NCBI RefSeq assembly: GCF_913058315.1
Contig: NZ_CAJXQY010000030.1
Span: forward strand, 1-41,202
DNA: 41,202 nt
Direction: 5' to 3'
Source: an uncultured Alteromonas sp.
GTDB lineage: Bacteria > Pseudomonadota > Gammaproteobacteria > Enterobacterales > Alteromonadaceae
A program made the position numbers and the translations under genes. Positions 1 to 41,202 of the stretch are shown piece after piece (the stretch's first letter is position 1; each line of letters begins with the position of its first letter). The notes under the pieces are model-generated. The model was not told the origin of the DNA and made no database searches. It saw only the letters and a program-made list of their open reading frames with translations.

Positions 1-120
1 TACCGCTATCGACAGTTTTTAACCACCAATGCCCGTTAACATGACTGATATAACCGATACACCTGCGATGTGTCAGGCGTATCCCTTGTTATCAAGTATA
101 AAAGAGTGTTCGACGTTGCC

Positions 121-141
121 TTGCAGCCCTCTACTCTGCAA
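121..141. promoter_or_regulatory. Inverted repeat upstream of the aminotransferase operon
   Basis: TTGCAG and CTGCAA form a perfect 6-bp inverted repeat separated by 9 nt, ending 23 nt before the aminotransferase start codon. This is where an operator or part of a core promoter could lie (AT-rich TACAATAAAAA follows directly). No convincing -35/-10 pair with normal spacing was found. The rest of bases 1-120 shows no gene I can recognise. A short palindrome of this kind can occur by chance. Confidence 0.25.
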
Positions 142-164
142 TACAATAAAAATGGAAATTAATC

Positions 165-1541
165 ATGCAAACGCCAGCTTTGACAGATTTGGACAGTAAA
201 TATCTCGTCCATCCGGTATCCAATTTTCGCGATCATCAGGAAAAAGGCGTGAAGATACTGACATCCGGTAATGGAGCCTGGCTAACCGCCGCCGATGGCA
301 ATACTTATCTGGATGCCTTTGCCGGGCTATGGTGTGTCAATATTGGCTATGGCCAGCAACGCGTAGTGGATGCGGCTATCAAGCAGATGACCACCCTGCC
401 TTATGCTACCGGCTACTTTGGCTTTGGCAGTGAACCCGCCATTGTATTAGCAGAAAAACTGGTTTCAATGACACCGGCGTCACTCCAGCACGTGTATTTT
501 TCGCTGGGCGGTTCTGACGCCGTAGATGCCGCCATTCGTTACATTACCCATTATTTTAACGCCATTGGTAAACCAGCTAAAAAGCATATCATTTCGTTAC
601 AGCGTGGCTACCATGGATCTTCGTCTACCGGCGCAGGGATTACCGGATTACCGGCTTTTCATGCCAATTTCGACGTCCCTACTCCACAACAGCATAAGAT
701 AAGTTGCCCGTATCTGTATCGCAGCGAATTCGCTACCGGCGAAGAGCTTATTGCCGCATCGGTTAAGGAACTGGAAGACAAGGTTGCTGAGATTGGCGCC
801 GATAATGTAGCAGCGTTCTTCTGCGAACCCGTGGTAGGCTCCGGTGGTGTAGTAGTCCCCCCTAAAGGCTGGCTGAAAGCCATTGCCGATACCTGTAAAC
901 GGTTAGGCATTCTGTTTCTGGTGGATGAGGTAATTACCGGCTTTGGCCGTACCGGCAAAATGTTTGCCTGCGAGCATGAAGGGGTTGAGCCTGATTTAAT
1001 GACCATTGCCAAAGGCCTGACCTCCGGTTATGCCCCCATGGGCGCCGTGCTGATGTCAGACGAAATATTTAATGGCATTGCAGATGGCCCTAACAAAGCG
1101 GCTGTGGTGGGTCATGGACAAACCTATTCCGCGCACCCGGTCAGTGCCGCCGTAGCTCTGGAAGTGATTAAAATTTACGAAGAAAGCATGCTGGCTCATG
1201 CACAGTCAGTAGCGCCTTATTTTGAAGCTAAGTTGCAGGCCTGCATGGCTCATCCTTTGGTTGGCGACGCGCGCAGCATTGGCTTGTTAGGCGCCATCGA
1301 ACTGGTTGCCGATAAGGCGACTAAACGCCAGTTTGACCCGGCACTGAAACTGAATGAAACCATTGCTGATATCGCCTGGAAACACAAACTTATCTTCCGT
1401 GCGTTTGGCGACAATATCCTCGGCTTTGCGCCGGCACTGTGCTTCACCGAATCAGACTTCGACGCGTTGTTTGAACGCTTACAACTCACCCTCGATGAAG
1501 TACTGCAACTCAACATTGTAAAACAGGAGATGAAAGGCTAA
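165..1541 (+). CDS. Class III PLP-dependent aminotransferase (omega-amine/GABA type)
   Basis: A 458-residue fold-type I aminotransferase of the class III (omega-aminotransferase) family, expected to move an amino group from a terminal amine (putrescine, GABA, beta-alanine or similar) to pyruvate or 2-oxoglutarate in the cytoplasm. Visible family features are the N-terminal AFAGLWCVNIGYG block (51-63), the EPVVGSGGV segment (221-229), the cofactor aspartate in FLVDEVITGFGRTGK (Asp254) and the Schiff-base lysine in IAKGLTSGYAPMG (Lys283). The length is typical. The ATG is preceded by TGGAAA about 8 nt upstream. Its stop overlaps the next start (TAATG), so it is the first gene of a three-gene operon with a D-malate/tartrate dehydrogenase and succinate-semialdehyde dehydrogenase. 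That fits amine or GABA catabolism to succinate. The exact substrate cannot be read from sequence. Confidence 0.88.
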   Translation: MQTPALTDLDSKYLVHPVSNFRDHQEKGVKILTSGNGAWLTAADGNTYLDAFAGLWCVNIGYGQQRVVDAAIKQMTTLPYATGYFGFGSEPAIVLAEKLVSMTPASLQHVYFSLGGSDAVDAAIRYITHYFNAIGKPAKKHIISLQRGYHGSSSTGAGITGLPAFHANFDVPTPQQHKISCPYLYRSEFATGEELIAASVKELEDKVAEIGADNVAAFFCEPVVGSGGVVVPPKGWLKAIADTCKRLGILFLVDEVITGFGRTGKMFACEHEGVEPDLMTIAKGLTSGYAPMGAVLMSDEIFNGIADGPNKAAVVGHGQTYSAHPVSAAVALEVIKIYEESMLAHAQSVAPYFEAKLQACMAHPLVGDARSIGLLGAIELVADKATKRQFDPALKLNETIADIAWKHKLIFRAFGDNILGFAPALCFTESDFDALFERLQLTLDEVLQLNIVKQEMKG

Positions 1542-2617
1542 TGACCACTTATAACATCGCCGTGATTGCCGGTGACGGCATTGGTAAAGAAGTCATGCCT
1601 GAGGGCCTGAAAATTGTTCAGGCAGCGGCTGAAAAGTTTGGTTTAAGCCTCAACTTCCATCATTTTGACTGGGGCGGTTGCGACTACTACCTCGAACATA
1701 ACCGTATGATGCCGGAAAACTGGAAAGACATCGTGGGTGATATGGACGCAATCTACTTTGGTGCCGTTGGCTGGCCTGATACGGTACCGGATCACATCTC
1801 ATTGTGGGGCTCTATTCTTACTTTCCGTCGTGAGTTTGACCAGTACATCAACATGCGCCCGGTCCGCACTTTTGAGGGCGTTAAATGTGCGCTTTCAACA
1901 CCAAAGGCCGACGAGATCGACTTTATCGTGGTACGGGAGAACACCGAAGGTGAATATTCTTCCATTGGCGGCATCATGTATGAAGGCACCGATCGCGAAG
2001 TGGTATTGCAACAATCGGTATTCAGCCGTCATGGTACCGACCGGGTATTAAAATACGCCTTCGAAACCGCCATGCGCCGTGAAGCAAAAAACGTAACGGT
2101 GGCCACCAAAAGCAATGGCATGGCTATTAGCATGCCATGGTGGGACTCACGGGCTGATGCAGTCTCTGCAGATTATCCGGAAATCAGCTGGACCAAGCAG
2201 CACATAGATATTCTTTCAGCCCGTTTTGTCATGACCCCCGAACGCTTCGATGTGGTGGTGGCCTCTAATCTGTTTGGCGACATACTGTCTGACCTGGGTC
2301 CGGCGTGCACCGGCACCATCGGTCTGGCACCTTCAGCCAACCTGAATCCGGAGCGTAAATTTCCCTCTTTATTCGAACCCGTCCATGGCTCTGCGCCGGA
2401 CATCTACGGTAAGAACATCGCTAACCCGATTGGCATGATCTGGTCAGGCGCCTTAATGCTGAGCTTTCTGACCCAGGATAGTGGTGCAGGTGCCAAAGCA
2501 CACGATGCAATCGTTACCGCCATAGAGAAGGCCCTCAAAGGTGCCACGCTGACCCCGGATTTAGGTGGCGAGGCCAGCACTCAGGCCATGGGCGAAGCAA
2601 TCCTGGCGAATCTGTAA
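1541..2617 (+). CDS. Tartrate dehydrogenase/decarboxylase or D-malate dehydrogenase
   Basis: A 358-residue member of the isocitrate/isopropylmalate dehydrogenase superfamily, closest in character to TtuC/DmlA. These enzymes oxidise and decarboxylate D-malate or tartrate with NAD+ and Mn2+/Mg2+. Visible features are the N-terminal IAGDGIGKEVMPEG (9-22), the substrate-loop sequence LWGSILTFRREFDQYINMRP, the VVRENTEGEYSS motif, and the metal/NAD region SNLFGDILSDLGP followed by LFEPVHGSAPDIYGK. The length is normal for TtuC. It is coupled to both neighbours by TAATG overlaps (start at 1541, stop at 2617). A product such as pyruvate could serve as amino acceptor for the upstream aminotransferase; that link is inference. 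The choice between D-malate and tartrate is not decidable by eye. Confidence 0.87.
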   Translation: MTTYNIAVIAGDGIGKEVMPEGLKIVQAAAEKFGLSLNFHHFDWGGCDYYLEHNRMMPENWKDIVGDMDAIYFGAVGWPDTVPDHISLWGSILTFRREFDQYINMRPVRTFEGVKCALSTPKADEIDFIVVRENTEGEYSSIGGIMYEGTDREVVLQQSVFSRHGTDRVLKYAFETAMRREAKNVTVATKSNGMAISMPWWDSRADAVSADYPEISWTKQHIDILSARFVMTPERFDVVVASNLFGDILSDLGPACTGTIGLAPSANLNPERKFPSLFEPVHGSAPDIYGKNIANPIGMIWSGALMLSFLTQDSGAGAKAHDAIVTAIEKALKGATLTPDLGGEASTQAMGEAILANL

Positions 2618-4107
2618 TGAGTAAAACGAATCAATTTGAGCTAGCCTCGCGGCTAACTGAACCGGCGTTGCTGAATACTAAAAATTTCATCAATGGTAAG
2701 TGGCAGAAAGCCGTTTCGCAGCAAACCTATGAAGTGGTGAATCCTGCTACCGGCACCAGTATCGCCGGCGTTGCTAACAGCGACGCCATAGATGCGGCAA
2801 ATGCCGCTCGTTCTGCAAAAAAAGCCTTTACCAGCTGGCAGCTAACCACACATCGAGAACGGGCCACCCTGCTCGAGAAATGGTATCAGCTTATCCAGCA
2901 ACATACCGACGATATCGCCTGTATTATGACGTCTGAGCAAGGTAAACCCTTAGCTGAGGCCAAAGCCGAGGTGGGCTACGGTGCATCTTACGTAAAATGG
3001 TTTGCTCAGCTGGCCATGCAACTACGCGGTGACATCCTGCCAAATAGCGTACCCGGGCGCCTGCAAACGGTCGAAAAACGCCCGGTCGGCGTGGTCGCCG
3101 TGATTACCCCCTGGAACTTCCCGTTTGCCATGCTGGCTCGAAAAATAGCGCCGGCACTGGCCGCTGGCTGTACCGTGGTGGTTAAGCCTGCCGAAGATAC
3201 GCCATTAACCGCACTGGCTATGGCTAAACTGGCCGAACTGGCCGGTTTCCCGCCAGGCGTAATTAATGTAGTCGCCGCCTCACGGGAACAAACCGCTATC
3301 GCCGTGGATGCCTGGCTTAAAGACGTACACGTCAAAAAATTAAGCTTTACCGGTTCGACACAGGTAGGTCGTTACCTGGCAGAACGCTCGGCAAGCTCGC
3401 TGAAAAAGCTCTCATTAGAACTCGGGGGTAATGCCCCCTTTATTGTGTTTGAAGACGCCGATATTGACGCAGCCATCAGCGGACTGCTGGCCGCAAAGTT
3501 ACGTAACGGCGGTCAAACCTGTGTCTGCCCTAACCGTATTTATGTGGCCAATGCTATTTACGATGAGTTTGCCAGCCGCTTAGTCGACAAAGTTTCAGCA
3601 ATGAACGTTGGCGACCCCTTTGACGACGACACGCAGATTGGTCCGATGGTCAATCAGAAAGCCATCGATAAAATTAGCGGTCATGTAAGGGATGCCGAGC
3701 AACAGGGCGGTATTTTGCTGTGTGGCAGCGCGGAACCCCGGGACGGATTGTACTTTGAGCCTGCGGTCATTGCCGAAGCGCATAACAAAATGGCACTGTT
3801 CAGTGAAGAAACCTTCGGCCCGGTGTTACCACTGTTCCGCTTTAGCAGCGAAGAGGAAGCCATCGAAGAAGCGAATAATACCGAATATGGTCTGGCGGCG
3901 TATTTTTATACCCAGGACCATCGCCGTATCCATCGCGTTAAGGCACAGCTTCAGGCTGGCGTGATTGGTATAAATGAAGGTGCGGTGGCCAGTGAAGTTG
4001 CGCCATTTGGGGGCGTTAAGGCCTCAGGCTATGGCCGTGAAGGCTCGCATTACGGACTGGACGATTTTCTGCAAATCACTTACGTGTGCGAAGGCAACCT
4101 CTATTAA
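2617..4107 (+). CDS. gabD: NAD(P)-dependent succinate-semialdehyde dehydrogenase
   Basis: A 496-residue aldehyde dehydrogenase of the GabD type, oxidising succinate semialdehyde to succinate in the cytoplasm. The family blocks are in order: ITPWNFPFAMLARKIAPALAAG (about 163-184), FTGSTQVGR, the general-base glutamate in LSLELGGNAPF (Glu268), and GGQTCVCPNR with the nucleophile at Cys302 and a second cysteine two residues on, as in redox-switched SSADHs. The C-terminal GYGREGSHYG block is also present. Its start overlaps the stop of the dehydrogenase gene (TAATG), so it is the last gene of the operon. With the aminotransferase it would complete a GABA-type route into the TCA cycle. Glutarate-semialdehyde dehydrogenase is the closest alternative. 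Confidence 0.88.
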   Translation: MSKTNQFELASRLTEPALLNTKNFINGKWQKAVSQQTYEVVNPATGTSIAGVANSDAIDAANAARSAKKAFTSWQLTTHRERATLLEKWYQLIQQHTDDIACIMTSEQGKPLAEAKAEVGYGASYVKWFAQLAMQLRGDILPNSVPGRLQTVEKRPVGVVAVITPWNFPFAMLARKIAPALAAGCTVVVKPAEDTPLTALAMAKLAELAGFPPGVINVVAASREQTAIAVDAWLKDVHVKKLSFTGSTQVGRYLAERSASSLKKLSLELGGNAPFIVFEDADIDAAISGLLAAKLRNGGQTCVCPNRIYVANAIYDEFASRLVDKVSAMNVGDPFDDDTQIGPMVNQKAIDKISGHVRDAEQQGGILLCGSAEPRDGLYFEPAVIAEAHNKMALFSEETFGPVLPLFRFSSEEEAIEEANNTEYGLAAYFYTQDHRRIHRVKAQLQAGVIGINEGAVASEVAPFGGVKASGYGREGSHYGLDDFLQITYVCEGNLY

Positions 4108-4157
4108 GTTGCCATTGCTCCCCTTCCGCAAACCTGCCACACAAAACGCATACACAA

Positions 4158-4183
4158 AAACGGCCAGTCATTACTGGCCGTTT
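4158..4183. terminator. Bidirectional intrinsic terminator between gabD and copD
   Basis: AAACGGCCAGT, loop CATT, ACTGGCCGTTT form a perfect 11-bp stem, flanked by A residues on the left and TTTCTTT on the right. Strand-symmetric flanks suit the convergent genes on either side: gabD reading in from the left and copD from the right. It would terminate both operons. Confidence 0.85.
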
Positions 4184-4198
4184 CTTTATCAGAAAAGG

Positions 4199-5101
4199 TT
4201 AGTGCGCGATGCCAAAACTACTGGTTAATATTGCAGTTATTACTATCACCAGCGTACCGATAAACGCCTCGCCAACGATAGACTTTCTAACTTTGTAACG
4301 GTCTTCGCTGAGTGTCAGGTTAGCCACCAGATAGCACTTATGATACGCCGCAAAACCTAACATCACTGCAACCAGCACTAATTTACAGCCCATCACGAAC
4401 AAATAGTCATTATTAGCCTCTGTGCGAACGTTTAGCAGCAGTAACGCAAACAAACCAGCACCGCTAACTAACAACAACCCGACCCATACAGCGGCCTGAT
4501 TACCATAAGCGTGAAGCTGCGTTCGCAGCAACTCAACATCCTCGAGCCGGCACAGGCGAATAAGCGGGTACAAACTACCCAGCCACCATGCAGCCATTAA
4601 CACATGTAACGCCACCAGCAATTTGGCAAGCCAGTTTGCTTCGGCTGTGTGCCCGCTGAAGGTAAATGACGCCGCAAACAATGCACTGGTCAAAAGCCAG
4701 CTACATACCCACGCTAATGATGTATTCGAGCCGTTATAAAGCTTATTTCCCCAAGCAGTACACAGCATTGCCATTATGATAGCCAACAGTCGGAATTGTG
4801 TTTGTGTACCGATGCTCGATTGCCAGCTGATTTGCAGCATCAGGCTATCGATGATGCCGCTGACCCCATCGTCCAGCAGCATACCAGCTGAGAGCGGCAC
4901 TACCGCAGCAGCCCCCACCAGGCTTATGAACAAACCCGCCCACTGCGCACGTAAGAGAGGTTTATGCCAATCAGCATGCACGGTAAGATCATTGCTACGG
5001 CCATGACGCAACAACAGGCGCATGGCATTCATGCCGATAAAACTGACAACGCCAAGGTAGTAAGCTACCTTGGCCAGGGAGAGAAGTGCGAGCCAGCCCA
5101 T
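4199..5101 (-). CDS. copD: Copper resistance membrane protein CopD
   Basis: A 300-residue polytopic inner-membrane protein of the CopD family, with about eight hydrophobic segments. Recognisable features are the opening LAKVAYYLGVVSFIGMNAMR helix, the QTQFRLLAI segment, FTFSGHTAE with its conserved histidine, the LHVLMAAWWLGSLYPL helix and a late CKLVLVAVMLGFAAYHK helix. CopD proteins work with periplasmic CopC in copper uptake or tolerance. It lies 21 nt after copC as the last gene of the metal block, just before a bidirectional terminator. No good Shine-Dalgarno sequence precedes the ATG. Instead the start codon sits in the loop region of a perfect inverted repeat (5090-5112), and a second one follows within the first codons. 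Translation may therefore depend on ribosomes arriving from copC. Confidence 0.86.
   Translation of the reverse strand: MGWLALLSLAKVAYYLGVVSFIGMNAMRLLLRHGRSNDLTVHADWHKPLLRAQWAGLFISLVGAAAVVPLSAGMLLDDGVSGIIDSLMLQISWQSSIGTQTQFRLLAIIMAMLCTAWGNKLYNGSNTSLAWVCSWLLTSALFAASFTFSGHTAEANWLAKLLVALHVLMAAWWLGSLYPLIRLCRLEDVELLRTQLHAYGNQAAVWVGLLLVSGAGLFALLLLNVRTEANNDYLFVMGCKLVLVAVMLGFAAYHKCYLVANLTLSEDRYKVRKSIVGEAFIGTLVIVITAILTSSFGIAH
5051..5074 (-). promoter_or_regulatory. RNA hairpin inside the first codons of copD
   Basis: GCCAAGGTAG, 4 nt, CTACCTTGGC is a perfect 10-bp inverted repeat in copD codons about 10-17. With the hairpin at 5090-5112 it places two stable stems at the start of the gene. It would fold in the mRNA and could slow or gate translation. 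This is seen in sequence; the function is inferred. Confidence 0.5.
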
Positions 5102-5112
5102 CAGGCTGGCTC
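5090..5112 (-). promoter_or_regulatory. RNA hairpin enclosing the copD start codon
   Basis: GAGCCAGCC, CATCA, GGCTGGCTC is a perfect 9-bp stem with a 5-nt loop. On the coding (-) strand the loop reads TGATG, so the copD ATG lies across the loop and the first stem base, in the 21-nt gap after copC. It should hinder independent initiation on copD and couple it to copC translation. No U-run follows, so it is not an obvious terminator. Confidence 0.55.
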
Positions 5113-5122
5113 GTTGATAAAG

Positions 5123-5506
5123 CTAATGGTCAGCATGATGACTATGGCCAGACAAAATGGTGAAAGAATACGAGTCTTCCATTTTGTGACCGTCATTACC
5201 CATTACTGTCCATTCAACGTCGTACTCATCGGCGGGCAGTGCAGGCACAGGAAAACTCACGGTTTTAGCGGCCTTAACGACGGGTTTAAAACCAAAGTCA
5301 ATCGCAGTGCCCTGGCTATTTATCAGCACTAACTTAATCAAACGTACCTCTGCTGAAAAGGTTAGTGACAGCTTATCAGGCGCCATTGAAACTTCACTTT
5401 CTCTTGGCGGGACAGTCTGCGCTAAATGCACATGCGCAATGGCAGTACTACTGAACAATCCCAAAGCAAGAACCAGGGGTTTAATCCAGTTTGAACCATT
5501 TAACAT
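5123..5506 (-). CDS. copC: Periplasmic copper-binding protein CopC
   Basis: A 127-residue exported CopC/PcoC-family protein with an Ig-like beta-barrel that carries Cu(II). I chose the ATG at 5506 because TAAGGAG lies 7 nt upstream and the protein then opens with a clear signal peptide. The same frame extends upstream into the preceding gene, but without family similarity. The signal peptide ends TAIA, so the mature protein would start HVHLAQTVPP, the N-terminal histidine used for Cu(II) by CopC. The family motif VMGNDGHKMEDSYSF is present (usually ..S.DGHPv.G..F.V), giving the second histidine and aspartate. The C-terminus SGHSHHADH is histidine-rich. It follows the DUF1624 gene by 10 nt and is followed by copD. 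Confidence 0.92.
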   Translation of the reverse strand: MLNGSNWIKPLVLALGLFSSTAIAHVHLAQTVPPRESEVSMAPDKLSLTFSAEVRLIKLVLINSQGTAIDFGFKPVVKAAKTVSFPVPALPADEYDVEWTVMGNDGHKMEDSYSFTILSGHSHHADH

Positions 5507-5516
5507 ACTGTGCTCC

Positions 5517-6680
5517 TTAAAAATATTTGACCAGCGGGTTACTGCTGTTGTGTTTGAATTTAGCGAAGGCCTTAGTCGGCAAGTAGAGGGCAACCGCCAG
5601 AATGATGGCAACCAACCAGATTTGCCAAACGTAATCAAAAGCAAACAAGTCGCCGTAGTTTGGCCCTACTACCGCCAGCACAATTCGGTAGCTGACCAGT
5701 AGCACGAATAAATGCACGATGTAATAGAACATGGGTGCGGAGCCAAAGGTTTCCACTGCTTTAGTAAGGCGATTATTGACATTTTCCAGACCGGCCAGCA
5801 CCAGGAACGCAGCGCCCAGGGTAAATAGCACATAGTCCAGTGATGGCGGATACTTGGTGTAGTTAATGAAGGACATTACCGTATGAATGGCATCCTGCTG
5901 CGCTTCCCATGGCAGCACTTCACCGTAGATATTAAAGCCGCGTAATACCAGCAACAGAGCCCACAGCCCCAATCCCAGTTTAAGCAGGGTTGACTGGCGC
6001 TTTGCCCCTTCAACAGCGCGGGAATACAGCGGCCCCATGCAGTAACCAAGTAAGATCACGCCAATCCAGGGTAATACCGGATAGGAGGCTTTAATGCGAA
6101 AACTCTCTGAGGTAAATATAATCCCACGATCATGCAAAATAGCCCAGATGGTATAGCCGGTTTCATCAGGATTAAAACTAATAGGGCTTAATAAGTTATG
6201 GGCACAAACAATCAGCAAACCTAATGCAAATATTGCTTTATAAGGCAATTTACACAATACGGATAAAGCAACCATGCTCACACCAATTGCCCACATAACC
6301 TGCAACCACAGGGTGTCGTAGTTGCCCATCCATAACCAGTTAATTATGGCGATCTCAACAAAGATGATAAACAGCCCACGTTTAAATAGGAACGGTGTTG
6401 CTGAACGAGGTGCTTTGTTGAAGGGATGTGAGTAAAGCCAGGCGGAAAGACCGGTTAGAAACACAAACACCGGCGCACAGAAATGTGCGGTGGTTCGGGT
6501 AAAAAATAGTTCCGGGCTGGTAGTCTCCAGATCCATCGGATCGCTCACATTTTGATGGAAGAAGAATCGTTCCCGAACATGATCAACCAACATAAACAGC
6601 ATCACTAATCCACGCAGGATATCGATGGATGCCACCCTTTTTTTTATCACCGCTGCGGGTGTTTGTCCTACTTCACTCAT
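5517..6680 (-). CDS. DUF1624 (HGSNAT-like) multi-pass membrane acyltransferase family protein
   Basis: A 387-residue polytopic membrane protein of the DUF1624 family, related to the transmembrane domain of heparan-alpha-glucosaminide N-acetyltransferase. The diagnostic first helix reads ASIDILRGLVMLFMLVDHVRER, with the conserved D-RG and DH residues, followed by about ten hydrophobic segments. Some members are thought to carry acyl groups across the membrane; the substrate here is unknown. I chose the ATG at 6680, which has AAGGTGAG upstream, over an in-frame GTG at 6695. Its stop is 10 nt from the copC start, so it is co-transcribed with copC and copD. A membrane acyltransferase-like gene inside a copper cluster is unusual, and I cannot assign its role. 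Confidence 0.8.
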   Translation of the reverse strand: MSEVGQTPAAVIKKRVASIDILRGLVMLFMLVDHVRERFFFHQNVSDPMDLETTSPELFFTRTTAHFCAPVFVFLTGLSAWLYSHPFNKAPRSATPFLFKRGLFIIFVEIAIINWLWMGNYDTLWLQVMWAIGVSMVALSVLCKLPYKAIFALGLLIVCAHNLLSPISFNPDETGYTIWAILHDRGIIFTSESFRIKASYPVLPWIGVILLGYCMGPLYSRAVEGAKRQSTLLKLGLGLWALLLVLRGFNIYGEVLPWEAQQDAIHTVMSFINYTKYPPSLDYVLFTLGAAFLVLAGLENVNNRLTKAVETFGSAPMFYYIVHLFVLLVSYRIVLAVVGPNYGDLFAFDYVWQIWLVAIILAVALYLPTKAFAKFKHNSSNPLVKYF

Positions 6681-6704
6681 TGTTCTCACCTTCACTCAAA
6701 GAAC

Positions 6705-6729
6705 AGGGCTAACCCGATTGGTTTGCCCT
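6705..6729 (-). promoter_or_regulatory. Intercistronic hairpin between the DUF4198 and DUF1624 genes
   Basis: AGGGC T AACC, loop CGATT, GGTT T GCCCT forms a 9-pair stem with one internal mismatch. On the - strand it lies 20 nt after the DUF4198 stop and about 25 nt before the DUF1624 start, followed by GTTCTTTG. It could be a leaky terminator or an mRNA-stability element that lowers expression of the downstream DUF1624-copC-copD part. Confidence 0.4.
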
Positions 6730-6748
6730 CTATTTTTATTGTTTGGTC

Positions 6749-7474
6749 TTATTCTGGCGCGTGTGGTAATACGAACGACAAAGTCGCCAGCAATTCGTAT
6801 TTATCGATGATTTTAGGACGGTCAGTAGGCGCATCATAGGTTGCAACCACGACATTTAAACCCTGGTTGCGGATTTCGAATGTGACTTTACCGTCTTTAT
6901 CAGACACTACAGGTTCGGCATCCGGATCATTAACAAAATCACGTTTAACCAGTGCGCCCTGAACCGGCTCTCCTTTAAATAACACCTGGTAGGTTTGTTG
7001 TTCACCCATCATCAAAGGAAATTTGTCACCAACCGGCACAATCTGTAATACCTGGGTATTGATGTGCGGAATTTCACGCAATGGACCTCGTAAGTGTACA
7101 GCGTATTTAATTGTTTCTTCGCTTAAAATAGCGTCAGGTACTTCATCACGGCCTTTGCCTATCCAGTGACCTTCCCCGGTATTTGACCAGATACCATTAT
7201 TTAGCACAGCTGACACTGCAACGGGGTAATCATCGCTGGTTACCAATAATAATGGGCCGGAAGGGGTTAACTCTACATCCACGGTATCCCAGTCTTCATC
7301 AAAGCCCGTGACGGAGCCAACTTTGGGCAACCGTAAAACCGCATCCAGATCGTCGGCGCCGACGCCATAAATCATCGCCAGTTGCTTAGAGCGTTCGGCA
7401 AACCAGATACCGTGCGCACTGGCTTGCGCCGTAATTAAAGCAGTCAGTGCAATAACACAAATTTTCTTCAACAT
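6749..7474 (-). CDS. DUF4198 periplasmic metal-uptake-associated protein
   Basis: A 241-residue exported protein resembling the DUF4198 family, whose members accompany nickel/cobalt or other metal transporters. The N-terminus (LKKICVIALTALITAQASA) is a typical signal peptide with an ASA cleavage motif. The mature protein would start HGIWFAERSK, again with histidine at position 1. The rest looks like one or two beta-sandwich domains, with the C-terminal segment (VQGALVKRDFVNDPDAEPV..DKDGKVTFEI) typical of a carboxypeptidase-regulatory-like fold. The ATG has AGAGGAAA upstream. It is 15 nt from the upstream membrane-anchored protein gene, in the same operon. The bound metal is not evident from sequence. 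Confidence 0.78.
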   Translation of the reverse strand: MLKKICVIALTALITAQASAHGIWFAERSKQLAMIYGVGADDLDAVLRLPKVGSVTGFDEDWDTVDVELTPSGPLLLVTSDDYPVAVSAVLNNGIWSNTGEGHWIGKGRDEVPDAILSEETIKYAVHLRGPLREIPHINTQVLQIVPVGDKFPLMMGEQQTYQVLFKGEPVQGALVKRDFVNDPDAEPVVSDKDGKVTFEIRNQGLNVVVATYDAPTDRPKIIDKYELLATLSFVLPHAPE

Positions 7475-7489
7475 TGTTGTTTCCTCTGT

Positions 7490-8053
7490 TTAATTCTTTG
7501 TTTTAAGTGATTGGTAAAAACCGGCCACGGTCACCGTAACGGTAACCGGAGAGTCTGACATGTTCTGCCAGTACCAGCCGTGTGTGCCCTCAAATGGTGC
7601 TTTGAAAATGCCGTTATCAGCGGCTATTGCTGTTGCTTTTTTATAACTTTCAAACTCGTTAGGGTTATCGAGCTTTTCACCGTGCATATCCATGTACACG
7701 GCTAACCCGTCTGTTCGCCAACTGAAGCTAACCCCGTTGTCTTTCTGCATTAACGCCTTCACTTCCACCCCTTCATATTCAGGGATTTCAATGGTGATCG
7801 TTTTGCTGGCAAATTCTCCCTCACTGCCAGCCAGAATAAACGCAGCATCTGACTTGATTTCCATATCTTCACCTGCCGGAGCACTGTTCAGACTGGTTAA
7901 CCCCAGCAAACCACCAATGCCGGTGAAGTCTTTATTGTATTCGGCAGGCAACACAACGGTGACAGATAGAACTACCGCCAGCGCCGTTGCGATAACCAGC
8001 CCCTTAATAACTTGTTGATTTGATACATCGACATGCTGTTGTTGAGTTGTCAT
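7490..8053 (-). CDS. Membrane-anchored periplasmic protein of the HupE/copper block (unknown function)
   Basis: A 187-residue protein with a short cytoplasmic N-terminus (MTTQQQHVDVSNQQ), one transmembrane helix (about residues 17-37, VIKGLVIATALAVVLSVTVV) and a periplasmic domain. That domain contains EIPEYEGVEVKALM, SFSWRTDGLAVYMDMHGEK and GTHGWYWQNMSDSPVTVTVT. The His- and Trp-rich HGWYWQN segment resembles metal- or cofactor-contacting motifs, but I know no defined function. Similar genes next to hupE are usually annotated only as transmembrane anchor protein. The start at 8053 is chosen because the ATG overlaps the hupE stop as ATGA; an in-frame ATG four codons upstream lies inside hupE. 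Confidence 0.7.
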   Translation of the reverse strand: MTTQQQHVDVSNQQVIKGLVIATALAVVLSVTVVLPAEYNKDFTGIGGLLGLTSLNSAPAGEDMEIKSDAAFILAGSEGEFASKTITIEIPEYEGVEVKALMQKDNGVSFSWRTDGLAVYMDMHGEKLDNPNEFESYKKATAIAADNGIFKAPFEGTHGWYWQNMSDSPVTVTVTVAGFYQSLKTKN

Positions 8054-8745
8054 ACCGTGCCCCACATATATCCGGAAAGTTGAAAGATTGTCAGTGTGAC
8101 ACCGGCGGTAACCAGTGCCATATTGGCCGCAAAGGCATAGCGCATAAAATGCTGGCTTTTACGTAGCAGGATAATGAACATTAACATGCCAAAAAGAGCA
8201 ATCATCTGGCCCATTTCCACGCCAATGTTAAATGAGATTATGTTGCCTACCAGGCCATCAGCCGACAGAGTGAAGTCCTGCAATTTGGTCGCCAGACCAA
8301 AGCCATGGAACAGCCCGAACACCAGTACTGCAGCCTTGGTATTAATGGAAAATCCACAAAAACGCGGAAAGAAACCAATGTTATCAAGGGCCTTGTAAGC
8401 CACTGATAAACCAATAATGGCATCGATGATATACGCGTTGATATGAATGCCTGACAGCACGCCGAACAACAATGTCACGCTATGACCCAAAGCGAACAAG
8501 GTGACGTAAATTCCCACATCTTTGAGTCTGTAGAGGAAGAAGATGACGCCGAGCAAAAACAATAAGTGATCATAGCCGGTCACCATGTGTTTCGCGCCGA
8601 GATAGATATAAGGAATAATATGCAGTCCTGAGCTGGACTCTAAAAATGCCCTGTCTCCCTCAGCTACGCCATGAGCACTCGCCAGCGGCATCACTAAAAG
8701 TAATGTCATCGCCAGCAAGAGTTGAGTAATCAATCGCATCGTCAT
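8050..8745 (-). CDS. hupE: HupE/UreJ-family metal permease
   Basis: A 231-residue HupE/UreJ-type inner-membrane protein; the family is associated with nickel entry for hydrogenase or urease. It has a cleavable signal peptide ending PLASA, so the mature protein would begin HGVAEGD. The family metal motif H-x5-DH is visible in AKHMVTGYDHLLFLLG, and the later helices carry ALGHSVTLLFG and FGLFHGFGLATKL. About six transmembrane segments follow the signal peptide. It begins 3 nt after the stop of the small periplasmic gene and ends in an ATGA overlap with the anchor-protein gene. No urease or hydrogenase gene is present in the window. In this copper-linked setting the metal might be copper rather than nickel, but that is inference. 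Confidence 0.85.
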   Translation of the reverse strand: MTMRLITQLLLAMTLLLVMPLASAHGVAEGDRAFLESSSGLHIIPYIYLGAKHMVTGYDHLLFLLGVIFFLYRLKDVGIYVTLFALGHSVTLLFGVLSGIHINAYIIDAIIGLSVAYKALDNIGFFPRFCGFSINTKAAVLVFGLFHGFGLATKLQDFTLSADGLVGNIISFNIGVEMGQMIALFGMLMFIILLRKSQHFMRYAFAANMALVTAGVTLTIFQLSGYMWGTV

Positions 8746-8748
8746 GGC

Positions 8749-9126
8749 CTACAGCTTGTATTTACCAACGATTTTTGAAACGCCATCCTGCAGGGTTAAC
8801 ATGGCAAGTACCTGACTAGCCCCCGATAAATTTACCGGCGCACTAAAACGATTGCCTTCTGCAGCGGCTGTTTCAATCATTTCTTTGCGATCCTCGCCTT
8901 TGACTTTCAGACGCAAGCCCAATTCTGCTGCATTGAGTGGTTCGCCGTCATAAAACACCCAAACTGATACTTGATCACCGTCCTGCTTCATCTCAAATGA
9001 ATACTCACCAACGATCTTTACAACGCCGCCATACTGAGGCTCCGTATTGCCGTGAGCCAAGGCCTGAGTTGATACCAACGGGGAAGCTAAGAGTGCTGCT
9101 ATCAGCAACAAGTAATGTTTACGCAT
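8749..9126 (-). CDS. Small periplasmic protein with predicted N-terminal histidine (unknown family)
   Basis: A 125-residue exported protein that heads the cop/hup block. The signal peptide runs MRKHYLLLIAALLASP..QALA and predicts a mature start of HGNTEPQYGGVVKIVG. The remaining 100 residues look like a small beta-sandwich (SFEMKQDGDQVSVWVFYDGEP, RFSAPVNL, VLAMLTLQDG). I do not recognise a named domain. It has a strong AGGAGA ribosome site 7 nt before the ATG, and its stop is 3 nt from the hupE start. Position, export and an N-terminal histidine suggest a metal chaperone or sensor feeding HupE or CopC. That is inferred only from context. Confidence 0.72.
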   Translation of the reverse strand: MRKHYLLLIAALLASPLVSTQALAHGNTEPQYGGVVKIVGEYSFEMKQDGDQVSVWVFYDGEPLNAAELGLRLKVKGEDRKEMIETAAAEGNRFSAPVNLSGASQVLAMLTLQDGVSKIVGKYKL

Positions 9127-9273
9127 AGGAATCTCCTGTTATAAAAATAATACTGAAAGGTAGTGAGCAGAAACGACTCTTTGCCGTTTTATTACTGACA
9201 CAAAGCACCGAATTTTTTCACTTAAAAAACATTTAACGCTGTGACAATTTCTATGAATTTATTGCTACAGCCT

Positions 9274-9296
9274 AAAACCTATTGCCAGTCGGTTTT
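9274..9296. promoter_or_regulatory. BlaI-type candidate operator upstream of the cop/hup block (site 1)
   Basis: AAAACCTA, TTGCCAG, TCGGTTTT: an inverted repeat of 8-bp arms (one mismatched position) with a 7-nt spacer. The same architecture and nearly the same sequence occur at 16446-16468 and 16959-16981, next to and upstream of a blaI gene. Here it lies about 150 nt upstream of the first gene of the cop/hup block, between it and the end of the M56 gene. That is where a repressor would control the block. BlaI/CopY-family binding is inferred from context. Confidence 0.55.
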
Positions 9297-9332
9297 TAAA
9301 GCGCTCCAATCGGCGTTGCGCTTCTTGCATCG

Positions 9333-10289
9333 CTAAAAAGGTAAGATCAGTTCGATATAATGATGAATACTGTCTATAGACAGTAAATTGGTAAACAGCA
9401 CTGCGGCGGCCAGCAGGCTAATGATTACCGGGATCTGAAAATGAAATTTTGCCGGCTCCAGCAACGCATGAACACGTTGACTAACAAAGTCTTCGCCAAA
9501 TGAAAAAGCGAAGGGAACTGGGCAATTTTGCGCGGATTTCCGGTAAGCAACCAACGCAGAAGCTACAGTCAGAGCGCCAACTTTCTCTGCGGCCTGACTA
9601 TCTGCCCGCAGCTCTGTCGCGAGCTCAAAAGCTTGTCGTAATTGCCGCCGTATGGCCCGCGGATAATAAGCGCTAACAATGCTAAACAACCACTTCTGTA
9701 ACGGATCAAAATAGCGTTTATGCCCGGCTTCATGTGCAAGAATGCAAGCAAGCTCATCGCGTGTAACACGCTCTGTCAGACCAGTAGACAGGTAAACCAT
9801 TGGTCGCAACATGCCCGCAGTAAATGCCAGCGGAATGGAAGTCTCAAGCAAAATATAATTATTACCATTAAGTTGAGCAGCATTGGCGTCAGCCATCAGG
9901 CTAACACTTTGCAAACTCTGCTTATGCTGATTCAATAAGCGAATGTGGCGAAGCAAAATCCAGACTGTCGCAACAGCCCAAATCACCAGTAAACTGCCAT
10001 GCCAGGACAACCACTCAAATTCAAACAGGTGATGCCAGTGAATAAACATCTCCAGCGGTGGCCACATTACGTCAGTAAAGGCATAAAGCATAAATGCCCC
10101 ACTGCAAAGCGCCCCTACGAGCACAGGTAATAACACCCAGGAGGTTAACAATGCTTTTTGCCAACCGGCAGGAAGTAGCGAAACCTTGCGCACTAAAAAA
10201 CCACTGACTAAAAGTTGCAGTAAGAGTGCAAACCAGGCACTCACCACCGCCAGGCTCAGTACATTGAGGAAAATGGCTGTATCAAACAT
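9333..10289 (-). CDS. M56 (BlaR1-type) membrane metallopeptidase without a sensor domain
   Basis: A 318-residue inner-membrane zinc peptidase of the M56 family. Three hydrophobic segments lie in the first 110 residues. The catalytic LACILAHEAGHKRYFDP follows, with HExxH at 186-190 and a downstream ELATELRADSQAAE segment as third-ligand region. One more hydrophobic segment lies near the C-terminus (FQIPVIISLLAAAVLFTNLL). BlaR1/MecR1 proteins are nearly twice as long and carry an extracellular penicillin-binding domain after this last helix; here the protein ends there. It starts 1 nt after the blaI1 stop, with AAGGAG inside the end of blaI1, so the two are coupled. Its likely job is to cut or inactivate the paired BlaI repressor in response to a signal sensed by itself or a partner. 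Confidence 0.88.
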   Translation of the reverse strand: MFDTAIFLNVLSLAVVSAWFALLLQLLVSGFLVRKVSLLPAGWQKALLTSWVLLPVLVGALCSGAFMLYAFTDVMWPPLEMFIHWHHLFEFEWLSWHGSLLVIWAVATVWILLRHIRLLNQHKQSLQSVSLMADANAAQLNGNNYILLETSIPLAFTAGMLRPMVYLSTGLTERVTRDELACILAHEAGHKRYFDPLQKWLFSIVSAYYPRAIRRQLRQAFELATELRADSQAAEKVGALTVASALVAYRKSAQNCPVPFAFSFGEDFVSQRVHALLEPAKFHFQIPVIISLLAAAVLFTNLLSIDSIHHYIELILPF

Positions 10290-10290
10290 T

Positions 10291-10680
10291 TCAGCGCTCC
10301 TTATTCAGTCGCAGCCGTTCACGCTGCGCCTGAATCATTGACTCCAGAGCATCAAGCTCCTGTGCTTCAAATTGTCCTGAATAAGATTGGAATGCGTTAA
10401 TAAACACATTCTCATCATTGGCGGTAAAATCTCGCGTAACACTATCAATAAGCCTCGCGATTAATCCTTCCCGCTCTACCCGTGGCGAATAAAAATAGGC
10501 ATGTCCCTGCTTGGTTCGATCGAGTAATTGTTTTTTATAGAGACGATCCAACGTGGTCTGGATGGTATTGAGGTTGCCACCTTCATGACGGGTGAGGGCA
10601 GCAAATACTGTTTTGACATCGGCTGGCGACCGTTGCCATAAATAATTCAGTACTTTTTTCTCTAATTCCCCTAACACCAT
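10291..10680 (-). CDS. BlaI/MecI/CopY-family repressor 1
   Basis: A 129-residue winged-helix repressor of the BlaI/MecI/CopY family. Recognisable features are LGELEKKVLNYLWQRSPADVKTVFAAL at the N-terminus, GGNLNTIQTTLDRLYKKQLLDRTKQGHAYFYSP as recognition helix and wing, and a C-terminal dimerisation region of about 50 residues. I chose the ATG at 10680; a TTG precedes it directly, and AAAGGAAA lies upstream. It pairs with the M56 peptidase in a two-gene unit placed between the RND operon and the cop/hup block. It is about as long as repressor 2 (16534-16914) and similar in sequence. No copy of the AAAACCGA-type repeat was found directly upstream of it. Confidence 0.92.
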   Translation of the reverse strand: MVLGELEKKVLNYLWQRSPADVKTVFAALTRHEGGNLNTIQTTLDRLYKKQLLDRTKQGHAYFYSPRVEREGLIARLIDSVTRDFTANDENVFINAFQSYSGQFEAQELDALESMIQAQRERLRLNKER

Positions 10681-10737
10681 CAAACGTTTCCTTTAAGTTC
10701 ATATCTAGTCTTGCATAACCACGGCAAAGTGAATGGC

Positions 10738-10765
10738 TTTTATGCACCTGGTTTGAAGCATAAAA
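10738..10765. terminator. Possible terminator hairpin after the RND gene
   Basis: TTTTATGC, 12 nt, GCATAAAA: an 8-bp perfect inverted repeat in the 150-nt gap between the RND pump stop (10831) and blaI1. It is AT-rich with a long loop and no clear U-run beyond it, so termination would be weak. It could alternatively be a regulatory site for blaI1. Nothing else was recognised in this gap. Confidence 0.3.
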
Positions 10766-10830
10766 TGCTGTTAGCCATTTAGCCCTGCCATTTCCTACTG
10801 TGAAGTGGACAGGTTAACGACCTTCATCAA

Positions 10831-15216
<4,386 letters not shown>

Positions 15217-15220
<4 letters not shown>

Positions 15221-16500
15221 TGCGAAAGCGAAGTGCCGGTAAGGCGCTGAATTTCGATGTGTTGCAGGTGCAAGCTAAGGTAAGCGTCGAGCAGCTGTGA
15301 TTGTGCGCCTAGCAACTCGCGACGCAATTCACTCCACTGGCTGTAACTTAACTGACCTTTTTCAAAAGCCTGTCTGGCTTCTTGTAACGCAGACTCAAGA
15401 GTCGGCACAATGTGATTGTCGACGGTTTGAATAACGTGATAAGAATGCTTCATCTCGTGCAATAAAACGTAGAGTTGCGCATCGAGTTGCTGCAGCAGAG
15501 CGGTTTGCTGACTGTCGAGTACAGCCTGTTTAGCTTGTAAAGCTGCCACGGTACCTGCGTTATAATCCTTGCTCCCCCAGGGAATCGAAACTTCGGCGAC
15601 AAAACCAAAATCATCGGAGGCTTCATAGCGTCTTAGCCCGGCAGAGAACTGCCATTGAGGGTGTGCCTCAATTCTGGCTTTTTCTATTTGTGACTGTGCA
15701 ATGCGCTGAGCAGATGCGAACCGCTGTACACCGGGATTTTCAGTTAGTCTTTTAACATAGTCCCGGGTGGCCGGTATCGGGGGTAAATCGAGTAAATTAC
15801 CGGTTAAGGTAAAGTCGGTATCGGGCTGCCCCCAAAGCGCGCTTAGCTGGTACTTAGACGCCTTGATATCGTGCTCTGAATCCTCGACAGCGAGCTCCCG
15901 CCTAAGTAATTCGGCTTCGGCCAGTTTTCGTTCAATCACCGAGCTTTTCCCTGCAGCAAGGCGCTCATCAATTGCCTTAATGACCTCCTTTGCTTGTTTT
16001 ACGGCCAGCTTATTTAAGGTTAGCCGCTCCATTTTGACCAGAACCTCGATAAACTGCCGAGCCGCTACTGCCGACAAATCCAGCGCTTTGATTTCCTGAT
16101 CGAGCAAAAGCTTACCTGACTCACTTTGTATGGCGTAAACACGACTTTTAATCTGCTCATGTTCCAGTATCCATGAATACGTCAGCGTGGTCTGCGTACT
16201 TTTTAACGCGCTGTAATTGCCCGTCCCCAGAGCATCTTCGACCGTCAGGCCGATTTGCGGACGCTGTGCTGTGGCGGCCTGTTTCAAGCGCCCTTCTAAC
16301 ACGGCCTTCTGTTCAACGAACACCTGCAGGGCCGGATGATTATTCAATGTCAGGCTCACAACATCGCTCATTGATAGCGTTATTGGTGCTGGCGTTTTTT
16401 CAGCGAATACCGACAGGCTTAACAGGCACGCGACGAGCCCAACAAAAAACCGACCAGCAATCGGTTTTTTAACTACTATTACTTTGAGGTTTCTCTTCAT
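15217..16500 (-). CDS. TolC-family outer-membrane efflux protein, CzcC/CusC-like
   Basis: A 427-residue outer-membrane channel protein of the OEP/TolC family. The signal peptide ends SVFA (mature EKTPAPITLS), followed by two long helical repeats. The first runs from DVVSLTLNNHPALQVF with an AEAELLRRELA-type coiled coil. The second runs from PGVQRFASAQRIAQSQIEKARIEAHPQWQFSAGLR to the end. I chose the ATG at 16500; a GTG lies just upstream. It is the first structural gene of the pump operon, 33 nt after blaI2, and overlaps the adaptor start. An operator-like repeat (16444-16470) is embedded in its signal-peptide codons. Confidence 0.9.
16444..16470. promoter_or_regulatory. BlaI-type candidate operator inside the tolC start (site 2)
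   Basis: AAAAAACCGA, CCAGCAA, TCGGTTTTTT is a perfect 10-bp inverted repeat with a 7-nt spacer, starting about 30 nt inside the TolC-like coding sequence. It matches the repeats at 9274 and 16958 in both arms and spacing. It could serve as an auxiliary or roadblock operator. The sequence also encodes the basic signal-peptide region (KKPIAGRFF), so chance is possible but unlikely given three matching sites. Confidence 0.45.
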
Positions 16501-16533
16501 CACATACCTATCTGACTGGGGATTACCCCGCTG

Positions 16534-16914
16534 TTATTGGCTTTTCCGCAATGCTCGCTGCTGTTCTATCAGCCGCTCCAGCGCATCTAACTCACTCTCG
16601 TCCATACGGCTGGAGACTGAACTGAATGCGGCCAGCAGACTACTTTCACCCTTTTCAACAAAGTCATTAGTAACGGTTTCGATAAGCTGACTTATCAGGC
16701 CCTCTTTATCCACCTTGGCCTGATATAAAAAGGCGTGTCCTAGCTTTCTGCGGGTGAGTAATCCTTTTCTAAATAACCGCTCTACTGCGCTTTGCACGGT
16801 ATTCAGCGAGCTTTGCCGTTTCTGACTCATCGCTTGGTGGACTTGTTTTACATCCGCCTCCGCATTTTTCCACAGATACTTCAAAACCTGTTTTTCTAAT
16901 TCACCAAGTTGCAT
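16534..16914 (-). CDS. BlaI/MecI/CopY-family repressor 2
   Basis: A 126-residue winged-helix repressor, similar in length and pattern to repressor 1 (10291-10680). It has MQLGELEKQVLKYLWKNAEADVKQVHQAM, then SSLNTVQSAVERLFRKGLLTRRKLGHAFLY as helix-turn-helix and wing, and a C-terminal region FVEKGESSLLAAFSSVSSRMDESELDALERLI resembling the FNANDENVF..ELDALESMI end of repressor 1. No M56 partner adjoins it. It heads the tripartite pump operon, with 33 nt to tolC. A perfect AAAAACCGA/TCGGTTTTT repeat sits 44 nt upstream of its start, suggesting autoregulation. A consensus ribosome site is not obvious. Confidence 0.9.
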   Translation of the reverse strand: MQLGELEKQVLKYLWKNAEADVKQVHQAMSQKRQSSLNTVQSAVERLFRKGLLTRRKLGHAFLYQAKVDKEGLISQLIETVTNDFVEKGESSLLAAFSSVSSRMDESELDALERLIEQQRALRKSQ

Positions 16915-16957
16915 AGTGTGGTACCGGTTCAGACAATTTCTGTTATCGTCGCAAAAT

Positions 16958-16982
16958 AAAAACCGACAGACAATCGGTTTTT
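16958..16982. promoter_or_regulatory. BlaI-type candidate operator upstream of blaI2 (site 3)
   Basis: AAAAACCGA, CAGACAA, TCGGTTTTT is a perfect 9-bp inverted repeat with a 7-nt spacer, 44 nt before the blaI2 start codon, in the expected promoter region of the pump operon. The same motif occurs at 9274 and 16444. This is the best placed of the three sites for negative autoregulation. Confidence 0.6.
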
Positions 16983-17015
16983 ACACTGACAAAGATGGCA
17001 ATGACGATAGTGTAA
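16981..17015. promoter_or_regulatory. Long-spaced inverted repeat next to site 3
   Basis: TTACACT and AGTGTAA form a perfect 7-bp inverted repeat separated by 21 nt, directly abutting operator-like site 3 on its promoter-distal side. It could be two half-sites of a second regulator, or the -35 region flank (TTGTCA reads on the - strand inside it). Function unknown. Confidence 0.25.
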
Positions 17016-17070
17016 GTCGTTTTTAACAGCAGATTTGTTTATTTAGTGATGTGTTTGCAAAACATAAAGC

Positions 17071-17098
17071 CATAAATGCGCCATTTAGCGCATTTATG
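17071..17098 (-). terminator. Terminator hairpin after the lipoprotein trio
   Basis: CATAAATGCGC, CATTTA, GCGCATTTATG is a perfect 11-bp inverted repeat with a 6-nt loop, 24 nt downstream of the DUF799 stop. On the - strand it is followed by GGCTTTATGTTTTG, a broken U-rich tail. It most likely ends the csgG-DUF4810-DUF799 transcript. Confidence 0.6.
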
Positions 17099-17121
17099 CT
17101 TAGCTATTTCTGTGCACTGGA

Positions 17122-17790
17122 TTAGTTGCCCTGCGCCGGCATTTGCTCTCTTACAGCGCGCGGGCCTGGCAGTAATCCGTTATGAGCATGAGTAGACAAT
17201 AAACGGGCAGCCGTGATCCCTGCTACATCAAAGCCACGGTCGGTCACGGTTTCGATGATCTGAGTTAGCGCCGCTTCAACCAGCATACCCAGTAAGCCGT
17301 TACTGTTTGCGCCACGACCTTCACCGCTGGACGCACTAGCAGCGCCCTGCCACAACAGCTGCCCGGTACGCAAATCCACCAGCTTTGCTTGCGCCGACAC
17401 GATAGTGTCACTGGCCAGCACCGCATAGGAAGTGCCGTAGTCGCGGATGGTGATATACAGGCCGGCATCAGCACCAAATATCTCATGCAACTTTTGATAG
17501 TCGATAGCCTGGGCGTCTTCGGCAACGGTCATACCGTTGGCAATAAAGGTTTGATTGACCACCGCCACCGGAAACACGTAATAACCGGCCTCTGCGATGG
17601 GCTTCGCTATTTGCGCCATCACGCCGTAAGGCGCCATTACCTCAGGGGTAAGATTTACCGGTGGCATCACCAGTATAGAGGCTGGCGCAGCGGCACGAAA
17701 AGCCGTGTAATCGTAGTTGGCCTGGCGTGTTGCCTGGCAACCACTGAGTAAAGTGACAGCCGTTACAACCATTAATAATAGCCGACTCAT
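17122..17790 (-). CDS. DUF799 (GNA1162-like) lipoprotein
   Basis: A 222-residue lipoprotein of the DUF799/GNA1162 family. The signal peptide carries the lipobox LLSGC (Cys about residue 18). The mature region has the ASILVMPPVNLTPEVMAPYGV opening typical of the family and an alpha/beta domain with GADAGLYITIRDYGTSY and LVDLRTGQLLWQG. It is the third member of a conserved trio with CsgG and DUF4810 lipoproteins, found together in many proteobacteria. The trio probably forms an outer-membrane-associated complex of unknown cargo. The ATG at 17790 overlaps the preceding stop as TGATG; a GTG just upstream is less likely. A hairpin follows the gene. Confidence 0.85.
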   Translation of the reverse strand: MSRLLLMVVTAVTLLSGCQATRQANYDYTAFRAAAPASILVMPPVNLTPEVMAPYGVMAQIAKPIAEAGYYVFPVAVVNQTFIANGMTVAEDAQAIDYQKLHEIFGADAGLYITIRDYGTSYAVLASDTIVSAQAKLVDLRTGQLLWQGAASASSGEGRGANSNGLLGMLVEAALTQIIETVTDRGFDVAGITAARLLSTHAHNGLLPGPRAVREQMPAQGN

Positions 17791-18140
17791 CACTTCACTT
17801 CCTTTTGGTTAGCCAGCAGAAAATCAATATACCCGGTGGACTCTGGGAATAATTGCTTTTCGGTTTCAAAGTGAATCCCGCCATTAACGCCATCACCCTG
17901 TTCAAAATACAACATGCCAAGATGAGCGTGTATCCCCGGCGCGACCGGGCGTCCGGCATTAGCCGCCTGTTCAATGATAATTTCCAACGCATTGATTTGC
18001 TCATCGATGGTGGTCTCATCATTTTTGAAATAGTGATAAACCGTGGTCTGATAACCGCCATAATAATACATTGGCTTCGATGAGGACTGACACCCTGCCA
18101 GTCCGATAAGGGCAACAACTATCAACCATACCCGTATCAT
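17790..18140 (-). CDS. DUF4810 lipoprotein
   Basis: A 116-residue lipoprotein of the DUF4810 family. The signal peptide ends in lipobox LAGC (Cys 17). The mature protein opens SSSKPMYYYGGYQTTVYHYFK, the YxWGxY-like start of the family. A short helical repeat region follows (AHLGMLYFEQGDGVNGGIHFETEKQLFPES), resembling one TPR-like unit. AGGAG inside the end of csgG acts as its ribosome site (7-nt gap), and its stop overlaps the DUF799 start. It is the middle member of the trio; the molecular role is unknown. Confidence 0.84.
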   Translation of the reverse strand: MIRVWLIVVALIGLAGCQSSSKPMYYYGGYQTTVYHYFKNDETTIDEQINALEIIIEQAANAGRPVAPGIHAHLGMLYFEQGDGVNGGIHFETEKQLFPESTGYIDFLLANQKEVK

Positions 18141-18147
18141 TTAGCAA

Positions 18148-18834
18148 CTACTCCTGAGGTTTGAACTGGCCGCTTTCAATCCCTTTCACCAGATTGTTAA
18201 TGGCTTCGCGAATAGACAGTTCAAGGACTTTGCCATTAAGCGTAGCGTCGTAACCAGCTGTACTGCCAAACCCCACCACTTCACGCTCGGATAAGCTGTA
18301 TTCCCCGGCACCGCTAACCGAGTAAACGACCTCGGTGGACTGTGTATCAACAATATTAAGGGTAACGCGGGAGTAAGCGATTTGTGATTTACCTTTGCCT
18401 AACAGGCCAAATAACTGTCGGTCACCTTCGGTTTTACGGCCAAACTCCGTTACATCTCCAGTGATCAGATAACGCCCCCCGGCAATCGTTTGTTCTTTAC
18501 CGGCATAGTGGGTTTCTTCAGACAGCATTTGCATGTTGTCCCGATCCAATACCGCGAAGCGGTTGGTTTGCTGAAGGTGACTAATCAGAATGGTTTTTGC
18601 CTGGGAGCCAAGACGGTCGGTTCCGTTAGAAAAAATGCCGTTTTGAAAACTCGAACGGTTTACAAATTTACCCACCACCACTCTGCTTTTTACGCCGCTG
18701 TAGGCGGTGTTATAGGACTCAACTTTCTGAGACACTATAACGCGGGAAGATTGCTGAGTGGCACAACCAGAGAGCAACAGCATCGTGGCAGTTAAACCGA
18801 CCACTAAAGACTTGCCAAACACGTTCATTTTCAT
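18148..18834 (-). CDS. CsgG/HfaB-family outer-membrane lipoprotein
   Basis: A 228-residue CsgG-family protein. Start ATG at 18834 has TAAGGATA upstream; the signal peptide carries lipobox LLSGC, then ATQQSSRVIVSQ. The CsgG domain shows the typical RVVVGKFVNRSSF, QAKTILISHLQQTNRFAVLDRDNM, YLITGDVTEFGRKTEG and REAINNLVKGIESGQF segments. CsgG secretes curli subunits through a nonameric pore. Here there are no curli genes, and the neighbours are DUF4810 and DUF799 lipoproteins, so the cargo is unknown. It is transcribed divergently from the cti gene, and the operon promoter should lie in 18835-19000. Confidence 0.88.
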   Translation of the reverse strand: MKMNVFGKSLVVGLTATMLLLSGCATQQSSRVIVSQKVESYNTAYSGVKSRVVVGKFVNRSSFQNGIFSNGTDRLGSQAKTILISHLQQTNRFAVLDRDNMQMLSEETHYAGKEQTIAGGRYLITGDVTEFGRKTEGDRQLFGLLGKGKSQIAYSRVTLNIVDTQSTEVVYSVSGAGEYSLSEREVVGFGSTAGYDATLNGKVLELSIREAINNLVKGIESGQFKPQE

Positions 18835-19019
18835 TTTCGTATCCTTAAAAGCGTACACAAGAACAGGGCGAAAACCTGATTTTACTGCCCGGACTGTTAA
18901 GCGCATAGGGCAACCGGCAGAGCCGGCAGCGTAATGAGGTCGTAACCACAAATCAACTGAAAAAGTGTAAATAAACACATCTCAACTCCCGCTCAACCTG
19001 CAAATGCAAGTAGCGCGGG

Positions 19020-19025
19020 TATAAT
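19020..19025 (+). promoter_or_regulatory. Possible -10 box of the cti promoter
   Basis: A consensus TATAAT preceded by CGCGGG lies 55 nt before the cti start in the csgG-cti divergent region. The best -35 candidate, CTGCAA at 16 nt, is poor, so the promoter may need an activator. The 245-nt intergenic region holds no gene I recognise. Confidence 0.35.
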
Positions 19026-19079
19026 GCCTTAAAACCAGTTACCATTTGTGCGGTAATAAAACGTAGTGAGATACTTTGC

Positions 19080-21434
19080 ATGTCAAAGATAATAAAAATA
19101 ACCTGCCTGCTTTTGATAGCCTGTACGATTGGCTGCACGCCAGCCATCATAGAACAGGAGCGCGTGACATCGCCCTACGACAATCCGCCCATTGATCCTC
19201 AAAATGCCTTTAGTCAGAACGTTCAGCCTGTCCTGGACAAACGCTGTGTGGTTTGTCACGCCTGCTATGACGCCCCCTGTCAGTTAAAACTCGGCAGCTA
19301 TGAGGGAATTACCCGTGGCGCTAATAAAGCCCCGGTTTATCATGGTGATCGCCTGCTTGCTGATAACCCCAGCCGCTTGTTTATTGATGCTCAGAGCCCG
19401 GGCGAATGGCGCAGCAAAGACTTCTACCCGGTACTTGATGAAGTCAGTGAGTTTAATAATCAACTGAACAACAGCGTGCTGGCCTCAATGCTGGCGCTTA
19501 AGCAGTCTCACCCCACCAATACTAATGAGCCGCTGGGCGATAACTTTGAATTTGATATCAACCGTGAGATGCAGTGCCCTACGGTTGATGAGTTCCCGGC
19601 TTACCAGAAAGATCATCCCCAGTGGGGCATGCCTTACGGATTACCGGCAATTGCTCAGCAGGAACATGAGCAAATCATGGCCTGGCTACAGGCCGGCGCC
19701 CCGGCATCTGAACCGGCGCCGGTACCGGCGTCCGATCAGCAGGGGATTGCCCGTTGGGAAGCCTTTCTTAATCAGGACTCTGACAAACATCAGTTAGTCA
19801 GCCGCTATCTTTACGAGCATTTGTTTATTGCGCACATTTACTTTGAAGATAGCCAGGGCAACACCCGCTTTTACTCGTTACAACGGGCGCTGACACCACC
19901 GGGCGAACCCTTTACGCCGCTGGCTACCCGACGCCCTTTCAGCTCGCCATTTGGTGATCAGGACAAGGGCAATAATCAACGGGTTTACTACCGTTTTATG
20001 CCGGTCAAAAATACCATTGTCAGTAAGTTGCATATGCCTATTAAGCTGGATGATGCCCGTTTAGCGAAGTGGAATAAGTGGTTTATTGAGCCAGAATACC
20101 GTGTTTCTGAGTTACCAGAATACGCGCCTGAGGTGGCCTCGAACCCCTTTGTGGCCTTTGCACAAATTCCGGTGTCGTCGCGCTACCGGTTTATGATCGA
20201 CGAAGCCCAATACACTATTATGCAATTTATTAAAGGGCCGGTATGCCGCGGTCAAATTGCACTGAATGTCATTAACGACCACTTCTGGGTGATGTTTTTA
20301 AACCCTTCCAGTGACATCCTGGAACATCAGGATGCCTTTTTGCAAGATGCACGCAACACTATCAGTATGCCGGCAGAAGCACAGTCTAATGCCATGCCTA
20401 CCAACTGGATCAAGTACGCCAAGCAAGAGCGGGAGTACCTGGAAGCCCGCAGCCGCTATATTGCTGAACATGCCCGTAACGAAGTGTCACTGGACCTGGA
20501 TATTATCTGGCAGGGCGACGGTGAGAACGACAATGCCGGCCTGACCATTTTACGCCATTACGATGCAGCCACCGTAGTGAAGGGTTTTGTTGGTGAGCGC
20601 CCACAAACTGCGTGGATTATTACCTACCCTCTGTTTGAACGTATTCATTACCTGCTTGTGGCGGGCTACGACGTCTATGGTAATGTCGGCCACCAGCTCA
20701 ACAGTCGCATTTACATGGACTTCCTGCGGATGGAAGGGGAATTTAATTTTCTGGCATTACTCCCCGCAAAAACACGTAAAACGGTGTGGGATAACTGGTA
20801 TCAGGGCGTCGTCAGTCCGGTAGAAAAATACGTTGCCGACGGCCATCAGTTAACCGGTGAAACAGCCATGACGTTTGAGACCAACGAACCACTCAATGAA
20901 TTGTACCAGCGGGTAAAAGCGCACTTATCTGACGTACTCAGTCCACGCCACGAACTCAGCAACGGCTTCACCGACAGTAACGCGTTAACGGCATTAAACC
21001 GTATTGCCCAAAGCGGCGGTATACCTGCCTCGCTGCTCCCGCAGAGCAGCATCATACTGGTTGATGCGGAAAACAGCGACGAACAGCATGTTTATACTTT
21101 GCTCAGCAACAATGCCTATACCAATATTTCTCACATCATTGCCGAGGATGCCAGACGGCTACCGGAACAAGATACACTCAGCCTGGCCTACGGATTTGCT
21201 ACCTCACACCCCAACGCTATTTTCCATTTGAGTACAGCGCAGCTATCGGCTTTCAGTCAGCAGGTTGCCGGGCTGCAAAATGAGCAAGACCTTCAGCGCT
21301 TGTACGAAGCATTTGGCGTGCGGCGCACCGCAGAGGACTTCTGGGAAGTCAGCGATACCATCCACCAGTGGTACCGGCAAACCTACCCGTTGGCATTTGG
21401 CTATCTGGACTATAACCGCCTGACTAACTGGTAA
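19080..21434 (+). CDS. cti: Fatty acid cis/trans isomerase
   Basis: A 784-residue periplasmic haem protein of the Cti family, which converts cis to trans unsaturated phospholipid acyl chains and so rigidifies the membrane under solvent, heat or metal stress. The export signal is MSKIIKITCLLLIACTIGCTP, with a possible lipobox. A CxxCH haem-c motif lies at 56-60 (CVVCH), extended by ACYDAPCQLKLGSYEGI as in the family. Further blocks are the DKGNNQRVYYRFMPVK region, KLHMPIKL and FIKGPVCRGQIALNVINDHFWVMFLNP. Length matches known Cti proteins. It is monocistronic and divergent from csgG. No direct partner is visible, though the metal-efflux island next door shares the theme of envelope stress. Confidence 0.95.
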   Translation: MSKIIKITCLLLIACTIGCTPAIIEQERVTSPYDNPPIDPQNAFSQNVQPVLDKRCVVCHACYDAPCQLKLGSYEGITRGANKAPVYHGDRLLADNPSRLFIDAQSPGEWRSKDFYPVLDEVSEFNNQLNNSVLASMLALKQSHPTNTNEPLGDNFEFDINREMQCPTVDEFPAYQKDHPQWGMPYGLPAIAQQEHEQIMAWLQAGAPASEPAPVPASDQQGIARWEAFLNQDSDKHQLVSRYLYEHLFIAHIYFEDSQGNTRFYSLQRALTPPGEPFTPLATRRPFSSPFGDQDKGNNQRVYYRFMPVKNTIVSKLHMPIKLDDARLAKWNKWFIEPEYRVSELPEYAPEVASNPFVAFAQIPVSSRYRFMIDEAQYTIMQFIKGPVCRGQIALNVINDHFWVMFLNPSSDILEHQDAFLQDARNTISMPAEAQSNAMPTNWIKYAKQEREYLEARSRYIAEHARNEVSLDLDIIWQGDGENDNAGLTILRHYDAATVVKGFVGERPQTAWIITYPLFERIHYLLVAGYDVYGNVGHQLNSRIYMDFLRMEGEFNFLALLPAKTRKTVWDNWYQGVVSPVEKYVADGHQLTGETAMTFETNEPLNELYQRVKAHLSDVLSPRHELSNGFTDSNALTALNRIAQSGGIPASLLPQSSIILVDAENSDEQHVYTLLSNNAYTNISHIIAEDARRLPEQDTLSLAYGFATSHPNAIFHLSTAQLSAFSQQVAGLQNEQDLQRLYEAFGVRRTAEDFWEVSDTIHQWYRQTYPLAFGYLDYNRLTNW

Positions 21435-21467
21435 ACAGTGGCAGGCTTATGGCACTGCCGGCGGCTT

Positions 21468-21608
21468 TTAGCCGGCAAATACCACCAGTTCGATAACAGC
21501 CAGCGCTGCCACGCCAGCCAGGGCGCAATACATGTTAGGGTCGCGTACTTTTTCTCTTAGCCAGCCGTGCAGCTTTACTGAGGCCGTCTTGTGCATAAGG
21601 GCAGACAT
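21468..21608 (-). CDS. Small single-pass membrane protein (46 residues)
   Basis: A 46-codon gene with a strong TAAGGAG 7 nt before its ATG. It encodes a basic N-terminal half (MSALMHKTASVKLHGWLREKVRDP) and a hydrophobic C-terminal half (YCALAGVAALAVIELVVFAG) that should span the membrane once. It lies convergent to cti, whose stop is 34 nt away. I do not recognise the family. The ribosome site and coherent amphipathic-plus-TM layout support a real gene. Function unknown; a membrane-associated regulator or stress peptide is possible. Confidence 0.65.
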   Translation of the reverse strand: MSALMHKTASVKLHGWLREKVRDPNMYCALAGVAALAVIELVVFAG

Positions 21609-21857
21609 ATTCGCACTCCTTAGAATTTATGCTAAATAAATTGTCAAATCGCCATCGTTAACATTAAATTAACAGGCTTTGCGTTTGCTGCGTATTAGTC
21701 AAACGGTTAAATTGCTGCAACCCCCCTAAAAATTATGAACATAATCAGTAAAAACAGAAGGTTAACGAATCACCCAAAGTATCGATAGGTACTAGCGATC
21801 CCGTTGATAACCAGCTCATAATCACCATTTCGGCGGATGATTTGCTTACCCACCGAG

Positions 21858-21883
21858 CTCCCTACATAATTATTATCAGGGAG
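21858..21883 (+). promoter_or_regulatory. Possible hairpin masking the ribosome site of the small Cys-rich gene
   Basis: CTCCCT, 14 nt, AGGGAG: a 6-bp repeat whose right arm is the Shine-Dalgarno sequence of the gene starting at 21889. It may hold the ribosome site in a weak stem. The 280-nt gap 21609-21888 otherwise shows no gene that I can recognise. Confidence 0.3.
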
Positions 21884-21888
21884 GCTTT

Positions 21889-22062
21889 ATGAACCAGTTA
21901 CCACCAGAACCTGAAAAACCCCTTAACAGTGATTGCTGTGGCGGAGGGGCATGTTGCCCTTGTGTGTGGGATGTTTATTTTGAAAAACTTGCCGAATGGC
22001 GGGCAGCCAGGGAGGCACTGGAAAATCAGGCGCCAGCAGCGAAAAATCAACCAGAAGCGTAG
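21889..22062 (+). CDS. Small oxidoreductase-like-domain Cys-rich protein (57 residues)
   Basis: A 57-codon gene with a strong CAGGGAGG ribosome site 5 nt before the ATG. The protein MNQLPPEPEKPLNSD.. carries the compact cysteine motif CCGGGACCPCVWDVYFEKL followed by AEWRAAREALE. This resembles the short oxidoreductase-like domain (PF09791) found alone in many proteobacteria and at the ends of some eukaryotic mitochondrial proteins. Function is not established; the five cysteines suggest metal or redox chemistry. The C-terminus is a short Ala/Gln-rich tail. It stands alone between cti and the patatin gene. Confidence 0.8.
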   Translation: MNQLPPEPEKPLNSDCCGGGACCPCVWDVYFEKLAEWRAAREALENQAPAAKNQPEA

Positions 22063-22162
22063 CGGTATCCGGCATTTCGCCGTAAAAAAACCGCCCTAGT
22101 TCTGTTCACTTTTTAATCACGCAGCGTTACTCTGATGGCAGTTTTTGCAACGGATGCCGACA

Positions 22163-23431
22163 ATGAGCCAACTTCAGCCTGAGTACTTTACCGAAGACAA
22201 CGAAGTAAAATCGCTGGTCAGGCAACTCCAACAACTGCGATCACAGCGCGTTTCAGATATCGTTGATGACTCCGGTCACCAGTATGTTGATCTGGTTATG
22301 GAAGGCGGTGGTGTGCTTGGCCTGTCACTGGTAGGTTATACCTACGGTCTGGAGGCCGCCGGATTGCGCTTTCGCTCGGTCGCAGGCACTTCTGCCGGCG
22401 CCATAAACGCCCTGCTGGTTCAGGCACTGGGCAAACCCAGTGATGCCAAAAGTGAAAAGATGATCGCAGCCGTAGCCAATATGCCTATGGCCAGCTTTCA
22501 GGATGGCAGCAAGATGAGCCGCATGGCCACAGAGGCCTGGCTGGCTGGCAAAAACTGGTTGTGGAAGTATTCTATTTCACTGGCCATTCTGCGCCCGCTG
22601 CTCAAGCATCTTGGACTCAATCCCGGCACCACCTTTCACCGGTGGCTTAAAGACATACTGGCAGACAATCAAACCGATTCCTGGCAAGCCTTAAAACAAC
22701 AAATGAACACCCCAATAGCCGGTTTGCACTTTGATCCCGTTCCACTGCCAGGCAATATAACAGCGCCAGAGACAAGTCCGTTTGATTCAAATAACTGGCG
22801 GGTCGAACTCAAAGTGGTTACCGCCGAACTTTCCAGTACCAGCAAAATAGTGTTACCCGAGCGGGATGGCGGATTGTTTTATGATGACCTCAACCGTGCC
22901 AATCCGGCCGACTTCGCCCGGGCTTCCATGTCAGTGCCGCTGTTCTTTTACCCGTTTAAGTTAGCGGTACCAACAACTGAGTCGGTGACGGCCGCCTGGC
23001 AACACCTCGGCTACCAAAAGAGAACCCTGCCTGAGACAGCCGTTTTTGTTGATGGTGGCTTAATTTCCAACTTCCCGATTAATCTTTTTCACACCTCAAA
23101 CTCGGTGCCTAAAATGCCTACCTTTGGCGCAAAGCTTGGCATCGAGGAATATGTTGCAGGCGACATCGACAGTATAAAGCCTTATCTGGGCTCGCTGATC
23201 GGCGCCATGCGACATGACGCCGACGAGGAGTTTATCCGTAAAAACCCGGACTATCGAAAACTGGTAAAGAGCATAGATACCGGCGACCATCACTGGCTGG
23301 ACTTTTCGCTTTCAAAAGAAGCAAAGTTCGACTTATTCAAACGTGGCCTGGCCGCCTCGCTGGCATTTTTAAGCGAATTTGACTGGCCTGAATATAAAAA
23401 GACCCGCCTAACACTGGCGGGTCTAAAATAG
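22163..23431 (+). CDS. Patatin-like phospholipase
   Basis: A 422-residue patatin-family serine hydrolase, expected to release fatty acids from phospholipids. The oxyanion-hole glycine run is DLVMEGGGVLGL (43-54), the nucleophile elbow is AGTSAGAIN (Ser77), and the catalytic aspartate is in FVDGGLISNFPINLF. No signal peptide is apparent, so it is probably cytoplasmic or exported by another route. I chose the ATG at 22163; ATG 22154 and TTG 22145 are in-frame alternatives, and none has a strong ribosome site. The gene ends in a GC-rich repeat and a hairpin shared with the convergent gene downstream. Confidence 0.9.
   Translation: MSQLQPEYFTEDNEVKSLVRQLQQLRSQRVSDIVDDSGHQYVDLVMEGGGVLGLSLVGYTYGLEAAGLRFRSVAGTSAGAINALLVQALGKPSDAKSEKMIAAVANMPMASFQDGSKMSRMATEAWLAGKNWLWKYSISLAILRPLLKHLGLNPGTTFHRWLKDILADNQTDSWQALKQQMNTPIAGLHFDPVPLPGNITAPETSPFDSNNWRVELKVVTAELSSTSKIVLPERDGGLFYDDLNRANPADFARASMSVPLFFYPFKLAVPTTESVTAAWQHLGYQKRTLPETAVFVDGGLISNFPINLFHTSNSVPKMPTFGAKLGIEEYVAGDIDSIKPYLGSLIGAMRHDADEEFIRKNPDYRKLVKSIDTGDHHWLDFSLSKEAKFDLFKRGLAASLAFLSEFDWPEYKKTRLTLAGLK
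23401..23423 (+). terminator. Stem-loop at the end of the patatin gene
   Basis: GACCCGCC, 7 nt, GGCGGGTC is a perfect 8-bp stem in the last codons, followed by TAAAATAG. It may act in termination or 3'-end protection together with the next hairpin. Confidence 0.5.
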
Positions 23432-23439
23432 ATCGGCAA

Positions 23440-23458
23440 CCGGCTCACGCTGAGCCGG
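23440..23458. terminator. Terminator hairpin between convergent genes
   Basis: CCGGCTCA, CGC, TGAGCCGG is a perfect 8-bp stem with a 3-nt loop, followed by CTGTTTGC, in the 37-nt gap between the convergent patatin and ABC/M1 genes. It probably ends both transcripts. Confidence 0.6.
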
Positions 23459-23468
23459 CTGTTTGCGA

Positions 23469-26400
23469 TTACAACCGCTTGACGTTATCGCCGCTGTCGC
23501 GGTCAATCAGTTTCACGAAAGGGTCTACCCCTACATACAATGGCTTTTCAGCCACGGTTACGGTAATGGTATTTTCACCGCTGACAATTTTATGTCTGGC
23601 TTTGTAAAGCACCTGACTGTCGTCCGTCAACATAGACGGATCACTGTTAAATACGCCCACATCAACCCATTCCTCCAGCGGCTGCTCGGTTTCCATGCCC
23701 TGCCCGTCAGCCGCATATTTTGCACCGCTAATGGTAATGGTCACCTCATAGCCTTCTTCCAGCGGAGTCGTTTCGGCGTTATCCACTTTCAGATCGTAAA
23801 GCGTGATTTGCTCGAAAATATCCGCAATAAACGCCTGCTCTTCCGGCGTGGCCTGAGCATTAAGCGCAGCCTGCAGATCCAGAGTGGTGGGATAGGGATC
23901 TGAGTTAAAACGGAAGTCTGTCATTAGCTGTTCAAGCGCTGCATTCAGCCGTTCCTCACCGAGTCGGTCGAGAATCGACATCATTACAACAGACCCTTTG
24001 CGATAATGAATATACTGTTGGTTTTCACTGCGCATAAAGGGCATTTCTTCTAACAGCTCACTGCTGCGACCGCGTAAATAACGATCCAGTTCGTAAGTCA
24101 GAAACTTACGGATCATATTCTCACCATAGCGCTTTTGCAGCACCATGATAGCGCTGTACTGAGACAGACTTTCCGACAGGATAGCACTGCCCTGTACATC
24201 GGCGGCCCCCAGTTGATGGCCCCACCATTGGTGAGCGACTTCGTGGGCAGTAACATAATAGACGTAATCAATGTCTTCGCTGTTACGCAGGTCAGCGGTA
24301 AATCCAATCACCTCTGAATAAGGCACCGTATTGGCAAAACTCTGCGCAAACGAGCGATAGCCCGGAAATTCAATAATGCGCATTTGTTTGTGCTGATAAG
24401 GGCCAAACTCGGCGGTGAAATAATCCAGTGAATCTTTCACACTCTGAATCATTAAATCCACGTTCCAGGCATGTTTGGGGTCATAATACACCTCAATGTT
24501 CACGCCGTTATGTTCGTCCCGTTTGACCTCATGTCGGGCCGACAAGAAGGAGTAGAACGCCACCATCGGCGCATCCATTTTATAGTGGAAATAACGACGG
24601 CCGTTTTCGGTCCACTCATTTTGCAGGTAACCCGGGGCAATGGCGATTTGATCGTCGGACGTTGAAATGGTGGTTTCAAATTCAATGAAACTCACCCCCG
24701 GACCAAAGAAGCTTTGCGAATACTTACTGGTATCTTCCAGTTTATTCGCCCGTGGCCGTTCGGGAAGGTCCCGCTTACGACGCTCATGGCGGTCACTGAT
24801 TACGAAGTCGCCACGAAAACCAAATATCGGGAATAACTCATAGTTGTTAATAAAGGTGCCGTTTTCTGCCACCATCAGGTCGAACCCACGGTCCTTAAAG
24901 CCCGAATGGTCGCGTACTACGGAAACACTGCCGGCCAGTTCTTCACCCGGCATCATTGGCTCATCAAACTCCAGCCAGGCTGAGTTGAACTCGTCCATTA
25001 TTTCCACCACTTTGGCACCGGGAATGTCAATATGCCACTCCGGTGTGTGGCGGGGAATAGACACCAGTGCACGGGTAATTGGCGTGTCACGTTTGTTCTC
25101 TACCACCACCTCTGCAGTGGCTTCTATCCGACGCTCTTCCGGGTAGATATCCACCAGCGCATTGGCTTTGGTGACAATAGGAATGTTAGCCTCTTCGTAT
25201 TGCACAAACTGACGTTCATACTCAGCCTGACGGTCCAGTCCTTCATCCCGGCCGGTAAATTCGTTGAGCACCTTGGTGTTGTAGTGAATGTACCCACCGC
25301 TGGCGATAAACACTATCAGACTGGCGGCCAGCAGCCCTTTGCCGGTTTTGCCCATCTGGTAGCCAAGCAGTTTTAAGCGATCTTTAAGCTTACTCTCCGG
25401 ACCACGCTGCCACAAACCATAACCAATGACAGACAATGCCAGGCTTAGTGCCCCCCAATACAGCATGTACCAGTTAAAGCCGGTTAAAAACCAACCGTAG
25501 CGATTGAGATCGGAATACAATACCCGTGGGGCATTACCAAAGGTCCACATATTGTGTTCTACGCCAAGCTGATTCATAACCAGCGTTGAAATCAGATAAG
25601 CCGAAGTAATTAACATACCCATGTATTTGTTAGGGCTCAGCACCTGAATAAAGAACGCCAGTACCGTTACCCACATCCATGGTAACAGTTCGATGTAGAA
25701 TAACTCACTGAGATACAAATCAATTTCAAGGTTGGTATAGCCCTTGGTGAGCTGGAAGAAAATGGTGAACAGCATGCCGATAACATACAGAACAGCCAGC
25801 ACCGCCCACATTGAAAACAGCTTGGAGACCCAGAATACTGCATTGAACACCGGGGTAGACTCGATGATGTCACCCATGCCGCTGCCACGTTCGCGCCAGA
25901 CAATCTCACCACTGTAGTAAATCACCACAATCATCATGGTAAGACCAAAATTATCCACAATAGCCGTGGTCATATTCTGCGTGAGTGGCCAGTTATCGGT
26001 GCCATACAAGCCACCATAAGCCACCGCGTACAACGACGTCAGGTTAAAGATACTGAACAGCACCAGCACAATCATGGCCGGACTGAGTAATACCTGGCGC
26101 ATTTCAAAGCCAAGATTGGTTACAAACTTGCTCCACTGATAGCCGCCACTCGCCTTATAACTGATACGGTTGCCCTCAGGAGCCGGCAATCTTGAAGCCT
26201 TGGATGGCTTAACTTTCTTTGACCCCTGTTGCCACTTAAACGAGAAAATACCGCCAAAGGTGAACAAAATCACAGCGCCAATAGCCAGCCAGATCAGGCG
26301 GTTTTGCAGCAATACGCCGTCCAGGCTTATGGCCGTCACGTTTTTATCAAACACCGTCCAGTAACGGCTGATTTCACCAAAAGTCCGCAGTGCAAACGGG

Positions 26401-27023
26401 TCGAGTAACGCCGCAATCTCACGATATTCCGGCTCACTGGTAATTACGCCACCCACCACATAAACAATAAAAATGCCCAATGCGGTAAGGTAAGCAGCCA
26501 TCATCGAACGCACGCGCTGAGCAAGAGCGAAGAAGATCATCCCTAACGACAAAAAGCCCGGCACAATGATGTAGAAGAAGGGCGTTAAATAAAAACTTAA
26601 CTGGGTTGCCCCTACCCGCTCAGGGTCGACCCACGGCATCAGAGAACCAATAAGAATACCAAGCGGCACTGCCGCAAACACCGTCAGAGTCACCAGCGTT
26701 GAGCCTAAAAAGCGGCCCAACTGGTATTTCGCCGGGTTCACCGGGCGGGTATACACCAACTCACTCATTTTGGTGGTGTGGTTACGGGTGGCAGTGCCCG
26801 CAATAAAATTGACCAGTAAGAACAGGGCAAATACCCCCATGATCAGCACGGTTTGAGCAATCGCATAACTGCCGTTATATAACACATTGCCGCCACCGCC
26901 GATGCGAACGCTATCGGTCGTGGTCGCCATAAACGGTAATAAAAAGAATACCAGTGCGGTAACCGTAAACGACGGTTGGCGCAAAAAGTAGCGCCATTCA
27001 AACGCCAGGCTTTTCCAAAACAT
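23469..27023 (-). CDS. ABC-2 permease fused to an M1-family aminopeptidase domain
   Basis: A 1184-residue fusion. Residues 1 to about 590 are an ABC-2-type permease, duplicated as two blocks of about six membrane helices (WKSLAFEWRYFLRQP at the start, FVTNLGFEMRQVLLSPAMIV near 300-320). After one more helix (GLLAASLIVFIASGGYI) comes a periplasmic M1-like peptidase region. It contains VYYVTAHEVAHQWWGHQLG (HExxH) and a glutamate in LSESLSQYSAI about 19 residues on, then QYIHYRKGSVVMM. A classical GxMEN exopeptidase motif was not seen. The architecture recurs in proteobacteria and Bacteroidetes as 'ABC transporter permease/M1 family aminopeptidase'; substrates are not established. It follows the ATPase gene by 11 nt, with AAGGAG upstream. 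Confidence 0.9.
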   Translation of the reverse strand: MFWKSLAFEWRYFLRQPSFTVTALVFFLLPFMATTTDSVRIGGGGNVLYNGSYAIAQTVLIMGVFALFLLVNFIAGTATRNHTTKMSELVYTRPVNPAKYQLGRFLGSTLVTLTVFAAVPLGILIGSLMPWVDPERVGATQLSFYLTPFFYIIVPGFLSLGMIFFALAQRVRSMMAAYLTALGIFIVYVVGGVITSEPEYREIAALLDPFALRTFGEISRYWTVFDKNVTAISLDGVLLQNRLIWLAIGAVILFTFGGIFSFKWQQGSKKVKPSKASRLPAPEGNRISYKASGGYQWSKFVTNLGFEMRQVLLSPAMIVLVLFSIFNLTSLYAVAYGGLYGTDNWPLTQNMTTAIVDNFGLTMMIVVIYYSGEIVWRERGSGMGDIIESTPVFNAVFWVSKLFSMWAVLAVLYVIGMLFTIFFQLTKGYTNLEIDLYLSELFYIELLPWMWVTVLAFFIQVLSPNKYMGMLITSAYLISTLVMNQLGVEHNMWTFGNAPRVLYSDLNRYGWFLTGFNWYMLYWGALSLALSVIGYGLWQRGPESKLKDRLKLLGYQMGKTGKGLLAASLIVFIASGGYIHYNTKVLNEFTGRDEGLDRQAEYERQFVQYEEANIPIVTKANALVDIYPEERRIEATAEVVVENKRDTPITRALVSIPRHTPEWHIDIPGAKVVEIMDEFNSAWLEFDEPMMPGEELAGSVSVVRDHSGFKDRGFDLMVAENGTFINNYELFPIFGFRGDFVISDRHERRKRDLPERPRANKLEDTSKYSQSFFGPGVSFIEFETTISTSDDQIAIAPGYLQNEWTENGRRYFHYKMDAPMVAFYSFLSARHEVKRDEHNGVNIEVYYDPKHAWNVDLMIQSVKDSLDYFTAEFGPYQHKQMRIIEFPGYRSFAQSFANTVPYSEVIGFTADLRNSEDIDYVYYVTAHEVAHQWWGHQLGAADVQGSAILSESLSQYSAIMVLQKRYGENMIRKFLTYELDRYLRGRSSELLEEMPFMRSENQQYIHYRKGSVVMMSILDRLGEERLNAALEQLMTDFRFNSDPYPTTLDLQAALNAQATPEEQAFIADIFEQITLYDLKVDNAETTPLEEGYEVTITISGAKYAADGQGMETEQPLEEWVDVGVFNSDPSMLTDDSQVLYKARHKIVSGENTITVTVAEKPLYVGVDPFVKLIDRDSGDNVKRL

Positions 27024-27034
27024 AGTCGTGCTCC

Positions 27035-27922
27035 TTATGCGGCCTGGGCTGATTTTTTGCGTGACTCGTAAAGCGTTGAAAAGTAAACATCTTCCAGATT
27101 CGCTGGCGCCGCCTCAAAGCCCTCAGGGGCGTCATCGGCCATGATATGAACCACATGCTTCCCTGCAATCAGTCGCGAAGAGATAAGACTGTACTGCTGT
27201 TCAATTTCTTTTAACTCTTCCTGACTCACCTGCTTACACCAGATACGGCCTTTAAGCTGATAAGTCAGCTCGATGGGATTGCCTTCCAGCAAAATTTTAC
27301 CCTGACCCAGCACCGCCATATTGGGGCACAGCTCCGATACATCATCAACGATATGAGTGGAGAGGATAATCACTTTCTCTTCTCCCAGACTCACCAGCAG
27401 GTTGTGGAATCGGTTACGCTCTTCCGGGTCGAGACCGGCGGTGGGCTCATCAACAATAATTAACTCCGGATCGCCGAGCAGCGCCTGGGCAATACCAAAG
27501 CGCTGGCGCATGCCGCCGGAGTAGCCACTCACTGCTTTATCTCTGTGTTGCCAGAGATTGGTGTGCACCAACAAGCCTTCAACCGCTTCTTTCCGCTCAG
27601 CTTTATTATTTAACCCTTTAAGGACGGCCAGGTGATCGAGCAGGCGCTCGGCACTGATACGCGGATACACGCCAAAATCCTGCGGTAAGTAGCCCAGGCG
27701 TTGGCGCAATTCATTGGGCTGAGCAATGACGTCGGTACCGTCAAAAACAATACTGCCCTGGTCCGGCGTCTGCAGCGTAGCAATGGTACGCATAAGCGAA
27801 GATTTACCCGCGCCGTTGGGGCCTAACAGGCCAAACATGCCCTTAGGAATATCGAGATTAATCCCGTCCAGCGCGCGTACGCCATTGGAGTAGGTTTTGG
27901 TCAGTTGAGTGATTGATAGCAT
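27035..27922 (-). CDS. ABC transporter ATP-binding protein
   Basis: A 295-residue ABC ATPase. It has Walker A GPNGAGKSS (34-42), Q-loop YLPQDFGVYP, signature SGYSGGMRQRFGIAQ, Walker B ELIIVDEPTAGLDP and H-loop ILSTHIVDDV. The C-terminal 80 residues (GRIWCKQVSQEELKEIEQ onwards) form an extra domain typical of CcmA/drug-export type ATPases. It is the partner of the permease-peptidase fusion directly downstream. A ribosome site (GGAACGG) precedes the ATG, and a perfect 9-bp inverted repeat sits about 20 nt upstream, so a repressor probably controls the pair. Substrate unknown. Confidence 0.92.
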   Translation of the reverse strand: MLSITQLTKTYSNGVRALDGINLDIPKGMFGLLGPNGAGKSSLMRTIATLQTPDQGSIVFDGTDVIAQPNELRQRLGYLPQDFGVYPRISAERLLDHLAVLKGLNNKAERKEAVEGLLVHTNLWQHRDKAVSGYSGGMRQRFGIAQALLGDPELIIVDEPTAGLDPEERNRFHNLLVSLGEEKVIILSTHIVDDVSELCPNMAVLGQGKILLEGNPIELTYQLKGRIWCKQVSQEELKEIEQQYSLISSRLIAGKHVVHIMADDAPEGFEAAPANLEDVYFSTLYESRKKSAQAA

Positions 27923-27942
27923 AGCCGTTCCGTCTGCTTATA

Positions 27943-27963
27943 GTAGTGTGATTTTCACACTAC
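27943..27963. promoter_or_regulatory. Candidate operator upstream of the ABC/peptidase operon
   Basis: GTAGTGTGA, TTT, TCACACTAC is a perfect 9-bp inverted repeat with a 3-nt spacer, 20 nt before the ATPase start codon, so it would overlap the promoter or transcript start. The TGTGA/TCACA halves look like CRP, but the spacing is too short. The form better suits a GntR (YtrA) or TetR-type repressor. No such regulator gene is in the window. The rest of the 98-nt gap to the next gene is AT-rich. Confidence 0.55.
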
Positions 27964-28020
27964 CGTATTCAGTCGGCAACGTAAGCTCAAAATTTGTAAC
28001 GATTTATAACACTTTTATTT

Positions 28021-28878
28021 TTAGCCTTGTCCTGGCCGGGGCTCGCAATCCCTGGGCATATTTTTCGGGCTGGTCAGCGCGGCCTCACTGGAGTGCACCG
28101 GTACGTCAACTTTCCCACTGGCAATCACTTCACCGAGTTGCCATAAGCGCCATTCGCCGCGTTCGTAAACGTCCCATTGCTCGTCAGTGGTTAATGGCTC
28201 CGTAGCGATAACGCTAACCACATCTTGCGGCGTGGTTTCTGCGGCAAAGTCAATTTCCACTTCCACATCTTTCAGGCATGCCGGCCCGAAGGGAGCACGC
28301 CGGGTAATACTGGCCAGCTTGGTGCTGCAGAAAGTAAACAGCCAGTCGCCGTTACTCAGCAAACAATTAAACACTCCCTGGCGGGCATATTCCTGGGCCA
28401 GCCCAACAAGCGTTTGAGTGAGTTGCCCGGGCATGGCATCGCGCGGCAATCCCTGGCGCACCTGGTTCATGATATCGCAGAACAGCTCTTCGCTATCGGT
28501 ATCCCCGATGGCTTCATACATGCCCACCCGGCGGGAGAACCCCGGGATTTGACCATTATGAGCAAACACCCAGTTTCGGCCCCATAACTCGCGTATAAAA
28601 GGGTGCGTATTAGCCAGGTTAATATTACCGACGTTTGCCTGACGGATATGGCAGATAGCCGTTTTGCTTTTAATTGGCAGTTTGCCAACAAATTCTGCAA
28701 TGGGTGAGGTGGCACAAGGTTCAGGATCGTGGAACATTCGTACGCCTTTACCTTCGTAAAACGCTACGCCCCAGCCGTCTTTGTGTGGTCCGGTTCCCCC
28801 ACCACGCCGGGTTAGCCCGGTAAAACTGAAACACAAGTCAGTAGGCGTATTGGCACTCATGCCGAGCAATTCACACAT
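28021..28878 (-). CDS. yafJ: Class II glutamine amidotransferase (YafJ type)
   Basis: A 285-residue N-terminal-nucleophile glutamine amidotransferase. The ATG at 28878 is chosen because Cys2 (MCELLGMSAN) must be the N-terminal nucleophile after Met removal, and GAGGTG lies upstream; a GTG two codons earlier would bury it. Family features include GPHKDGWGVAFYEG, AICHIRQANVGNINLANTHPF and WVFAHNGQIPGF, followed by GDTDSEELF. YafJ-like proteins are widespread, with related EgtC acting in ergothioneine synthesis; the substrate here is unknown. It is monocistronic, divergent from the diguanylate cyclase gene and separated from the ABC operon by 98 nt. Confidence 0.9.
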   Translation of the reverse strand: MCELLGMSANTPTDLCFSFTGLTRRGGGTGPHKDGWGVAFYEGKGVRMFHDPEPCATSPIAEFVGKLPIKSKTAICHIRQANVGNINLANTHPFIRELWGRNWVFAHNGQIPGFSRRVGMYEAIGDTDSEELFCDIMNQVRQGLPRDAMPGQLTQTLVGLAQEYARQGVFNCLLSNGDWLFTFCSTKLASITRRAPFGPACLKDVEVEIDFAAETTPQDVVSVIATEPLTTDEQWDVYERGEWRLWQLGEVIASGKVDVPVHSSEAALTSPKNMPRDCEPRPGQG

Positions 28879-28884
28879 TGGCAC

Positions 28885-29275
28885 ACCTCAAATGAAATAA
28901 ATAAGCACGAAGAATAATCACTGCCGGCAGGGGATTCAACTTTCTCAGCCAGTAATATAGCTATTCCCCCGGAGCAGCCCACACCAGGCCACCGGAAACC
29001 CGCTTAAATACCCGCATAGATATACGCAAAACATTGTTTAATATAAATTTTTAACAAAAATAAACAGAAAGTTTAATTTGACACGTTTTTTCATCAATTT
29101 ATACTATTTCGGTCTGGATGCCACAGACACAATTGCTGTAAGCTATTAGCCACGCTTCCGGTCAATAAAAATTAAATAGCTCTCTTAATTCAGGCATTCA
29201 TCATTCATAACAGTAGCTCAGCCGGTATTACAACCAATGGTGCAGCTGCCCGAACTCAGGCGATAATAAAAACAG
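28885..29275. other. 391-nt intergenic region with a strong promoter and long leader
   Basis: This non-coding stretch separates divergent yafJ and the diguanylate cyclase gene. It is AT-rich and contains a good sigma-70 promoter for the cyclase (29078-29105). About 160 nt of untranslated leader would follow before the ATG. I found no match to the c-di-GMP riboswitch consensus by eye, no tRNA and no open frame with a ribosome site. Confidence 0.6.
29078..29105 (+). promoter_or_regulatory. Sigma-70 promoter of the diguanylate cyclase gene
   Basis: TTGACA (29078-29083), 16-nt spacer, TATACT (29100-29105) match the consensus in 11 of 12 positions. Transcription would start near 29112, leaving a leader of about 160 nt. 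Confidence 0.6.
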
Positions 29276-30244
29276 ATGACCTTTCCAGACCTTACCAGAG
29301 CTTTTGAATTGTCTTCCAGATTACTGGAGGCCAAAACATTTCACGATCTCAATGTAGTGTTAATGAAAACACTGCTGGAGATCGATACCATCGAAAAGGT
29401 CTCGTCCTACGAAATTCTGGGCAGAAATTATCGTGATGAAAGAACCCCTGAGCCGCTGATTCGTAAGTTTCCACTCTCACTTGCTGAAGACTTTAAGGAT
29501 GAATTCACCCATATCGTCCGCGATATAAGTCTGCACGGTGAAACCGGCGTGTCTTTTCTTACCTGCGACAGGCAGGAATACATTTATATTTACGTGAACC
29601 GCGGAGAACCCCCTGAGAAACTGGTGCTCATTAAGGGTGTTGTGGATGAATACAATCTGGAAGTGGTGCGTGGTCTGGCAAAGATTTATGACCACCAAAT
29701 CCGCCTGTTCGATACCAAAGAACGCGACATTCTTACTCGCCTGAACAATCGTCAGACCCTCAGCAGCACCTTCGAGCAGGTCCTCGATTTCTATCGTAAC
29801 AACTCGACTAACGAGTTGACCTCTTACATCGCGTTGCTCGATATTGACCATTTCAAAACGATTAACGACAAGTTTGGTCATTTGTATGGCGATGAAGTAT
29901 TGATTCATTTTGCCAATATCATGCGCACCACCTTCCGCCATTCCGACTTCTTATTCCGGTACGGCGGAGAAGAGTTTTTAGTCATCATCAACCAAACCGA
30001 TGAAAATGGCGCGCTGGCAGTACTGGAACGCTTCCGCCTTGCAGTAGAGGCCTATGAATTTCCCTCGGGCAACGTTACGGTCAGTATTGGTTGTACGCCA
30101 GTCAATACCCAACAGGCCGTACCGCTGATGATAGAAGTGGCTGACGAAGCGCTTTACCTGTCAAAATCCAATGGTCGTAATCAGACCAACATTCTTGAAA
30201 CGTCAGCCAAACAGTTTATCGATAACGATATCGAATTTTTTTGA
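29276..30244 (+). CDS. Diguanylate cyclase (GGDEF domain) with unrecognised N-terminal domain
   Basis: A 322-residue soluble diguanylate cyclase making c-di-GMP. The C-terminal GGDEF domain (about 150-315) begins [18 protein letters not shown], continues [21 protein letters not shown], and has the active site [11 protein letters not shown]. An RxxD product-inhibition site (RHSD) lies exactly five residues before GGEEF, so enzyme activity and feedback control both look intact. Residues 1-150 form a non-membrane domain that I do not recognise; a PAS- or GAF-like sensor is plausible. The ribosome site is weak. A strong promoter lies 170 nt upstream. It stands apart from its neighbours; a small hairpin follows the stop. 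Confidence 0.93.
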
Positions 30245-30251
30245 GTCTTGC

Positions 30252-30269
30252 GGTGAACTCTTGTTCACC
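30252..30269 (+). terminator. Weak hairpin after the diguanylate cyclase gene
   Basis: GGTGAAC, TCTT, GTTCACC is a perfect 7-bp stem with a 4-nt loop, 8 nt after the stop codon, without a U-run. It may be a weak terminator or a 3'-end stabiliser. Confidence 0.35.
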
Positions 30270-30375
30270 AGAGTTGGTCTCAAACACGTTAAACGGAAAG
30301 TGACTTTCGGCACTGTTACCCATTCCAGGGTAGACGGTATCCTGAGTCCATTATATAACACAGGGAATATCAGTG

Positions 30376-31272
30376 ATGTCACGTAAACTCACCTTTTTAC
30401 TGCTGTCAGGCAGCATTTTTACCACGCCATTCACGCTTGCCAATACGCCCCCCAACCAGGTGGATAAACTATTAGAGCAAGCTCAAACTTTGCTTGGCGA
30501 TGATCCGGACGAAGCCGAGGAAAAAATTGAAGCAGCCCTGGAACTGGCGCCTAAACGCGCCGATGTACATTTTTTATGTGGCCAGGTAATGGGTATTCAG
30601 GCCAGCCAGTCTATTTTCTCTGCACTAAGCTATGCAGGAAAATCCCTCGACTGCTTTAAACAGGCGGCAACCCTCGAGCCCGCAAACACCGAGTATAAAT
30701 ACGGACTGATGATGTTTTACCTTGGCGCACCGGGTATTGCCGGTGGCGATACGGAGCTTGCCTGGCAACAAGTTCAGGACATCGCAGCACTCGATGAACA
30801 GGCGGGTCTGCGCGCTAAACTCAACTACTATCGTCAGACCGATAAAGAGAAGGCTTACGCCGAAACAATGGCCCAGGCTCTCGCCAGCTACCCTGATCAC
30901 GCCGAATTCTATTATCAGCATGGGCTTACATTGCAGCAACAGGAGCAATACGAAGCGGCTCTGGCAGCCTTCCAGCAAGCGACCAACGCCACCATTGATG
31001 ACGAGGAAGCGCACTTCAGGCTCAGCGCACTGTATCAGATAGGCCGCAATGCGGTCTTCAGTAAGCAGGCTGTGAAGGAAGGCATTGATGCACTCCTTGC
31101 CTATATTCAGGCTATCCCACCCGACGCCAGCTTACCGTCTGCGCAATGGGCACACTTTCGTCTGGCACAGCTTTGCCGGTTAACCAGTGCAACCGATGCG
31201 GTAAAACAGCACCTTAAGCTCGCGGCAAACACTGACGATAAGCAATTACAGGACAATATCGACGACTTTTAG
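30376..31272 (+). CDS. Periplasmic TPR-repeat protein
   Basis: A 298-residue exported protein. The signal peptide reads SRKLTFLLLSGSIFTTPFTLA, giving a mature start near NTPPNQVDKLLEQ. Several tetratricopeptide-like units follow: DPDEAEEKIEAALELAPKRADVHFL, SLDCFKQAATLEPANTEYKYGL, EFYYQHGLTLQQQEQYEAALAAFQQATNA and AHFRLSALYQIGR. TPRs mediate protein contacts; no partner is obvious. I chose the ATG at 30376 with AGGGAA upstream; a GTG one codon earlier is in frame. It precedes the dioxygenase-like gene by 116 nt, and a hairpin between them may separate the transcripts. Confidence 0.82.
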   Translation: MSRKLTFLLLSGSIFTTPFTLANTPPNQVDKLLEQAQTLLGDDPDEAEEKIEAALELAPKRADVHFLCGQVMGIQASQSIFSALSYAGKSLDCFKQAATLEPANTEYKYGLMMFYLGAPGIAGGDTELAWQQVQDIAALDEQAGLRAKLNYYRQTDKEKAYAETMAQALASYPDHAEFYYQHGLTLQQQEQYEAALAAFQQATNATIDDEEAHFRLSALYQIGRNAVFSKQAVKEGIDALLAYIQAIPPDASLPSAQWAHFRLAQLCRLTSATDAVKQHLKLAANTDDKQLQDNIDDF

Positions 31273-31353
31273 GTGTCCAGGCTTATGCTGAGTGCCGCGA
31301 ATGCCGGTTAACGCTAAGCAATGCAAAGCCTGCAATAACCGCAACGTTTTAAG

Positions 31354-31381
31354 GTCCATTGAGTACTTTAACTCTCTGGAC
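31354..31381 (+). promoter_or_regulatory. Hairpin just before the intradiol-dioxygenase gene
   Basis: GTCCA TT GAGT, loop ACTTTA, ACTC TC TGGAC is a two-part stem, followed by TTTTGCT and the ATG at 31389. It could end the upstream TPR transcript or cover the poor ribosome site of the next gene. Confidence 0.35.
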
Positions 31382-31388
31382 TTTTGCT

Positions 31389-32261
31389 ATGACTACAAAC
31401 CTTCAGCGCCGCCGAATGCTGGTAAAATCAGCGGCGGGCATCACCATTCTGGCGCCAACTTTTTTCTTTATGGGCTGCAACAGTAGCAGCACCTCGCCTT
31501 CTGCCGACTCAACGACAACCGAATCCTCCTCCGGTAGCAATACCGGTGGATCTTCAAGCAGTGGTGGCAGCGTTGAAACCACAACAGACTGGGCATCCGG
31601 CGGAACGGTTTCGATAACGGAATCATTCCCTGATGACAGCTTGTTCGATGCCGGAAGCAGCTGCTCGGTGGAGCTCACAGAGTCACTAACGGAAGGCCCC
31701 TGCTATTTCGACAGTGATTATCGTGATGATATTTCGGAACAACAAACCGGGCTGCCAATGATGCTGTGCCTGCAACTGGTTGATAGCGACGGCTCCCCGT
31801 TATCAGGTTATGAAATCGAGGTATGGCACTGTGATGTTGAAGGGATCTATTCAGGTGATAGCAGCGACAGTGTCGACGGCAATGGCTTTAATTCTTCTTT
31901 CTGTACCGGTAACGACAGCGCCGCTCTGGCTGCAAAATGGTTTCGCGGTATTGCCGTCACCGACGCCAGCGGCAGAGTGAATTTCTACAGCTGTTTCCCG
32001 GGCTGGTACAGCAGCCGGGCTATTCATATTCATTTCAGAGTTAGGAGCAACAATAGCGACCAGCTTATCTCTCAGTTTGGTTTTGATGACGATTTCGTTG
32101 ATGCGATTTGTTCAACGCACCCCGACTACCTGGGTAGAGGCGAGCCCGACACCCACAACAGCCGCGATACGGTTTTCGACGGAGATGACGATGAACTTTT
32201 CAATTTTGCGCAGAATACCGATGGCTCTTTACTGGCCTGGAAACGCATTATCATTTCCTGA
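31389..32261 (+). CDS. Exported intradiol ring-cleavage dioxygenase-like lipoprotein
   Basis: A 290-residue protein with a twin-arginine-like signal (NLQRRRMLVKSAAGITI) ending in a lipobox FMGC, so probably folded before export and then lipidated. A Ser/Thr/Gly-rich linker of about 50 residues follows. The intradiol dioxygenase fold comes next: TEGPCYFDSDYRDD provides the first metal tyrosine, and CFPGWYSSRAIHIHFRV provides the second tyrosine and two histidines, matching the Fe(III) ligand set Tyr2-His2 of protocatechuate/catechol dioxygenases. An exported member suggests action on aromatic or lignin-like substrates in the envelope. The ATG at 31389 is chosen to give the Tat motif; upstream in-frame residues look non-coding. 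The ribosome site is poor. Confidence 0.83.
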   Translation: MTTNLQRRRMLVKSAAGITILAPTFFFMGCNSSSTSPSADSTTTESSSGSNTGGSSSSGGSVETTTDWASGGTVSITESFPDDSLFDAGSSCSVELTESLTEGPCYFDSDYRDDISEQQTGLPMMLCLQLVDSDGSPLSGYEIEVWHCDVEGIYSGDSSDSVDGNGFNSSFCTGNDSAALAAKWFRGIAVTDASGRVNFYSCFPGWYSSRAIHIHFRVRSNNSDQLISQFGFDDDFVDAICSTHPDYLGRGEPDTHNSRDTVFDGDDDELFNFAQNTDGSLLAWKRIIIS

Positions 32262-32269
32262 TCCCGTAT

Positions 32270-33090
32270 TCACAGATTGGCAACCGGGGTATCCTTAGCG
32301 GGTACCCGACGGTTGCTGTTTAGCAATATATAAAGGCCGTTGGCAATCAGACACTCCATCAGATACACCGGCCCCCCCTGACTGACCAGGCCGGTATTAG
32401 CGGCTAACAGCGGGCCCGCTACCGAACCAATGCTATAACTCAACAGCATAAATTCGGTAGCAGCGACAATTTTAGTGACCGGCAAACCATCACAAGCCAG
32501 CTCAATAGCCACCGGATACAGGGCAAAGGTGCACGCTCCCAGTAACAAATAGCAGCCCATGATGATTGATAACTCTGCGGCCCAGGCAAGGCGCCATCGA
32601 TACCTAACGGCTTGATAGCAAGTTGACCCACCGCCGTGCCGCCATACAGTGAAGTCATATACAGCCCCAGGCGTTTAGCTCTGGCTTTAGCGGTATCTGT
32701 CATCAGTAACCAGGACTCCACCACCGCAAATACGCCGGCTACGGCAATCCCTGCAACCAGACGCGCTGCCAGCCACACAGCTTCGCCAGGCCAGACTACC
32801 TGGACTGCAACCGTTAGTGTGAGTCACAGAAGAAATGCAATAAAGGCAGTCCGGTGGCCATTTACCGCCACAATTCGCTGAATGGTAAAAGCGCCAATCA
32901 GCAAGCCCAGATAAAAGATAGAAGCCAGCCAGGGGGCCTGTGTTGAAGGTAAACCATTCGCTTTTAACGAAAGCGGGATCAGGCTCATTAAAAAACCGGA
33001 GGCCACCGCAAAGAAAGACAACCCTAAGACAGGCACAAGAGGGCTGCCGGATTTATTGCAAGGTGCAACATCGACCATCTTCGAATCCAT
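32270..33090 (-). pseudogene. Decayed MFS transporter (YcaD-like), nonsense plus deletion/frameshift
   Basis: The remains of a major facilitator transporter. The N-terminal part (33090-32827) reads VLGLSFFAVASGFLMSLIPLS, ASIFYLGLLIGAF, then stops at TGA (32824-32826). The same frame continues beyond the stop with family-like sequence: VVWPGEAVWLAARLVAG, then GVFAVVESWLLMTD and YGGTAVGQLAIKPLGIDG. Near 32590 the frame breaks. The last part (from about 32580 to the stop at 32270) is in another frame: MGCYLLLGACTFALYPVAIEL, then SYSIGSVAGPLLAA. Fewer than 275 residues remain in total against about 380-400 in intact homologues. Roughly the middle third (helices about 6-9) is missing at the frame break. 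Two independent lesions argue against a sequencing error. Confidence 0.85.
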
Positions 33091-33230
33091 AAGAAAACGC
33101 GCTACCTGAGAATAAGAATGAGGCGGCAGAAACTACAGGGGTGAAATTGCCGGCGAATTTATGCCTGTTTCTGCCGCAAGTAAAGTAAAATCATTATCTG
33201 GATACAATACAAAAACTAAACCAAAACCAC

Positions 33231-33256
33231 AGCCAGCCAGCCAGCCAGCCAGCCAG
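33231..33256. repeat. Tetranucleotide repeat (AGCC)6
   Basis: Six perfect AGCC units plus a partial one, in the 298-nt non-coding region between the MFS pseudogene and the LacI-family gene. It lies about 135 nt upstream of lacI and 140 nt upstream of the MFS start. Tetranucleotide tracts vary in copy number by slippage and can alter promoter spacing. No gene is visible in 33091-33388. Confidence 0.85.
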
Positions 33257-33294
33257 AACATTATAGTAACCGGCTGACAGGTACCAGCGATGGA

Positions 33295-33308
33295 GGAAAC
33301 GTGTTTCC
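33295..33308. promoter_or_regulatory. LacI-type candidate operator
   Basis: GGAAAC, GT, GTTTCC is a 14-bp near-palindrome, 80 nt upstream of the LacI-family start. The GAAAC/GTTTC halves are typical of LacI/GalR-family operators. Autoregulation, or former control of the adjacent transporter, is likely. Confidence 0.5.
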
Positions 33309-33388
33309 CTTGCAGCTTGTTGAAAGTACCCTCATCATAGACGCTACCAAACAAAAATGCCGTACACCCCCTAAGTAACGGAAGATAA

Positions 33389-34396
33389 ATGATAACCATC
33401 AAGGATATTGCCGAAGCGGCAAACGTTTCCCCTGCTACTGTTTCACGAGTGATTAATAATGGCCCGAAGGTTGGCCCGAAAACTCGCGAGCACGTTAAAG
33501 CGGTAATGGACAAAATGGGCTATCGGCCCAACATTAACGCACGGGCGCTGGTCACACAAAAAAGTACATCCCTAGGACTGGTGCTGGCAGAGCTAATGGA
33601 CCCGTTTTTTGCTACCTATGCAGATGCCATCGAAAAAGTCGCACGTAAAGCCAACACCCAACTGTTGATGAGCTCTGGCTCCGTGCAGGCTGATACCGAA
33701 TTGAAAGCTATCGAAACCCTGCTTAATCATCGGGTTAAAGCCATGGTGGTTCACGCCAAATTTCTTGATGACGACACCCTGATTCAGCTGGCCCGACAGG
33801 CCCCCGGCTTTGTGCTTATCAACCGCTATATTGACGCTATCAAACATCGTTGTGTATGGCTGGATAATGTTGCCGGCGGGCGGATGATGGCCGAACATGT
33901 GCTCAAACTCGGTCACCGCAAGATTGCGGTTATCAGCAGCGATTTCGCTATTGAAGACCGCCTCCAACGCGAACTGGGGATCAGGGAGTCCCTCGCTGAG
34001 TGGGGCATTGACTTATGCGACTCGCAGATAGTCCACGCAGCTCCCAACCAGGAAGGCGGTGAAATCGCCATGCGCCAATTGCTTGCGGCCGGCGCTAGCT
34101 TTACCGCGATTCTGGCCTACAACGACGCCATGGCAGCTGGCGCCATTAATACGTTATATGACCACAACCTCGAGGTGCCTAGGGACGTTTCCGTGATGGG
34201 CTTCGATGATGTCTTGCAGGCGCAGTTTTGTCGTCCTAAATTAACTACTATGAACTATCCTATTGAATGGATGGCTTCCCGGGCAGCCAGCCTGGCATTG
34301 GACTACGCTCAGGGTAAACAGCCTGATGCGGACGTTACCTATAAGTACCTGCCCACCATTGTACCCAGAAACTCCGTTGCCAGATGCATCGGATAG
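33389..34396 (+). CDS. LacI/GalR-family transcriptional regulator
   Basis: A 335-residue repressor. The N-terminal helix-turn-helix is TIKDIAEAANVSPATVSRVINN, with the hinge region KMGYRPNINARALVTQ, followed by the periplasmic-binding-protein-like ligand domain. That domain runs from SLGLVLAELMDPFFATYADAIE through AILAYNDAMAAGAINTL and DVSVMGFDDVLQAQFCRP to LTTMNYPIEWMASRAASLAL. It resembles GalR/PurR-type sugar or purine sensors; the ligand is not evident. The ATG has GGAAGA upstream. A palindrome at 33295 is a likely operator. Its only obvious target, the divergent MFS gene, is broken, so the repressor may be a leftover or may act elsewhere. Confidence 0.92.
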   Translation: MITIKDIAEAANVSPATVSRVINNGPKVGPKTREHVKAVMDKMGYRPNINARALVTQKSTSLGLVLAELMDPFFATYADAIEKVARKANTQLLMSSGSVQADTELKAIETLLNHRVKAMVVHAKFLDDDTLIQLARQAPGFVLINRYIDAIKHRCVWLDNVAGGRMMAEHVLKLGHRKIAVISSDFAIEDRLQRELGIRESLAEWGIDLCDSQIVHAAPNQEGGEIAMRQLLAAGASFTAILAYNDAMAAGAINTLYDHNLEVPRDVSVMGFDDVLQAQFCRPKLTTMNYPIEWMASRAASLALDYAQGKQPDADVTYKYLPTIVPRNSVARCIG

Positions 34397-34408
34397 CGCC
34401 TGCTTTTT

Positions 34409-34442
34409 ATTAGAGGCGAAAACTGCAAGTGCCGCCTCTAAT
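34409..34442. terminator. Terminator hairpin between lacI and the ACC deaminase gene
   Basis: ATTAGAGGCG, 14 nt, CGCCTCTAAT is a perfect 10-bp inverted repeat in the 66-nt gap between two convergent genes. On the - strand it is followed by AAAAAGC, and the T-run TTTTTA precedes it on the + strand, so neither side has a classical U-tail. It is likely to stop or stabilise both transcripts. Confidence 0.5.
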
Positions 34443-34462
34443 CAATCTAATGGTCTTTCTTG

Positions 34463-35485
34463 TCAACCGTCTTTGTAGTGATAGCTGTAGCCATTCAGTG
34501 CCGGTGCACCGCCAAGGTGGGCGTAAAGCACTTTAGAGCCTTCCGGGAAGAAGCCTTTTTTCGTCAGGTCGATAAGGCCCTGCATAGACTTCCCTTCATA
34601 CACAGGGTCGGTGATCATCGCTTCGGTCTTCGCTGCCAGTCGAATGGCTTCGTTGGTTTCCTCAGAGGGCACGCCGTAGGCCGGATAGGCATAATCCGGA
34701 TTGATGACAATTTCATCTTCCCGTACCTCACGGCCTAAACCTACCAACTCTGCCGTGTTATTAACAATACTGGTGACCTGCTCACGGGTTTGTTCAACAG
34801 TACCCGACGCATCAATGCCAATCACGGTATCTGCACGGTCATGATTGGCAAAACCTACAATCATACCGCCCTGAGTGGAGCCGGTTACAACGCACACCAC
34901 GATATAGTCAAACTTAAACCCCAGTTCTTTTTCCTGAGCGATTACTTCTTCGGCAAAACCAATGTAACCCAGCGCGCCGTATTTATGTACCGAAGCGCCT
35001 GCCGGGATTGCATAAGGCTTACCGCCAGCGTCTTCTACCGACTGAATGGCTTTCTGCCAGCTGTCTCGTATGCCAATATCAAAGCCGTCATCTACCATGC
35101 GGCTGTCGGCGCCCATTAAGCGGGTCAGCTGGATATTACCGACACGGTCGTAAACCGCGTCATAGTGTGGCACCCATTTTTCCTGTACCACCACACACTT
35201 CATGCCAATTTTCGCTGCCGTCGCGGCAACCATGCGGGTATGATTAGACTGTACTCCGCCAATTGAAACCAGTGTATCTGCGCCACTGGCCAGGGCATCC
35301 GGCACTATGTATTCGAGCTTTCTGAGTTTGTTACCGCCCAGTGCTAAACCGGAGTTACAATCCTCGCGCTTGGCATAGATATCAACCTTACCGCCAAGCG
35401 CATCACTCAGACGTGGCAAATACTCGATTGGTGTTACCCCAAAAGTAAGCGGGTAACGCTCAAAGTTACTGATCAATGACTTCAT
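34463..35485 (-). CDS. 1-aminocyclopropane-1-carboxylate deaminase (or D-cysteine desulfhydrase)
   Basis: A 340-residue PLP enzyme of the tryptophan-synthase beta fold. The opening [46 protein letters not shown]-type block closely follows ACC deaminases, with the Schiff-base lysine in [11 protein letters not shown]. Near the C-terminus are [10 protein letters not shown] and [14 protein letters not shown]; their Glu and Leu correspond to the residues that mark true ACC deaminases. The nucleophile motif is [13 protein letters not shown], where the histidine after SN is the form I associate with D-cysteine desulfhydrases. ACC deaminase would yield 2-oxobutyrate and ammonia. Start ATG 35485, with AACAGG upstream. 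It is divergent from an XRE-cupin regulator. Confidence 0.82.
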
Positions 35486-35587
35486 GAACCTGTTTCCCAA
35501 AAAAATGACTGATGCTCACTGTGCTGCCAGCGCCGGCATGTAAGGGCCTTCCTGCTTTTAGTAACATTTATCAGACCTGATGCCTGT

Positions 35588-35605
35588 TGTGCGTTATACT
35601 GCACA
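35588..35605. promoter_or_regulatory. Candidate operator, copy A, between acdS-like gene and XRE-cupin gene
   Basis: TGTGCGTTATACTGCACA matches copy B (35626-35643) at 15 of 18 positions and is itself an imperfect palindrome. The two centres are 38 nt apart. It lies in the divergent promoter region, about 100 nt from the ACC deaminase start. Confidence 0.6.
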
Positions 35606-35625
35606 CCGATAACTCACCATACCAC

Positions 35626-35643
35626 TGTGCGCTATAGCGCACA
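35626..35643. promoter_or_regulatory. Candidate operator, copy B (perfect palindrome)
   Basis: TGTGCGCTATAGCGCACA is a perfect 18-bp palindrome, 15 nt before the XRE-cupin start codon. Binding here would repress the regulator itself and, with copy A, set the divergent ACC deaminase promoter. Confidence 0.7.
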
Positions 35644-35658
35644 AACAATTATTTCGTT

Positions 35659-36192
35659 ATGGCAGAACAAGAATTCAAACAACATATCGCACAGCACCTA
35701 AAAGCATTACGTAAAGCCCAGGGCCTGAGTCTGGACTCGGTAGCCAGGTTAACCGGGGTTTCCAAGGCTATGCTGGGACAGATTGAACGGCAGGAGTCGA
35801 GTCCGACAATTTCGACCTTGTGGAAAATTGCCAGTGGTTTAAATGCTTCCTTCTCTGCCTTCTTTGCCACCAGCTCAGACGAACGAGCCAGTGACGAAAA
35901 CTTTCCGGAAGATCCGAACATGAAGGTTAAAGCCATTTTTCCATATCGTGATGACACAAGAATGGAAGTGATGGAAGTCAGCCTGCTTAATTTTCATGAA
36001 CAACAATCCGATCCTCACGCGACCGGTGTAATTGAACATGTGCATGTGTTAAATGGTGCGCTGTTGGTGTATTTTGATAATGCCTGGCATGAGCTTCAGG
36101 CCGGACAAAGCCTGCGATTCTTCGCTGACCAGCCGCATACCTACAAAGCCCGCTCTGAATACACCGTTTTTCACAATATTATTTGCTACTGA
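35659..36192 (+). CDS. XRE-family regulator with cupin domain
   Basis: A 177-residue regulator. The N-terminal helix-turn-helix is LKALRKAQGLSLDSVARLTGVSKAMLGQIERQESSPTISTLWKIA (about 13-57). The C-terminal cupin has the typical EHVHVLNGALLVYFDNAWHELQAGQSLRFFADQPHTY strand pattern (about 130-165). Such proteins often sense amino acids, polyamines or related small molecules. It is divergent from the ACC deaminase gene, with two matching palindromes between them; controlling that gene and itself is the simplest reading. No strong ribosome site precedes the ATG. Confidence 0.9.
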   Translation: MAEQEFKQHIAQHLKALRKAQGLSLDSVARLTGVSKAMLGQIERQESSPTISTLWKIASGLNASFSAFFATSSDERASDENFPEDPNMKVKAIFPYRDDTRMEVMEVSLLNFHEQQSDPHATGVIEHVHVLNGALLVYFDNAWHELQAGQSLRFFADQPHTYKARSEYTVFHNIICY

Positions 36193-36248
36193 CGGGAGTA
36201 GCCAGCCATGTCAACTGTTACTATCTTTGATAGAGGCAGCTTTTGTAG

Positions 36249-37085
36249 CTACTTTTTCCTGTTGCGGCGCGCCTTGCGTAACTGATACTGCAGTTGCAAT
36301 TCGCCCATGACTTTTTGGTGTAACTCGTAATAGCTTTGTTCCAGGCCACCTATGCGGGTATTTAGCTCTGCCATATCGGTGTAATCGAGTTTGGTCATTA
36401 CGTCCTGACACACGTTATTAATGATGCCTATCTGACGGGGTGAAAATGCAGCTTTCCACTTGGATAAGCTCGACTTTTCAATAGGTTTTTGGGTATTCAT
36501 ATTGGAACGGTTCTGACCAAACTCCAACGGCCTTTTATAATACTCAAGCATGTCGTGTTCGAAGTCTACGTCCAGGAATTCGCAGATTCTGGTTAATGCC
36601 TGTTGATTATTCTCTATCAGATTTTCATAGGTAAACCATATACAACGATGCTGATGCGTCCGGCAAAAATCCAGTTGCGTGGTAACCTCGTCATGCCAGC
36701 GTAAAGCGCCGGTGTAAGGCGTAGTACCCAACCCCCAGGCATTATCAATATAAGAGGCTACAACAGCTCGCGGATCTCGAATTATCACGATAAATTTGCT
36801 GCCCGGATAATGCTCGGCCAATTCATCCAGGTGGGGCGTTAACATAGGGTCTTTCCAGCCCCAGAGAATACCTTCCGACTCCAACGAATTAACATCAATA
36901 GAGTACCGATCCCGCAGCCGTCCGGTTATTCTGCCGTGCAAAACTTCAGTAGTGTAAGGTTTATCAAAAACACCGTAGGTACCCATTTCATTTTGAATAA
37001 ATAAGCCTGGATGTGCCGACAACATTCTGGTTAAAAGCGTAGTACCGGAGCGCTGCGTTCCAATAATGAAAATGGGTTGCTGCAT
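36249..37085 (-). CDS. Sulfotransferase family protein
   Basis: A 278-residue PAPS-dependent sulfotransferase-like protein. The 5'-phosphosulfate loop is PIFIIGTQRSGTTLLTRML near the N-terminus. The 3'-phosphate motif is IVIIRDPRAVVASYIDNAWG (about 100-120). The region WGWKDP and the C-terminal basic tail LRKARRNRKK are also visible. It would transfer sulfate to a glycan, lipid or small acceptor; which one is unknown. I chose the ATG at 37085; a TTG five codons upstream is in frame and neither has a good ribosome site. It lies 108 nt after AtoE on the same strand and may have its own promoter. The 56-nt gap to the XRE gene shows no gene. Confidence 0.86.
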   Translation of the reverse strand: MQQPIFIIGTQRSGTTLLTRMLSAHPGLFIQNEMGTYGVFDKPYTTEVLHGRITGRLRDRYSIDVNSLESEGILWGWKDPMLTPHLDELAEHYPGSKFIVIIRDPRAVVASYIDNAWGLGTTPYTGALRWHDEVTTQLDFCRTHQHRCIWFTYENLIENNQQALTRICEFLDVDFEHDMLEYYKRPLEFGQNRSNMNTQKPIEKSSLSKWKAAFSPRQIGIINNVCQDVMTKLDYTDMAELNTRIGGLEQSYYELHQKVMGELQLQYQLRKARRNRKK

Positions 37086-37208
37086 TGATAAAAAACTCAA
37101 ATTAAGAAGTGGTTATATCTTGCTTTAAGATACAGGGGGCTGCAAGTAACATATATACTTTCATAGCAAACCTGTATAAATTTCAACCTTCCAGTAACGA
37201 AAAACTAA

Positions 37209-38519
37209 TTACAGTACCATTAACACAGCGCTAATGATGATACCTGTAATGAGAAGCTGAACAAGACAAAACCCCATTATATCTCTAGCCTTTAAGCCCG
37301 CAATTGCCAGTACCGGAAGCGCCCAGAATGGCTGGATTAGGTTTGTCCACGCATCACCCCATGCCACCGCCACGGATACCTTACTAACATCTGCACCAAG
37401 TTCGAGTGCTGCGGGCAAAACAACGGGGGCTTGCACAGCCCATTGACCGCCACCAGATGGAATAAGCATATTTACGATACCTGCACTTAGAAAACTGTAA
37501 AGCGCCAGCGTATCAGCTGTGGCGGCACTAATTAGCCATTGAGATAGTTCCCTGGCAAGACCCGACTGAACCATTATCGCCATAATCCCTGCGTAGAAAG
37601 GAAACTGTAGCACAATCCCACTGGCTCCCTGAATCGCTTGCTGCATGCTATGCAATAAACGCTCAGGCGTACCATGTAAAATAATAGCAAGGAACAGAAA
37701 TACAAAATTAATGATATTAAGGTTTAGCGTGCCACCTTTGCTGAAATGCAGACAAAGATAAGCAACCCCGGCCAGTCCCGCCAATAGGGCAAGAATGGTG
37801 TTACGTTCAAGTTTTTCTGCCGGGCTTATATACCCGGATGGAGTTGGTGGTTCAGGCTCTTTCAAATGCTTCGGGTTAACATAGACCCGTTCAGCTTCCG
37901 GCGGCATCATTGCCCTGTTTACGACTGGCATAATCACAAAAAGGATCGCCAGAAGTGTCATATTCAACGGCGAGAACAAGGTATCGCTGGTGTTGACAAC
38001 ACCAATCAAATCTTCCGCAAAATGACCAGGAGTAGCAATAGTCAGGGGAACAGACCCTGCCAGTCCACCATGCCACACAACAAAACCAGAGTAAGCACTG
38101 GCCACGAGTAAGCGATAGTCCACTTCAATTCGCCGGGCTATGGCTTTAGCAAATAATGCTCCTACAACCAATCCGAAGCCCCAATTAAGCCAGCTTGCTA
38201 ACATAGATACCAGTGTAACAAGGACAAGAGCTTTACCGGGCGAAGCCGCTAAACGAGCAATAGTATTCAATGCGTTCTTCATGATTACAGTGCTGGCCAA
38301 CATATGACCTGACACCAGAACCAATAACATTTGCATAGAGAATGTGAGCAGACTCCAAAAGCCTCCCCCCCAATACTCCAATACCTGGGTCACTGGTTGT
38401 TGTTGCATAATCACAGCAGCGCCCATAACCACAAGGGTTAACGCTAAAACAAAAACAAAGGGATCAGGAAGGTATTTTTCAACCAAATTGACAAAAGGTT
38501 TCGCGGCAGCGGCAAGCAT
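37209..38519 (-). CDS. atoE: Short-chain fatty acid transporter AtoE
   Basis: A 436-residue polytopic inner-membrane protein of the AtoE family (short-chain fatty acid uptake, e.g. acetoacetate/butyrate). Characteristic segments are VEKYLPDPFVFVLALTLVV, the SWLNWGFGLVVGALFAKAIAR helix, YSGFVVWHGGLAGSVPLTIATPGH, and the late NMLIPSGGGQWAVQAPVVLPAA and AVAWGDAWTNLIQPFWALP blocks. About twelve membrane helices are expected. AAGGAAA precedes the ATG. No thiolase or CoA-transferase partner is in the window. It stands downstream of, but 147 nt from, the PcaC-like gene on the same strand. Confidence 0.92.
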   Translation of the reverse strand: MLAAAAKPFVNLVEKYLPDPFVFVLALTLVVMGAAVIMQQQPVTQVLEYWGGGFWSLLTFSMQMLLVLVSGHMLASTVIMKNALNTIARLAASPGKALVLVTLVSMLASWLNWGFGLVVGALFAKAIARRIEVDYRLLVASAYSGFVVWHGGLAGSVPLTIATPGHFAEDLIGVVNTSDTLFSPLNMTLLAILFVIMPVVNRAMMPPEAERVYVNPKHLKEPEPPTPSGYISPAEKLERNTILALLAGLAGVAYLCLHFSKGGTLNLNIINFVFLFLAIILHGTPERLLHSMQQAIQGASGIVLQFPFYAGIMAIMVQSGLARELSQWLISAATADTLALYSFLSAGIVNMLIPSGGGQWAVQAPVVLPAALELGADVSKVSVAVAWGDAWTNLIQPFWALPVLAIAGLKARDIMGFCLVQLLITGIIISAVLMVL

Positions 38520-38666
38520 TGTTAATTTCCTTATAGCCCTGTTTCTATGTTTTCACTTGTCTATTACTGTAGCGTCAGATTAAGCAACGGACCACTGCTG
38601 TTTGCCTTTCAGGCATCTAGCACCAATAATCACTGGCTTCCAGCCCGTTCACGTGACAAATTCCAA

Positions 38667-39059
38667 CTAGTCGTTTTCGGCCTGCCAGGCCAGAATAGCT
38701 TCTTCTGCGGCGCGAAAGGCCTCAATCCCGGCTGGCATACCGCAATACACGGCAGAATGCAGCAGGACTTCCTGAATTTCCGCCACGCTACAACCGTTGC
38801 GCAAAGCGCCTCTTACGTGGCCTTTAAGCTCGGTAGAGGCTTTCAGCGCAGCCAGGGTGGCAATAGTCACCAGACTGCGGGTTTGCTTGCTAATACCGTC
38901 GCGAACCCAGGTTTCGCCCCAGGCGTTACGGATCACCATATCCTGCAGCGGCTGGCTGAATTCGGAGGCGTTATTCATGGCCCGGTTAACATGGGCATCG
39001 CCCATTACCTCACGGCGTATTTTCAGCCCCTGCTGATAGGTTTCATTGTCTTTGCTCAT
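38667..39059 (-). CDS. Carboxymuconolactone decarboxylase family protein (PcaC-like)
   Basis: A 130-residue AhpD/CMD-fold protein close to 4-carboxymuconolactone decarboxylase (PcaC), which acts in the beta-ketoadipate pathway. The family blocks are GLKIRREVMGDAHVNRAM, IRNAWGETWVRDGISKQTRSLVTIATLAALKA, ELKGHVRGALRNGCSVAEIQEVLLHSAVYCGMPAG. The length matches PcaC. A strong AGGAGG lies 5 nt before the ATG, and the ATG overlaps the MATE-gene stop as ATGA. No other pca genes adjoin, so a stand-alone gamma-CMD-like role in the DUF2239-MATE operon is possible. Confidence 0.88.
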   Translation of the reverse strand: MSKDNETYQQGLKIRREVMGDAHVNRAMNNASEFSQPLQDMVIRNAWGETWVRDGISKQTRSLVTIATLAALKASTELKGHVRGALRNGCSVAEIQEVLLHSAVYCGMPAGIEAFRAAEEAILAWQAEND

Positions 39060-40474
39060 ATTGCCTCCTGCTTGATGGGTTGTGGCTCAGGTTGATTCAC
39101 AGCATACAATAAACCAAAGCGATGGTTGCCCTGTATAGCACGTTGGTACAATATGCCTCCGGTTAGCAATAGGGCAAGAAACTCAGCCGCTGGCGCGGCA
39201 TACCAGATCCCCCATTCTCCCCACATTAACGGCAATACAAAAATTAAAGGCAGGGCAAACAGATAGGTTTTGGCAATACTTAATATGCCCGCCCGTCTGG
39301 CGTCACCGATACTCTGAAAATAAAAGCTGATCAGCATTACCGGGCCCAGTAGGAATAGCGCTAGGCTTACCACCGGTAGCAATCTGGCAATTTCACTGGT
39401 TACCGCCGGGTCGTCAACAAATAGCAGACCAATATCGGCGCGCAGCCACCATAACAACGCTTCGGTTACCACACCGTAAAGCAGGGCAACGCCCACGGCA
39501 ATACACAAGCTGCGATTAGACCGCTGATACTGTTCTGCACCAACGTTGTTGCCCACAATACTTTGCATGGCCAGGCCCAGCCCCAGTAATGGCAAATAAA
39601 TAAAGGTCATTACCCGGGTGATCACTCCGTAGGCGCTAACTGTGACTTCGTAGCTGCCGGGCTGCCATTGCTGCAAACTAAACAGAATCGCCCCCGACGT
39701 AAATGCCACCCCCACATAGGTCAGGCTCGATGGTGCGCCCAGTGACAAAAACTCGCGCCATCGGCTACGTACCATTGTTAAAGCAAAAAGAGGTAGCCCG
39801 AGACGATTTTTGTGGCTGCGACGAAAACCCCACACCGCACACAGAGCTATGATTTGGGCGGCAATGGTGCCATAGGAGGAACCCGCCACGCCCAGTTCCA
39901 GCAGCACGATAAAGACGTAATTCATAACGCCGTTACCTACGGTGGTTAACAACGAAACCAGCGCAATAAAACCAATATGTCCCTCACTACGCAGACTGTC
40001 TGAGGCGACTCCCAGCCAGAATATCAGCGGTGCTCCGAACATGATGATACTCATGTAGGTAAAACTCATTGCTGCCTGCGCCTGATTACCATTGTTACTG
40101 GCGAGCGCCAGTGCCTGACCGCTCAGACTGAATACCGTCAGCAGGATAACGCTGATAACCAACGTCAGGGTAAGTGCCTGAGCATAAGCGTTGCGCGCTT
40201 CATCATGTTTGCCTGCACCGCTAAGACGCGCCATTACACTGGCAAAACCGCTGGCAATCCAGGTCGACAATGCAATCAGCACCATAAACACTGGAAACAT
40301 TGCGGTCACCGCTGCCAACGCATCAGCTCCCACAAAGACACCGATAAAATAGGCATCCACTAGATTCAGCGAACCACTCACTACCATCATCAGAATAATC
40401 GGCAGCGCGGTTTTCAAAAACACCCGCGTTAACGGCGGGCTAACGTAGGGGTTGTGGCTAGCTTGTTCCGTCAT
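39056..40474 (-). CDS. MATE-family multidrug/metabolite efflux transporter
   Basis: A 472-residue MATE antiporter with about twelve membrane helices. The start region PPLTRVFLKTALPIILMMVVSGSLNLVDAYFIGVFVGADALAAV is typical, as are the N-half helix ATWIASGFASVMARLSGAGK and the C-half repeat PLLGLGLAMQSIVGNNVGAEQYQR. It exports cationic drugs or metabolites in exchange for Na+ or H+. I chose the ATG at 40474, with AGGA at proper distance; ATG 40483 is an in-frame alternative. It overlaps the end of the DUF2239 gene by 17 nt and the PcaC start by 4 nt, so the three are translated in a coupled operon. Confidence 0.9.
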   Translation of the reverse strand: MTEQASHNPYVSPPLTRVFLKTALPIILMMVVSGSLNLVDAYFIGVFVGADALAAVTAMFPVFMVLIALSTWIASGFASVMARLSGAGKHDEARNAYAQALTLTLVISVILLTVFSLSGQALALASNNGNQAQAAMSFTYMSIIMFGAPLIFWLGVASDSLRSEGHIGFIALVSLLTTVGNGVMNYVFIVLLELGVAGSSYGTIAAQIIALCAVWGFRRSHKNRLGLPLFALTMVRSRWREFLSLGAPSSLTYVGVAFTSGAILFSLQQWQPGSYEVTVSAYGVITRVMTFIYLPLLGLGLAMQSIVGNNVGAEQYQRSNRSLCIAVGVALLYGVVTEALLWWLRADIGLLFVDDPAVTSEIARLLPVVSLALFLLGPVMLISFYFQSIGDARRAGILSIAKTYLFALPLIFVLPLMWGEWGIWYAAPAAEFLALLLTGGILYQRAIQGNHRFGLLYAVNQPEPQPIKQEAI

Positions 40475-41033
40475 GGGAGTCATTTCCTATGCTAAGCAAG
40501 CGGTTAAATTTGTCCTGATATATTGCCTGCAGTGCCCCGGACCAATTACCTATCGCCTGCGAAAAAGCCGCTTCGTCGAGGCGATATAGTGCCCGGGAGG
40601 CCGCTTCAAAGCCGGCTTCATCCTCAAATACACGCATCATGCTGTACAGCTGATCCTGCTTAATGCGTCGTTCCTGCGCCGGTGTCATGCTACTCATGGC
40701 CGAATCAATCAGGCGGCGCAACGTCGTAGAGGCGCCCCCTCGTTGTACCGACAACCACTCCCAGTGCTCAGGGAGTAAGGTGATTTCTTTTGAGATCACG
40801 CCAAGCTTAGGACGGCCGCGTTTTTTTGCAGGCGGCACCAGTGCAGCAGGCAGGCGCTTAATTACCTCTTCGGCATCGCCGCGCCAGTCGATGTCCACAC
40901 GCTTACCATTGTCTAGTTTGTATAAATAAGATTCGGCTTCGGGGAACTGCCTTAGTGCTTCGCGAATAACCGTTTGCAACTCACCCTGAGCGATCAGCGA
41001 TTTATTATGTATCGCGATATAGGTGCTACTCAT
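40458..41033 (-). CDS. DUF2239 family protein with AT-hook-like motif
   Basis: A 191-residue DUF2239 protein. The start at 41033 gives the family N-terminus MSSTYIAIHNKSLIAQGEL; AGGAAATAAAA lies upstream. Upstream in-frame codons cross an operator-like palindrome and are not part of the protein. A basic PPAKKRGRPKLG segment resembles an AT-hook, followed by the conserved EITLLPEHWEWLSVQRGGASTTLRRLID block. The C-terminal half is helical (RALYRLDEAAFSQAIGNWSGALQAI). The function of DUF2239 is not established. The AT-hook and paired palindromes just upstream suggest a DNA-binding autoregulator of the MATE operon, which is inference. Confidence 0.82.
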   Translation of the reverse strand: MSSTYIAIHNKSLIAQGELQTVIREALRQFPEAESYLYKLDNGKRVDIDWRGDAEEVIKRLPAALVPPAKKRGRPKLGVISKEITLLPEHWEWLSVQRGGASTTLRRLIDSAMSSMTPAQERRIKQDQLYSMMRVFEDEAGFEAASRALYRLDEAAFSQAIGNWSGALQAIYQDKFNRLLSIGNDSHDGTS

Positions 41034-41053
41034 GATTTTTATTTCCTGATTAA

Positions 41054-41069
41054 TTTTACCGGGGTAAAA
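41054..41069. promoter_or_regulatory. Candidate operator 1 upstream of the DUF2239 operon
   Basis: TTTTACCGGGGTAAAA: TTTTACC and GGTAAAA arms with a 2-nt centre, 21 nt before the DUF2239 start codon. A near copy lies at 41096-41111, with centres 42 nt apart (about four helical turns), so two dimers could bind on the same face. Confidence 0.65.
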
Positions 41070-41095
41070 ATAGCAAACGCACAAATTAAAATCAA

Positions 41096-41111
41096 TATTA
41101 CCAGGGTAAAA
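41096..41111. promoter_or_regulatory. Candidate operator 2 upstream of the DUF2239 operon
   Basis: TATTACCAGGGTAAAA matches operator 1 in 14 of 16 positions. The promoter of the operon probably lies between or across the two copies. Confidence 0.6.
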
Positions 41112-41153
41112 TTAGGGTGAAATCTGGCTAAAAAATATATGAGGCGCAAAAAT

Positions 41154-41202
41154 AAAGGGGTCAGAGTCTGAGGTATCCCCACGAATAATATAGCAATATC
41201 AG
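41154..41202. other. Window-end sequence with a GGGGTCAGAGTC motif
   Basis: AAAGGGGTCAGAGTC starting at 41154, with a GGGG...CCCC pairing to 41180, recalls sequences I associate with REP-type/RAYT transposase surroundings in gammaproteobacteria. Only the edge is present, so no element can be called. Confidence 0.2.

Follow-up and report, generated by a model that had tools for sequence, protein, structure and literature searches.

The window analysed here is the whole 41,202-nucleotide stretch of contig NZ_CAJXQY010000030.1 (positions 1 to 41,202) from an uncultured Alteromonas sp., and the genes considered below are listed in Table 1. Among its open reading frames, seven genes between positions 4199 and 9126, all on the minus strand, form a block encoding four exported proteins and three further products. 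Upstream of the block lie a repressor gene, whose product also matches CopY_TcrY at 3.6e-10 (below cut-off), an M56 protease that is likely a regulator, and genes that we take to encode an RND efflux pump with its adaptor and a TolC-like factor; on the other side are plus-strand genes for catabolic enzymes.

Table 1. Features of the window that are discussed in the text.
Feature	Position	Strand	Match or basis	Remarks
Class III aminotransferase (PRK05965)	165..1541	+	761 bits, cut-off 729	above cut-off
Tartrate dehydrogenase (TTC)	1541..2617	+	513.6 bits, cut-off 470.4	above cut-off
Succinate-semialdehyde dehydrogenase-like enzyme	2617..4107	+	TIGR01780, 587 bits	under its cut-off of 646
CopD-family membrane protein	4199..5101	-	PF05425, 2.1e-10	
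CopC	5123..5506	-	PF04234, 5.8e-19	predicted mature start His25, codon 5432-5434
HGSNAT_cat / acyltransferase-3 membrane protein	5517..6680	-	PF07786, 1.9e-17	
DUF4198 protein	6749..7474	-	PF10670, 1.1e-15	predicted mature start His21, codon 7412-7414
p187 (HGWYWQN protein)	7490..8053	-		N-terminal membrane anchor and GOLD-like beta domain (predicted)
HupE, short HupE/UreJ-2 permease, 231 aa	8050..8745	-	PF13795, 1.6e-51	predicted mature start His25, codon 8671-8673
p125, small exported protein	8749..9126	-		predicted mature start His25, codon 9052-9054
M56 (BlaR1-like) membrane protease	9333..10289	-	PF05569, 1.5e-9	
BlaI/CopY-like repressor	10291..10683	-	PF03965, 9.5e-23	
RND permease gene	10831..13959	-	open reading frame; relatives upstream of the cassette at other loci	presumed heavy-metal permease, 15-residue motif taken as divalent-cation type
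RND pump periplasmic adaptor	13970..15220	-	gene order	family name presumed
TolC-like outer-membrane factor	15217..16503	-	gene order	family name presumed

The four exported proteins share a junction at which the signal peptide ends in Ala and is followed by His, and these junctions, pointed out in an earlier note on this DNA, are confirmed in p125 (ALA/HGNTEP), HupE (ASA/HGVAEG), DUF4198 (ASA/HGIWFA) and CopC (AIA/HVHLAQ). Cleavage was predicted with a crude rule-based predictor with a distance limit, made for this analysis, whose best site places His at +1 in HupE and CopC; in DUF4198 the site ASA/HG ties with AQA/SAHG, and for p125 the predictor returned TQA/LAHGN, and not ALA/HGN, which falls outside the distance limit. 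These latter results would fit cleavage elsewhere in p125 and DUF4198, with an N-terminal His in HupE and CopC only, but we consider this very improbable: the aligned sequences show little or no variation at the A-His pair, the chain of the DUF4198 structure 9gcb begins at the equivalent His, and the p125 sequences of the A. oceani group have Val at -1 of the alternative site (APQV/LA) while A/HG is retained, which argues for a start at His. With the same predictor, His occupies +1 in 5 of 50 predicted signal peptides among 372 genes in 400 kb from three relatives, so three or four His-first proteins in one operon exceed chance; an earlier version of the rules, used without such a background set, made 121 predictions, 38 of them with His at +1. 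Judged from sequence, the exported proteins would carry a free N-terminal His, a feature conserved among close relatives of HupE, p125 and DUF4198 but not throughout the wider p125 family or in four long HupE/UreJ-2 forms.

HupE matches PF13795 at 174.5 bits (cut-off 24.5), and at loci that also encode p187 all 74 distinct HupE sequences have the His at the expected distance, preceded by Ala, Gly or Ser. Across the wider PF13795 family the His was seen by eye at 25 of 30 loci; it is missing from the long forms at L144, L149, L150 and L153 (four of the 30), and L154 was unreadable. The HupE of the window lacks the anglerase domain of about 175 residues, since its permease match begins at residue 46 of the 231, some 20 residues beyond His25. 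The earlier note had proposed that the membrane-anchored HGWYWQN protein may be a further partner, and this is borne out: of 79 distinct cases, 78 have the p187 gene adjacent (68) or fused (10) to HupE and the remaining one is at a contig end, and the gene adjoins or is fused to HupE at 64 of 65 loci fetched by p187 alone, five places being common to the two sets. The periplasmic domain of p187 is predicted to have a GOLD fold, with the beta-sandwich of that fold present in the predicted structure, and contains two conserved HG motifs. Helix 12-39 precedes the beta domain and the membrane anchor is N-terminal. When 25 members were compared with Pfam, no GOLD or p24 family appeared among the matches with E values up to 1. 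In the p24 family a C-terminal membrane anchor is typical, and p187 differs from the eukaryotic p24/TMED GOLD-domain proteins in being bacterial, anchored at its N terminus and tied to a metal permease. This near-constant partner of HupE, with its predicted GOLD fold, is new here.

DUF4198 scores 58.7 bits (cut-off 34), and its A-His pair is invariant in 15 of 15 aligned sequences as well as in 12 of 12 cassette members. The alignment drew on 20 loci, comprising the window, 12 that were aligned and seven that were omitted, of which L114, L116 and L118 were left out by selection (mostly for an unclear choice of open reading frame) and four fell below cut-off. In IsDUF4198/NikK (PDB 9gcb), a member of the same family, a His occupies the equivalent first position; the window protein keeps His1, but the second nickel ligand, His18, is replaced by Val, as located by aligning the window protein to that of L188 and L188 to 9gcb. 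Val is found at mature position 18 in 10 of 12 related sequences including the window, with Leu and Glu in one each. Likewise p125, which matches no Pfam family, has His25 as its sole invariant His (12 of 12 aligned), and the second invariant His of histidine-brace copper proteins is absent among these 12 sequences; a two-His brace is therefore not supported for either protein. Small proteins behind RND permease genes are homologous to p125 and lie directly 3' of the permease gene at 20 of 20 fetched loci; read by eye, their predicted first residue is His in eight, Asp in another eight and a different residue in the remaining four.

CopC scores 69.3 bits (cut-off 23.3); its His lines up with the first residue of the mature CopC chain 7bk5, and the later Asp-x-His is kept, each of these two His residues serving as a metal ligand in CopC proteins. 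The N-terminal His of CopC is a family feature known beforehand. As in CopC-CopD copper proteins generally, CopD lies downstream, although here the pair sits within a seven-gene array and is optional among related cassettes: no CopC-CopD was detected at two of eight Alteromonadaceae loci, and the loci without a detected pair include those of Marisediminitalea, Aestuariibacter and the sphingomonads.

The genes that recur together are those for DUF4198, p125, HupE and p187, and we describe them here as a new cassette, found in four families of alpha-, beta- and gammaproteobacteria; a search of open-licence papers found no description of the cassette or of the GOLD partner. At least two kinds of catabolic gene occur near the cassette at 15 of 18 loci, compared with 0 of 29 HupE-p187-only loci, 0 of 20 RND-p125 loci (six of these stretches being only 10-15 kb long and the rest about 19-20 kb) and 1 of 20 loci in a third control group. 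The 18 loci comprise eight from Alteromonadaceae, eight from sphingomonads and one each from Azospirillaceae and Oxalobacteraceae, after removal of L033, which lies at a contig edge, and of the duplicates L032 and L034-L037, and queries derived from a locus were excluded when that locus was scored. A first count, with shorter flanks and one query set, gave 11 of 15 versus 0/29, 0/20 and 1/20; the recount used longer flanks for four sphingomonad loci, three added loci and a second query set, with the same control loci rescored. Fisher values are 1e-9, 5e-8 and 1e-6, which overstate the evidence because the 18 loci fall mostly in two groups, Alteromonadaceae and sphingomonads. The exceptions are L249, L253, where DUF4198 alone was seen and which is unconfirmed as a cassette, and L178, where p187 is split over two open reading frames; the association is seen in three of the four families and not at the sole Azospirillaceae locus, L178. 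It suggests that metal handling is connected with the breakdown of an organic ligand.

Several elements of this cluster have precedents. In PMC12537917, N-terminal His residues of DUF4198, HupE/UreJ-2 and CopC are described as those of metal proteins, so the principle behind the system that the earlier note put forward as undescribed is already in print. The description of N-terminal-His metal proteins as a broad class is recent (PMC12537917). Like the window HupE, the Ang-1 and Ang-2 HupE/UreJ-2 'anglerases' of that account have a PF13795 permease and a His after the signal peptide, and DUF4198 genes are among the neighbours of HupE/UreJ-2 genes, specifically of Ang-1, as they are here; the window HupE is instead short, lacks the metal-binding domain and is accompanied by a separate GOLD-domain protein. 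The same source reports that the characterised DUF4198 prefers nickel with no preference for copper, and that anglerase domains favour copper.

Gene order, A-His conservation, the linkage and fusion of HupE with p187, the predicted GOLD fold and the catabolic association are observed, and from these we infer, with about even confidence, that the core genes form a system for the capture and transfer of a divalent metal (Ni/Co or Cu) at the inner membrane. Metal that is set free in the periplasm or enters it would be bound by the free N-terminal His of soluble proteins (p125 and DUF4198, joined in this clade by CopC), which would hand it over to HupE for import. HupE would present its own free N-terminal His at its periplasmic mouth, where no anglerase domain precedes it, and p187 may be its dedicated periplasmic subunit, replacing the missing domain; CopC-CopD would be an added copper branch, and the neighbouring RND pump would clear excess metal. 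Against this reading are the absence of a second nickel ligand in the window DUF4198 and of a second invariant His in p125, the minority of wider p125 relatives that start with His, the ambiguous (DUF4198) or unfavourable (p125) predicted cleavage, and the four long HupE/UreJ-2 forms lacking the His. Moreover RND genes accompany HupE-p187 pairs at 13 of 29 loci and the wider p125 genes at all 20 fetched loci, which points to resistance over import.

We regard as possible, although rather less probable than capture and transfer, an ordinary heavy-metal resistance island of independent periplasmic metal binders with no relay, sharing regulation beside an RND pump. The RND, adaptor and TolC-like genes upstream of the window cassette and the consistent position of p125 relatives behind RND genes are in keeping with it, as is a Citrobacter IncC plasmid on which TolC, adaptor, RND, HupE, p187 and DUF6488 genes are consecutive, but it accounts poorly for the adjacency or fusion of HupE with p187 and for catabolic genes that accompany the cassette and neither the HupE-p187-only nor the RND-p125 loci. 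A relay in which N-terminal-His proteins pass copper specifically to HupE and CopD, as favoured in the earlier note, appears quite improbable. The intact CopC His1 and Asp-x-His, the presence of CopD and the similarity of the repressor to CopY (below cut-off) are consistent with it, as is the copper preference of anglerase domains (PMC12537917), but CopC-CopD is optional, the characterised DUF4198 has no copper preference (same source), and locus L103 carries genes for the Co/Ni exporter DmeF (above cut-off) and for an RcnR/FrmR-like protein (below it), which point to Ni/Co; NikA-like genes, below cut-off, also occur at related loci. Of the earlier interpretation, the conserved A-His junction and the HGWYWQN partner stand; an undescribed principle, a copper relay and a two-His brace are not supported.

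We speculate, more tentatively still than for capture and transfer, and as an unlikely extension, that the cassette handles the metal in a pathway, of which it would form one half, that imports and consumes an organic amine or metallophore with bound metal. The metal-ligand complex would enter through a TonB receptor, the N-terminal-His proteins would strip the metal and pass it to the HupE-GOLD permease, and the ligand would be degraded by the enzymes encoded nearby (oxidases, aminotransferase, aldehyde and tartrate dehydrogenases and amidohydrolase); if so, HupE together with its GOLD-domain subunit would make up a metal permease of a new, two-part kind. The cluster brings several N-terminal-His families together with a permease lacking the anglerase domain and its constant, sometimes fused, GOLD companion, an arrangement that provides a directly testable idea of how metal is delivered to HupE permeases. 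We also note that a relative of the HGSNAT_cat protein is encoded directly 3' of p187 in Novosphingobium ES2-1 and THN1 and in Sphingobium V4.

The genes encoding DUF4198, p125 (a small exported protein), HupE and p187 (the HGWYWQN protein, with a membrane anchor and a predicted GOLD-like domain) are grouped as a cassette in the Alteromonadaceae, Novosphingobium/Sphingobium, Indioceanicola and Massilia, with p187 split over two ORFs in Indioceanicola. Besides the window, five related loci and three sphingomonads have an HGSNAT relative with the cassette; CopC-CopD follow the cassette in the window and at five related loci. At the cassette loci of Marisediminitalea and Aestuariibacter CopC-CopD were not detected, and in Massilia they lie on the strand opposite the cassette. 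The genome that holds the window has, at other places (G000:C9 and G000:C87), one more DUF4198 gene and another HupE/UreJ-2 reading frame, which is longer.

Positions and strands of the cassette genes and their neighbours in the window
Feature	Position	Strand	Remarks
Seven-gene block	9126 to 4199	minus	Order p125, HupE, p187, DUF4198, HGSNAT-like, CopC, CopD
p125	8749..9126	minus	Small exported protein
p187	7490..8053	minus	HGWYWQN protein
M56 protease and BlaI/CopY-like repressor	Upstream of the seven-gene block
RND permease, adaptor and TolC-like gene	Further upstream, beyond the M56 protease and BlaI/CopY-like repressor		From gene order; putative families
Aminotransferase, tartrate dehydrogenase and semialdehyde dehydrogenase	Other side of the block	plus	Converging on the block
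Protein with Ser-rich linker and HIHFRV segment	31359-32261		Presumably intradiol dioxygenase-like

The earlier note had proposed that the seven-gene block encodes a relay of copper proteins with N-terminal histidines, and the four junctions that it quoted between signal peptide and His, in p125, HupE, DUF4198 and CopC, are present as described. When cleavage sites were scored with a crude predictor, His was the best +1 residue in HupE and CopC, and tied with another site in DUF4198; for p125 the predictor gives TQA|LAH and not ALA|H. The proposed His start of p125 rests on conservation: p125 of the A. oceani group lacks the alternative site but keeps A|HG. As background, 5 of 50 signal peptide predictions have His at +1. 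Taking the best site, the number is 42 of 143 for 38 sets from around p187 (the window, 35 loci, and the loci L101 and L103), where related loci inflate the figure.

The A-His junction (a predicted signal peptide ending in Ala, or for HupE in Ala, Gly or Ser, directly before His) is present in all 74 distinct HupE sequences from loci with p187, in 12 of 12 aligned p125 sequences, and in 15 of 15 aligned DUF4198 sequences (12/12 among cassette members). Among PF13795 loci of the order it occurs in 25 of 30, the remainder being four long forms without it and one that is unreadable. The wider p125 family was found in 36 of 398 phylum genomes, and an RND permease gene is directly ahead of the p125 gene at all 20 loci fetched from those 36. 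Of these 20 wider p125 relatives, 8 are predicted to start with His, 8 with Asp and the other 4 with something else, which counts against His1 of p125 being generally essential.

What the earlier note observed is real, and most of its parts are already in print. In the published account (PMC12537917), an N-terminal His is reported in 79% of DUF4198 proteins, of which the characterised one binds Ni (Kd 18 nM) through His1 and His18, and in 100% of HupE/UreJ-2 anglerase domains, which bind Cu (Kd 74 and 62 nM); it is likewise reported for DUF6702, CopC is cited in the same context, and the neighbours of Ang-1 include DUF4198 genes. Neither the N-terminal-His principle nor three of the four families are therefore new. 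The novelty lies in the GOLD-domain partner, in a short HupE that has His1, in the occurrence of the cassette across classes and in its catabolic association; mechanism, metal and direction are what we infer.

The window DUF4198 differs from the characterised protein (IsDUF4198/NikK; PDB 9gcb) in having Val in place of His18. His18 of 9gcb is matched by a His in the Shinella protein L188, and a gap-free alignment of that His to the window protein puts Val at this position; among 12 cassette-type DUF4198 sequences the residue is Val in 10, Leu in one and Glu in one. As judged from these alignments, the second metal ligand has been lost in the window DUF4198. The alignment profile of DUF4198 also matches (1.5e-14) chains of the PDB entries 9mhi-9mho that are labelled phosphoribosylglycinamide formyltransferase, so that this label looks wrong.

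Of 18 cassette loci, 15 (11/15 on a first count) have genes of at least two catabolic types no further than about 20 kb away; the controls gave 0 of 29 for HupE-p187-only loci, 0 of 20 for RND-p125 loci and 1 of 20 for random stretches. One co-directional array of catabolic genes encloses both the cassette and HGSNAT in Novosphingobium ES2-1 and THN1. Nickel or cobalt is favoured by DmeF (over the cut-off) and an RcnR/FrmR-like regulator (below it), which adjoin the L103 cassette, and by a binding protein of NikA-like type, below the cut-off, in locus L032.

Beside HupE-p187 in five loci (L061-L065), a protein with the predicted mature start HHG is encoded about 2 kb before HupE, and the L061 copy matches DUF6152. 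Relatives of p187 are present on 390 of 72,556 plasmid records, most commonly from Klebsiella (147); none of the matches covers 80% of the query, and those listed fall in its C-terminal two thirds. In four loci (L038, L046, L047 and L055) a DUF6488 (PF20098) protein with a predicted A-His junction is encoded directly after HupE-p187, and the same HupE-p187-DUF6488 order is seen on a Citrobacter IncC plasmid (L180).
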